DNA of 47,062 nt from Candidatus Ruminococcus intestinipullorum. GTDB taxonomy: Bacteria; Bacillota; Clostridia; Lachnospirales; Lachnospiraceae. The position numbers were made by a program, and so were the translations under genes. The stretch is from the NCBI GenBank assembly GCA_018883985.1, contig JAHLFA010000048.1, forward strand, positions 1 through 47,062, read 5' to 3'. The notes beneath the pieces were generated by a model that saw nothing but the letters and a program-made list of their open reading frames with translations, was not told the origin of the DNA and made no database searches. Below are positions 1 to 47,062 of the stretch, piece after piece. Numbering within the stretch: the stretch's first letter is position 1; every line of letters begins with the position of its first letter.

Positions 1-11
1 AATATAAAATA

Positions 12-31
12 TTAATTAGCTATCTAATTAA
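12..31. promoter_or_regulatory. Candidate MarR operator (perfect 8-bp inverted repeat)
   Basis: TTAATTAG (12-19) and CTAATTAA (24-31) form a perfect inverted repeat around a 4-nt spacer, ending 21 nt before the marR start. Size, A+T content and position fit an autoregulatory operator for the MarR protein next door. This is inferred from symmetry and position only. Confidence 0.55.
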
Positions 32-52
32 AAATAGAAGGGAAGTGAGTGT

Positions 53-514
53 ATGAAATGTATGAATGAGAAAATTCCTAGCATTGCTTTAATAGGGATG
101 TTAATGCATTTGAATGAGCAAAGAATCCAGCAGTTGTTTGGAAAATATGATTTAAACAAAAGTCAGGCTGGTATTTTATTGATTCTTCATCATGGAGAAG
201 CTCTTTCTCAAAAGGAGATGGCGAAGAGATTAAATGTAACGCCACCATCCATTACTTCAGCGATTCAAAAAATGGAAAAGTCAGGATACATTACACGACG
301 ATTGGACGAGAAAGATCAACGAGTCATGAGGTTGCATTTAACAGACAAAGGGGAGGAGTGCATCCAAGGGTTACAGGAAGTAACAAAGAAGATGGATCAA
401 ATTTTATTTAGGGGAATGAATATGGAAGAAAAGTTATTATTGAGAAGGTTAATGATGCAAATGATAGAAAATCTTCAAAACGAAGATGGATATTTTCCAG
501 GTGAGGATTTTTGA
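53..514 (+). CDS. MarR family winged-helix transcriptional regulator
   Basis: The 153-aa product has the length and layout of MarR repressors. An N-terminal dimerisation helix precedes a winged HTH at about residues 50-98 (recognition helix near NVTPPSITSAIQKME), and the wing carries the family pattern D-E-K-D-Q-R followed by LHLT (residues 85-97). Such proteins usually repress an adjacent efflux system and are released by small-molecule ligands. Here a two-gene ABC exporter starts 41 bp downstream on the same strand, and a perfect palindrome lies just upstream, so an autoregulated repressor of that exporter is likely. The start at 53 follows a GGGAAGTGAG ribosome-binding site; a second ATG at 62 is an alternative. 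Confidence 0.88.
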   Translation: MKCMNEKIPSIALIGMLMHLNEQRIQQLFGKYDLNKSQAGILLILHHGEALSQKEMAKRLNVTPPSITSAIQKMEKSGYITRRLDEKDQRVMRLHLTDKGEECIQGLQEVTKKMDQILFRGMNMEEKLLLRRLMMQMIENLQNEDGYFPGEDF

Positions 515-555
515 CGTGCGAAGTGTGAGCAATAAATATAGAAGGGAAGGAAGCT

Positions 556-2796
556 ATGAAAAATTTATTTAAGCATATGGGGGAGCATTGGAAGGCTGTC
601 TTGTTGATTATCGTGATTTTATTTATACAAGCATATTGTGACTTATCACTTCCAGGATATACTTCCAATATCGTAAATGTTGGGATTCAGCAAGGTGGAA
701 TTGAAGATACAATTCCAAATGTAATTGAGATTGATGAGTTAGAAAATGTACTTCTGTTTGTAAATGAAAAAGAAGCACAGCAAGTAAGGGATTCTTATCA
801 GATAGATGAAAATACGTATGAAAAAAAAGCATATGTTTTAAAGGAATCAATAGAAGATGATGATGAAAAGATACAGGAATTATCCGATATATTATCCGTG
901 CCAATGATGTTAACATCTGGTTTGACAGCAGATTCTGACAAAGCAGAAGAAATGAAGAATCAGCTTATCATGGGCATGCCACAGGGAATGGTACCAGAAG
1001 ATGCAGATATTTTTGACATACTAGCTATGATGCCAGAAGAGCAGAGAGCGAATATAGCATCACAGATGGAAGAGCAGATAGGACAGCTGCCAGAGATGAT
1101 TCAAGAGCAGGCAGGAATTGCATTTGTAAAGAGTGCATATGAGAATTTAGGAATCGATAGTGAATCATTACAAATGAACTATTTAATGAGTACAGGTGCA
1201 AAAATGCTTGGCTTAGCACTGCTTGGTATGATGGCAAGCGTGATGGTTGGATTTATTGCATCTCGTCTTGGAGCAACAATTGGACGTGATTTAAGAGGAA
1301 ATGTTTTTAGAAAAGTAGTGGGATTCTCTAATAACGAATTTGACCATTTTTCTACGGCATCTTTAATTACAAGAAGTACCAATGATATTCAACAAGTGCA
1401 GCTGATTATTGTAATGCTTCTTAGAGTTGTATTGTATGCACCAATATTGGCAATTGGTGGAATTTACAATGTATTTCAGACAAATGTTTCCATGTCATGG
1501 ATTATTGCTTTAGCAGTAGGTTTAATCGCAATGGTTGTATTGACCTTATTCGTTGTAGCAATGCCAAAATTCAAAATATTGCAAACATTGGTAGATAAAT
1601 TAAATCTTGTTACAAGAGAAATTTTAACAGGGCTATCTGTTATTCGAGCATTCAGTACAGAAAAGCATGAAGAAGTACGTTTTGATGAGGCAAACAAAAC
1701 GTTGACAAGAACAAATCTTTTCGTTAATAGAGCGATGACATTTATGATGCCTGTCATGATGCTTATTATGAATGGAATTTCTGTTTTAATTATTTGGACT
1801 GGAGCCCATGGAATCAATGATGGTCAAATGCAAGTTGGAGATATGATGGCATTTATTCAGTACACAATGCAGATTATCATGGGATTCTTAATGTTATGTA
1901 TGCTTTCAGTTATGCTTCCAAGAGCAGCTGTTGCAGCAGATCGTGTAGAGGAAGTATTAAAAAGCGAAACAAAGATTCACGACCCAGAAAATCCAAAAGA
2001 GTGGACAGGAAAAGAAAAAGGGGTTTTACAGTTTTCCAATGTTTCTTTCCACTATCCAGGTGCGAAGGAAGACGTATTAAAGAATATTAGTTTTACTGCA
2101 AAACCAGGAGAAACAACGGCCATCATTGGAAGTACAGGAAGTGGAAAATCTACATTGGTAAACTTGATTCCAAGGTTCTATGATGTAACAGAGGGTACGA
2201 TTACATTAGATGGGATAGACATTAGAGAAGTGGCACAACATGAACTTCGGGAACGCTTGGGATTTGTTCCACAAAAAGGAGTTCTTTTCTCAGGGAACAT
2301 TGCATCAAATATTTTGTATGGAAATGCAGAAGGAACAAAGGAAGAGATGATTGAGGCAGCAGAAATTGCACAGGCTGCAGAATTTATTAATGCAAAAACT
2401 GAGAAATATGAAAGTCATATTGCACAGGGTGGCTCCAATGTATCTGGTGGACAAAAGCAGAGATTGTCTATCGCTAGAGCAATAGCAAAACATCCAGATT
2501 TATTTATATTTGATGATAGCTTTTCTGCACTTGATTACAAGACAGATGTGGCATTACGAAAAGCATTGAAAGAAAAAACATCGAATAGTACAGTTCTGAT
2601 TGTGGCACAGCGAATCAGTACGATTCTTCATGCACAGCAAATTATCGTGTTGGATGAGGGAAGAATTGTAGGAATAGGGACACATCAAGAGTTATTAAAT
2701 ACTTGCGAAGTATATCAGCAAATAGCTGCATCACAGTTATCAGAAGCTGAATTAAAAGCAGATACAAAGGGAAAGGAGGAAAACAGTCATGAGTGA
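556..2796 (+). CDS. ABC exporter half-transporter, degenerate-site subunit
   Basis: The 746-aa protein fuses an exporter-type transmembrane domain to an ATPase. TM1 (about residues 13-31) is followed by a long acidic, Met-rich segment (about 42-212) before TM2, which makes the protein some 150 residues longer than usual half-transporters. The nucleotide-binding domain has Walker A GSTGSGKS (525-532) and signature VSGGQ (629-633). Asp654 replaces the catalytic Glu after Walker B, and Gln685 replaces the switch His. These changes mark the degenerate ATP site of heterodimeric exporters of the BmrCD and TM287/288 kind. The partner gene overlaps its stop by 8 bp. The substrate is unknown; drugs or peptides are typical for MarR-linked pairs. 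Confidence 0.9.
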   Translation: MKNLFKHMGEHWKAVLLIIVILFIQAYCDLSLPGYTSNIVNVGIQQGGIEDTIPNVIEIDELENVLLFVNEKEAQQVRDSYQIDENTYEKKAYVLKESIEDDDEKIQELSDILSVPMMLTSGLTADSDKAEEMKNQLIMGMPQGMVPEDADIFDILAMMPEEQRANIASQMEEQIGQLPEMIQEQAGIAFVKSAYENLGIDSESLQMNYLMSTGAKMLGLALLGMMASVMVGFIASRLGATIGRDLRGNVFRKVVGFSNNEFDHFSTASLITRSTNDIQQVQLIIVMLLRVVLYAPILAIGGIYNVFQTNVSMSWIIALAVGLIAMVVLTLFVVAMPKFKILQTLVDKLNLVTREILTGLSVIRAFSTEKHEEVRFDEANKTLTRTNLFVNRAMTFMMPVMMLIMNGISVLIIWTGAHGINDGQMQVGDMMAFIQYTMQIIMGFLMLCMLSVMLPRAAVAADRVEEVLKSETKIHDPENPKEWTGKEKGVLQFSNVSFHYPGAKEDVLKNISFTAKPGETTAIIGSTGSGKSTLVNLIPRFYDVTEGTITLDGIDIREVAQHELRERLGFVPQKGVLFSGNIASNILYGNAEGTKEEMIEAAEIAQAAEFINAKTEKYESHIAQGGSNVSGGQKQRLSIARAIAKHPDLFIFDDSFSALDYKTDVALRKALKEKTSNSTVLIVAQRISTILHAQQIIVLDEGRIVGIGTHQELLNTCEVYQQIAASQLSEAELKADTKGKEENSHE

Positions 2797-4603
2797 GAAG
2801 AGAGGGCATATGAAACCACCAATGGCAGGGGAAAAGGCGAAAGATTTTAAAGGAACTCTGAAAAAATTGATTCGCTATATGAGTGTATTTAAAATACAGA
2901 TGTTGTTGGTCTTTGTATTTGCAGTTGGAGGCACCATTTTCAATATTGTAGGACCTAAAATTTTAGGAAAAGCCACAACGGAAATCTTCAATGGACTCAT
3001 AAGTCAAGTGTCAGGTGGAGATGGAATTAACTTCGAGAAACTAGGACATATTTTACTTCTAACACTTTGTTTGTATGTAGTAAGTGCATTGTTTTCCTTT
3101 ATTCAAGGATATATTATGACTGGAATTTCCCAGAAGACAACATATCGTCTTAGAAAAGAGATTTCCCAAAAGATTCATAAAATGCCTATGAACTATTTCG
3201 ATACAAAGCCAGTAGGAGAAGTTCTATCACGTGTAACAAATGACGTAGATACATTAGGACAAAGTTTAAACCAAAGTGCTACACAATTGATTACTTCCGT
3301 TACTACAATTATTGGAGTATTAATCATGATGTTATCCATTAGTCCAATAATGACGCTGGTAGCACTTCTATTACTACCTATTTCAGGAATCTTTTTGGCA
3401 TTTGTTATGAAGCATTCACAAAAATATTTTAAGAGCCAACAGGAATATTTAGGAAATGTGAATGGACAGGTAGAAGAAATTTATAGTGGACATAATATTG
3501 TGAAGGTATTTAATAAAGAGAACGATGTCATTCACGAATTCGATGCTATGAATGGAAAGCTATATGATTCTGCATGGAAATCACAGTTTTTCTCAGGAAT
3601 GATGATGCCAATTATGCAGTTTATTGGAAATATAGGATATGTAGCTGTATCCATCTTGGGTGGATTTTTGGTTTTGAAAAATCGAATTGAAGTTGGAGAT
3701 ATCCAGTCATTTATTCAATACGTACGAAACTTTACACAGCCAATAACACAAATTGCCCAAGTCTCAAATATGTTACAAATGACAGCGGCTGCTAGTGAGA
3801 GAGTATTTGAATTTTTAGAGGAAGAAGAGGAAGACCAATTTGTGGAAAATGCAGTTTCCGTAGACAACTTAGAGGGAAATGTAGAATTTGAACACGTAAA
3901 TTTTGGATATCAAAAAGATAAAACAATTATTAACGATTTTTCTGTCAAAGTAAAAGAAGGGCAGAAAATTGCAATTGTTGGTCCAACTGGTGCAGGAAAA
4001 ACCACAATGATTAAATTATTGATGCGTTTTTATGATGTAAATAGTGGGGCGATAAAAATTGATGGACATGATGTAAGAAACTTCAATCGAAGCGAACTAA
4101 GAAAAATGTTTGGAATGGTTCTTCAAGATACATGGCTTTTCCATGGAAGCATTAAAGAAAACATTCGATATGGTAATTTAGAGGCAACGGATGAAGACGT
4201 AGTTAAAGCGGCAAAAGCAGCACATGTGCATCATTTTGTGCAGACACTTCCAGGTGGATACGATATGGAGCTAAATGAAGAAGCAAGCAACGTATCACAA
4301 GGACAGAAACAGCTGTTAACAATAGCAAGAGCAATATTAGCAGATCCAAAGATTCTGATTTTAGATGAGGCAACAAGTTCGGTAGACACAAGAACTGAAG
4401 TGTTGATTCAGAAAGCAATGGATAATTTGATGAGAGGACGTACAAGTTTCATAATTGCCCATCGCTTATCTACAATTCGTGATGCAGATATGATCCTAGT
4501 CATGAAAGATGGCGATATCGTAGAGCAAGGAAAACATGAAGAATTGTTGAAACAAGGCGGATTTTACGCAGAACTTTACAATTCGCAGTTTGAACAAGGA
4601 TAA
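2789..4603 (+). CDS. ABC exporter half-transporter, catalytic-site subunit
   Basis: The 604-aa protein has a six-helix exporter domain (about residues 30-325) and a C-terminal ATPase. It has Walker A GPTGAGKT (398-405), Walker B with an intact catalytic Glu527 (LDEATSSVD) and switch His558. Its signature is VSQGQ (502-506) instead of SGGQ. That substitution pairs with the altered Asp and Gln of the upstream subunit, so one composite ATP site is degenerate and the other canonical. Translation is coupled: the ATG lies inside the last codons of the upstream gene, preceded by AAAGGAGG. The two genes almost certainly form one heterodimeric exporter in the cytoplasmic membrane under the MarR protein. 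Confidence 0.92.
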   Translation: MSEKRGHMKPPMAGEKAKDFKGTLKKLIRYMSVFKIQMLLVFVFAVGGTIFNIVGPKILGKATTEIFNGLISQVSGGDGINFEKLGHILLLTLCLYVVSALFSFIQGYIMTGISQKTTYRLRKEISQKIHKMPMNYFDTKPVGEVLSRVTNDVDTLGQSLNQSATQLITSVTTIIGVLIMMLSISPIMTLVALLLLPISGIFLAFVMKHSQKYFKSQQEYLGNVNGQVEEIYSGHNIVKVFNKENDVIHEFDAMNGKLYDSAWKSQFFSGMMMPIMQFIGNIGYVAVSILGGFLVLKNRIEVGDIQSFIQYVRNFTQPITQIAQVSNMLQMTAAASERVFEFLEEEEEDQFVENAVSVDNLEGNVEFEHVNFGYQKDKTIINDFSVKVKEGQKIAIVGPTGAGKTTMIKLLMRFYDVNSGAIKIDGHDVRNFNRSELRKMFGMVLQDTWLFHGSIKENIRYGNLEATDEDVVKAAKAAHVHHFVQTLPGGYDMELNEEASNVSQGQKQLLTIARAILADPKILILDEATSSVDTRTEVLIQKAMDNLMRGRTSFIIAHRLSTIRDADMILVMKDGDIVEQGKHEELLKQGGFYAELYNSQFEQG

Positions 4604-4673
4604 TGAATTGGGGACGTAGTAAAATTCAATTTTACTACGTCCCCAATTCAACTTCACTACGTCCCCAATTCAT
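4603..4673. repeat. REP-like palindromic element (GGGGACGTAGT core, three arms)
   Basis: Arm A (4605-4626) and arm B (4628-4649) are perfect 22-bp inverted copies separated by one base. A third arm C (4656-4673) repeats arm B over 18 bp, so arm A (from 4603) can pair with either B or C. The core is GGGGACGTAGT. There is no U-tract after either arm, so this is not a classical terminator, although it sits just after the ABC operon stop. It resembles REP/REPIN elements mobilised by RAYT transposases; no transposase lies in this window. Confidence 0.7.
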
Positions 4674-4675
4674 AT

Positions 4676-4705
4676 TTTACAATAAGTATATTTCTATGCT
4701 ATACT
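4676..4705 (+). promoter_or_regulatory. Sigma-A promoter of the moa operon
   Basis: TTTACA (4676-4681), an 18-bp spacer and TATACT (4700-4705) lie about 32 bp before the moaC start. The predicted 5' leader is only about 25 nt, too short for a molybdenum-cofactor riboswitch. Confidence 0.6.
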
Positions 4706-4736
4706 GAAACATAACGCAAAAACAGGAGGTACTGTC

Positions 4737-5219
4737 ATGGAACTTACGCATTTTGATTCGGAAGGGAAGGCACGCATGGTGGATGTAACGGAGAAAGCTG
4801 ATTCGGTTCGTGAGGCGACTGCTACAGGTAAAATCACGGTGAATCAGGCAGTTTATGATGCAATTGAGCAGGGAAACGTAGGAAAGGGAGATGTTTTGTC
4901 TGTTGCTACTACAGCTGGTATTATGGGCGTAAAGCGAACCGCAGATTTGATACCGATGTGCCACGCTCTTCCAATAACAAACTGTAAGATTCATTTTGAA
5001 AAAAATGCACAAAAACGGGAGATTCAATGTTTTTGCACTGTAAAGGTCACAGGAAAGACTGGTGTGGAGATGGAAGCACTAACGGGAGTGAGTGTAGCAC
5101 TTTTAACAATTTATGATATGTGTAAGGCGTTGGATAAATTTATGGAAATAGGAGAAATTTATCTTTGCAAAAAAACAGGAGGAAAAAGTGGAGATATTGT
5201 AAATCCAAAGAGCATATAG
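4737..5219 (+). CDS. moaC: Cyclic pyranopterin monophosphate synthase MoaC
   Basis: The 160-aa protein matches MoaC throughout. It converts the 3',8-cyclo-GTP product of MoaA to cyclic pyranopterin monophosphate, the first intermediate of molybdenum-cofactor synthesis. Family signatures are visible: VTEKADSVREATATGKI near the N-terminus, LIPMCHALPI (usually CHPL) around residue 80, and MEALTGVSVALLTIYDMCKALDK near residue 115, which carries the active-site Lys. The ATG follows AGGAGG with ideal spacing. It is the first gene of a four-gene operon; moaB follows within 11 bp. Confidence 0.95.
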   Translation: MELTHFDSEGKARMVDVTEKADSVREATATGKITVNQAVYDAIEQGNVGKGDVLSVATTAGIMGVKRTADLIPMCHALPITNCKIHFEKNAQKREIQCFCTVKVTGKTGVEMEALTGVSVALLTIYDMCKALDKFMEIGEIYLCKKTGGKSGDIVNPKSI

Positions 5220-5230
5220 GAGTGTCAAAA

Positions 5231-5737
5231 ATGAAGTGGAAAGCAGCAGTCATCACATTAAGTGATAAAGGGGCGAAAGGTCAGCGAGTTGACGAAAGTG
5301 GCATGTTAATAAAAAGAATGCTAGAGGAAGCTGGATATGAGATTGCAGGATACAGTTTACTTCCAGACGAACAACAACTGATAGAGAAAGAACTCATTCG
5401 ATTTAGTGATGAAGAAAAGGTAGATTTAATTTTAACCACTGGAGGAACGGGATTTTCTCCTAGGGATTGCACCCCAGAGGCAACATTAAATGTAGCAACA
5501 AAGAATGTACCAGGTATTGCTGAAGCTATGCGATATGCTTCCTTGCAAATTACACCACGTGCAATGTTAAGTAGAGCAGTATCTGTAATTAGAGGAGAAA
5601 CATTAATCATAAATCTTCCAGGCAGTCCCAAAGCAGTGAAAGAAAATTTAGAATATATTCTTCCATCACTATCACATGGATTAGGGATTTTAAAAGGAGT
5701 GTCAGGCGAATGCGGGACCAGTTTGGGCGAAAAATAG
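5231..5737 (+). CDS. moaB: MoaB/MogA-family molybdenum cofactor protein
   Basis: The product is a 168-aa MoCF-biosynthesis-domain protein. TTGGTGFSPRDCTPEAT is the MPT-binding loop of the family, and LPGSPKAVKENLEYILPSL is its C-terminal signature. Family members adenylylate molybdopterin before metal insertion; MoaB-type members may have another or redundant role, and the sequence does not decide between Mog and MoaB. I place the start at ATG 5231, after AGGAGT, because a longer frame opening at 5165 runs inside moaC and adds a basic non-homologous extension. The 3' end overlaps moaA by 28 bp, implying translational coupling. Confidence 0.88.
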   Translation: MKWKAAVITLSDKGAKGQRVDESGMLIKRMLEEAGYEIAGYSLLPDEQQLIEKELIRFSDEEKVDLILTTGGTGFSPRDCTPEATLNVATKNVPGIAEAMRYASLQITPRAMLSRAVSVIRGETLIINLPGSPKAVKENLEYILPSLSHGLGILKGVSGECGTSLGEK

Positions 5738-6693
5738 AATATATGAGAATCTCACTAACAGACCGATGTAATTTAAGGTGCATCTATTGTATGCCAGAGG
5801 AAGAAACAGAGCAAATAGATACAGAGAATGTACTTGAATACGACGAAATTATCAGAGTGTGTAAAATTGCAGCAAAACTTGGAATATCTAAGATAAAATT
5901 GACTGGTGGAGAGCCTCTTGTGAGAAAGGATATAGAAGTTTTAATAAAAAGGCTTAAAAATCTAGAGGGAATCAAACAAGTTACATTGACTACAAATGGA
6001 GTATTGCTAAAAGAAAAAATGCAACAATTATATGAATCAGGTTTAGATGCAGTAAATATTAGTTTAGATACTTTAGACCGAAAGCAGTATGCACAAATTA
6101 CAAAAAGAGATCAGCTATCCAAGGTACTAGAGGGGATAGAATGTGCAATGCAGTATACAGGACTAAAAGTAAAAATAAATTGTGTAGCACTAGCAGGCTG
6201 TAATGAAAAACAGTGGGTTCCCATAGCAGAATTTGCAAAAAATTATCCTATTGATGTAAGATTTATAGAACGAATGCCAATTGGAACAAAGGAGAGCTTC
6301 AATATTGCACTGCAAGAAGAAATTCAAAAGTGCTTGGATAGTGCCTTTGGTTGTTCCCATAAAGAAGAAAACATACAGAGAGGAAATGGTCCAGCAAAAT
6401 ATTGGTCCTATCCAAATTTTCAAGGTAAGATAGGATTTATAAGTGCAATTTCTCATAAATTTTGTGAAGATTGCAATCGAATTCGAATGACAAGTGAGGG
6501 GTATATAAAACCATGTCTGCAATTTTCTGAAGGAATCGATTTGAGAACATTGTTACGAGGTGATGTTGGAGATGATAAAATACAAGAGGCGTTAGAAAAA
6601 GTAATTTATCAAAAACCAAGATGTCACATATTTGAACAAGAGAAGAAAGAAGGGCATTTAGAGAAGCATCAGATGTCTTGGATTGGAGGATAG
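5710..6693 (+). CDS. moaA: GTP 3',8-cyclase MoaA (radical SAM)
   Basis: The 327-aa radical-SAM enzyme rearranges GTP to 3',8-cyclo-GTP, the substrate of MoaC. It has the N-terminal SAM-cluster motif C20-x3-C24-x2-C27, the GGEP motif at 66-69, and the second [4Fe-4S] site C252-x2-C255-x13-C269 that binds GTP. The protein ends in Gly-Gly (326-327), the tail needed for activity in characterised MoaA proteins. It starts inside the end of moaB and ends one base before the MOSC gene, so it is tightly embedded in the operon. Confidence 0.96.
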   Translation: MRDQFGRKIEYMRISLTDRCNLRCIYCMPEEETEQIDTENVLEYDEIIRVCKIAAKLGISKIKLTGGEPLVRKDIEVLIKRLKNLEGIKQVTLTTNGVLLKEKMQQLYESGLDAVNISLDTLDRKQYAQITKRDQLSKVLEGIECAMQYTGLKVKINCVALAGCNEKQWVPIAEFAKNYPIDVRFIERMPIGTKESFNIALQEEIQKCLDSAFGCSHKEENIQRGNGPAKYWSYPNFQGKIGFISAISHKFCEDCNRIRMTSEGYIKPCLQFSEGIDLRTLLRGDVGDDKIQEALEKVIYQKPRCHIFEQEKKEGHLEKHQMSWIGG

Positions 6694-6694
6694 C

Positions 6695-7126
6695 ATGGGA
6701 AAGGTAATTGCAGTTTGCATAAGTCCCGAAAAAGGGACACCAAAGAAAAATGTAGGAAGTGCATTGTTCCAAAAAGAATTTGGATTGGTAGGAGATGCAC
6801 ATGCAGGAAAATGGCATCGACAAGTAAGTTTACTTTCTTTTGATAAAATAGAAGAGTTTCGCAAAAAAGGTGCAGAAGTAGACGATGGAGCTTTTGGAGA
6901 AAATCTTGTTGTAGAAGGATTTGACTTTAAGCAGCTTCCAGTTGGTACAAAGCTTAAATGTAATGATGTCCTTTTAGAAATTACCCAGATTGGAAAAGAA
7001 TGCCATCATGGCTGCAATATTTTCCAAAAGATGGGAGATTGTATTATGCCAAGAGAAGGGGTCTTTGCAAGAGTTCTGCAAGGAGGAAGTATCTCTAGTG
7101 GAGATGAAATGAACATTGTTCAATAG
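6695..7126 (+). CDS. MOSC-domain protein
   Basis: The 143-aa protein is a stand-alone MOSC domain. It shows GLVGDAHAGKWHRQVSLLS, GAFGENLVVEGFD and the conserved-cysteine block GKECHHGC near residue 108. MOSC domains bind molybdenum cofactor or transfer sulfur to it, using the conserved Cys. Cotranscription with moaC-moaB-moaA supports a late cofactor step such as sulfuration, carrying or insertion. The start is ATG 6695, preceded by GGAGGA (6685-6690); an upstream TTG at 6683 lies inside that ribosome site and is unlikely. The moaA stop ends one base before this start. Confidence 0.88.
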   Translation: MGKVIAVCISPEKGTPKKNVGSALFQKEFGLVGDAHAGKWHRQVSLLSFDKIEEFRKKGAEVDDGAFGENLVVEGFDFKQLPVGTKLKCNDVLLEITQIGKECHHGCNIFQKMGDCIMPREGVFARVLQGGSISSGDEMNIVQ

Positions 7127-7144
7127 AAAGGGTGGAGATAAAGC

Positions 7145-8104
7145 ATGAAGTGGAATAAGTTTCGATTAAAAACAACAACACAAGCAGAAGACATTGTAAG
7201 TAGTATGCTGATGGATTTAGGAATTCAAGGGGTAGAAATAGAAGACAAGATTCCTTTAACGCAGGCTGATAAAGAGCAAATGTTTGTAGATATTTTACCA
7301 CAAATACAAGAAGATGATGGGACAGCTTATCTAAGCTTTTACTTAGAAGAAGAGGAAGATAAAGAGCAAATTCTCTCCAAAATTCAGGCAGAATTAGAGG
7401 AAATGAAGTCTTATGTAGAGGTTGGTGAATGCACCATTGAAGAATCCCAAACAGAGGATGTGGATTGGGTAAATAATTGGAAACAGTATTTTCATCAATT
7501 CTATATAGATGATATTTTAATTATTCCATCTTGGGAAGAGGTAAAACCACAGGATAAAGAAAAGTTAGTGATTCATATAGACCCAGGTACAGCCTTTGGA
7601 ACAGGAATGCATGAAACAACACAATTATGTATTCGTCAGATAAGAAAATATACAACCAATAATACAAAAATTTTAGATGTAGGGTGTGGAAGTGGTATTC
7701 TTGGAATGCTTGCACTAAAATTTGGGGCAAAATACTCTGTGGGTACAGATTTAGACCCTTGTGCAATCGAGGCTACGAACGAAAATATGGAAGTGAATGG
7801 CATCCAAAAAAATCAATATGAAGTGATGATTGGAAATATCATTGACGACAAGGAAATACAAGATAAAGTTGGATACGAAGCATACGATATTGTAGTGGCA
7901 AATATTTTAGCAGATGTTTTGGTAGAATTAACACCAGTGATTGTGAATCAGATGAAACCAGGTGGAATTTATATTACAAGTGGTATTATTGATGATAAAG
8001 AAGAAACTGTAGTAAAAGCAGTAGAGAAGGCTGGTTTAGAGGTATTAGAGGTTCATTATCAAGGTGAGTGGGTATCAGTGACAGCCAGAAAAGGAAGGAA
8101 ATAA
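7145..8104 (+). CDS. prmA: Ribosomal protein L11 methyltransferase PrmA
   Basis: The 319-aa SAM-dependent enzyme trimethylates ribosomal protein L11. An N-terminal substrate-recognition domain (about residues 1-65) precedes a class-I Rossmann methyltransferase. Visible motifs are DPGTAFGTGMHETTQLC, ILDVGCGSGILGMLALKFGA (SAM motif I) and VVANILADVL (motif IV, of the N-P/I-L type). Length is normal for Firmicute PrmA. The rsmE gene follows after 4 bp, and the prmA-rsmE pair is conserved in Firmicutes, usually near dnaK/dnaJ, which are not in this window. Confidence 0.95.
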   Translation: MKWNKFRLKTTTQAEDIVSSMLMDLGIQGVEIEDKIPLTQADKEQMFVDILPQIQEDDGTAYLSFYLEEEEDKEQILSKIQAELEEMKSYVEVGECTIEESQTEDVDWVNNWKQYFHQFYIDDILIIPSWEEVKPQDKEKLVIHIDPGTAFGTGMHETTQLCIRQIRKYTTNNTKILDVGCGSGILGMLALKFGAKYSVGTDLDPCAIEATNENMEVNGIQKNQYEVMIGNIIDDKEIQDKVGYEAYDIVVANILADVLVELTPVIVNQMKPGGIYITSGIIDDKEETVVKAVEKAGLEVLEVHYQGEWVSVTARKGRK

Positions 8105-8108
8105 ATAG

Positions 8109-8849
8109 ATGCATCAGTTTTTTACATCTCCATCTAATATAAATAACGGTAAGATTACGATTGAAAACGCAGATATTAATCATTTAAAGAACGTACTGCG
8201 TATGAAACAAGGAGAACGAATTAAGATTAGTGATGGAGTAGGTGGAATATATATATGTTCTATTGATTGTATGCAAGATGGAATGGTTTCTGCAAAAATA
8301 GAAGAAGAATATCACACAGATACAGAGCTGCCTTCTAAAATCTATTTATTTCAAGGACTTCCAAAGGGAGAGAAGATGGAATGGATTATCCAAAAAGCTG
8401 TAGAACTTGGGGTTCATGAAATTATACCAGTGGCTACAAAAAGAGCAGTTGTGAAGTTGGATGATAAGAAGGCAGCGAAGAAAATCATTCGTTGGAATGC
8501 AATAGCAAAAGGGGCAGCACAACAGTCGGGAAGAGGAATCATACCCGAAGTTCATGAAGTGCTGACCTTTGGACAAGCATTAGAATATGCCAAAAATCTA
8601 GATGTAAAATGCATACCCTATGAGCTGGCAGAAGGAATGTCAGAAACAAAAGCGTTTATAGAAGGGCTTGAAGCAGGAAAGAAAATAGGAATATTTATAG
8701 GTCCAGAAGGTGGATTTGAAGAAACGGAAATTCAAGCGGCAAAGGAAGTAGGAATTGTTCCAATTACTTTGGGAAAACGAATTTTAAGAACAGAAACAGC
8801 CGCTGTTACAGTATTATCAATCTTCATGTATCAATTGGAAAGTTTATAA
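8109..8849 (+). CDS. rsmE: 16S rRNA (uracil1498-N3)-methyltransferase RsmE
   Basis: The 246-aa protein is a SPOUT-class methyltransferase for U1498 of 16S rRNA. An N-terminal PUA-like domain (NHLKNVLRMKQGERIKISDG) precedes the knotted domain. The SAM-binding knot shows IGIFIGPEGGFEETEI and LGKRILRTETAAVTVLS, the RsmE signature. It lies 4 bp after prmA and is probably cotranscribed. Length and start are standard. Confidence 0.95.
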   Translation: MHQFFTSPSNINNGKITIENADINHLKNVLRMKQGERIKISDGVGGIYICSIDCMQDGMVSAKIEEEYHTDTELPSKIYLFQGLPKGEKMEWIIQKAVELGVHEIIPVATKRAVVKLDDKKAAKKIIRWNAIAKGAAQQSGRGIIPEVHEVLTFGQALEYAKNLDVKCIPYELAEGMSETKAFIEGLEAGKKIGIFIGPEGGFEETEIQAAKEVGIVPITLGKRILRTETAAVTVLSIFMYQLESL

Positions 8850-8888
8850 CATAAAGTAACAGTAAGAAAGTTGTAAAGGAAGAATAGT

Positions 8889-10046
8889 ATGGAAGTTTAT
8901 TTAGATAATTCAGCCACAACGAAGTGCTATACACAAGTAGGGGATTTGATGTATAAAATCATGTGTCAAGATTATGGAAATCCATCCTCTATGCATCGAA
9001 AAGGTGTTGTGGCAGAACGATATATTAAGGATGCAAAAGAGAATATTGCAAAGATATTAAAAGTGGATGCAAAAGAGATTTTTTTTACATCAGGAGGAAC
9101 AGAAAGCGATAACTTGGCTTTGATTGGAACAGCACGGGCAAATAAAAGAAAAGGTAAGCATTTGATTACAACTTCCATAGAGCATCCAGCAATTTTGAAT
9201 ACGATGAGGTATTTAGAGGAATCAGAAGGATTTAACGTTACGTACCTTCCTGTAGATTCGAAAGGAAGAGTGAAGTTAGAGACTTTAAAAGAGGCACTTA
9301 GCGAGGAAACAATTTTAGTATCGATTATGTATGTCAACAATGAAGTTGGTGCTGTACAGCCAATAGAAGAGGCAGTTCGTTTGGTGAAACAATATAATCC
9401 AGACATTTTATTCCATACAGATGCAGTACAAGGATTTGGAAAGTATAAAATACATCCTAAGAGAGTAGGGATAGATTTATTAACTGCCAGTGGACATAAG
9501 ATTCATGGTCCAAAAGGAACAGGTTTTTTATATGTAGGCGAAAAGGTAAAAATACAACCAATTATTTTTGGCGGTGAGCAGCAGAAAAATATTCGTTCAG
9601 GAACGGAAAATGTTCCAGGTATTGCAGGACTTGGACTTGCTGCCAAAATGATTTATCAAGACTTAGAGATAAAAACAGCCTTAATGAGAGAGCTAAAGGA
9701 ATACTTTTTGAACGGAATTTTACAAATTGAAAATACAACGGTACATGGAGAAACAGACGAAAATAGTGCACCTCATATTATTAGTGTAGGATTTTCAGGA
9801 ATCCGAAGCGAAGTACTTTTACATGCTTTGGAAGAAAAAGGAATTTATGTATCTTCTGGATCAGCATGTGCTTCCAACCATCCAGCAATTAGTGGTGTAT
9901 TAAAAGGAATTGGGGCTGCCAAGGAGTATTTGGATGCAACAATTCGATTTAGTATGTCAGAGTTTACCACAAAAGAAGAAATTGACTATACGTTGGAAAC
10001 ACTATATAATTGTGTACCGATGTTAAGAAGATTTACAAGACGGTAG
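8889..10046 (+). CDS. Cysteine desulfurase (NifS/IscS class V aminotransferase)
   Basis: The 385-aa PLP enzyme releases sulfur from cysteine as an enzyme persulfide. PLP-site residues are recognisable: His99 (SIEHPAI), Asp178 and Gln181 in HTDAVQGFGK, and Lys204 in SGHKIHGPKG. Catalytic Cys327 sits in the loop SSGSACASN, the group I (NifS/IscS) arrangement. The gene lies 30 bp before thiI. The known pairing of a dedicated desulfurase with a rhodanese-less ThiI in Firmicutes (NifZ in Bacillus subtilis) suggests that it feeds sulfur for tRNA 4-thiouridine rather than general Fe-S assembly. Confidence 0.93.
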   Translation: MEVYLDNSATTKCYTQVGDLMYKIMCQDYGNPSSMHRKGVVAERYIKDAKENIAKILKVDAKEIFFTSGGTESDNLALIGTARANKRKGKHLITTSIEHPAILNTMRYLEESEGFNVTYLPVDSKGRVKLETLKEALSEETILVSIMYVNNEVGAVQPIEEAVRLVKQYNPDILFHTDAVQGFGKYKIHPKRVGIDLLTASGHKIHGPKGTGFLYVGEKVKIQPIIFGGEQQKNIRSGTENVPGIAGLGLAAKMIYQDLEIKTALMRELKEYFLNGILQIENTTVHGETDENSAPHIISVGFSGIRSEVLLHALEEKGIYVSSGSACASNHPAISGVLKGIGAAKEYLDATIRFSMSEFTTKEEIDYTLETLYNCVPMLRRFTRR

Positions 10047-10076
10047 TTCAAAAGCGAAGAACAAAGGAGACCAACT

Positions 10077-11258
10077 ATGAAATTTCATTCATTTTTGATT
10101 AAATATGGCGAAATTGGTATTAAGGGAAAGAATCGATATTTATTTGAAGATGCACTGGTTCGTCAAATTCGATTTGCATTGAAAGATGCAGAGGGAGAAT
10201 TTCATGTGCATAAGGCTCAGGGAAGAGTGTATGTGGATTGTGAAGGGGAATATGATTATGAAGAAACAGTAGAATGTTTGAAAACTGTTTTTGGTATTGT
10301 GGGAATTTGCCCTGTTGTTCGACTACAAGATGAAGGAATTGAAAAACTAAAAAAAGATGTAGAAGAATATATAGGAGCTATGTATCCAGAACAAAATCAG
10401 ACCTTTAAAGTAGAGGCGAGAAGAAGTAAAAAATCATATCCTTTAAACTCTATGGAACTAAATTGTGAATTAGGTGGAGTGATTCTGGATGCGTACCCAA
10501 ATATGACGGTAGATGTACATCATCCACAAATTCGGTTAAATGTTGAAGTACGAGAAGAAATTTATCTATATTCTGAAATTATTAAAGGGCCAGGAGGAAT
10601 GCCAGTAGGTACAAATGGAAGTGCAATGCTTCTTCTTTCTGGGGGAATAGACAGTCCAGTTGCAGGATATATGATTGCCAAACGTGGAGTAACATTGGAA
10701 GCTACTTATTTTCATGCACCTCCATACACAAGTGAGCGAGCAAAGGAAAAAGTTGTTGATTTAGCTAGACTGGTTTCCAAATATGCAGGACCAATTAAAT
10801 TAAATGTTGTAAACTTTACAGATATTCAGCTTTATATCTACGAAAAATGTCCACATGATGAATTAACAATTATTATGAGAAGATATATGATGAAAATCGC
10901 AGAACATTTTGCAAAGAAAAGTGGATGTCTAGGATTGATTACAGGAGAAAGTATAGGTCAAGTGGCCAGTCAAACAATGCAGAGTTTAGCAGCTACAAAT
11001 GCTGTTTGTACTTTGCCAGTGTATCGTCCACTTATTGGCTTTGATAAGACGGAGATTGTTGATATTTCAGAAAAGATTAATACGTATGAAACATCCATTC
11101 AACCTTATGAAGATTGTTGTACAATCTTTGTAGCAAAACATCCAGTAACAAAGCCTAATATAGAGAGAATTGAACGCTCAGAGCGTAATTTAGAAGAAAA
11201 AATCGATGAGCTTATGCAGGCGGCAATTGATACAGTGGAAACAATGATGATTTCATAA
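10077..11258 (+). CDS. thiI: tRNA 4-thiouridine synthase ThiI (short form)
   Basis: The 393-aa protein thiolates U8 of tRNA to s4U. It has an N-terminal ferredoxin-like and THUMP region (about residues 1-165), then the ATP-pyrophosphatase domain with the PP-loop SGGIDSP (188-194). GESIGQVASQTMQSL and the catalytic-cysteine region YEDCCTIFVAKHP follow. It ends after this domain, so the C-terminal rhodanese domain of the about 480-aa E. coli enzyme is absent, as is normal in Firmicutes. Sulfur then comes directly from the cysteine desulfurase encoded immediately upstream. Confidence 0.95.
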   Translation: MKFHSFLIKYGEIGIKGKNRYLFEDALVRQIRFALKDAEGEFHVHKAQGRVYVDCEGEYDYEETVECLKTVFGIVGICPVVRLQDEGIEKLKKDVEEYIGAMYPEQNQTFKVEARRSKKSYPLNSMELNCELGGVILDAYPNMTVDVHHPQIRLNVEVREEIYLYSEIIKGPGGMPVGTNGSAMLLLSGGIDSPVAGYMIAKRGVTLEATYFHAPPYTSERAKEKVVDLARLVSKYAGPIKLNVVNFTDIQLYIYEKCPHDELTIIMRRYMMKIAEHFAKKSGCLGLITGESIGQVASQTMQSLAATNAVCTLPVYRPLIGFDKTEIVDISEKINTYETSIQPYEDCCTIFVAKHPVTKPNIERIERSERNLEEKIDELMQAAIDTVETMMIS

Positions 11259-11267
11259 TAAAAGAAA

Positions 11268-11293
11268 AAGGCTGTCTCAAAAGAGGCAGCCTT
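11268..11293. terminator. Bidirectional terminator between thiI and the HPr-like gene
   Basis: GGCTGTCTC (11270-11278) and GAGGCAGCC (11283-11291) pair, with one G-U, around an AAAA loop. On the minus strand the hairpin is followed by TTTTTCTTTT, a strong terminator for the convergent HPr-like gene. The U-tract on the plus strand is weaker. Confidence 0.8.
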
Positions 11294-11314
11294 AAAATTA
11301 AAAATTCAATTTAC

Positions 11315-11548
11315 TTATTTAATAAGATATGCATCTAAAGCAGTTAAAATCTCATCTAAATTGTTATCAGCGTGGATATTTAAATCGATTGGTTTAGAAA
11401 GATCTAAACTAAAAATACCCATAATAGACTTTGCGTCGATTACATATCTTCCAGACACTAAATCAAAATCATTGTCATATTTTGTAATCACATTTACAAA
11501 AGATTTTACTTTGTCAATTGAATTTAAAGAAATCTGTACTGTTTTCAT
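11315..11548 (-). CDS. HPr-like phosphocarrier-fold protein without the catalytic histidine
   Basis: The 77-aa protein aligns with the HPr/Crh family. RYVIDAKSIMGIFSLDLSKPI corresponds to the HPr Ser46 region (usually D-x-KSIMG-x-MSL), and the C-terminus resembles the final HPr helix. The segment where HPr has GLHARPA with the phosphorylated His15 here reads LNSIDKVKSFVN, with no histidine. It therefore cannot act as a PTS phosphocarrier but keeps the regulatory Ser, as Crh does. A role as a CcpA coregulator or HPr-kinase substrate is inferred. It is monocistronic, with its own promoter and terminator and an AGGGAGGG ribosome site. Confidence 0.82.
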   Translation of the reverse strand: MKTVQISLNSIDKVKSFVNVITKYDNDFDLVSGRYVIDAKSIMGIFSLDLSKPIDLNIHADNNLDEILTALDAYLIK

Positions 11549-11596
11549 TATAAAGGTCCCTCCCTAATAAAATTAATGTCATTATTTCTTATGTAT

Positions 11597-11625
11597 ATTC
11601 TAAGAGATGGTGTGGTAAAAGTCAA
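11597..11625 (-). promoter_or_regulatory. Sigma-A promoter for the HPr-like gene
   Basis: Read on the minus strand, TTGACT (complement of 11620-11625), a 17-bp spacer and TAGAAT (complement of 11597-11602) give a near-consensus promoter about 50 nt upstream of the HPr-like start. Confidence 0.7.
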
Positions 11626-11668
11626 GAAACAAAACATGAAAATAGATAGGAAATCAGGAGAAAATATT

Positions 11669-12961
11669 ATGAAAAAAGTTGCATTACATAATTTAGGATG
11701 TAAAGTAAACGCATATGAAACACAGGCTATGCAAGAAATGCTAGAGCAGGCAGGATATGATATTGTTCCATTTCAAGAAGGGGCAGATATTTATATTATA
11801 AATACTTGCACAGTAACGAATATTGCAGATAGAAAATCTAGGCAAATGCTGCATCGTGCAAGAAAGATGAATCCAGATGCTGTTGTCGTGGCAGCAGGAT
11901 GTTATGTACAAGCACAGGCAGAAAAACAAGAGATTGATCCATGTATTGATGTGGTCATTGGAAATAATAGAAAGCAAGATTTATTAGCAATTCTAAAAGC
12001 ATATGAGCAAGAGCATAGTGAACAAAAGGATGTTATTGATATCAATCATACGAATGAGTATGAAACATTGAGCTTGTCCAAAACAGGAGAACATACAAGA
12101 GCATACATAAAGGTACAAGACGGATGCAATCAATTTTGTTCTTATTGCATTATCCCTTATGCCAGAGGCAGAGTAAGGAGCCGAAAGAAGTCGGATGTTG
12201 TAGAAGAAGTTACAAGATTGGCACAAAATGGATATAGAGAGGTTGTGTTAACAGGAATTCATTTAAGTTCTTATGGAATAGATTTAGAGGGCGAGGAAAG
12301 TTTATTAACACTGTTAGAAGCCGTGCATGAAATTGAAGGAATTCAAAGAATCAGGCTAGGTTCCTTAGAACCAAGAATTATTACAGAGGAATTTGTAAAG
12401 AAAATTGTAAATATGCCAAAAATATGTCCACATTTTCATTTATCACTACAAAGTGGCTGTGACGAAACTTTAAAGAGAATGAATCGTCGTTATGACAGCA
12501 AAGAGTTTTTGGAAAAATGCAATCTTTTGCGTAAATACTTTGAAAATCCAGCTTTAACAACAGATGTCATTGTTGGATTTCCTGGAGAAACACAGGAAGA
12601 GTTTGAAGAAACGAAAGCATTTTTAGAAAATATTCAGTTCTATGAAACACATATATTCAAATATTCAAAAAGAGAAGGAACAAAGGCGGCAGTGATGGAG
12701 CATCAGATTCCTGAGCAGGAAAAAGCAAGAAGAAGTGCGATTCTTATTGAACTTGGGGAGAAGAATAAAAAGGAATATGAGAAGAAGTTTTTAGGAAAAA
12801 CGGTCGAAGTTCTTGTAGAAGAGAAAGCAAACATAAATGGGGAAGAGGTATGGGTAGGTCATACAAAAGAGTATATGAAAATTGCACTAGAAGGAGATGG
12901 AAATTTACAGAATTGTATTCTAAACGTGCAAATTGATAGGGAAGAACAAATTATTCATTGA
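11669..12961 (+). CDS. mtaB: tRNA t6A37 methylthiotransferase MtaB
   Basis: The 430-aa radical-SAM methylthiotransferase converts t6A37 to ms2t6A in tRNAs reading ANN codons. Three N-terminal cysteines for the auxiliary [4Fe-4S] cluster are C11, C47 and C78 (LGCKVN, NTCTVT, AGCYVQ). The radical-SAM cluster is C153-x3-C157-x2-C160 (DGCNQFCSYC). A C-terminal TRAM-like region follows. LGCKVNAYE and the length identify MtaB rather than MiaB or RimO. The frame is open from 11576, but ATG 11669 follows AGGAG with good spacing and gives the family's conserved N-terminus. Confidence 0.95.
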   Translation: MKKVALHNLGCKVNAYETQAMQEMLEQAGYDIVPFQEGADIYIINTCTVTNIADRKSRQMLHRARKMNPDAVVVAAGCYVQAQAEKQEIDPCIDVVIGNNRKQDLLAILKAYEQEHSEQKDVIDINHTNEYETLSLSKTGEHTRAYIKVQDGCNQFCSYCIIPYARGRVRSRKKSDVVEEVTRLAQNGYREVVLTGIHLSSYGIDLEGEESLLTLLEAVHEIEGIQRIRLGSLEPRIITEEFVKKIVNMPKICPHFHLSLQSGCDETLKRMNRRYDSKEFLEKCNLLRKYFENPALTTDVIVGFPGETQEEFEETKAFLENIQFYETHIFKYSKREGTKAAVMEHQIPEQEKARRSAILIELGEKNKKEYEKKFLGKTVEVLVEEKANINGEEVWVGHTKEYMKIALEGDGNLQNCILNVQIDREEQIIH

Positions 12962-13070
12962 ATTTTAAAATAGATTATATTAAAATTGTAGCTAGAAAAA
13001 TAGTGCTTGAAAAAGGCATGAAATTCAAGTTTAGAATATACGAAAATAGAAAGAATATGGAGGAGAGGAA

Positions 13071-13334
13071 ATGGGCGATTTAAGTAATACTCAGTTTTTT
13101 CAGGTAGAACCAGGACCACAGATTTCGGCAAAAGATATTTTGGAAATCGTGTTCAAGGCACTGAAAGAAAAGGGATACAATCCAGTAAACCAAATAGTAG
13201 GCTATATTATGTCTGGAGATCCAACTTATATTACAAGTTATAATGGAGCTAGAAGCTTGATTATGAAAGTAGAAAGAGATGAATTAGTTGAAGAACTGTT
13301 AAAAGCGTATATTCAACATAATTCATGGGAATAA
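13071..13334 (+). CDS. ireB: IreB family (UPF0297) regulatory phosphoprotein
   Basis: The 87-aa protein matches the IreB/UPF0297 family along its length, including the core [29 protein letters not shown]. In Enterococcus, IreB is a substrate of the Ser/Thr kinase IreK and modulates cell-wall stress resistance. Several Thr and Ser residues near the N-terminus (SNTQ) could be phospho-sites; this is inference. The trio with ruvX and a DUF1292 gene is conserved across Firmicutes. A GGAGGAGAGG ribosome site precedes the ATG, and ruvX starts 6 bp after its stop. Confidence 0.93.
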
Positions 13335-13340
13335 TAAGTT

Positions 13341-13787
13341 ATGCGAATTATGGGGTTAGACTATGGCACAAAGACTGTCGGTGTTGCAATTAGTGATGCA
13401 TTAGGTCTTACAGCTCAGGGGATAGAAACAATTCAAAGAAAAGAGGAGAACAAGCTTCGAAAAACTCTAGCTCGTATTGAAGCATTAATTCAAGAATACG
13501 AGGTAGAAAAGATAGTTCTTGGTTTTCCAAAACATATGAACAATGATATCGGAGAGCGAGCAGAGAAATCTCTTGAATTTAGAGATATGCTTGTACGTAG
13601 AACAGGGGTTGAGGTCATTATGTGGGATGAGCGTTTAACCACTGTTGAGGCAGAGCGTACATTAATAGAAAGCAGTGTGCGTAGAGAAAATCGTAAACAA
13701 TATATAGATAAGATTGCGGCAGTTTTTATCCTGCAGGGATATCTAGACTCCCTTTATTTGAAAAAGCAGATAGAGGAACAAGGATAA
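13341..13787 (+). CDS. ruvX: Holliday junction resolvase-like RuvX (YqgF)
   Basis: The 148-aa RNase H-fold protein has the family signature [19 protein letters not shown] at its N-terminus, with catalytic Asp7. [12 protein letters not shown] and [11 protein letters not shown] carry the other acidic residues. YqgF proteins are assigned to Holliday-junction resolution or to 5' processing of pre-16S rRNA. The neighbouring RNase J and rRNA/tRNA modification genes make an RNA role equally plausible here. It sits between ireB and the DUF1292 gene as in most Firmicutes. Confidence 0.94.
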
Positions 13788-13821
13788 TAGACAGGCGGCT
13801 GCCTAAAAGAAGGGGTATCGT

Positions 13822-14082
13822 ATGGAGAAGATTCAATTTACCTTCGGTGATTCACAAGAAAGCACGGAATTTTATGTATTAGAGCAGACAAAGTTAAATG
13901 GTACATCGTATATTTTGGTGACAGATTCGGAAGATGATGATGCAGAGTGTTTGATTCTAAAAGAAATAGGTGGACAAGAGTCTAGCGAAAGTATATATGA
14001 GATTGTAGAAGATGAAACAGAACTTTTAGCTGTATCAAAAGTGTTTGAGGAGTTATTAGAGGACATAGATATTGAGATATAG
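13822..14082 (+). CDS. DUF1292 domain protein
   Basis: The 86-aa acidic protein is of the DUF1292 (YrzB) family. TYPE features are the motif of alternating acidic residues in SYILVTDSEDDDAECLILKE and the C-terminal VFEELLEDIDIEI. Its function is unknown in all bacteria known to me. Its constant position after ruvX suggests a role in the same process, but the sequence gives no catalytic motif. It is followed 31 bp later by RNase J. Confidence 0.85.
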   Translation: MEKIQFTFGDSQESTEFYVLEQTKLNGTSYILVTDSEDDDAECLILKEIGGQESSESIYEIVEDETELLAVSKVFEELLEDIDIEI

Positions 14083-14113
14083 AAACGTTATAGCACACAT
14101 GGAGGTGTAATAT

Positions 14114-15784
14114 TTGAAAAAAGAAAATCACGGAAAATTAAAAATTATTCCACTCGGTGGATTAGAACAGATAGGGATGAATATCACAGCATTTGAATAT
14201 GAAGATAGCATTATCGTTGTGGATTGTGGACTTGCCTTTCCAGAAGATGACATGCTTGGAATTGACCTTGTAATTCCAGATGTCACATACTTGAAGGATA
14301 ATGCATCAAAAGTAAAAGGATTCGTGATTACACATGGTCACGAAGATCATATTGGTGCACTCCCTTATGTTTTAAAGGAAATTAACCTTCCCATTTATAC
14401 AACAAAATTGACGATGGGAATTATTGAAAATAAATTAAAAGAGCATAACTTACTACGTACAACAAAGCGTAAAGTGGTACGTCATGGACAGTCCATTAAC
14501 TTAGGGCAATTTAGAATCGAATTTATTAAAACAAACCATAGTATTCAGGATGCTTCAGCGTTAGCAATTTATTCTCCAGCAGGAACTGTGGTTCATACGG
14601 GAGATTTTAAGGTAGATTATACACCAGTTTATGGAGATGTAATTGACCTTCAAAGATTTGCTGAAATTGGAAAAAAAGGTGTTTTGGCATTGATGTCAGA
14701 TAGTACAAATGCAGAGCGTCCAGGATTTACACAGTCTGAACGAACTGTAGGAATTACATTTGATCATATTTTTGCAGAACATCAAAATACTAGAATTATC
14801 ATTGCCACATTTGCATCAAATGTAGATCGTGTTCAGCAAATTATCAATTCTGCATACAAATATGGCCGTAAAGTAGTAGTAGAGGGACGCAGTATGGTAA
14901 ATATTATTGCTACAGCGTCTGAATTAGGGTATCTTCATGTGCCAGAAAAAACATTAATTGAAATTGATCAGTTAAAAAATTACCCACCAGAAAAAACGGT
15001 TTTAATTACAACGGGCAGTCAGGGAGAATCTATGGCAGCGTTGTCACGTATGGCAGGGGATGTACATCGTAAAGTAACTATTCAGCCAAATGATACAATT
15101 ATTTTCAGCTCCAATCCAATTCCAGGAAATGAAAAAGCAGTATCTCGTGTAATCAATGAGCTTTCAGCGAAGGGTGCAAATGTAATTTTCCAAGATGCAC
15201 ATGTTTCAGGACATGCTTGTCAGGAGGAATTAAAATTAATCTACTCTTTAGTGAAACCAAAATATGCAATTCCAGTACATGGAGAGTATAGACATTTAAA
15301 AGCCAATGCAGCAATTGCACATGCACTTGGTATTCCAAAGGAAAATATTTTTATTATCCAAAGTGGAGATGTTATTGAGCTAAGTGATAAGGAAGCAAAA
15401 GTTGTAGATAAAGTTCATACAGGAACAATTCTTGTAGATGGATTAGGTGTTGGAGATGTCGGCAATATTGTACTTCGTGATAGACAGCATCTTGCAGAAG
15501 ATGGTATCTTGATTGTAGTATTAACCTTAGAAAAGGGGACAAATCGCTTACTTGCTGGTCCAGACATTGTATCTAGAGGATTTGTATATGTACGAGAATC
15601 AGAAGGGTTGATGGAAGAAGCAAGAAGGGTTGTAACAGATAGTTTAGACAAGTGTTTGTCAGGTAGATATGTAGATTGGAATAAGATTAAGTTGACAATT
15701 CGAGATACAATGAATGATTTTATTTGGAAAAAGACGAAGAGAAGACCGATGATTATTCCAATTATTATGGATGTGGATGTGTAG
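14114..15784 (+). CDS. rnj: Ribonuclease J
   Basis: The 556-aa metallo-beta-lactamase/beta-CASP nuclease has 5'-3' exonuclease and endonuclease activity on mRNA and rRNA precursors. The zinc motif is HGHEDH near residue 75, with further ligands in HTGDFKVDYTPV and, C-terminal to the beta-CASP insert, in PVHGEYRHL. DSTNAERPGFTQSE is typical of RNase J. The start is TTG 14114 behind GGAGGTG with 7-nt spacing; no suitable ATG is nearby. It is followed closely by trmR and the U32 gene, placing RNA turnover and tRNA modification in one transcript. Confidence 0.95.
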   Translation: MKKENHGKLKIIPLGGLEQIGMNITAFEYEDSIIVVDCGLAFPEDDMLGIDLVIPDVTYLKDNASKVKGFVITHGHEDHIGALPYVLKEINLPIYTTKLTMGIIENKLKEHNLLRTTKRKVVRHGQSINLGQFRIEFIKTNHSIQDASALAIYSPAGTVVHTGDFKVDYTPVYGDVIDLQRFAEIGKKGVLALMSDSTNAERPGFTQSERTVGITFDHIFAEHQNTRIIIATFASNVDRVQQIINSAYKYGRKVVVEGRSMVNIIATASELGYLHVPEKTLIEIDQLKNYPPEKTVLITTGSQGESMAALSRMAGDVHRKVTIQPNDTIIFSSNPIPGNEKAVSRVINELSAKGANVIFQDAHVSGHACQEELKLIYSLVKPKYAIPVHGEYRHLKANAAIAHALGIPKENIFIIQSGDVIELSDKEAKVVDKVHTGTILVDGLGVGDVGNIVLRDRQHLAEDGILIVVLTLEKGTNRLLAGPDIVSRGFVYVRESEGLMEEARRVVTDSLDKCLSGRYVDWNKIKLTIRDTMNDFIWKKTKRRPMIIPIIMDVDV

Positions 15785-15787
15785 GAT

Positions 15788-16429
15788 ATGATAGTAGATG
15801 AACGTATCGTAACATTCATCAATTCGTTAGAAACACAGAATAGTGAAATATTAGAAACAATTGAACAGGAGGCTTTGGAGTCCTTTGTACCAATTATACG
15901 AAAGGAGATGCAAAGCTTCTTAAAGGTTCTATTGATGATTCAAAAACCTATGTGCATCCTCGAAGTGGGGACCGCAGTAGGTTTCTCTGCGTTATTGATG
16001 AGTGAAGCGGCACCTAAGGGGTGTAAGATTACTACAATTGAAAATTATGAAAAGAGAATTCCAATTGCCCGAGAAAATTTTAAACGGGCAGGAAGAGAAG
16101 AGCAGATTACCCTAATTGAGGGGGATGCAATGCAGGTCTTAAAAGAACAACAAGGATGTTATGATTTTATTTTTATGGATGCTGCAAAAGCACAGTATAT
16201 ACATTACTTGCCAGAGGTAGTACGTCTATTAAAATCAGGTGGGACGCTAGTTACAGATAATGTATTGCAAGATGGAGATATTATAGAATCACGCTATGCA
16301 GTGGAGCGTAGAAATCGAACCATTCATTCAAGAATGCGAGAATATTTATATGAATTAAAGCATCATACAGAGTTGGTAACATCCATCATTCCTTTGGGAG
16401 ATGGAGTAGCAGTAAGTGTGAAGAAATAG
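15788..16429 (+). CDS. trmR: Class I SAM O-methyltransferase, TrmR-like
   Basis: The 213-aa protein is an O-methyltransferase family 3 (COMT-like) enzyme. The SAM motif is ILEVGTAVGFSALLMSEA, followed by TTIENYEKR, FIFMDAAKAQY (metal-binding Asp) and VTDNVLQDG. The orthologue in Bacillus (YrrM/TrmR) methylates 5-hydroxyuridine at the tRNA wobble position to mo5U. The next gene here is a TrhP-like U32 protein, which makes the hydroxyuridine precursor, so the assignment is supported by context. It starts 3 bp after rnj and ends 13 bp before the U32 gene. Confidence 0.85.
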   Translation: MIVDERIVTFINSLETQNSEILETIEQEALESFVPIIRKEMQSFLKVLLMIQKPMCILEVGTAVGFSALLMSEAAPKGCKITTIENYEKRIPIARENFKRAGREEQITLIEGDAMQVLKEQQGCYDFIFMDAAKAQYIHYLPEVVRLLKSGGTLVTDNVLQDGDIIESRYAVERRNRTIHSRMREYLYELKHHTELVTSIIPLGDGVAVSVKK

Positions 16430-16442
16430 AAAGGAGATAGGG

Positions 16443-17675
16443 ATGGCAAGATATCCTGAACTATTAATTCCAGCAAGTAGTTTGGAAGTTTTAAAGACAG
16501 CGGTTATTTTTGGTGCAGATGCTGTATATATAGGCGGAGAGGCATTTGGTCTTCGTGCAAAGGCAAAGAACTTTTCAATGGAAGAGATGAAAGAAGGAAT
16601 TAAGTTTGCACACGAACATGATGTCAAAGTATATGTTACTGCAAATATTTTAGCACATAATTATGATTTAGAAGGGGTTAGAGAGTATTTTGAAGAATTA
16701 AAAGAAATCAAACCAGATGCATTGATTATTGCAGATCCAGGAGTGTTTGAAATTGCAAAAGAAGTGTGTCCAGAAATAGAAAGACATATTAGTACACAGG
16801 CAAATAATACGAACTATGGAACCTATAATTTTTGGTATCGTCAAGGTGCAAGTCGTGTAGTATCTGCAAGAGAACTTTCTTTGGAGGAAATCAAAGAATT
16901 GCGAGCAAATATTCCACAGGATTTGGAGATAGAAACCTTTATCCACGGAGCCATGTGTATGGCATATTCAGGAAGATGTTTATTAAGCAATTATTTTACA
17001 GGACGAGATGCCAATAGAGGTGCTTGTACGCATCCATGTAGATGGAAATATGCCGTTGTAGAAGAAAAGCGTCCAGGAGAATATATGCCTGTATATGAAA
17101 ATGAGAGAGGAACCTATATATTTAACTCCAAGGATTTATGTATGATAGAACATATTCCAGAGCTATTAGATGCAGGAATTGACAGTTTGAAAATAGAAGG
17201 GCGAATGAAGACTGCTCTTTATGTTGCTACTGTGGCAAGAACCTATCGAAAGGCTATTGATGATTATCAGAAAGACCCAGAATTGTATAGAAAGAATATG
17301 CCATGGTATTTGGAACAAATATCAAATTGTACATATCGTCAATTTACAACAGGGTTCTTCTTTGGAAGACCAGATGAGAATACGCAAATTTATGATAGCA
17401 ATACGTATGTAAAGGAATATACATATTTGGGCATTGTAGGAGAAGTAAAGGATGGGTTGTGTAAGATAGAACAACGTAATAAGTTTTCGGTAGGAGAACG
17501 CATCGAGATTATGAAGCCAAATGGTGATAATGTTGAAGTTCTTGTAAAGCGAATTCTTAACGAAGAAGGTGAGGAGCAGGAAAGTGCCCCTCATTCCAAG
17601 CAAATCCTTTATGTGGAACTGGACGGACAAGCTGACAAATATGATATTTTAAGAAGAGCAGAAAAAGGGACGTAA
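16443..17675 (+). CDS. trhP: U32 peptidase-family protein, TrhP-like tRNA hydroxylation
   Basis: The 410-aa protein carries the U32 signature E-x-F-I-H-G-A-M-C-M-A-Y-S-G-R-C (about residues 162-178), a cysteine-rich block RGACTHPCRWKY and EGRMKTALYVATVARTYRKAID. Once annotated as collagenase-like, this subfamily (YrrO/TrhP, YegQ) works with prephenate in forming 5-hydroxyuridine at tRNA position 34. Adjacency to a TrmR-like methyltransferase fits that pathway. The C-terminal beta-barrel (THUMP-like) region spans about 330-405. Its last 27 bp overlap the 3' end of sigK on the other strand. Confidence 0.85.
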   Translation: MARYPELLIPASSLEVLKTAVIFGADAVYIGGEAFGLRAKAKNFSMEEMKEGIKFAHEHDVKVYVTANILAHNYDLEGVREYFEELKEIKPDALIIADPGVFEIAKEVCPEIERHISTQANNTNYGTYNFWYRQGASRVVSARELSLEEIKELRANIPQDLEIETFIHGAMCMAYSGRCLLSNYFTGRDANRGACTHPCRWKYAVVEEKRPGEYMPVYENERGTYIFNSKDLCMIEHIPELLDAGIDSLKIEGRMKTALYVATVARTYRKAIDDYQKDPELYRKNMPWYLEQISNCTYRQFTTGFFFGRPDENTQIYDSNTYVKEYTYLGIVGEVKDGLCKIEQRNKFSVGERIEIMKPNGDNVEVLVKRILNEEGEEQESAPHSKQILYVELDGQADKYDILRRAEKGT

Positions 17676-18275
17676 TTTTTCGACAGCACTTTTTTCAATT
17701 CTAGATACATAGGAACGAGAGATACTCAATTGATGAGCAATCTCTCGTTGTGTGTATTCTTCCTGCCCATAAAGCCCATATCTCATTTTTAAAACCAGAC
17801 GTTCTCTTGGAGATAATTCATGTTCCATTTTTGTGTAGAGTTTCTTTATATTTTCTTTTAAATCAACTTTATCTGAAACATCATCCTCATCTGTTTCTAT
17901 AATATCATAAAGTTTGATTTCATTGCCTTCTTTATCAGTACCAATAGGTTCATAAAGAGAAATTTCCTTAGATACTTTTTTCTTTGCACGCAAGTGCATT
18001 AGAATTTCATTATCAATACATCTTGAAGCATATGCAGCAAGTCGATTCCCCTTTTCAGAATTAAATGTCATAATAGCTTTGATTAGCCCAATAGTTCCAA
18101 TGGAAATCAAATCTTCAGGGTCATCATTTACAGATTGATACTTTTTGATGACATGGGCAACAAGTCGTAAATTTCTTTCAATAAGAATATGTTTTGCCTG
18201 GAGATCCCCCTCCGTATATCGTTGCATGTAATATTTCTCTTCATCAGGCGTAAGTGGATTCGGAAAAGATTTCAA
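17649..18275 (-). CDS. sigK: Sporulation sigma factor SigK, uninterrupted and without pro-sequence
   Basis: The 208-aa sigma-70 factor has region 2 (HILIERNLRLVAHVIKKY; DLISIGTIGLIKAIMTFNSEKG; RLAAYASRCIDNEILMHLR) and region 4 with HTH YTQREIAHQLSISRSYVSRIEKSAVEKL. The N-terminus NPLTPDEEKYYMQRYTEGD resembles SigK and follows only five residues. The about 20-residue membrane-anchoring pro-peptide of Bacillus pro-sigma-K is absent, and an in-frame TGA four codons upstream rules out a longer form. The gene is not split by a skin-type element. Start is TTG 18275 behind GAGGTG. It directs late mother-cell transcription in sporulation. Confidence 0.9.
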   Translation of the reverse strand: MKSFPNPLTPDEEKYYMQRYTEGDLQAKHILIERNLRLVAHVIKKYQSVNDDPEDLISIGTIGLIKAIMTFNSEKGNRLAAYASRCIDNEILMHLRAKKKVSKEISLYEPIGTDKEGNEIKLYDIIETDEDDVSDKVDLKENIKKLYTKMEHELSPRERLVLKMRYGLYGQEEYTQREIAHQLSISRSYVSRIEKSAVEKLRPFFCSS

Positions 18276-18349
18276 GACAGCACCTCAAAGCATATTTAAT
18301 ATAGTTTATGTGTTGTATAGAAAATTGTGCTTTTCCATTGAAAAAGAAA

Positions 18350-18378
18350 TTGACAATTTATAAGAGAAAAGCTATAGT
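18350..18378 (+). promoter_or_regulatory. Sigma-A promoter for the comM-dprA-topA genes
   Basis: TTGACA (18350-18355), exactly 17 bp, then TATAGT (18373-18378). It lies about 120 bp before the comM start, giving a leader near 115 nt that contains a small GGTC/GACC hairpin around 18413-18425 but no recognised riboswitch. Confidence 0.75.
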
Positions 18379-18498
18379 AAAATTACTTATCAAAGATACA
18401 GTCTATTTTTTCGGGTCATTTCGACCAAATTTTCAAATTTTATTCGTAAAGTGGTGTAATTTAAAGAGGAACAGGCTTCTATGGAAAGGGGCTATATT

Positions 18499-20031
18499 AT
18501 GAGTGTAGGTACGGTTTTATCAGCAGCAATTATAGGGATGCGTGTGGAATTTATTCGAGTGGAAGCTGATGTAAGTGGTGGACTTCCAGGATTTCACATG
18601 GTAGGGTATTTGTCTTCAGAGGTAAAAGAGGCATCTGAACGAGTGAAAACAGCGATAAAAAATTCCAAGATAGAATTTCCAGCTAAAAAAGTTGTTATTA
18701 ACTTATCCCCTGCGCATGTTAGAAAGCGAGGAGCATCTTTTGACCTCCCAATTGCCGTAGCTGTTTTATTGGCATTAGGGCAAGTAGGAGGGCGAAAGTA
18801 TTCTGATACAGTGTTTATAGGAGAATTAGGGTTGGATGGAAGTATTAAAAAAGTGCATGGTGTACTTCCAATTCTAATAGAAGCAAAAAAGTCGGGAGTG
18901 AAAACTTGTATTATCCCAAAAGGAAATGAAGCAGAAGGTGTTTTGGTAGAGGACATTGAGGTACTAACAGCATCCAACTTGTGGGAAGTGTATGCCTATT
19001 TAACAGGTGAAAAAACTTTGAATCAGGCAGTGCAAAGGAAAAATTTAAATAATAGTACAAAACAAAGTAAGGTGGATTTTTCGGAAATACAAGGTCAGGT
19101 CTTTTTAAAAAGAGCGGCAGAAGTTGCTGTAGCAGGAGGACATAATTTGCTTTTGATTGGACCACCAGGAAGTGGGAAATCTATGGCAGCACAAAGAATT
19201 CCTACCATACTGCCATCATTAACAAAGGAAGAAAGTATAGAAATTACAAAAATATATAGTATCTTAGGAATGCTTGAGGAAACACATCCATTGATTTTAA
19301 ATCGTCCATTTCGGAGCGTACATCATACAGCAACAAGGACGGCGTTAACAGGCGGAGGGAACATACCAACTCCAGGAGAAATTAGTTTATCACATGGAGG
19401 AGTTTTGTTTTTAGATGAGTTATCTGAATTTTCAAAAAGTGTTTTAGAGGTATTGAGAGAACCTTTGGAAGAACAGCAAATACGGATTTCACGTTCCCAT
19501 GGAAGCTATCTCTTTCCTGCTGATTTTATGCTTGTGGCTGCTATGAATCCATGTTTATGTGGATATTATCCTGATATCAATAAATGTACATGCTCCACAG
19601 GACAAATTCAAAATTATTTAGGTAAAATTAGTCAGCCATTTTTAGATCGTATGGATATCTGTGTAGAGGTTCCACAAGTGGAGTATGAAAGCTTGCAGCA
19701 AAAAAGAGAGGAGGAGTCTTCCAAAGAAATTCGAAAAAGAGTATGTCAGGCTAGGGAAATACAAAGAAAACGATATAAAGGTGAGAATTATGTTGTAAAT
19801 GCAAGAGTAGATTTAAAAAAGTTGGAAAGCTGTATTCATCTAGGAGAACAGGAAGAAAAGCTGATGAAGCAGGCATTTACTTCTTTACATTTCACTGCAA
19901 GAACCTATACAAAAGTATTACGTGTAGCAAGAACAATTGCAGATTTGGATGCTTGTGAAGAAATAAAAACGAAACATTTAAGAGAAGCGATTAGTTATCG
20001 AAGCATTGATAAAAAATATTGGGGGAAGTAA
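18499..20031 (+). CDS. comM: YifB/ComM family Mg-chelatase-like AAA+ ATPase
   Basis: The 510-aa protein matches the ComM/YifB family. An N-terminal Lon-protease-like domain (SVGTVLSAAIIGMRVEFIRVEADVSGGLPGFHMVGYLS) precedes an AAA+ module with Walker A GPPGSGKS, Walker B VLFLDELSEF and the four-Cys insert CLCGYYPDINKCTC. ComM is a hexameric helicase that promotes branch migration during integration of transforming DNA. The next gene is dprA, another transformation recombination factor. The frame opens at 18481, but ATG 18499 has a GAAAGGGG site and gives the family's normal N-terminus. Confidence 0.93.
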   Translation: MSVGTVLSAAIIGMRVEFIRVEADVSGGLPGFHMVGYLSSEVKEASERVKTAIKNSKIEFPAKKVVINLSPAHVRKRGASFDLPIAVAVLLALGQVGGRKYSDTVFIGELGLDGSIKKVHGVLPILIEAKKSGVKTCIIPKGNEAEGVLVEDIEVLTASNLWEVYAYLTGEKTLNQAVQRKNLNNSTKQSKVDFSEIQGQVFLKRAAEVAVAGGHNLLLIGPPGSGKSMAAQRIPTILPSLTKEESIEITKIYSILGMLEETHPLILNRPFRSVHHTATRTALTGGGNIPTPGEISLSHGGVLFLDELSEFSKSVLEVLREPLEEQQIRISRSHGSYLFPADFMLVAAMNPCLCGYYPDINKCTCSTGQIQNYLGKISQPFLDRMDICVEVPQVEYESLQQKREEESSKEIRKRVCQAREIQRKRYKGENYVVNARVDLKKLESCIHLGEQEEKLMKQAFTSLHFTARTYTKVLRVARTIADLDACEEIKTKHLREAISYRSIDKKYWGK

Positions 20032-20032
20032 A

Positions 20033-21130
20033 TTGGATATGAAATATGAGAATTGGTTTGCCTCTATTGGAACTTTAGGAAATCGTAAGAAAATACAGCT
20101 AAAGGAGTATATGAAAACAGCAAAGAGGCTCTATTATATAGAAGAAACACGATTAAAAGAGATTCCATTTTTGACAGAGAGGGAACGAGAGGGGATTCTA
20201 TTTGCAAAAAGAGAATATGAGGTAGAGCGTAATTTTGAAAAACTTTGTCAGTCGAAAATAAGAATAATTGCATGGGGAGATAAAGAGTATCCAAAGCGAC
20301 TTCTAGATATTTTAGACCCACCATATGCTATATATGTAAAAGGACAAGTCCCAATGGAAACAATGCCAACAGCTGCTATTGTAGGTGCTAGAAGGTGTAC
20401 AGCCTACGGAGAGAAGTATGCAAGAGAATTTGGGGAAATACTAGGAAAACATGGTATACAGGTTATAAGTGGACTTGCAAGAGGGGTAGATGGTTCCTCT
20501 CATAGAGGAGCCTTGTTTGGGAATGGGAAAACTTTTGCTGTATTAGGGTGTGGGGTAGATATCTGTTATCCTAGGGAACACATTGGGTTATACATGGATA
20601 TCATAGAACGAGGTGGGGGAATTCTTTCAGAATTGCCACCAGGTTCACAACCTTTACCGTATCATTTTCCAAAAAGGAATCGAATTATTAGTGGTCTTTC
20701 AGATATTGTATTAGTAATAGAGGCACGAAAGAAAAGTGGTTCATTGATAACTGCAGATTTAGCCTTAGAACAAGGAAAGGATGTTTATGCACTTCCAGGA
20801 CCTATCCATAGTACACTGAGTCAAGGGTGTAATCACTTGATTGCACAAGGAGCAGGGATATTATTAAGCCCAGAATTTTTATTAGAGGAGCTAAGTATAT
20901 CCAAAGGAAATATATATACAAGTAGTAATGAAAATTTGCATAAAAATGAAAAAATGCTTGAAAGAAATGCAAAGATAGTGTATAGTTGTGTCGGTTTCTA
21001 TCCAAAAAGTATCAGTCAATTAATGGAAGAAACGAAGTATGCACCAGAAGAGCTTCTTGACCTTTTGGTTTCATTAGAATTACAAGGATATATAAAGGAA
21101 ATATCAAAGAATTATTATATAAAAGTATAA
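20033..21130 (+). CDS. dprA: DNA processing protein DprA (Smf)
   Basis: The protein of about 365 aa has a helical N-terminal region, the DprA Rossmann fold (IVGARRCTAYGEKYAREFG, ISGLARGVDGSSHRGAL, VLGCGVDICYP, SELPPGSQPLPYHFPKRNRIISGLSD, SGSLITADLALEQGKDVYALPGP) and a C-terminal winged helix (about 310-365). DprA loads RecA onto incoming single-stranded DNA. The start is uncertain: TTG 20033 is 6 nt from GGGGGAAG, and ATG 20039 is 12 nt away. The start lies just after the comM stop, so the two are coupled. Confidence 0.93.
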   Translation: MDMKYENWFASIGTLGNRKKIQLKEYMKTAKRLYYIEETRLKEIPFLTEREREGILFAKREYEVERNFEKLCQSKIRIIAWGDKEYPKRLLDILDPPYAIYVKGQVPMETMPTAAIVGARRCTAYGEKYAREFGEILGKHGIQVISGLARGVDGSSHRGALFGNGKTFAVLGCGVDICYPREHIGLYMDIIERGGGILSELPPGSQPLPYHFPKRNRIISGLSDIVLVIEARKKSGSLITADLALEQGKDVYALPGPIHSTLSQGCNHLIAQGAGILLSPEFLLEELSISKGNIYTSSNENLHKNEKMLERNAKIVYSCVGFYPKSISQLMEETKYAPEELLDLLVSLELQGYIKEISKNYYIKV

Positions 21131-21152
21131 GAATAATGGAGGAAAGCATTCA

Positions 21153-23234
21153 ATGGCACATTATTTGGTAATCGTGGAGTCACCGACAAAGGTAAAGACA
21201 ATCAAAAAATTCCTTGGGAAAAATTATACTGTTGCAGCATCAAATGGGCATGTCAGAGATTTACCAAAAAGCCAGTTGGGGATTGATGTGGAGCATGATT
21301 ATGAGCCGAAGTATATTACAATACGAGGCAAAGGGGAAATTTTAGCAAATTTAAGAAAAGAGGCTAAGAAAGCAGATAAAGTATATTTAGCAACTGACCC
21401 CGACCGTGAGGGGGAAGCAATTTCTTGGCACTTAGCAGCAGCACTGAAGTTAGATCAAGGTAAGATGCAAAGGATTACCTTTAATGAAATTACAAAGAAT
21501 GCTGTCAAAGCATCTTTAAAATCACCTAGGGATATTGATATGAATTTGGTAGATGCACAGCAGGCAAGGCGTGTACTAGATCGAATGGTAGGGTATCGTA
21601 TCAGTCCCTTGCTTTGGGCAAAGGTAAAAAGAGGATTAAGTGCAGGTAGAGTACAGTCTGTCGCATTAAGAATCATTGCAGACAGGGAAGAAGAAATCAA
21701 TGCATTTATTCCAAAAGAATATTGGACTTTAGATGTGATTTTGAAAGTAAAAGGAGAAAAGCGACCTTTAACAGCAAAGTTTTATGGAACACAAAATGAG
21801 AAGCTGACCATCGAATCAAAAGAAGAGTTAGATAAAATTTTGCAAAAAGTTGAAAAAGAAGAATTTGTTATTACAGATGTTAAAAAAGGAGAGCGTCTTA
21901 GAAAGCCACCACTTCCATTTACTACAAGTACACTACAGCAAGAGGCAGCGAAAGTCCTAAATTTTGGAACACAAAAAACGATGCGAATTGCACAGCAGCT
22001 ATATGAAGGTGTAGATATAAAAGGAAGCGGAACGGTTGGTATTATTACGTACCTTCGTACAGATTCTACAAGAATTTCTGAAGAAGCAGATGCAAATGCG
22101 AGAGAGTATATTGCACAAACATATGGAAAAGACTTCGTTGCGTTTCAGGAACAAATGAAGAAAACGGAAAAGAAGATTCAGGATGCACATGAAGCCATTC
22201 GTCCAACAGACATTTCACGGACACCAGCGTCTTTGAAGGATTCGCTTTCAAGAGATCAATTTCGTTTATACCAATTGATATGGAAGCGATTTACAGCAAG
22301 TAGAATGCAGCCAGCGAAATACGAAACAACTTCTGTGAAAATAGGTGCAGGAGATTATCGGTTTAATGTAGCTACTTCTAAGGTAGTATTTGAGGGATTT
22401 CGCTGTGTGTATACAGAATCAGATGAAGAAAAAGAAACAAGCAATGTGCTGGTAAATGGCTTAAGTACAGATTCTGTTTTGACAAAAGAATCATTTGAAA
22501 CAAAACAGCATTTTACACAGCCCCCATCACATTATACAGAAGCGACACTTGTAAAGACTTTAGAGGAGTTAGGAATTGGGCGACCAAGTACCTATGCACC
22601 AACAATATCTACAATTTTGGGACGACGTTATATAGTAAAAGAGGCTAAGAATCTTTATATTACGGAGATTGGAGAAGTAGTCAATAATATTATGAAGCAA
22701 TCATTCCCAAGTATTGTTGATGTGAATTTTACAGCCAATATGGAAGGGCTTCTTGATATGGTAGAAGAAGGGAAGATTGGCTGGAAGAATGTAATAGAAA
22801 ATTTTTATCCAGATTTAGACGAGGCAGTAAATATTGCAGAAAAAGAGCTTCAAAGTGTTAAAATTGAAGATGAAGTAACAGATGTTGTTTGTGAAGAATG
22901 TGGACGTAACATGGTAATTAAGTATGGACCACATGGAAAATTCTTGGCATGTCCAGGATTTCCTGAGTGTAGAAATACAAAACCATATTTGGAAAAAATA
23001 GGTGTTCCTTGCCCACTATGTGGAAAAGATGTAGTAATTCGCAAAACAAAAAAAGGAAGAAAATACTATGGATGTGAAAATAATCCTGAATGTGAATTTA
23101 TGTCTTGGCAAAAGCCTTCCACAGAAAGCTGTCCACAATGTGGAAAATATATGGTGGAAAAAGGGAATAAATTAGTTTGTTCAGATGAACAATGTGGATA
23201 TGTTCGAAATTTAAAAACTAATGATGAAAAATAA
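21153..23234 (+). CDS. topA: DNA topoisomerase I (TopA)
   Basis: The 693-aa type IA topoisomerase relaxes negative supercoils. The TOPRIM domain has Glu9 (VIVESPTKV) and TDPDREGEA (81-89). The nicking Tyr300 lies in ITYLRTDSTRIS. Three four-cysteine zinc-ribbon units occupy about 570-688 (CEECGRN..CPGFPEC, CPLCGKD..CENNPEC, CPQCGKY..CSDEQC). Length is typical for Firmicutes. It lies 22 bp after dprA. In Bacillus the order dprA-topA continues with trmFO, xerC and hslVU before codY; here codY follows directly. Confidence 0.97.
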   Translation: MAHYLVIVESPTKVKTIKKFLGKNYTVAASNGHVRDLPKSQLGIDVEHDYEPKYITIRGKGEILANLRKEAKKADKVYLATDPDREGEAISWHLAAALKLDQGKMQRITFNEITKNAVKASLKSPRDIDMNLVDAQQARRVLDRMVGYRISPLLWAKVKRGLSAGRVQSVALRIIADREEEINAFIPKEYWTLDVILKVKGEKRPLTAKFYGTQNEKLTIESKEELDKILQKVEKEEFVITDVKKGERLRKPPLPFTTSTLQQEAAKVLNFGTQKTMRIAQQLYEGVDIKGSGTVGIITYLRTDSTRISEEADANAREYIAQTYGKDFVAFQEQMKKTEKKIQDAHEAIRPTDISRTPASLKDSLSRDQFRLYQLIWKRFTASRMQPAKYETTSVKIGAGDYRFNVATSKVVFEGFRCVYTESDEEKETSNVLVNGLSTDSVLTKESFETKQHFTQPPSHYTEATLVKTLEELGIGRPSTYAPTISTILGRRYIVKEAKNLYITEIGEVVNNIMKQSFPSIVDVNFTANMEGLLDMVEEGKIGWKNVIENFYPDLDEAVNIAEKELQSVKIEDEVTDVVCEECGRNMVIKYGPHGKFLACPGFPECRNTKPYLEKIGVPCPLCGKDVVIRKTKKGRKYYGCENNPECEFMSWQKPSTESCPQCGKYMVEKGNKLVCSDEQCGYVRNLKTNDEK

Positions 23235-23330
23235 GTAAATTTCATTGAAAACTCAACAGTTGTGTGATAACATGAAGTTGTCTATGAAATCGTAACGAGT
23301 TGTATATACAATATAGTCTGGAGGAAACGG

Positions 23331-24110
23331 ATGGGCGTACAGTTATTGGATAAGACAAGAAAAATAAATAAACTATTACACAATAATAGTTCTAGTAAAG
23401 TAGTTTTCAATGATATTTGTGCAGTACTGACAGAAATCTTGAATTCCAATGTGCTAGTAGTCAGTAAAAAAGGAAAGATTTTAGGAGTTGGAAAAAGTTC
23501 CCACGTAGATAATATTGACGAATTAATTGTGGAAACTGTGGGAGCTTATATTGATGAGATGTTGAATGAAAGACTTCTTAGCATTTTATCAACGAAAGAG
23601 AATGTCAATTTAGAAACTTTAGGATTTTCACCAGATAAGGTTTCCTGCTATCAGGCGATTATTGTACCGATTGATATTGCAGGAGAGCGATTAGGAAGTT
23701 TGTTCATTTATAAGCAGAATGAAAGTTACTCAATTGATGATATTATATTGAGTGAATACGGCACTGCAGTTGTAGGATTGGAGATGCTTCGTTCTGTGAA
23801 TGAGGAGAGTGCTGAGGAAACAAGAAAAGAACACATTGTACAGTCAGCGATTGGAACACTTTCTTTTTCAGAATTAGAGGCAATTATTCACATTTTTGAA
23901 GAGCTAGAGGGTACAGAAGGAATTCTTGTAGCAAGTAAGGTAGCAGATCGTGTTGGTATTACAAGATCTGTGATTGTCAATGCCCTACGTAAGTTTGAAA
24001 GTGCAGGAGTAATTGAATCTCGTTCGTCTGGTATGAAAGGCACATACATCAAAGTATTGAATGATTATGTATTTACAGAGTTAGAAAAGATAAAAAAAGA
24101 AAGGCTATAA
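23331..24110 (+). CDS. codY: GTP-sensing global regulator CodY
   Basis: The 259-aa protein matches CodY. An N-terminal GAF domain (LLDKTRKINKLLHNNSSSKVVFNDICAVLTEILNSNVLVVS) binds branched-chain amino acids, and the C-terminal winged HTH (ASKVADRVGITRSVIVNALRKFESAGVIESRSSGMKGTYIKVLND) binds DNA. CodY represses nitrogen, amino-acid and often sporulation genes during nutrient excess, sensing GTP and isoleucine, leucine or valine. It is separated from topA by 96 bp that probably holds its own promoter, and is followed by a small hairpin terminator. GGAGG precedes the ATG. Confidence 0.97.
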   Translation: MGVQLLDKTRKINKLLHNNSSSKVVFNDICAVLTEILNSNVLVVSKKGKILGVGKSSHVDNIDELIVETVGAYIDEMLNERLLSILSTKENVNLETLGFSPDKVSCYQAIIVPIDIAGERLGSLFIYKQNESYSIDDIILSEYGTAVVGLEMLRSVNEESAEETRKEHIVQSAIGTLSFSELEAIIHIFEELEGTEGILVASKVADRVGITRSVIVNALRKFESAGVIESRSSGMKGTYIKVLNDYVFTELEKIKKERL

Positions 24111-24127
24111 GCCATGCAGCATGGGGA

Positions 24128-24149
24128 GGGTATCAGGAATCTGATGCCC
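24128..24149 (+). terminator. Weak terminator hairpin after codY
   Basis: GGGTATCAG (24128-24136) and CTGATGCCC (24141-24149) pair with one G-U around a GAAT loop. The following TTTCTATAT is a poor U-tract, so termination may be partial. Confidence 0.55.
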
Positions 24150-24184
24150 TTTCTATATAGGATTCAACAAAGGGAGAGATGGCA

Positions 24185-24511
24185 ATGTATGAAGGAAATA
24201 TCGTAAATCTACAAATGGAAAAAATTATTGCAGCAGATGAAATTTTTGATGATAAAACACACCATTGTCAAGTTTTTAAGTATGAGATAGAGGATGATGA
24301 CATATATTTACAGTTAAAGGAGGAAGATTTAAAAGCAATTTCTTTGAATGCAAAATATCGATGTTATATTCTATCAAAAACAGAAACGTTATTATGTATG
24401 GGAGTAGTAAAAGAAAGATATCAGTGTGAACATGGCAATATGCTAAAGTTCCACATTCAAAATGGGTTCTATTCGACTCCAGAAATAAATGAATCTATAA
24501 ATAGAAAATAA
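24185..24511 (+). CDS. Conserved hypothetical small protein upstream of groESL
   Basis: The 108-aa soluble protein has no signal peptide, no membrane segment and no catalytic motif that I recognise. It contains several cysteines (HHCQVF, YRCYIL, LLCMGV, YQCEHG) in a probably beta-rich layout. The pattern YRCYI..TETLLCMGVVKERY...F.I.NGFY loosely recalls the N-terminal domain of PilZ/YcgR-type proteins, which is a guess. I chose ATG 24185, 8 nt after AGGGAG; ATG 24179 is too close to that site. It lies between the codY terminator and the groES promoter. Confidence 0.65.
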   Translation: MYEGNIVNLQMEKIIAADEIFDDKTHHCQVFKYEIEDDDIYLQLKEEDLKAISLNAKYRCYILSKTETLLCMGVVKERYQCEHGNMLKFHIQNGFYSTPEINESINRK

Positions 24512-24537
24512 AGTATTTATAAAATTTGGAAACAATG

Positions 24538-24566
24538 TTGACAAATAGAAAACAGAGTGATATTTT
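24538..24566 (+). promoter_or_regulatory. Sigma-A promoter of groESL
   Basis: TTGACA (24538-24543), a 17-bp spacer and TATTTT (24561-24566). The predicted start of transcription falls just before the CIRCE element, the usual arrangement for HrcA repression. Confidence 0.7.
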
Positions 24567-24579
24567 ATATGCATGAGGG

Positions 24580-24606
24580 TTAGCACTCGATAGAAAAGAG
24601 TGCTAA
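24580..24606. promoter_or_regulatory. CIRCE operator (HrcA binding site)
   Basis: TTAGCACTC (24580-24588), nine bases, then GAGTGCTAA (24598-24606): an exact match to the CIRCE consensus TTAGCACTC-N9-GAGTGCTAA. It places groESL under the heat-shock repressor HrcA, which is not encoded in this window. Confidence 0.97.
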
Positions 24607-24633
24607 TAGTATTGGAAATAAGGAGGAATTACA

Positions 24634-24918
24634 ATGAAATTAGTACCATTAGGGGATAAAATCGTATTAAAGCAACTAGAAGCAGAAGAAACAACAAAGT
24701 CAGGGATTGTCTTACCAGGTCAGGCAAAAGAAAAGCCACAACAAGCTGAAGTAGTTGCAGTAGGACCAGGGGGAATGGTAGATGGAAAAGAAGTTGTGAT
24801 GCAGGTTTTAGTAGGTGATAAAGTAATTTACTCTAAATATGCAGGAACAGACGTAGAGTTAGACGGAGAAGAATATATCATTGTAAAACAGAATGATATT
24901 TTAGCAGTTGTAAAATAG
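24634..24918 (+). CDS. groES: Co-chaperonin GroES
   Basis: The 94-aa co-chaperonin forms the heptameric lid of GroEL. The family signature LVPLGDKIVLKQLEAEETTKSGIVLP is at the N-terminus, the mobile loop is TTKSGIVLPGQAKEKPQQ, and the C-terminal part reads DKVIYSKYAGTDVELDGEEYIIVKQNDILAVV. Length is standard. It is the first gene of the CIRCE-controlled operon, with AAGGAGG before the ATG; groEL follows after 54 bp. Confidence 0.98.
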   Translation: MKLVPLGDKIVLKQLEAEETTKSGIVLPGQAKEKPQQAEVVAVGPGGMVDGKEVVMQVLVGDKVIYSKYAGTDVELDGEEYIIVKQNDILAVVK

Positions 24919-24966
24919 AGATTGATAGAAAGATTCATTTGATTCGATAGCAAAATAGGAGCGTGA

Positions 24967-26598
<1,632 letters not shown>

Positions 26599-26600
26599 TC

Positions 26601-26627
26601 AAAAGGAAGGGATTGTCCCTTCCTTTT
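26601..26627. terminator. Terminator after groEL
   Basis: A perfect 12-bp stem (26601-26612 with 26616-26627) around a TTG loop, with the arm ending in TTTT. It ends the groESL operon before the guaB promoter. Confidence 0.85.
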
Positions 26628-26701
26628 CACTTATAAGTAAAACTTAATATATATGGTTAAAACAAATTATTATAAAAATAACATACAAAAAGGCAATGGT
26701 C

Positions 26702-26730
26702 TTGACAACCTTTCGGAATTTCTGTACCAT
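26702..26730 (+). promoter_or_regulatory. Promoter of guaB
   Basis: TTGACA (26702-26707), 17 bp, then TACCAT (26725-26730) preceded by TG (extended -10). It lies about 50 bp before guaB. No purine riboswitch fold is apparent in the short leader. Confidence 0.6.
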
Positions 26731-26777
26731 AACAGATAATCTATCGAAGTACAAAACAGAGAAAGTGAGGATAATAG

Positions 26778-28235
<1,458 letters not shown>

Positions 28236-28242
28236 AGGTTTT

Positions 28243-28287
28243 AAAGAAGTACCGAGACATATGTGGAAGTGTCACGGTACTTCTTTT
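28243..28287 (+). terminator. Terminator after guaB
   Basis: AAAGAAGTACCG (28243-28254) pairs perfectly with CGGTACTTCTTT (28275-28286). The 20-nt interior can form a further small stem, and T residues follow. Confidence 0.75.
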
Positions 28288-28305
28288 CAAAAATAGGAGA
28301 GAAGG

Positions 28306-28929
28306 ATGGCTCGATTAAAAAAACAAAATAGAAAAAGAAGATTTCAAAAATGGTTAATCCTCCTTCTTATAGGAGTGATTGTACTTAGTTTTTATATGAT
28401 ATTTAAAAATAGGCATTATGTAGATGCCTCCAAACCAGAGATAGATGTACAGCTTTTAGATATTAATGAATATTCTAGGCCAGGAATTCAAACCAATGGA
28501 ATTCATGGTATTGTCATACATTATACAGCTAATCCTGGAAGCTCTGCACAGGCAAACAGGGATTACTTTCAAGGATTAAAAGATAGTCAGGAAACATCAG
28601 CAAGCAGTAACTTTGTTGTAGGACTAGAGGGAGAAATTATACAATGTGTTCCAACTTGGGAGGTAGCATATGCATCCAACGAAAGGAACAATGATACAAT
28701 CTCTATTGAATGTTGTCATCCAGATGAAAGTGGGAAATTTACAAAAGATACTTATTGGTCAACTGTGCAGCTTACTGCATGGTTATGTAAAAAGTATGAT
28801 TTAGATGAAACGTGTGTCATTCGCCATTACGATGTAACGGGGAAAAATTGTCCAAAATATTTTGTGGAAAATGAAGAAGCGTGGGAACAATTTCGTCAAG
28901 ATGTGAAAGAGGCTTTGACAAAAGGCTAA
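28306..28929 (+). CDS. Membrane-anchored N-acetylmuramoyl-L-alanine amidase (amidase_2)
   Basis: The 207-aa protein has a short basic N-terminus, one membrane span (about residues 15-32) and an extracytoplasmic amidase_2/PGRP domain (about 50-205). Zinc ligands are visible: His72 (IVIHYTA), His174 (IRHYDVTGKNCP) and Cys182. Such enzymes cleave the bond between MurNAc and L-Ala of peptidoglycan. The uncleaved anchor suggests action at the outer face of the membrane, perhaps in growth, sporulation or germination; the sequence does not say which. It lies after the guaB terminator and 48 bp before the aroQ-aroK fusion. Confidence 0.9.
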   Translation: MARLKKQNRKRRFQKWLILLLIGVIVLSFYMIFKNRHYVDASKPEIDVQLLDINEYSRPGIQTNGIHGIVIHYTANPGSSAQANRDYFQGLKDSQETSASSNFVVGLEGEIIQCVPTWEVAYASNERNNDTISIECCHPDESGKFTKDTYWSTVQLTAWLCKKYDLDETCVIRHYDVTGKNCPKYFVENEEAWEQFRQDVKEALTKG

Positions 28930-28977
28930 GAGGCTTGATATAATAAGACAATTATGGTAGGAAAGAGGGGAATACAA

Positions 28978-29763
28978 ATGAATGATTTGGAACTTTATAG
29001 AGAACAGCTGGCATTGTGTGATGATAAAATCATAGATGCTTTGATGGAAAGATATGCGATTGTCGAACAGATTATGGCATATAAGGAAGAATATGGAATG
29101 GCAATTTTACAGCCAGCACAGGAGGCTAAGCAAGAACGCAGATGGAAAGAGCGTATGAACTCACATCGGCATCAAGATGAAATTTATAACGTATTTCAAA
29201 GGATTGTCAGAAATAGTAAGCGAATACAAGCAAGAAAATTGTTTTCGTATAATATTGTCTTAATTGGATTTATGGGGTCAGGAAAGACAACAATTTCTGA
29301 TTATTTAAGTACAACTTTAGCCATGAATATTGTAGAAATGGATCAAGTAATTGCTGAGAGAGAAGAAATGAGCATTCCAGATATTTTTTCTACCTATGGG
29401 GAAGATTATTTTCGTGACAAGGAAACAAAACTTTTAATGGAGCTACAGAAATCTAGAGATACCATTATTTCTTGTGGTGGAGGGGTTGTTCTACGAGAAG
29501 AAAATGTACAAGAAATGAAAAAGAACGGCAGAGTAGTGTTGCTGACAGCAAGTCCTCAAACGGTGTATGATAGGGTGAAGGATAATAATGATCGCCCAAT
29601 ATTAGCTCAAAATAAGAATGTAGAGTTCATTGCAGATCTTATGGAAAAGCGTAGAGAGAAGTATGAGGCAGCAGCAGATGTTGTGGTTCAAACAGATGGT
29701 AAGAGTGTACTAGAAATTTGCGAAGAGCTAATAAAAAAATTATTGGAAATGGATGAGTCATAA
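28978..29763 (+). CDS. aroK: Chorismate mutase (AroQ)-shikimate kinase fusion
   Basis: The 261-aa bifunctional protein has an all-helical AroQ chorismate mutase domain (about residues 1-88: NDLELYREQLALCDDKIIDALMER and following helices) fused to shikimate kinase. The kinase has Walker A GFMGSGKT (97-104), the shikimate-binding region around DQVIAEREEMSIPDIFSTYGEDYFRDKE, CGGGVVL and the lid R-P-I-L. The two activities flank the end of the shikimate pathway and the branch to Phe and Tyr. The start is ATG 28978 behind AGAGGGG; an upstream in-frame ATG at 28954 lacks a good site. The stop overlaps the yqeG start by one base. Confidence 0.9.
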   Translation: MNDLELYREQLALCDDKIIDALMERYAIVEQIMAYKEEYGMAILQPAQEAKQERRWKERMNSHRHQDEIYNVFQRIVRNSKRIQARKLFSYNIVLIGFMGSGKTTISDYLSTTLAMNIVEMDQVIAEREEMSIPDIFSTYGEDYFRDKETKLLMELQKSRDTIISCGGGVVLREENVQEMKKNGRVVLLTASPQTVYDRVKDNNDRPILAQNKNVEFIADLMEKRREKYEAAADVVVQTDGKSVLEICEELIKKLLEMDES

Positions 29764-30266
29764 TGTTTAAGCAGTTTTTCCCAGATGATTATCAGTCATC
29801 TACATATAAAATTCCTTTTGAGCAGTTATATCAGGATGGGTATAGAGGGATTATCTTTGATATAGATAACACCCTAGTGCCACATGGTGCTCCAGCAGAC
29901 AAGCGAGCAAAGGAGCTGTTTGAAATGCTAAGGAAAATAGGATTTTCTTCTTGCTTATTATCAAATAATCAAGAAAAAAGAGTAAATTTATTTAACAAAG
30001 AAATTCAAACTTTTGCTATATATGATGCACATAAGCCATCGATTAAGAATTATAAGAAAGCAATGGAATTGATGGGAACCAATAAAAACAATACAATTTT
30101 TATTGGTGACCAGCTTTTTACAGATGTTTGGGGAGCCAAGAGGGCAGGGATTAGAAATATTCTCGTACAACCTATACATCCAAAGGAGGAAATTCAGATT
30201 GTTTTTAAGCGATATTTAGAGAAAATTGTGCTTCATTTTTATAAAAAGCAGTTGAAAATCCGTTAA
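29763..30266 (+). CDS. YqeG family HAD IIIA-type phosphatase
   Basis: The 167-aa HAD-superfamily protein has motif I FDIDNTLVPHG (nucleophile and acid Asp pair), motif II LLSNN and motif III/IV KPSIKNYKKAM and FIGDQLFTDVWGAKRAGI. This matches YqeG, which in Bacillus is linked to the YqeH/aroE ribosome-assembly region and is related to phosphatidylglycerophosphate phosphatases. The true substrate is unknown. Translation is coupled to the upstream shikimate kinase by a TAATG overlap. Confidence 0.9.
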   Translation: MFKQFFPDDYQSSTYKIPFEQLYQDGYRGIIFDIDNTLVPHGAPADKRAKELFEMLRKIGFSSCLLSNNQEKRVNLFNKEIQTFAIYDAHKPSIKNYKKAMELMGTNKNNTIFIGDQLFTDVWGAKRAGIRNILVQPIHPKEEIQIVFKRYLEKIVLHFYKKQLKIR

Positions 30267-30336
30267 AATTATTATAGAATTATAAGAAGTTGCATAAGGC
30301 AAGCGTATATAAGACGCATTTGAAGGAGGATTATAG

Positions 30337-30894
30337 ATGATTTCAGCAGGAGATTTTAAGAATGGTATAACTGTAGAAATTGATGGAAATATCTATCAGA
30401 TTTTAGAGTTCCAGCACGTAAAACCAGGAAAAGGTGCAGCGTTTGTTAGAACAAAATTAAAGAACATTATCAGTGGGGGAGTTGTTGAGAAAACATTTAG
30501 ACCAACTGAAAAATTCCCTAAAGCACATATTGATAGAAAAGATATGCAATACCTATACAGAGATGGAGATTTATTTAACTTCATGGATATGGAAACATAT
30601 GACCAGATTGCATTGAATCAAGATGTAGTAGGAGATTCTTTGAAATTTGTAAAAGAGAACGAAGTAGTAAAAATCTGTTCTCACAATGGAAATGTATTTT
30701 CTGTTGAGCCACCATTGTTTGTTGAATTGGCTATTACAGAAACAGAGCCTGGATTTAAAGGAGATACTGCTCAAGGCGCTACAAAGCCAGCTACTGTTGA
30801 AACAGGTGCTGTAGTTATGGTACCATTGTTTGTTGAGCAGGGAGATGTTTTGAAAATTGATACACGTACAGGAGAATATTTGTCACGTGTTTAA
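30337..30894 (+). CDS. efp: Elongation factor P
   Basis: The 185-aa translation factor relieves ribosome stalling at polyproline stretches. It has three OB-like domains; the tip loop is [14 protein letters not shown] with Lys32 at the position modified in other bacteria. The signature is found near [29 protein letters not shown]. In Bacillus this Lys carries 5-aminopentanol; no modification gene is seen here. An AAGGAGG site precedes the ATG, and a GC-rich TTCG-loop hairpin follows. Confidence 0.97.
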
Positions 30895-30897
30895 TTT

Positions 30898-30919
30898 ATA
30901 GGACGCTTCGGCGTCCTAT
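30898..30919 (+). terminator. TTCG-loop terminator after efp
   Basis: ATAGGACGC (30898-30906), loop TTCG, GCGTCCTAT (30911-30919): a perfect 9-bp stem capped by a stable UUCG tetraloop. The U-tract that follows is interrupted. Confidence 0.75.
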
Positions 30920-30962
30920 TATCATTTTATAAAAAATTTCGATACTTTTTGTATTCTATTTA

Positions 30963-30991
30963 TTGTATTTCATACACTACCAATTTATAAT
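30963..30991 (+). promoter_or_regulatory. Promoter of the DUF5688 gene
   Basis: TTGTAT (30963-30968), 17 bp, TATAAT (30986-30991). The leader of about 90 nt contains an inverted repeat GTACG/CGTAC (31032-31043) of unknown meaning. Confidence 0.55.
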
Positions 30992-31087
30992 AATCACACA
31001 TAATATCATTCAAAAAGTTCTATTATTTCACGTACGGTCGTACAGATTTTTCACAGATGAGCATACAAATTAAGAAAGGAATACAAA

Positions 31088-31690
31088 ATGACATATCAAA
31101 AGTTAAAAGAGAGAGTAGTATTTCGTTTGGTTGGAGCAAAAGAGGAGGCAGAAATACTTAAAAACAGACCTTATATACAGTTTCTGGACTTATTTGTAGT
31201 GTTTCATTTTCTTCTTGATGTATCACAGGAGAGTATTGCCACCGTTCAAATCACAAATGAACATATGCAAAGATGGGGTGTTAATGCTGAGTTTTTATAT
31301 CAAGCAGGGTTAGAGAACACATGCAAATTTTTTCCAGCAGAATTTACTTCTATGCAAGAGTTAATTGAGGAGATGGTAGGAAATGTAGGGGAAGAAAGAG
31401 GAGAGATGTATGTTTTAACAAATGGAATGCGTCAGTATGGAGCAACTGTATTATTGTATCCGAATATATTAGATATGATAGGGGAGATTCTGCAAGACGA
31501 TTATTACATGCTTCCAAGTAGTGTCCATGAGGTCATTATTCTTCCAAAGCAGCAAGGCATTCCTAAACCGATTATGGATACGATGGTACAAGAGATTAAT
31601 GACACGTATCTAATCCCTAAGGAAACATTAAGTGACCATGCATATTTATTTGAAAGACAATGTGGAAAAATGAAAATTGATTTTTCTTAA
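31088..31690 (+). CDS. DUF5688 family protein
   Basis: The 200-aa cytoplasmic protein resembles the DUF5688 family of Lachnospiraceae, with the typical segment MYVLTNGMRQYGATVLLYPNILDMIGEILQDDYYMLPSSVHEVIILP. No catalytic motif, signal peptide or membrane span is present. In gut Firmicutes these genes occur in many copies, often near mobile or regulatory genes, and no function is known. The AAGAAAGGA site and own promoter suggest a single-gene unit; a tRNA gene follows 60 bp later. Confidence 0.75.
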   Translation: MTYQKLKERVVFRLVGAKEEAEILKNRPYIQFLDLFVVFHFLLDVSQESIATVQITNEHMQRWGVNAEFLYQAGLENTCKFFPAEFTSMQELIEEMVGNVGEERGEMYVLTNGMRQYGATVLLYPNILDMIGEILQDDYYMLPSSVHEVIILPKQQGIPKPIMDTMVQEINDTYLIPKETLSDHAYLFERQCGKMKIDFS

Positions 31691-31706
31691 ACATTTGAGC
31701 GAAAAC

Positions 31707-31735
31707 TTTACAAGAAAAGGAAAGTGTGTTAGGAT
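31707..31735 (+). promoter_or_regulatory. Promoter of tRNA-Arg
   Basis: TTTACA (31707-31712), a 17-bp spacer, TAGGAT (31730-31735), about 15 bp before the first tRNA base. Confidence 0.6.
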
Positions 31736-31750
31736 ATATCGTAAGAATAT

Positions 31751-31822
31751 ACGTCTGTAGCTCAGTGGATAGAGCGATGCCCTCCGGAGGCATGTGCAGC
31801 GGTTCGACTCCGCTCAGACGTG
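31751..31822 (+). tRNA. tRNA-Arg (anticodon CCG)
   Basis: All cloverleaf parts are visible. The 7-bp acceptor stem is ACGTCTG (31751-31757) with CAGACGT (31815-31821). The D arm is GCTC/GAGC, and the anticodon stem is ATGCC/GGCAT with loop CTCCGGA, giving anticodon CCG. The T arm is AGCGG-TTCGACT-CCGCT. The discriminator is G31822 and CCA is not encoded. It reads CGG, a rare codon in A+T-rich genomes. Confidence 0.95.
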
Positions 31823-31842
31823 TATCTTTAAAGAAAGATGTT

Positions 31843-31874
31843 AAGTGGTTTGAACTCGTTCAAACCACTTTTTT
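31843..31874 (+). terminator. Strong terminator after tRNA-Arg
   Basis: A perfect 13-bp inverted repeat (31843-31855 with 31858-31870) followed by a run of six T residues from 31869. It ends the tRNA transcript just before the convergent ABC operon. Confidence 0.9.
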
Positions 31875-31875
31875 G

Positions 31876-32664
31876 TTATACAAGATTTAATTTTTTGTCC
31901 ATGATATGATATGTAATAAATAGCCCAATACAACTAAAAATTAAGGTAAATATACTAATCTCAGGTAAGGTACGTAATAGGTATTCCTTTGTGGTAATAG
32001 AGGCATTTACCGTTAATAGCATATTATGTTTAAAGGAGATGATGACACATAGTATTTGAATCACCATATAAATAACAAAACATGTAATGACAGAACAAAG
32101 AATACGATGCTCTGGGAATAACTGTCCAATGGCAACTGAAGTATAAAATATACTGATAGTTGCAAGAAGTCCAAAGAAAGAAGTTAGAATGCAAATCCAA
32201 AATAAATGTGATATAGGCATTCCTAAAGTAGATTCTAGTTCTGGGGAAATCTTTTCATAAGCTGCTAAAACATTATTGCCACTAAGTAAAATCCAAGAGC
32301 AAAAAAGGATAATTACATTATCTAATACATACCAAATAGTGGCAGAGAGAATCTTCGCCCAAAAGTGTTGTGCGCTAGAAACAGGAAGTGTCCATGTAAT
32401 ATATCCCTCATTAGAGAATAGATTTTTATAAAACCGCACAGTGTAAATCGCTGTTGTTCCAAAGGAAACTGCAGAAAAAAGGATACTCAAAAAAACTACT
32501 AAAAATACTAATTTTAAAATTATGGCATCTGTTAGGGTAGAGAAATCGATAGGATTTATGAAGAAAAATCGTATTACTACACAGGAAATCAAAGCCATAA
32601 CATGTAGGAGTGTAAAAATTTTAATTCCGTATTTTATATCATATTTTATCAACTTTCCTAACAT
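31876..32664 (-). CDS. ABC-2 type permease subunit of the ytr-like transporter
   Basis: The 262-aa integral membrane protein has about six hydrophobic segments, the first near residues 15-40 (FTLLHVMALISCVVIRFFF) and the last near 235-255. It has no conserved catalytic motif, as expected for ABC-2 permeases. It overlaps the ATPase gene upstream by 7 bp, and both follow a YtrA-type GntR regulator. Together they form a three-gene unit like the ytr operon of Bacillus, which responds to cell-wall antibiotics. The substrate cannot be read from the sequence. Confidence 0.8.
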   Translation of the reverse strand: MLGKLIKYDIKYGIKIFTLLHVMALISCVVIRFFFINPIDFSTLTDAIILKLVFLVVFLSILFSAVSFGTTAIYTVRFYKNLFSNEGYITWTLPVSSAQHFWAKILSATIWYVLDNVIILFCSWILLSGNNVLAAYEKISPELESTLGMPISHLFWICILTSFFGLLATISIFYTSVAIGQLFPEHRILCSVITCFVIYMVIQILCVIISFKHNMLLTVNASITTKEYLLRTLPEISIFTLIFSCIGLFITYHIMDKKLNLV

Positions 32665-33356
32665 TGAAACACCTCCTTGAATAATGCATTCACAGACTTT
32701 TGATAGGTAGTGCGAATATCATCTATGGCAGCATCTAGAGTAATTTGTCCGTTTGAAAGAAATATAACACGATCTAAAATCGTTTCCACACTTGAAATCA
32801 GATGGGTGGAAATTAAAATAGTTGCATCTTCATTATAGTTTGCAAGTATGGAGCGTAAAATATAATCTCTAGTAGCTGGGTCTACTCCACCAATTGGTTC
32901 ATCTAAGAGATATAATTGTGCTTTTCGGCTCATGACTAGAATCAATTGTACCTTTTCCTTTGTCCCCTTTGAAAGAGTTTTTAACCGTACTTTAGAGTCA
33001 ATACCTAAATCCTTGAGCATATGCAATGCACAGTCTGTATCAAAATCAGAATAAAAATCATGAAAATATGTAATCAATTCTGAAATTTTCATATTTTCAT
33101 TGATACATTCTTTTTCAGGAAGATAGGATATAATACGCTTTGTAGTAGAGCTAGGTGGGACTCCATTTATGAGAATGGTTCCAGATGTTGGAGTGGAAAG
33201 TCCGTTAATTAACTTCATTAAAGTAGTCTTTCCACTTCCACTAGGTCCTAAAAGCCCTACAATTTCTCCTTTTTTTAGAGTGAAATCCAAGTTATACAAC
33301 GCATAGGATTGATGAAATTTTTTTGTAAGTCCCTGACATTTTAACAGTTCTTCCAT
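32658..33356 (-). CDS. ABC transporter ATP-binding protein (YtrB-like)
   Basis: The 232-aa soluble ATPase has Walker A GPSGSGKTTLM, Walker B LYLLDEPIGGVDP with catalytic Glu, and switch His (ISTHLISSVE). The signature is LSKGTKEKVQL instead of LSGGQ, a variation common in YtrB- and BcrA-like subfamilies. Its start lies within the end of the GntR gene (16-bp overlap) and its end overlaps the permease gene, so the three are translationally coupled. Confidence 0.88.
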   Translation of the reverse strand: MEELLKCQGLTKKFHQSYALYNLDFTLKKGEIVGLLGPSGSGKTTLMKLINGLSTPTSGTILINGVPPSSTTKRIISYLPEKECINENMKISELITYFHDFYSDFDTDCALHMLKDLGIDSKVRLKTLSKGTKEKVQLILVMSRKAQLYLLDEPIGGVDPATRDYILRSILANYNEDATILISTHLISSVETILDRVIFLSNGQITLDAAIDDIRTTYQKSVNALFKEVFQC

Positions 33357-33724
33357 GTAGAATCTCCTTTCAGAGCTTGTTGCACGAGTTCTGTAATCTC
33401 TTTTTCATGAAAACCAAGCTGCTTCATATTTTCAATAAAAAGTTGCGTATGTTCTGTGGCGAGTGTAACCTTTAAATTTTCTAAAACAGCAACATCCTTT
33501 GTGATAAAGCGACCACTGGTTCTTTGTGCGTACACTAATCCGTTGCGTTCTAGTTCAGAGAGAGCTTTTTGCATTGTATTTGGATTTACCGAAGCTTCTA
33601 ATGCAAGTTCACGAACAGATGGTAGTTTATCTCCAGGCTGATAGACGCCAGAGATGATATCCTTTTGAATACGTTCCATTAGTTGAAGATAAATAGGACG
33701 TTCATTATCTAATTCCCATGGCAT
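33341..33724 (-). CDS. GntR family regulator, YtrA subfamily
   Basis: The 127-aa protein has an N-terminal GntR winged HTH (PIYLQLMERIQKDIISGVYQPGDKLPSVRELALEASVNPNTMQKALSELERNGLVYAQRTSGRFI) and only a short helical C-terminal dimerisation tail. That is diagnostic of the YtrA subfamily. These repress their own operon with linked ABC transporter genes. A palindrome ATTGTATT-N8-AATACAAT overlaps the promoter just upstream and is the likely operator. It is the first gene of the minus-strand unit. Confidence 0.9.
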   Translation of the reverse strand: MPWELDNERPIYLQLMERIQKDIISGVYQPGDKLPSVRELALEASVNPNTMQKALSELERNGLVYAQRTSGRFITKDVAVLENLKVTLATEHTQLFIENMKQLGFHEKEITELVQQALKGDSTWKNC

Positions 33725-33751
33725 TTTCTCACCTCAATTCTAAACTCCTAT

Positions 33752-33803
33752 ATTGTATTAAATAGATAATACAATTGTATAATGAAGTCGGGGGTATCGT
33801 CAA
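33752..33803 (-). promoter_or_regulatory. Promoter and overlapping operator of the ytr-like operon
   Basis: On the minus strand TTGACG (complement of 33798-33803), an 18-bp spacer and TACAAT (complement of 33774-33779) form a promoter. A perfect inverted repeat ATTGTATT (33752-33759) / AATACAAT (33768-33775) overlaps the -10 and start point, with an extra half-site at 33774-33780. This geometry suits autorepression by the YtrA-type regulator. Confidence 0.6.
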
Positions 33804-33806
33804 GGT

Positions 33807-34712
33807 TTAGGATTCGTTTTCAGAAAGAATCTGCTCTATAATATTGTCATTAAAAGTTTTCGATTTTAACATAGCAATTTCATGTTTGTAAGGGGCGTAT
33901 GATTTTTTCTCCTTTGTAAGGGATGGAATATAAGGCGTTTCTAAAATTTTAGGAACATTTTCAAAATCAGGAAAATGTACAATATAATTTAAAGCATCAA
34001 AACCAATGGTTCCAAACCCAAGATTTGCATGTCTGTCTTTTGCAGCACCAGGTACATTTTTACTATCATTGATGTGAAAGACAGCGATTTGTTCCTTTCC
34101 AAGAATGCGGTCAAATTCATCAATTACATCATCAAAATGATGGATAATATCATAGCCACTATCACTGGTATGACAAGTATCAAAGCAAACTCTAAGTTTG
34201 TCATTATACACAACTCCATCATAAATTCTTGCTAGTTCTTCAAAGGTACGACCGATTTCAGAACCTTTGCCTGCCATAGTTTCCAGTGCAATATTACATG
34301 CAGTATCCTTTGTGAGTACTTCGTTTAATCCCTTAATAATTTGCTGAATTCCTGCATCTACACCAGCGCCTACATGGGAGCCAGGGTGTAAAATCAATGT
34401 ATGACTTTTGCATGCGACTGTGCGAGAAATTTCCTTTTCCAGAAATTCTACAGCTAGTTGGAAGGTTTCTGGTTTTGTAGAATTTCCGAGATTGATAATA
34501 TAAGGGGCATGTACAACAATTTCTTCAATTCCATGTAGCTGCATGTAGTCCCATGCGGCGTCAATATTCAATTCTTGAATTTCTTTTCGGCGAGTGTTCT
34601 GTGGAGCACCAGTATAAAACATAAAAGTGTTAGCTCCGTATGATACGGCTTCTTTGGCAGAGCCTAAAAGCATCTCTTTTCCACTCATTCCAACGTGAGA
34701 ACCTAGTTTCAT
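33807..34712 (-). CDS. nfo: Deoxyribonuclease IV (AP endonuclease)
   Basis: The 301-aa TIM-barrel enzyme of the AP endonuclease 2 family cleaves abasic sites in base excision repair. The zinc-site motifs are visible: [82 protein letters not shown] and ILETPY. It is slightly longer than the about 280-residue E. coli enzyme because of the C-terminal tail. It is transcribed in the same direction as the ytr-like genes, whose -35 box begins only 4 bp after its stop. Confidence 0.96.
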
Positions 34713-34774
34713 AATATAGAATCCTTTCTTTATTTATCTTAATATATTTTGCAAATGCATTGTAATAGAATTGC

Positions 34775-34803
34775 TTGCCGTAGAGCATTATACATGATAG
34801 AAT
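34775..34803 (+). promoter_or_regulatory. Promoter of argS
   Basis: TTGCCG (34775-34780), 17 bp, TAGAAT (34798-34803). The leader is about 35 nt, so no T-box riboswitch controls this argS. Confidence 0.5.
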
Positions 34804-34843
34804 AGCAAAATGAAAGTAAAATAGAACGGAGAGTGGAACGAAA

Positions 34844-36607
34844 GTGAAGACATTGTTGGAACTGATTACGATAGAAGTAAAATCTGCATTTCAGGAAGCA
34901 GGGTATGACAAAGAGTATGCAAAGGTGACATTGTCTAATAGACCAGACTTATGTGAATACCAATGTAATGGAGCTATGGCAGCAGCAAAAACTTATAAAA
35001 AGGCTCCAATTATGATAGCAAATGATGTAGTATCTAAGCTGCAAGATTGTTCTTGCTTTGAAGTAGTAGAGGCTGTCAATCCTGGATTTATTAACATAAA
35101 AGTCAATCCAGCTTTTGTATCAAACTATTTAAATCAGATGCAGGCAGACGATAAGTTAGGAGTAGAAAAAGCAAAAGAGCCAAAGACAATTCTTGTAGAT
35201 TACGGCGGACCAAATGTAGCAAAACCACTTCATGTAGGGCATTTGCGTTCTGCAATTATTGGAGAAAGTGTGAAGAGAATTCTTCGCTTTAAGGGACATA
35301 AGGTAATTGGAGATATCCACTTGGGAGATTGGGGATATCAGATGGGGCTTATTATTACAGAACTAGAAAAGCGTCAGCCAGACCTTGTATATTTTGACGA
35401 AAATTTTGAAGGGGAGTACCCTAAGGAAGCTCCATTTACGATTGGTGAATTAGAAGAGATTTATCCAACAGCAAGTGCTTATGCAAAGGAACACGAAGAG
35501 TATAGAGAAAAGGCATTGCAAGCAACATTTTTATTGCAGAATGGACGTAGAGGATATCGTGCAATATGGAAGCATATTATGGATGTATCTGTGGCAGATT
35601 TGAAAAAGAATTACGAAAATCTAAACGTAGAGTTTGACCTTTGGAAAGGGGAAGCTGACGCACAGAAGTATATTCCTGATATGGTAGATATGTTAAAACG
35701 AGAGGGCTATGCGTATTATGACGAAGGTGCACTTGTAGTAGATGTAAAGGAAGAAACTGATAAAAAAGAAGTTCCACCATGTATGATATTAAAATCTGAC
35801 GGGGCGGCATTGTATGATACAACAGATTTGGCAACTCTTGTAGAGCGAGAGGAATTATATCGTCCTGACGAAGTTGTATATGTGGTAGATAAGCGTCAAG
35901 AGTTACATTTTGTACAGGTATTTCGTTGTGCAAGAAAGACAGGAATCGTTCGACCAGAAACAGCCTTAGAATTTTTAGGATTTGGTACGGTAAATGGAAA
36001 GGATGGAAAGCCATTTAAAACAAGAGAAGGCGGAATTATGCGATTGGAAAGCCTAATCTCTGAAATTAACGATGAAATGTACAAGAAAATTATAGAAAAT
36101 CGTACAGTTTCCGAGGAGGAAGCTAGAAACACAGCACAGATTGTAGGTCTTGCAGCAATTAAGTATGGAGATTTATCCAATCAAGCATCCAAGGATTATA
36201 TTTTTGACGTAGATCGATTTACATCCTTTGAGGGAAATACAGGACCATATATTTTGTATACAATTGTACGTATTAAATCAATTTTGAGTAAATATCAAGA
36301 AGAACATAACATTTGTGATTTGGAAATTCAGGATGCGCAAAGTGAATACGAAAAGGCATTGATGCTTGAAACAGCAAAATTTAATGACGTTATGGATACA
36401 GTGTATGCAGAGAAAGCACCTCACAAATTGTGTGCATACATTTATGATTTAGCCAATGCATTTAATAAATTCTATCATGATACAAAGATTCTATCAGAAG
36501 AAAATGAAAAGAAAAAGCAAGGCTATATTGCATTATTAAAACTAACAAAAGAAGTTTTGGAAGTATGTATTGATCTATTAGGGTTTGAGGCTCCAAAGAG
36601 GATGTAA
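34844..36607 (+). CDS. argS: Arginyl-tRNA synthetase
   Basis: The 587-aa class I synthetase charges tRNA-Arg. The HIGH motif reads HVGH (130-133) within GGPNVAKPLHVGHLRSAIIGE. The KMSKS loop is replaced by the PFKTREGG element seen in many ArgRS proteins. The C-terminal anticodon-binding helical domain begins near residue 460 and ends in LLGFEAPKRM. The start is GTG 34844 behind GGAGAGTGG. The alaX gene follows within 4 bp, pairing a synthetase with an editing factor. A tRNA-Arg gene lies 3 kb upstream. Confidence 0.95.
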   Translation: MKTLLELITIEVKSAFQEAGYDKEYAKVTLSNRPDLCEYQCNGAMAAAKTYKKAPIMIANDVVSKLQDCSCFEVVEAVNPGFINIKVNPAFVSNYLNQMQADDKLGVEKAKEPKTILVDYGGPNVAKPLHVGHLRSAIIGESVKRILRFKGHKVIGDIHLGDWGYQMGLIITELEKRQPDLVYFDENFEGEYPKEAPFTIGELEEIYPTASAYAKEHEEYREKALQATFLLQNGRRGYRAIWKHIMDVSVADLKKNYENLNVEFDLWKGEADAQKYIPDMVDMLKREGYAYYDEGALVVDVKEETDKKEVPPCMILKSDGAALYDTTDLATLVEREELYRPDEVVYVVDKRQELHFVQVFRCARKTGIVRPETALEFLGFGTVNGKDGKPFKTREGGIMRLESLISEINDEMYKKIIENRTVSEEEARNTAQIVGLAAIKYGDLSNQASKDYIFDVDRFTSFEGNTGPYILYTIVRIKSILSKYQEEHNICDLEIQDAQSEYEKALMLETAKFNDVMDTVYAEKAPHKLCAYIYDLANAFNKFYHDTKILSEENEKKKQGYIALLKLTKEVLEVCIDLLGFEAPKRM

Positions 36608-36611
36608 ACAG

Positions 36612-37784
36612 ATGACAGAAAAATTATTTTATCAGGATAGTTACACACGTGATTTTCAGGCAGAGGTAATAGACTGTATAAAAGATGGAGAGTATTTCTA
36701 CGTTGTTTTGAATCGTACAGCATTCTTTCCAGAGGGTGGTGGACAGTATGCTGATACAGGGTACTTAAACGATGTAGAAGTACTCGATGTACAGGAATCA
36801 GAGGGGGTTTTGTATCACAAAACGGAAAAACCTCTTGAAGTAGGTGAGCTGGTAAATGGAAAAATTGACTGGGATCTTCGTTTTATGAAAATGCAGCAGC
36901 ACACAGGCGAGCATATCGTATCAGGATTGATTACAAAGCGTTTTGGCTATCAAAATGTAGGGTTTCACCTCGGTAGTGAGGACTGTACGATGGATTTTAA
37001 TGGAGATATCACAAGAGAACAGCTAGAAGAAATTGAGTACAGTGCAAATAGAGCAGTTGCTCAAAATTTAGAAATACAAGTTCAATATCCTACAAAGGAA
37101 GAGTTAGAGAAGATTTCATTTCGAAGCAAGATTGAGATAGAGGGGCAGATTCGAATTGTTACCATACCACAATATGATGTATGTGCCTGCTGTGCTCCTC
37201 ATGTAAAACGAACAGGAGAGATTGGACTTATAAAGCTAACAAACGTTCAGCGATATAAAGGCGGCGTTAGAATTACCATGTTGTGTGGATTTCGTGCGTT
37301 ATCTGATTATAAGCAAAAGGCTGCTAGTACACGTAGTATTTCTGTCATGCTTTCTGCACCAGAGAATGAAATTGTGCAAGCTGTTTCCACGATGAAGGAA
37401 AATCTATCTGCTTGGAAGACTAAGGCTATACAGCTTCAAAGGGAAGTGTTGAAGTATCAGGTGGAACAAATCCCAAAAGAGGAGAATATCGTTGTATTTT
37501 TTGAAGACGAATTGGAAAATGAGGATGCAAGATATTTGATGAACATGGTTTTAGAAAAAGGCAAGTCCTTTTGTGCTGTTTTACGAAAGAAAGACTGCGA
37601 ATGTTTCCAATATACAATGGGGAGTCAGTGTATAGATTTAAGAAGTTTTATTAAAGCTATGCATGAGGAATTTGAGGGCAGAGGCGGAGGAAAACCAGAA
37701 ATGGTGCAAGGATCTGTAAACGGTAAAAAGGATGATTTAGAAAAGTGGATATTAGAGAAAGTGAGGCAGAATATTCATGAATAA
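36612..37784 (+). CDS. Alanyl-tRNA editing protein AlaX-L (DHHA1 type)
   Basis: The 390-aa protein combines the AlaRS-type editing domain with a C-terminal DHHA1 domain. Zinc ligands are HTGEH (His97, His101) and C193-x3-His197 in CACCAPHVKRTGEIG. The N-terminal FFPEGGGQYADTG is also typical. The C-terminal glycine-rich RGGGKPEMVQGS belongs to DHHA1. Free-standing AlaX proteins hydrolyse Ser- or Gly-mischarged tRNA-Ala. The start is ATG 36612 behind GAGGA; the frame opens further upstream inside argS. Its stop overlaps the likely original start of the CPBP gene. Confidence 0.9.
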   Translation: MTEKLFYQDSYTRDFQAEVIDCIKDGEYFYVVLNRTAFFPEGGGQYADTGYLNDVEVLDVQESEGVLYHKTEKPLEVGELVNGKIDWDLRFMKMQQHTGEHIVSGLITKRFGYQNVGFHLGSEDCTMDFNGDITREQLEEIEYSANRAVAQNLEIQVQYPTKEELEKISFRSKIEIEGQIRIVTIPQYDVCACCAPHVKRTGEIGLIKLTNVQRYKGGVRITMLCGFRALSDYKQKAASTRSISVMLSAPENEIVQAVSTMKENLSAWKTKAIQLQREVLKYQVEQIPKEENIVVFFEDELENEDARYLMNMVLEKGKSFCAVLRKKDCECFQYTMGSQCIDLRSFIKAMHEEFEGRGGGKPEMVQGSVNGKKDDLEKWILEKVRQNIHE

Positions 37785-38664
37785 AAAATAACAATCAAGC
37801 AGATTTTGGTATATTTGCGGCCCATTATTTTTATATTGGATTATTCAATTTATAGGACAGTTTATTGGAGAATTTATGGTAGTGCTTCCTCATATGGGAG
37901 AACTGATGGATTATGGTGAAATTACTACATCTATGACAACGGAGCAGATGTGGGAGTTTATGAATCGTAGTATGCAAAAAGTATACGAAATTTTGGTTCA
38001 GTATTCCCTTCCAATCTTAGCATTTGCCACAGTATGTACCCTTCCACTTTCTATTACATTGTTTTGCAAGGATAGAAAGGAAGAGAGCTGGAGTGTAGAA
38101 AATACAAAAGTGACGCCAAAGCTTTGGAAGTACGGACTTGTTGTAGTGTTAGGAATTGTATTTTCTCTTGGTATGAACTGTTTGATTACGATGATTGGTT
38201 TGGCATTTTTTGTTGAATCATTTAGTGGGGTTACCTCCACAATAGAGCCAAACATCCTTATGGAAGTAATATGTGCAGGAGTTTTGATTCCAATAGGGGA
38301 AGAGTTTATGTTTCGAGGTGTATTATTTAAACGTTATCGCAGGAGTAATACCTTTTTGTTAGCGGCAACATTATCTTCTCTTATTTATGGGCTTACACAA
38401 GGTAATATGATTCAATTTGCGTATGCATGTGTTTTTGGAGTATTCCTTTGTTATATCTATGAAAATGTAGGCACATTAAAGAGTACAATACTTTTTCATA
38501 TAACAAGCAATTTATTTGGTGTGATATTGTCATATTCTAGTTTAGGAGGATGGCTCATTCAAGATCCAATTCGTATAGCAGCAGCTATAGTAATTTCAGT
38601 ATTTGTCATATCTTCAATCTATGTGTTTGTTCAAAATATTGAAAATAAAAATAAAGGTGTGTAG
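37777..38664 (+). pseudogene. CPBP-family membrane protein with in-frame stop at codon 5 (possible restart at 37876)
   Basis: An ATG at 37777 overlaps the alaX stop and opens MNKK, then TAA (37789-37791). The same frame continues QSSRFWYICGPLFLYWIIQ, an obvious first membrane helix, into a clean 262-codon frame from ATG 37876, so the natural gene seems to carry one extra stop triplet. The downstream part has CPBP (Abi) motif 1 EEFMFR (142-147 from ATG 37876) and motif 3 FHITSN, but motif 2 reads LIYGLTQGN, with Gln where metal-binding His is usual. ATG 37876 has a GGAG 5 nt upstream and could restart translation of a shortened protein. Related proteins are intramembrane proteases or bacteriocin-immunity factors. 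Confidence 0.7.
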
Positions 38665-38666
38665 GG

Positions 38667-38689
38667 AGATGTCCCAACACATCTTTTTT
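38667..38689 (+). terminator. Terminator after the CPBP gene
   Basis: AGATGT (38667-38672), loop CCCAAC, ACATCT (38679-38684), then an uninterrupted T run to 38689. It separates this unit from the pilus-like operon promoter 30 bp downstream. Confidence 0.75.
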
Positions 38690-38717
38690 CGTTTAGATAT
38701 TTTTAAGAATTTTATCG

Positions 38718-38746
38718 TTGACTTTCTCGTATGAGAACCATATAAT
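38718..38746 (+). promoter_or_regulatory. Strong sigma-A promoter of the Tad/Flp-like operon
   Basis: TTGACT (38718-38723), exactly 17 bp, and a perfect TATAAT (38741-38746). The predicted start near 38753 gives a leader of about 230 nt before the first pilin-like gene. Confidence 0.75.
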
Positions 38747-38752
38747 GGGTGC

Positions 38753-38984
38753 ATAAATCAGAATGTTCTAAAGATTCTAAAGCTGTTTATTACAGTGATT
38801 CATATTGCCGATTCAGGCAGAGTTTTCAGAGATATTTTTATGATAATAGTGGATATGTTTTAAACTTTTTTCAAGTTTAAATAAATGAATTTTTTTTAAG
38901 GAGGTGTTTCCAATATGACCTAAGGAAGAATAGAGAAGTGTATAGTTTGAAAACAGTAGATTATTGAATAATAGGAGGTCAAAA
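38753..38984 (+). other. Long 5' leader of the pilus-like operon, with A/T hairpin and two-codon ORF
   Basis: This gene-free stretch (38665-38984) holds the promoter and leader only. Within the leader, AGAAT/ATTCT and TGCC/GGCA can form small hairpins. TTTAAACTT (38859-38867) pairs with AAGTTTAAA (38873-38881) and is followed by eight T residues (38890-38897), a weak terminator-like layout. Next comes a textbook ribosome site AAGGAGGTG (38898-38906) 8 nt before ATG ACC TAA (38915-38923), a two-codon reading frame. A second site AGGAGG (38973-38978) serves the first real gene. I cannot fit it to c-di-GMP riboswitch consensus. Confidence 0.45.
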
Positions 38985-39146
38985 ATGAAAGCATTTATGG
39001 AAGAGTATGGGGTTATTGTTGTAGCTGCGATTATTATTATGATTATTGTTGTAGCAGCTTCCCCAATTGGAGAAAGTATCAAAGATGGAATTATTGCAGC
39101 AGTAGAGAAGCTGACAACAGCTTTGGGAACAACGAAAGTGGTGTGA
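38985..39146 (+). CDS. Leaderless Flp-like pilin, paralogue 1 (53 aa)
   Basis: The 53-aa protein begins MKAFMEEYGVIVVAAIII: two or three residues, then Glu-Glu-Tyr-Gly and a single hydrophobic helix (about residues 9-27), then a short amphipathic tail SIKDGIIAAVEKLTTALG. Mature Flp pilins have E-Y at positions 5-6 followed directly by such a helix. Here the residues before E-Y are too few for a leader with a prepilin-peptidase site and contain no Gly. ATG 38985 is preceded by AGGAGG; a frame opening at 38964 runs through that ribosome site. It is the first gene of the operon, 1 bp before the ATPase, and probably the most abundant product. Confidence 0.75.
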   Translation: MKAFMEEYGVIVVAAIIIMIIVVAASPIGESIKDGIIAAVEKLTTALGTTKVV

Positions 39147-39147
39147 G

Positions 39148-40191
39148 ATGAAAATCTCAAAAGAAGCATGGGGGTTGAAAGAAGAAAGTTTTGGACCCTT
39201 ACTCCCTCTTGTAAGGGATAGTCAGATTACAGATATAAATTACAATGGAGCTGATGTTTGGGTAGAGCATTTAAAGTATGGAATCTATCGAGTACCCATT
39301 CAGTTAAGTTCAGAGTTTGTACATCAATTCAGTGTTCGAATTTCTAATGTGGTGAGTGAACAAATCAATAAGTTTCACAATGTTCTAGAAGCCGAAACGG
39401 ACACTTTGCGAATCTCAATTATCCATCCTAGTGTGACGAATACTGGGTATTCCATTTCCATAAGAAAAACACCAGCAGTAATGCGACTAAATAGGGAAAT
39501 GATGTTAAAAGATGGATATTGTTCTGAGGAAATTCTCACATTTTTAATTTCTTGTATGAAAGCAAAGCTCAATATGGTGTTTTGTGGAAGACCTGGTGCA
39601 GGCAAGACAGAATTATTAAAATTTCTTACGCAGTTTATCCCCAAAAATGAAAAAGTCATGACAATAGAAGATAATTTGGAAATACATTATAGGGAAATTA
39701 ATCCAGGCTCCAATTGTGTAGAGTTAAAGGTGGATTCTGAATTTTTCACCTATACAAAAGCAATTAAGTCGGCACTTAGACAAAATCCACAGTGGGTACT
39801 TTTGTCGGAAGCAAGGTCTGTCGAGGTGAAATATTTGCTAGAGTGTTTTTCTACAGGATTGCATGGACTGACTACGTTACACACAGATGATACAAGAAAG
39901 ATTCCAGATAGAATTCAAAATATGATGCAGGATACGTATTCGGCATCCAGATTGGAAAATGACATTTATAGCTTTTTGAATGTTGGAATCCTTTTAGGAA
40001 AGAAAGTGAAGGAAGATGGCAAAATACTACGCTTTATCGAACAAATTTGTTTGTTTGATAGAGTGGAAGAAAAAAATGAAAAATATTTAATTGTAGAAAA
40101 TGGAGAAATTGTATCACGAGAGATTTCTCAAAACCTTATTAAAAAATTTAAATGGGCCAATATAGAGTATCCCTTGGGGAGGAGGATGTAA
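39148..40191 (+). CDS. TadA/CpaF-type secretion ATPase (short)
   Basis: The 347-aa ATPase belongs to the type II/IV secretion (PulE/VirB11/TadA) superfamily. Walker A is GRPGAGKT (147-154), the Asp-box region is VMTIEDNLEI, Walker B is WVLLSEAR (216-223), and the His box is GLHGLTTLHT (237-246). The N-terminal domain (DINYNGADVWVEHLKYGIYRVP; later IRKTP) matches CpaF/TadA proteins but is shorter than their usual 400-500 residues. It would energise assembly or secretion by the neighbouring membrane platform. It lies one base after the first pilin-like gene and one base before the platform gene. Confidence 0.88.
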   Translation: MKISKEAWGLKEESFGPLLPLVRDSQITDINYNGADVWVEHLKYGIYRVPIQLSSEFVHQFSVRISNVVSEQINKFHNVLEAETDTLRISIIHPSVTNTGYSISIRKTPAVMRLNREMMLKDGYCSEEILTFLISCMKAKLNMVFCGRPGAGKTELLKFLTQFIPKNEKVMTIEDNLEIHYREINPGSNCVELKVDSEFFTYTKAIKSALRQNPQWVLLSEARSVEVKYLLECFSTGLHGLTTLHTDDTRKIPDRIQNMMQDTYSASRLENDIYSFLNVGILLGKKVKEDGKILRFIEQICLFDRVEEKNEKYLIVENGEIVSREISQNLIKKFKWANIEYPLGRRM

Positions 40192-40192
40192 A

Positions 40193-41665
40193 ATGTTGCG
40201 TTATTGGAATCCGAAACTTTTACATTTGGAAGTAGAACGATATGGATATCATTTTTCAGCAAGTTCTTACATGCGTTATCTTTGTTGTATATATCTTGGT
40301 ATAGCAGGTTTTTCATTTGCTTTTCAACTCAAACTTCCGTACATTCTTTTCGTAATGGCAATCGCATCTATCTTTATACCAAAAGCATTTCTTCTTATGT
40401 ATCAAAATTTGTATGAGGAGAAAAGGTTTGAAGATTTAGTAGCATATATGGAGCAAATTTTATACTCCTTTAAACGAAGAGCAAAGATTTTAACAGCACT
40501 TGAAGATACAAGTTTGCTTTTTCATGAAGAGGAAAGCTCTATTTATAGTGCAATTCAAAGAGCAATCCTACATATTCGTGGAGCACAGACTAATGGGGAT
40601 ATTTATGAAGAAGCATTTGCAATGATAGAGAACGAATATGGATGTAAGCGTCTTTACAAAGTGCATGATTTCCTAAGAAAGGTTGAACGCTTGGGAGGAA
40701 TTTCTGACACTTCAATTGAAATTTTGCTGCAAGATCGTAAGCTTTGGATGGATCGAGTTTATGAAATGCAAAAAGAAAAGAAAAATATAAAAATAAAAAT
40801 TACCATTGGAATTGGATTATCCTTTTTAATTTGTGCTATGAGTGTCTGGATGCTGCCAAAAGAATTTCGTATTACACAAAATGCAATATCTCAGATAATA
40901 ACAGCATTTGTCATTATAGGAAACTTGTTGCTGTGGTATGTGGCACAAAAGAAATTATCAGGAAGTCTAGTTTTATCGGAAGAGGAAATGGATGAGCAGA
41001 CAGCAGAAAAAAATCAAGCGATTTTAAATAAAGAAGACAACAGTCTTCAAAGAAAAGCAAGGGGAATGGCATGTGTCTTTTTACTTCTTACAATTTTCTT
41101 GTTTTGGAAAGTGAATCTATTTTCTGGAATCTTGGGAATGTTAGTAGTTTTTTGGTGTTTATACTACCCTAAGCATAAATATAAGTTGGCAAAAAAATGG
41201 ATGAGAAAGGAGGTGGAGAAGAAATTTCCAGAATGGCTGATGAGTGTATCTTTACAGCTTCAAACAGATAATGTACATGTATCTCTTGAAAAGAGTGTGT
41301 CGGATGCACCACAAATTTTGCAGCCTGAATTGACAGAACTGTTAAGGGGGATTGAACAAAACCCAGGTTCACTACAGCCTTATATAAATTTTATGCGAGG
41401 GATTGATTTACCAGAAATCGTATCGGCAATGAAAATTTTGTATTCCATGGCTGAATTTGGAGCAGAAGAAATGGGGAAACAAATTGATATGCTAGTGCAA
41501 AGGAATGCAATATTGATGGACAAAGCAGAACGATTGCGTCAGGAAGATATTCTTGCAGGAGTGGGATTTTTGGTATTACTCCCTATGGTAACAGGAGTGA
41601 TTAAGATGTTAATAGATTTAGTTTTGGTGATTTTTCATATATTATCACTTGTAAATACAGTATAG
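40193..41665 (+). CDS. Platform protein resembling a TadB-TadC fusion
   Basis: The 490-aa integral membrane protein has hydrophobic segments at about 27-67 (two), 203-221, 232-250, 291-326 (two) and 455-486. Two cytoplasmic lobes (about 75-195 and 335-450) fit the T2SSF-domain pattern; the second, EKKFPEWLMSVSLQLQTDNVHVSLEKSV and following, is clearest. Ordinary Tad systems use two separate proteins, TadB and TadC, each about 300 residues with one lobe. This single chain holds both, joined by a charged linker (about 255-290). A GGGGAGGAGG site overlaps the ATPase stop region. Confidence 0.75.
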   Translation: MLRYWNPKLLHLEVERYGYHFSASSYMRYLCCIYLGIAGFSFAFQLKLPYILFVMAIASIFIPKAFLLMYQNLYEEKRFEDLVAYMEQILYSFKRRAKILTALEDTSLLFHEEESSIYSAIQRAILHIRGAQTNGDIYEEAFAMIENEYGCKRLYKVHDFLRKVERLGGISDTSIEILLQDRKLWMDRVYEMQKEKKNIKIKITIGIGLSFLICAMSVWMLPKEFRITQNAISQIITAFVIIGNLLLWYVAQKKLSGSLVLSEEEMDEQTAEKNQAILNKEDNSLQRKARGMACVFLLLTIFLFWKVNLFSGILGMLVVFWCLYYPKHKYKLAKKWMRKEVEKKFPEWLMSVSLQLQTDNVHVSLEKSVSDAPQILQPELTELLRGIEQNPGSLQPYINFMRGIDLPEIVSAMKILYSMAEFGAEEMGKQIDMLVQRNAILMDKAERLRQEDILAGVGFLVLLPMVTGVIKMLIDLVLVIFHILSLVNTV

Positions 41666-41687
41666 AAGAGAAAGAGAGGGAGAACAT

Positions 41688-41795
41688 ATGAAAGAATTTT
41701 TTGAGGAGTACGGAGCAATTGTAGTCATTTCTATTATCGGATATGCTGTGATGTATGGATTATGGACGATTTTAATTCAAATAAGTGCAAGTTGA
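41688..41795 (+). CDS. Leaderless Flp-like microprotein, paralogue 2 (35 aa)
   Basis: This small gene encodes 35 residues beginning MKEFFEEYGAIVVISIIG. It has the same start as paralogue 1 (M-K-x-F-x-E-E-Y-G) and one hydrophobic helix to about residue 32, and it ends QISAS. A GAGAGGGAGAA ribosome site lies 5-8 nt before the ATG. It is nearly all helix, so it could be a minor pilin or a membrane-embedded accessory peptide. The shared N-terminal motif with three neighbours makes a chance frame unlikely. Confidence 0.7.
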   Translation: MKEFFEEYGAIVVISIIGYAVMYGLWTILIQISAS

Positions 41796-41814
41796 TATAG
41801 AAAGAAGGGGTATC

Positions 41815-41970
41815 TTGAAAGAAATAATCGAGGAGTATGCAGGAGTTATTGCCGCCTGTATTTCGGGAGTAATGTTATTAGGGGTGCTGTATCTATTAAT
41901 AAACGATACAGGGGAACTATTTCACTTATATAAAATGTTTTTTCTTGGGTTAGGAATGCAAGCACAGTAA
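41815..41970 (+). CDS. Leaderless Flp-like protein, paralogue 3 (51 aa, TTG start)
   Basis: From TTG 41815 the product is 51 aa and starts MKEIIEEYAGVIAACISG, with hydrophobic helix to about residue 27 and a second hydrophobic stretch LYKMFFLGLGMQAQ at the end. I chose the TTG because AAGAAGGGG lies 4 nt before it and because it restores the M-K-x3-E-Y start shared with paralogues 1, 2 and 4. An in-frame GTG at 41785 would begin inside paralogue 2 and destroy that alignment. It is followed 10 bp later by paralogue 4. Confidence 0.65.
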   Translation: MKEIIEEYAGVIAACISGVMLLGVLYLLINDTGELFHLYKMFFLGLGMQAQ

Positions 41971-41980
41971 GGAGGATGAT

Positions 41981-42457
41981 ATGAAGGTATGGATAGGCGA
42001 ATATGGAAGAATTATTATTTTAGCAATTTCAGTTTGTAGTATCATACTCTTTCTAGGGGATAGAGGGGAAACAGGTTTTTTAGGGCTATTAGCAAAGGGG
42101 AAACTAAATGCTACATTGAAGTCTGAGGATAATATCGAATTGTTAGAAGAAAACAGGAAAAGAGAGAAACCTATATTGTCGGCAAAAATGAAAAAATTAG
42201 AGCAAGGAAAAGAATATGATTTGTTGGCAGAAGAGGTGTTTGCTGTGAAAGCAGTTTCTCCAGATGGAGAACAGTTAGACGTGCAAGTAGAAGCTCTAAT
42301 AGCTCCATCAGGAACTGATAAAATAGATTGCATTGATGTGAAAAAATTTATTGCAGAAGAGAAAGGTGTGTATTGCATTCGATATTTAGCACAAGAGATT
42401 TATCAAGAAAATTATAAAAATCAAGTGAAGAAAGGGTATTATTTTACGGTAGATTAG
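41981..42457 (+). CDS. Flp-like anchored protein with extracytoplasmic domain, paralogue 4 (158 aa)
   Basis: The 158-aa protein begins MKVWIGEYGRIIILAISV, the same E-Y-G plus hydrophobic-helix start as the three shorter paralogues. It then has a flexible charged segment (about 45-75) and a small, probably beta-rich, domain to the end (YDLLAEEVFAVKAVSPDGEQLDVQVEALIAPS...GVYCIRYLAQE...KKGYYFTVD). With the N-terminus in the membrane, that domain would face outside, as in a minor pilin or tip protein. I know no named family for it. AAGGAGGATGAT precedes the ATG. Confidence 0.7.
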   Translation: MKVWIGEYGRIIILAISVCSIILFLGDRGETGFLGLLAKGKLNATLKSEDNIELLEENRKREKPILSAKMKKLEQGKEYDLLAEEVFAVKAVSPDGEQLDVQVEALIAPSGTDKIDCIDVKKFIAEEKGVYCIRYLAQEIYQENYKNQVKKGYYFTVD

Positions 42458-42468
42458 AAAGGGGTAGC

Positions 42469-42801
42469 ATGAAGGGAGCAATAGAAACAATGGTAGGAGT
42501 TTTTTTGATTGCATTTATGGCAGTACTAGGCACTGCCTATATGATTGCATCGCTAAACACCCAAAAAGCTCAGACCTACCACGCATCCGTGATTACAGAA
42601 ATTGAAGCAAGTGACTATCAAGAAGAGGTGCTAAAGCGTTGTAGAGAAAAAGCACTGGAAAATGGCTATAAAGCATTAGAAATTCAGCCGATAATCAGTG
42701 CAGCAGGAAATAAATATGCAAAGGTAACGTTAGAGTATGCGTATACAATTCCTCTGTTGAATTTGTTTTTAGAGCATCAGATTACAGGATATGCTAGATA
42801 A
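42469..42801 (+). CDS. Single-span pseudopilin-like membrane protein (110 aa)
   Basis: The 110-aa protein starts MKGAIETMVGVFLIAFMAV, with one hydrophobic helix (about 8-28) almost at the N-terminus. An extracytoplasmic part follows that ends VTLEYAYTIPLLNLFLEHQITGYAR. The N-terminal orientation, size and pattern of short basic start, acidic residue and helix recall TadE-like pseudopilins or archaeal-type pilins, and again there is no leader peptide. I do not recognise a named family with confidence. It sits 11 bp after paralogue 4 and 11 bp before the next operon gene. Confidence 0.65.
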   Translation: MKGAIETMVGVFLIAFMAVLGTAYMIASLNTQKAQTYHASVITEIEASDYQEEVLKRCREKALENGYKALEIQPIISAAGNKYAKVTLEYAYTIPLLNLFLEHQITGYAR

Positions 42802-42812
42802 GGAAGGAATGT

Positions 42813-43475
42813 ATGAAACAGGCAGTGATGGGATTTTTTTTGATGATTTGTTTCATTTTTATAGGAGCAATTCTATATACAGCAGAAATGAAAACGACAC
42901 GAAAAAATGAATTAGATACGATTTTGGGAACTGCAATGGAGCAGTCCATGGAACTTTTAACAATCAATTCCTTATATCAAATATCGGATGAAAAAGGAGC
43001 AGAAGAGTTGGTTGTAGATTTTATACAAAATTTTCTTTCTAGGACTACCAGTGACTCTGATTTTCAAATTCGAATTTTAACAGTAGATGAAAAGAGAGGA
43101 TTGTTAGATGTTGAAGTAACAGAAATTTATAAACAGATGATAGGACAAGGCAGGGTTGTATCAAGAAAGACAATCGTATTAGAAGATATTGAGAAAGAAC
43201 AAGGGGGGATGTGTAAAGTTTCTTTTTGGAGAGAAAATGAGGAAGAAAGTAAAAAAATTGTAAAGCAGATTATGGTTCCAAAAGGAAGTTTGCTTTCTGC
43301 ATCCATGCTTCCTAAAATAGAAACACAAGCTGGGGAACAGATATTGGGGTGGAGAGTAATTATAGGAATGGAACATGGAGAGGAAGATACAATTTATACA
43401 GAAGAAACTGTGGGAGAAATTCATATTACAGAGGACATGGAATTTGAAGTTGTTAAAATATTACAGAAATATTAA
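42813..43475 (+). CDS. Single-span membrane protein, last gene of pilus-like operon (220 aa)
   Basis: The 220-aa protein begins MKQAVMGFFLMICFIFIGA with one helix (about 5-24), then a long extracytoplasmic region. Residues 25-125 (KTTRKNELDTILGTAMEQSMELL...IRILTVDEKRGLLDVEVTEIYK) look like a TadE/TadG-type globular part. A second part (about 135-220) ends in EEDTIYTEETVGEIHITEDMEFEVVKILQKY. No family is recognised. Close packing with the upstream genes and a following promoter mark it as the last member of the operon. It may be an assembly or tip component. Confidence 0.6.
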   Translation: MKQAVMGFFLMICFIFIGAILYTAEMKTTRKNELDTILGTAMEQSMELLTINSLYQISDEKGAEELVVDFIQNFLSRTTSDSDFQIRILTVDEKRGLLDVEVTEIYKQMIGQGRVVSRKTIVLEDIEKEQGGMCKVSFWRENEEESKKIVKQIMVPKGSLLSASMLPKIETQAGEQILGWRVIIGMEHGEEDTIYTEETVGEIHITEDMEFEVVKILQKY

Positions 43476-43481
43476 AAGTTG

Positions 43482-43510
43482 TTGCCTTTTCATCACATAT
43501 CTATTATAAT
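43482..43510 (+). promoter_or_regulatory. Promoter of the NlpC/P60 gene
   Basis: TTGCCT (43482-43487), 17 bp, TATAAT (43505-43510), just after the last gene of the pilus-like operon. Confidence 0.65.
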
Positions 43511-43578
43511 GGCATGTGTATAGTAAAACACATATGGGGATATATACATAAATAAATATAAGGATGGGTGAAACTAAT

Positions 43579-44784
43579 ATGAAGATGAAAAGAGTGTGTA
43601 GTGTACTGCTTGCAGCAACATTGCTAGGTTCCATGTCCATTATGCCAGTTCAGGCAGCACCTAATACTGAAGAGCTTCAAAGTCAAAAGAAACAGACTCA
43701 GCAAGAGGTTCAAAGTCTTCAGACACAACTTTCAGATCTTATGACAGATATGAATGTATTGCAGACACAGTTAGTAGAAAACGGTGAACAGATTATACAA
43801 GTACAAGCTCAATTAGAAGAGTCAGAAAAGAAACAAGAGAAGCAAAGAGAAGATATGATGCTACGCATTAAGTATATGTATGAAGAAGGTGCGGGAGCAA
43901 ATTTAGAAAAAGTATTAAAGTCTGGTACAATTCGAGAGATGCTTACACAGGCAGAATATGCACAGAAGATTCATGAATATGACCGAACACAATTAGAAGA
44001 GTATGTTGCTACGGTGAATAAGACAAAAGAGCTGAAGCAGACATTAGAAGAGAAGCAAGCTTCTTTGGAGCAGACAGCAGCAGAATATGAAGTGCAGCAG
44101 ACACAATTAAATACATTAATTACAGAGAAAAGTGAAGAAATCCAGAATTTGGATGAGCAAATTCAAAAAGCAGCAGCTGAGGCGGCAGCAGAAGCAGCAA
44201 GAAGAGCAGAAGAAGAAAGAAGAAAGCAAGAAGAGGCACAAAGAGCAGCACAGCAGAATCTTTCTACAAATACCAATACTACGAACAATAGTAATACTAC
44301 AAATACTACAGGGAATACAGAAAATACAGGAGGAGGTTCCCAAGAACAGACTCCTGAGGAGCCAAGTACACCAACGACTCCAACACCACAAGCCCCACAG
44401 ACTCCAACAGTTTCTGAACCTTCAAGTAATAGTGGCAATGCAGCATCCATTCGTCAAACAATTGTAAATGCAGCATGGTCACAGATTGGCGTACCATACG
44501 TATGGGGAGGGAATAGCCCAGGAGTTGGACTCGATTGTTCAGGGTTGACACAGTATGCATATAGGACGGCAGGACTTTCTATTCCTCGTACAGATATTAC
44601 ACAGTTAAACGCTGGAAGAATTACAAGCAATCCTCAGCCAGGAGATATTTGCTGGACACCAGGTCATGTAGCAATTTATATTGGGAATGGACAGATGATT
44701 GAAGCACAGCAAACAGGCGTACCAATTTGTGTAAGTTCCGTACGTGCTACATATTATGTAACATTTGAGGGAGTGTTGTATTAA
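43579..44784 (+). CDS. Secreted NlpC/P60 peptidoglycan endopeptidase with coiled coil
   Basis: The 401-aa protein has a Sec signal peptide (basic start, hydrophobic core, AQAA-type cleavage after about residue 26). A long Gln/Glu-rich coiled coil (about 30-225) resembles the CwlO/PcsB regulatory domain. A linker rich in Asn/Thr and then Pro/Thr (about 228-285) leads to a C-terminal NlpC/P60 domain with catalytic Cys320 (GLDCSG) and His363 (GHVAIYIG). Such enzymes cut D-Glu/DL-endopeptide bonds and are controlled through the coiled coil, typically by FtsEX. The frame opens at 43564, but ATG 43579 has AAGGATGGGTG upstream and starts the signal peptide. Confidence 0.92.
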   Translation: MKMKRVCSVLLAATLLGSMSIMPVQAAPNTEELQSQKKQTQQEVQSLQTQLSDLMTDMNVLQTQLVENGEQIIQVQAQLEESEKKQEKQREDMMLRIKYMYEEGAGANLEKVLKSGTIREMLTQAEYAQKIHEYDRTQLEEYVATVNKTKELKQTLEEKQASLEQTAAEYEVQQTQLNTLITEKSEEIQNLDEQIQKAAAEAAAEAARRAEEERRKQEEAQRAAQQNLSTNTNTTNNSNTTNTTGNTENTGGGSQEQTPEEPSTPTTPTPQAPQTPTVSEPSSNSGNAASIRQTIVNAAWSQIGVPYVWGGNSPGVGLDCSGLTQYAYRTAGLSIPRTDITQLNAGRITSNPQPGDICWTPGHVAIYIGNGQMIEAQQTGVPICVSSVRATYYVTFEGVLY

Positions 44785-44817
44785 ACGATATGTTACAAAG
44801 ATGATAAATATGAATAT

Positions 44818-44845
44818 AAAAAGGATGCAATATCGCATCCTTTTT
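44818..44845. terminator. Bidirectional terminator between NlpC/P60 and VOC genes
   Basis: AAAGGATGC (44820-44828) and GCATCCTTT (44835-44843) pair around AATATC, with A and T runs on both flanks. It serves both convergent genes. Confidence 0.8.
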
Positions 44846-44861
44846 GTGTTTTAGAACGGTG

Positions 44862-45230
44862 TTATTTTTTTGGAACAACTTCCAGCCAATAGCCATCAGG
44901 GTCAGAAATGAAGTAAATGCCCATTGCAGGATTTTCATAGCAGATGCATCCCATCTCTTGATGTCTTTTGTGTGCGGCATCAAAATCATCTACTTCAAAA
45001 GCAAGGTGGAATTCATTGTCCCCTAATTGATAAGGACGATCCATATCACGCAGCCAAGTAAGTTCTAAAAGGTGAGGTGTTACACCATCTCCTAAGTAGA
45101 CAAGAATAAAACTTCCATCTTCAGCTGCCATTCTAGAAGTTTCTTCTAGGTCAAGAGCTTCTTTGTAAAAGGAAAGAGATTTTTCCAAGTCATAAACATT
45201 AATATTGTTATGAGCGAATGTAAATTTCAT
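44862..45230 (-). CDS. VOC superfamily protein, lactoylglutathione lyase-like
   Basis: The 122-aa glyoxalase-fold protein has the two beta-alpha-beta-beta-beta modules. Potential metal ligands match glyoxalase I: His7 (FAHNNINV), Glu in HLLELTW, His in NEFHLAFEV and Glu near the end in GYWLEVVPKK. It may detoxify methylglyoxal adducts or act on another small molecule. I place the start at the ATG complementary to 45228-45230, preceded by GGAGG; the open frame extends upstream without a ribosome site or homologous residues. Confidence 0.85.
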   Translation of the reverse strand: MKFTFAHNNINVYDLEKSLSFYKEALDLEETSRMAAEDGSFILVYLGDGVTPHLLELTWLRDMDRPYQLGDNEFHLAFEVDDFDAAHKRHQEMGCICYENPAMGIYFISDPDGYWLEVVPKK

Positions 45231-45299
45231 AATAAATCCTCCAAATAAATCTGTTTGTTCTACGAAAATAGATACGAAATGATTATAACATAAAAAATC

Positions 45300-45328
45300 T
45301 TGCAATGGGAGAAAAGTTATGCTATACT
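45300..45328 (+). promoter_or_regulatory. Promoter of rpsB-tsf
   Basis: TTGCAA (45300-45305), exactly 17 bp, TATACT (45323-45328), about 120 bp before rpsB. Confidence 0.7.
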
Positions 45329-45348
45329 ACGTCTGTTACAAGAAAACA

Positions 45349-45418
45349 CGTATGCTGGTATCTCTAAGGGTGCCGAAGTTTACAGTATAAACTGGTTTTA
45401 GAGAGGAACAGGTATACG
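45349..45418 (+). ncRNA. Structured 5' leader of rpsB, candidate ribosomal-protein autoregulatory element
   Basis: Three nested helices can be read. P1 is CGTAT (45349-45353) with ATACG (45414-45418), extended by CTG/CAG. P2 is TCTCTAA (45361-45367) with TTAGAGA (45398-45404). P3 is AGTTTA (45377-45382) with TAAACT (45388-45393). Asymmetric internal loops GGGTGCCGA and GGAA lie between them. Position and form suit an S2-binding feedback element. The fold is from pairing by eye, not from a model search. Confidence 0.55.
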
Positions 45419-45447
45419 GAAGTGAAAAACCAAATGGAGGATAAGAC

Positions 45448-46200
45448 ATGAGCGTTATTTCAATGAAACAACTTTTAGAAGCAGGTGTTCATTTTGGACA
45501 TCAAACAAGAAGATGGAACCCTAAGATGGCTCCATATATCTACACAGAGAGAAATGGTATCTACATCATTGACCTTCAAAAGTCAGTAGGAATGGTAGAT
45601 GATGCATATAAAGCAATTTCTGATATTGCAGCAGAAGGTGGTACAATTCTTTTCGTTGGAACAAAGAAACAAGCTCAAGATGCAATCAAAACAGAAGCAG
45701 AGCGTTGTGGAATGTTCTATGTAAACGAAAGATGGTTAGGTGGTATGCTAACAAACTTCAAGACAATTCAGAGCCGTATTGCACGTCTGAAAGAGATTGA
45801 AACAATGGCAGAAGACGGAACATTTGACGTACTTCCTAAAAAAGAAGTTATTGAATTGAAAAAAGAATGGGATAAGTTAGAGAAAAACCTTGGTGGAATC
45901 AAAGAAATGAAGAAGATTCCAGATGCAATCTTTATCGTAGATCCTAAGAAAGAAAGAATTTGTGTACAGGAAGCACACACATTAGGAATTCCATTGATTG
46001 GAATCTGTGACACAAACTGTGACCCAGAAGAATTAGATCATGTAATTCCAGGTAATGATGATGCGATCAGAGCTGTAAAATTAATTGTTTCTAAAATGGC
46101 AGATGCTGTAATCGAAGCAAATCAAGGTGTAGCAGAAGATGCATATTATGAAGAAGTGGAAGTAGCAGAAGAAGCTGAAGAAACTGTAGAAGCAGAATAA
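45448..46200 (+). CDS. rpsB: Ribosomal protein S2
   Basis: The 250-aa protein is small-subunit protein S2. Signatures are [42 protein letters not shown] and, centrally, [57 protein letters not shown]. The C-terminus is an acidic tail of Glu and Ala. It initiates the conserved rpsB-tsf operon, behind a structured leader, with GGAGG before the ATG. Confidence 0.98.
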
Positions 46201-46212
46201 TTCTAAACATAC

Positions 46213-46251
46213 ATGCTTCAGCCTGAACATTGGTCAGGTTGAAGCATTTTT
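46213..46251 (+). terminator. Terminator-like hairpin between rpsB and tsf
   Basis: A 14-bp stem (46213-46226 with 46234-46247, one G-U pair) with a 7-nt loop is followed by TTTTT (46247-46251). Since tsf lies 47 bp downstream with no obvious separate promoter, it may attenuate rather than end transcription. Confidence 0.7.
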
Positions 46252-46297
46252 AGTAAGATATTTAATGAGAATAATTCAAAATATGGAGGAAAGAATC

Positions 46298-47062
46298 ATG
46301 GCAATCACAGCAAGCATGGTAAAAGAACTAAGAGAAATGACAGGTGCAGGAATGATGGACTGCAAAAAAGCTCTAAATGAAACAAATGGAGATATGGAAG
46401 CAGCTATCGAATTCTTAAGAAAAAATGGGCAGGCAAAAGCTGAGAAAAAAGCTGGAAGAATTGCAGCAGAAGGTATTGTTAAAGCAGTTGTTAAAGATAA
46501 CAAAGTTGCAGCAATTGTAGAAGTAAACTCTGAAACAGACTTCGTAGCTAAAAACGATGAATTCCAGAACTTTGTAGAAGCAGTTGTAAATCAGGTAGCT
46601 GATACAGAGGCGGCTGATGTAGAAACTTTCCTTGCAGAGCCATGGGCAGCAGATCAGACTAAGACTGTAAAAGATGTATTAGTAGAAAAAGTTGCAGTGA
46701 TTGGTGAAAACTTAAACATTAGAAGATTTGAAAAAATCGTTACAGACGGATGCGTAATTTCTTACATCCATGGTGGCGGACGTATTGGTGTTTTAGTAGA
46801 AGCTGATACAGATGTAATCAATGATGAAATTACAGGATGTTTAAGAAATGTTGCAATGCAGGTAGCTGCTATGGCACCAAAATATACATCACGTGATGAA
46901 GTTTCTCAAGAATATATGGAACATGAAAAAGAAATCTTACTTGCAGCTGCTAAGAAAGAAAATCCTGAAAAGCCAGACAACATCATTGAAAAAATGATTA
47001 TTGGACGTTTGAATAAGGAATTGAAAGAAATCTGCTTATTAGACCAGTCTTATGTACAAGAC
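46298..47062 (+). CDS. tsf: Elongation factor Ts (partial, runs off the window)
   Basis: From ATG 46298, behind GGAGGA, 255 codons stay open to the last base. The N-terminus MAITASMVKELREMTGAGMM is the EF-Ts UBA-like domain, and NSETDFVAKNDEFQNFV is the signature motif that contacts EF-Tu. EF-Ts recycles EF-Tu-GDP. Family length is about 300-310 aa in this group, so roughly 50 codons lie beyond the window. It follows rpsB as in most bacteria. Confidence 0.97.
   Translation, partial: MAITASMVKELREMTGAGMMDCKKALNETNGDMEAAIEFLRKNGQAKAEKKAGRIAAEGIVKAVVKDNKVAAIVEVNSETDFVAKNDEFQNFVEAVVNQVADTEAADVETFLAEPWAADQTKTVKDVLVEKVAVIGENLNIRRFEKIVTDGCVISYIHGGGRIGVLVEADTDVINDEITGCLRNVAMQVAAMAPKYTSRDEVSQEYMEHEKEILLAAAKKENPEKPDNIIEKMIIGRLNKELKEICLLDQSYVQD

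Follow-up and report, generated by a model that had tools for sequence, protein, structure and literature searches.

A conserved minimal Tad/Flp-like operon of Lachnospiraceae, a candidate adhesive pilus related to a module of pLS20-type conjugative plasmids

Which kind of surface machine might be encoded by an operon that combines an assembly ATPase with a platform protein and six small single-span proteins, and has no prepilin peptidase gene at its locus? PMC10790768 counts the prepilin peptidase among four core components found universally in type IV filaments, and subunits with no recognisable cleavage site make that universality testable in cultured gut commensals. The operon lies in the window, the 47,062-nucleotide stretch of Candidatus Ruminococcus intestinipullorum DNA analysed here. 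From its genes and their relatives, we read it as an adhesive pilus that resembles type IV filaments and has interchangeable surface domains, with a probability of roughly 0.55 for this prediction of filament and function.

Gene content and conservation of the operon

The operon comprises eight open reading frames at 38985-43475, all on the plus strand and separated by short gaps or none. Gene A (38985..39146), with AGGAGG immediately 5', encodes the presumed main subunit, a Flp-like protein of 53 residues beginning MKAFMEEYGVIVVAA. It is followed by B (39148..40191), a short TadA/VirB11-type assembly ATPase of 347 residues identified by Pfam T2SSE, structures and trees, and by C (40193..41665), a putative one-piece platform of two domains and 490 residues, with weak T2SSF matches in a few members of its family and a match to a pair of plasmid proteins. 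Two Flp-like minor subunits, D (41688..41795, 35 residues, MKEFFEEYG...) and E (41815..41970, 51 residues, TTG start, MKEIIEEYAG...), were assigned from their reading frames and N-termini. The minor subunit F (41981..42457, 158 residues), a candidate tip protein assigned by a profile match to the main subunit, joins a Flp-like N-terminus to a fast-evolving C-terminal part. A, D, E and F have in common the N-terminus M-K-x-hydrophobic-hydrophobic-x-E-Y-[GA], unlike the minor subunits G (42469..42801, 110 residues) and H (42813..43475, 220 residues), single-span proteins recognised from a profile match to a plasmid protein of about 120 residues and from the domains of relatives with a weak plasmid match, respectively. 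The gene set given in the preliminary description (an ATPase, a one-piece platform, four Flp-like proteins and two other single-span proteins) is present in full and recurs in relatives. It had also recorded no TadV, secretin or CpaD; these families and TadZ were not reported for any of the eight proteins at E ≤ 1, and the window's A and C to H matched no curated Pfam or NCBIfam model at its cut-off.

The synteny comparison across Lachnospiraceae that had been proposed revealed a conserved set. The operon occurs fairly often among the genomes sampled from the family, with the ATPase found in 51 of 397 at E ≤ 1e-30, a threshold of our own choice at which the count applies. Relatives carry the same gene set at 36-81% ATPase identity. 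Gene content was scored in the 96 of 111 unique loci with sufficient flank; all gene classes are present in 69 of these, and two gene orders dominate. By class, an A-like gene lies upstream in 85 of the 96, C is present in 93, at least one tiny downstream subunit in 89, F in 86, G in 95 and H in 91. Mean column identity is 49% for the ATPase, 38% for the platform, 29% for G and H and 12% for F, the fastest-evolving member. At 35 and 51 residues, D and E are each short enough to doubt singly, as would befit chance or decayed genes that merely resemble pilins, but the same classes and two dominant orders across 96 loci, with catalytic residues (GKTE and E-x-R) invariant in 21 diverse ATPases, reduce the probability of that explanation almost to nothing. 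Because the set recurs in relatives as distant as 36% in ATPase identity, the operon is more than chance; it is confirmed as real and conserved.

Assembly ATPase and platform

The ATPase B matches Pfam T2SSE above the cut-off (5.7e-22); its matches to TIGR03819 (TadA; 8.9e-26) and to VirB11 (1.9e-31) both fall far below the cut-offs, and it reaches 58 bits against the ComGA model, for which the cut-off is 300. Its relatives in the PDB include CpaF (8rkd, 7.1e-27) and VirB11 structures. In the tree, the new-type ATPases are closer to conventional TadA than to a PilB/PilT-like set, yet they form a separate clade on a long stem.

The platform C is weakly recognised, its role being suggested mostly by plasmid relatives and by weak T2SSF matches. 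T2SSF was found in 5 of 38 members (best 8.9e-5) and, when members were scanned singly, in 1 of 10, below the cut-off there. Comparison with Lachnospiraceae TadC by hhalign gave 3%, and 8% for the C-half. Both halves of C match two plasmid platform proteins in order, with 98% for the joined profile (E 1.4e-13). Two platform matches in phage records lie in unannotated contigs and were not counted as phage genes. With ATPase, platform and pilin-like subunits together, the operon has the cluster composition of the type IV filament superfamily.

Relatives on pLS20-type plasmids

The nearest kin found is a module of pLS20-type conjugative plasmids, arranged around an ATPase annotated as CpaF/VirB11. 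The ATPase occurs in 138 plasmid records, nine of which were fetched; eight entered the profiles in part, and L278 the tree only. In a tree with the new-type rows thinned to 24, new-type and plasmid ATPases group together (100/98) to the exclusion of conventional TadA and the PilB/PilT-like set; inside this group the plasmid ATPases are the sister clade of the new type and do not nest it (100/98). Besides the platform pair, the plasmid module shares with the operon a homologue of G (86.7%, E 4.3e-6, with the protein of about 120 residues), a weak counterpart of H (62%, E 7.6e-5), and tiny single-span proteins that, like its G/H-like ones, have no cleavage motif (0/31). The plasmid counterpart of G matched DUF4320 below the cut-off (5.8e-4). 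The module differs in having two platform genes and tiny proteins without the EYG motif, which scored 8% against A with no alignment. It also differs in a large separate adhesin gene in most fetched records, often of thioester or isopeptide type (an adhesin-type gene is annotated upstream of the module in six of the nine), and in a downstream VirD4, joined by VirB4 in one record read whole.

The preliminary description had left room for homologues from a known competence or secretion system. The relatives found are instead these plasmids, and they are not recognised as thread builders; in the account of PMC11730352 their ATPase is named virB11 and counted as a component of a type IV secretion system. 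Gram-positive conjugation is described as pilus-less in PMC11730352 and PMC8014075, and the link to pLS20-type plasmids offers a concrete candidate for how it joins cells.

Conventional Tad locus and prepilin peptidases

Contig C14 of the same genome carries a conventional Tad locus, where a separate ATPase is accompanied by a leader-bearing Flp1 and an A24 peptidase. Such a locus had been named as a challenge to the preliminary description should it use the ATPase of the operon; it exists, leader-bearing Flp included, but uses its own. The operon is therefore a second system, and the proposal of a minimal system of Tad/Flp-like type, separate from the conventional locus, is supported. Conventional Flp1 was found in all 36 operon hosts tested (E ≤ 0.001); of the 30 loci obtained, two had a truncated start and 28 a leader, and 24 of these 28 were aligned as controls.

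The operon indeed has no peptidase at its locus, as had been stated, but the genome, which is 83.5% complete, has three A24 peptidases, all outside the operon. A24 occurs in 51 of 51 operon hosts tested (49 of the hosts at E ≤ 1e-30 plus G011 and G018, with G124 and G354 left out for partial or stop-bearing ATPase matches) and in 199 of 200 sampled genomes of the family, carriers or not. Its presence therefore says nothing on cleavage, and co-occurrence was dropped as a cleavage test; the earlier argument from peptidase absence to leaderless subunits falls with these counts. The A24 matches of the 51 hosts sit on other contigs than the operon, bar five few-contig genomes, in which 0.9 Mb or more separates the two (judged by eye; draft contigs give no distances). 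The single-contig host G361 has a single A24 match, with a weak (2.2e-4) match to conventional Flp1 at a distance of 3.3 kb. The A24 gene on contig C77 of the present genome, around which no pilus genes were noticed, was considered as a dedicated peptidase.

Subunit N-termini

The window's six subunits have no class III cleavage motif as published. Overall, the motif occurs in 14 of 554 subunits (13/269 for A/D/E, 1/89 for F, 0/105 for G and 0/91 for H), in four of them at position 9, whereas it is present in 24 of 24 aligned conventional Flp1 and, in the frame of the Pfam match, 25 of 25 Flp_Fap controls. These counts and the N-terminal profile exclude small reading frames with a weak Shine-Dalgarno sequence. 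The claim of subunits without a canonical class III site is borne out by this comparison; the stronger term, leaderless, is supported, not proven, because Gly9 may end an atypical nine-residue leader and A24 is near-universal in the family. No in-frame start precedes the next upstream stop for 244 of 360 small reading frames, and 17 of the 360 have a start at least five codons upstream with a good Shine-Dalgarno sequence, in a test made partly circular by the choice of starts from homology and Shine-Dalgarno sequences.

Could MKxxxEEYG be a leader of nine residues that an A24 peptidase (TadV or PilD), encoded away from the operon, removes by cutting behind Gly9? We hold this to be possible, if not the favoured reading, and give the same standing to its corollary that mature subunits would lack Glu5 and the machine would be a Tad-like pilus with odd, cleaved pilins. 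In the profile of 240 clusters, position 7 is E/D/Q in 197, position 8 Y/F/W/H in 214 and position 9 G/A/S in 223, the last being what a cleaved leader would predict. Conventional Flp1 leaders from the same hosts end in EED[GA] in 13 of the 28 read, the four motifs at G9 fall at the same place, and the several charges among residues 1-9 suit a leader better than a filament core. MSH loci, according to PMC6668835, likewise have no peptidase gene and may borrow one, and A24 is at hand in every host tested, uninformative as its ubiquity makes it. The profile comparisons divide. All 69 main-subunit sequences match Flp1 at 84% (hhalign) with EEYG against the leader, and Flp_Fap at 80% in the mature register; the 11 window-like A sequences match Flp_Fap at 93% (E 2.9e-7) with EYG on mature E5-Y6-G7, as opposed to 2.4% with Flp1, and the 57 sequences unlike the window's give 43% (Flp1) and 56% (Flp_Fap) over short alignments, backing neither register well. 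Residues past the supposed cut also speak against it: E/D stands at position 14 (+5 after Gly9) in just 10 of 240 clusters, and the +1 residue is charged or His in 84 and proline in 8. Finally, position 9 is nearly always Gly, but G subunits often have none at the matching place, and the commonest Gly of H is at position 7. Most likely, the subunits keep their Met-Lys start, which would put Glu7-Tyr8 in the place that Glu5-Tyr6 takes in mature Flp.

Charges at positions 2 and 6 are paired (r = -0.23, 0/2000 permutations), which may indicate a helix from the N-terminus; the clusters are related, ten position pairs were tried (one other reached p 0.0055), and we give the pairing little weight.

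Minor subunits and proposed function

The profile of F matches that of the main subunit at 95.9% over 28 residues. A minority of its relatives carry Filamin, Ig-like, PKD, BspA LRR or Gp10_C matches, and the window's F carries none; among 32 F proteins, we counted LRR_5 in two (best 1e-5), Gp10_C in one (1.9e-18), Ig-like in one and Filamin in three, with domain matches covering at most 10 of the 32 and several other single matches plainly due to chance. Members of H, though not the window's, have a C-terminal Flg_new (Listeria-Bacteroides) repeat in 12 of 31 (best 5e-8), and DUF5411 occurs in 8 of 31 (best 7.7e-5). In some of the relatives, then, two of the minor subunits bear surface-type C-terminal domains. 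G has no Pfam family shared by two members. Neither F, G and H nor their relatives matched Pfam TadE, and the F, G and H profiles scored at most 21% (hhalign) against three single C14 proteins (TadE-family, DUF5702 and one of 265 residues).

We propose that the operon encodes a self-contained assembly machine belonging to the type IV filament superfamily. In it, B as the ATPase would drive the two-domain platform C, which would draw short single-span subunits, made without a canonical class III leader, from the membrane into a thin fibre. A would be the main subunit and D and E Flp-like adapters, while the tip, or a complex at the surface, would consist of F, G and H, with C-terminal parts that differ from host to host and bind a surface or another cell. 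Like the conventional Tad/Flp pilus (the T4cP of monoderms), the operon has a TadA-type ATPase, a putative platform with weak resemblance to the T2SSF kind, and one main subunit of about 50 residues with further single-span subunits; it differs in having no canonical class III leader, A24 peptidase at the locus or TadE-family protein, in its one-piece platform and in the separate clade of its ATPase. Kil/Tad pili of Myxococcus, in which one main Flp is joined by two Flp-like adapters and by variable, exchangeable tip complexes (PMC12075869), would work alike, a likeness of description and not of compared sequences; in that account every tip pilin of Kil has a predicted prepilin site, unlike the subunits of the operon. 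The Com pilus (T4dP) of monoderms shares a minimal pilin set, one ATPase and one platform (PMC10790768), but its minor pilins are cleaved by ComC according to the same source, and B is remote from ComGA.

Other functions for the same parts seem less probable. A pseudopilus confined to the envelope and powering protein secretion, as in type II secretion, would suit the very short subunits, and the host family is monoderm-type, so no long fibre would be required; the domain types on some F and H, however, are binding modules, and no recurring substrate-like neighbour gene was noticed by eye in relatives' loci, which makes this reading unlikely. Still less likely is a mating or DNA-transfer apparatus, in which the operon would be the contact module of pLS20-related conjugation and still serve gene transfer. 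The sister ATPase clade, the homologous platform and G, and the typing of 93 of the 138 plasmid records as conjugative all point that way. The operon's neighbours do not: Pfam identified an arginyl-tRNA synthetase, an alanyl-tRNA-synthetase-like editing protein, a CAAX-protease-like protein, NlpC/P60, a glyoxalase-like protein and ribosomal protein S2, with no VirB4, VirD4 or relaxase among the identified neighbours in the window, nor were such reading frames noticed by eye in the lists for 42 relatives' loci. Beyond the adhesive pilus that we favour, the operon and its plasmid kin could together represent a type IV filament lineage that assembles near-mature pilins with no prepilin peptidase step, on Lachnospiraceae chromosomes and pLS20-type plasmids. 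We consider this broader idea rather doubtful; if true, the plasmid form would be a mating pilus that has gone unrecognised in Gram-positive conjugation.

Flanking and upstream regions

The NlpC/P60 gene downstream (43564-44784) was considered as a part of the system and rejected, as a homologue occurs in 57 of 58 same-genus genomes and the operon in 3 of 49. Upstream of A, the strong promoter of the preliminary description survives as a sigma-70-like site at 38718-38746 with an 11/12 match, but promoter-like matches in 38600-43700 are no more numerous than in shuffles (21 versus 20.9 ± 5.2), and a three-way alignment that adds two operons from the same genus shows no conservation of the hexamers, in an AT-rich stretch that aligns loosely. 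A riboswitch in the 240 bases between this site and A was set aside, with no Rfam match above gathering there in nine sources; the same scan found one tRNA elsewhere.

Operon content and genomic setting

The operon comprises eight genes, A to H, on a single strand (38985-43475). Gene B encodes a short T2SSE ATPase (Pfam, 5.7e-22), in keeping with the TadA-type ATPase of the preliminary description, and in profile searches the window's A and C-H matched no Pfam or NCBIfam model at cut-off. An N-terminus of the form M-K-x-hydrophobic-hydrophobic-x-E-Y-[GA] is common to the presumed main Flp-like subunit A, the tiny D and E, and the larger F. G and H, each with a single membrane span, begin differently, so that the four small proteins with a common Flp-like N-terminus and the two other single-span proteins described earlier are both borne out.

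Upstream of the operon lie genes for arginyl-tRNA synthetase, an alanyl-tRNA-synthetase-like editing protein and a CAAX-protease-like protein; downstream are NlpC/P60, a glyoxalase-like protein and ribosomal protein S2. The CAAX-protease-like membrane protein (37876-38664; Rce1-like, 7.6e-18) is encoded directly 5' of the operon, and the related module on a plasmid of Enterococcus faecium likewise has an annotated CPBP-type protease upstream of it (L274, 1625-2068). The NlpC/P60 gene, just 3' of the operon (43564-44784), has a homologue in 57 of 58 genomes from the same genus, whether or not they carry the operon.

A second system, separate from a conventional Tad locus

The operon's own assembly (2.14 Mb, 83.5% complete), which carries it on contig C34, holds a conventional monoderm Tad locus on contig C14. 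This locus encodes a 413-aa ATPase (T2SSE, 5.1e-59), two T2SSF-type proteins (3.9e-7 and 1.9e-4, the second below cut-off), a Flp1_like pilin (1.6e-19) whose 24-residue leader ends ETG and is followed by LSVVE, a DUF5702 protein, an A24 prepilin peptidase (1.5e-8), a TadE-family protein (6.7e-8) and a protein that we took for TadZ by eye, without a Pfam match. Because the locus has its own ATPase, the operon is no fragment of it but a second, separate system. The preliminary description had considered a conventional tad locus elsewhere that uses the operon's ATPase; a conventional locus with a leader-bearing Flp does exist, but it has an ATPase of its own.

Contig C71 carries a type IVa-like locus, read by eye, with its own A24 peptidase. 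A further A24 gene lies on contig C77 (L004, 8094-8552), where the surrounding sequence, as far as it was read, showed no evident pilus genes. A further T2SSE ATPase (G000:C38:22659-23465) groups in the trees with a set that we read as PilT-like and with neither TadA type. Among operon hosts, a conventional Flp1 match at E<=0.001 occurred in 36 of the 36 tested, and the leader was readable in 28 of 30 conventional Flp1 loci retrieved. Several hosts, such as G128 (C11), G222 (C125) and G390 (C24), have two A24 genes ~7 kb apart on the conventional-Flp1 contig.

A patchily held unit

The ATPase was found at E<=1e-30 in 51 of 397 sampled family genomes, own genome included. Platform searches detected the operon in 3 of 49 genomes of its own genus (own included) and in 4 of 391 genomes sampled across the class, including two from outside the family. 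Named genomes, a set that may overlap the sampled one, contributed at least 80 loci, with some relative encoded in 419 candidates; carriers among the matches listed include Faecalicatena contorta (with strain NLAE-zl-C134), Lactonifactor longoviformis (with DSM 17459), Roseburia porci, Roseburia hominis (with An869), Lachnobacterium bovis (with DSM 14045) and, with two loci, [Clostridium] fimetarium. Removal of near-duplicates by ATPase similarity only left 111 unique loci, 96 with enough flank for gene-class counts on genes called by a simple script. In these 96, an A-like gene lay upstream in 85, the platform was present in 93, and 89 had one or more tiny subunits downstream; F occurred in 86, G in 95, H in 91 and every class in 69. 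The top orders, with p a tiny Flp-like gene, were A-B-C-G-p-p-F-H (34) and the window's own A-B-C-p-p-F-G-H (15). The same-genus genome G001 (L267) has argS, alaX-like, CAAX-protease-like, NlpC/P60 and rpsB genes in order at a site without the operon; the other five stretches retrieved included none with both sides of the site and none with the ATPase or platform. Given this operon-free site against the occupied one, and the patchy counts, the operon is a patchily held unit.

Subunit leaders

The published prepilin motif, [GAS]-x4-[DE] followed by uncharged residues (PMC3244431), matched 13 of 269 A/D/E proteins and 1 of 89 F, and none of the 105 G and 91 H proteins; it stood at position 9 in only four subunits. 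It was found in 24/24 aligned conventional Flp1 controls and in 25/25 Flp_Fap controls, the latter read in the Pfam-match frame. In 244 of 360 small ORFs, the chosen start is the first one in frame after the preceding stop. Flp proteins have as their hallmark a Glu at +5 and a Tyr at +6 (same source), and in 11 window-like main subunits the EEYG stretch aligned in the register of mature Flp_Fap, to its E5-Y6-G7 (93%, E 2.9e-7; Flp1, 2.4%). In our reading, these subunits lack the canonical leader.

A nine-residue leader of atypical form, removed by a borrowed peptidase, is an alternative that we consider possible but less probable. Position 9 is G, A or S in 223 of 240 clusters, 13 of the 28 conventional leaders read in operon hosts have EED[GA] as their last residues, and all 69 main subunits pooled slightly favour the leader register of Flp1 (84%) over the mature register of Flp_Fap (80%); the 57 unlike the window's give poor support for either. 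Against such a leader, the would-be +1 residue is charged or His in 84 of the 240 clusters and proline in 8, and E/D occupies +5 in only 10. The presence of a peptidase decides nothing, since A24 is encoded in 51/51 operon hosts tested and 199/200 sampled family genomes; nor does its lack from the operon, earlier said to agree with leaderless subunits, count as evidence for them.

Variable outer domains

The outer parts of F and H are variable, with a mean column identity of 12% for F vs 49% for the ATPase. Flg_new, the Listeria-Bacteroides repeat, matched 12 of 31 H proteins (best 5e-8), the window's H not among them, and DUF5411 matched 8 of 31. Among 32 F members we found Filamin (3), BspA LRR (2; best 1e-5), Gp10_C (1; 1.9e-18), a surface Ig-like domain (1) and two PKD models (1 each); other single matches look like chance, and the window's F had no domain match. 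Such variability would look like that expected of an exposed binding tip. Tad pili with interchangeable tips have been described (PMC12075869), and these Kil/Tad-type pili offer a parallel to the variable F and H. From these two points, our best guess at function is adhesion or cell contact. Secretion or DNA transfer is less likely, as no substrate or conjugation gene was noticed beside the operon.

Kinship with a plasmid module

By tblastn, B matched 138 plasmid records, of which 93 are typed conjugative, at 26-31% identity among the matches listed; Bacillus accounts for 48 of the records, Listeria for 45 and Enterococcus for 27. In the ATPase tree, chromosomal and plasmid types form a single clade (100/98) that one branch divides into the two types; conventional TadA and the PilB/PilT-like set fall outside it. 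The outer order is unsure, as the program warns of long branches meeting. The plasmid module has two platform genes where the operon has the one-piece C: in profile comparison, C matched the pair of plasmid proteins in joined form (98.1%, E 1.4e-13), its N-half the first (95.5%, 1.5e-8) and its C-half the second (95.5%, 1.4e-8). G also has a plasmid counterpart (86.7%, 4.3e-6), H matched one weakly (62%, 7.6e-5), and the tiny Flp-like proteins reached 7.7% against the plasmid tiny proteins. The counterpart of G (L275, 10698-11060) matches DUF4320 below cut-off (5.8e-4; 20.4 bits against 25), which may help to trace G further. In the open-licence literature, covered largely as titles plus some text, we found no description of the module as Tad-like.

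Of the 138 records, nine were retrieved. Seven share an order of a ~125-140-aa gene, ATPase, two ~240-280-aa genes, a ~115-120-aa gene and at least one ~44-51-aa gene, with L278 and L281 as outliers; six have an annotated thioester, SpaA-like, isopeptide or MucBP protein 5' of the ATPase, and four have VirD4 within the stretch shown. The label pLS20-type rests on a pLS20_p028-family name in three plasmids, and the B. subtilis record may not be pLS20 itself. In L278 (Lactococcus cremoris pJM1A, 6356-11343), two ~280-320-aa genes come after that for the ATPase, together with one for a surface protein of the BspA LRR family; this brings to mind the LRR matches of two F subunits. L276 (MT835474.1, 7023-10473) belongs to an 83-kb human faecal contig that is labelled 'Bacteriophage sp.' and unverified; it carries the platform, an ATPase-like ORF and a pair of near-identical Flp-like ORFs of 73-74 aa.
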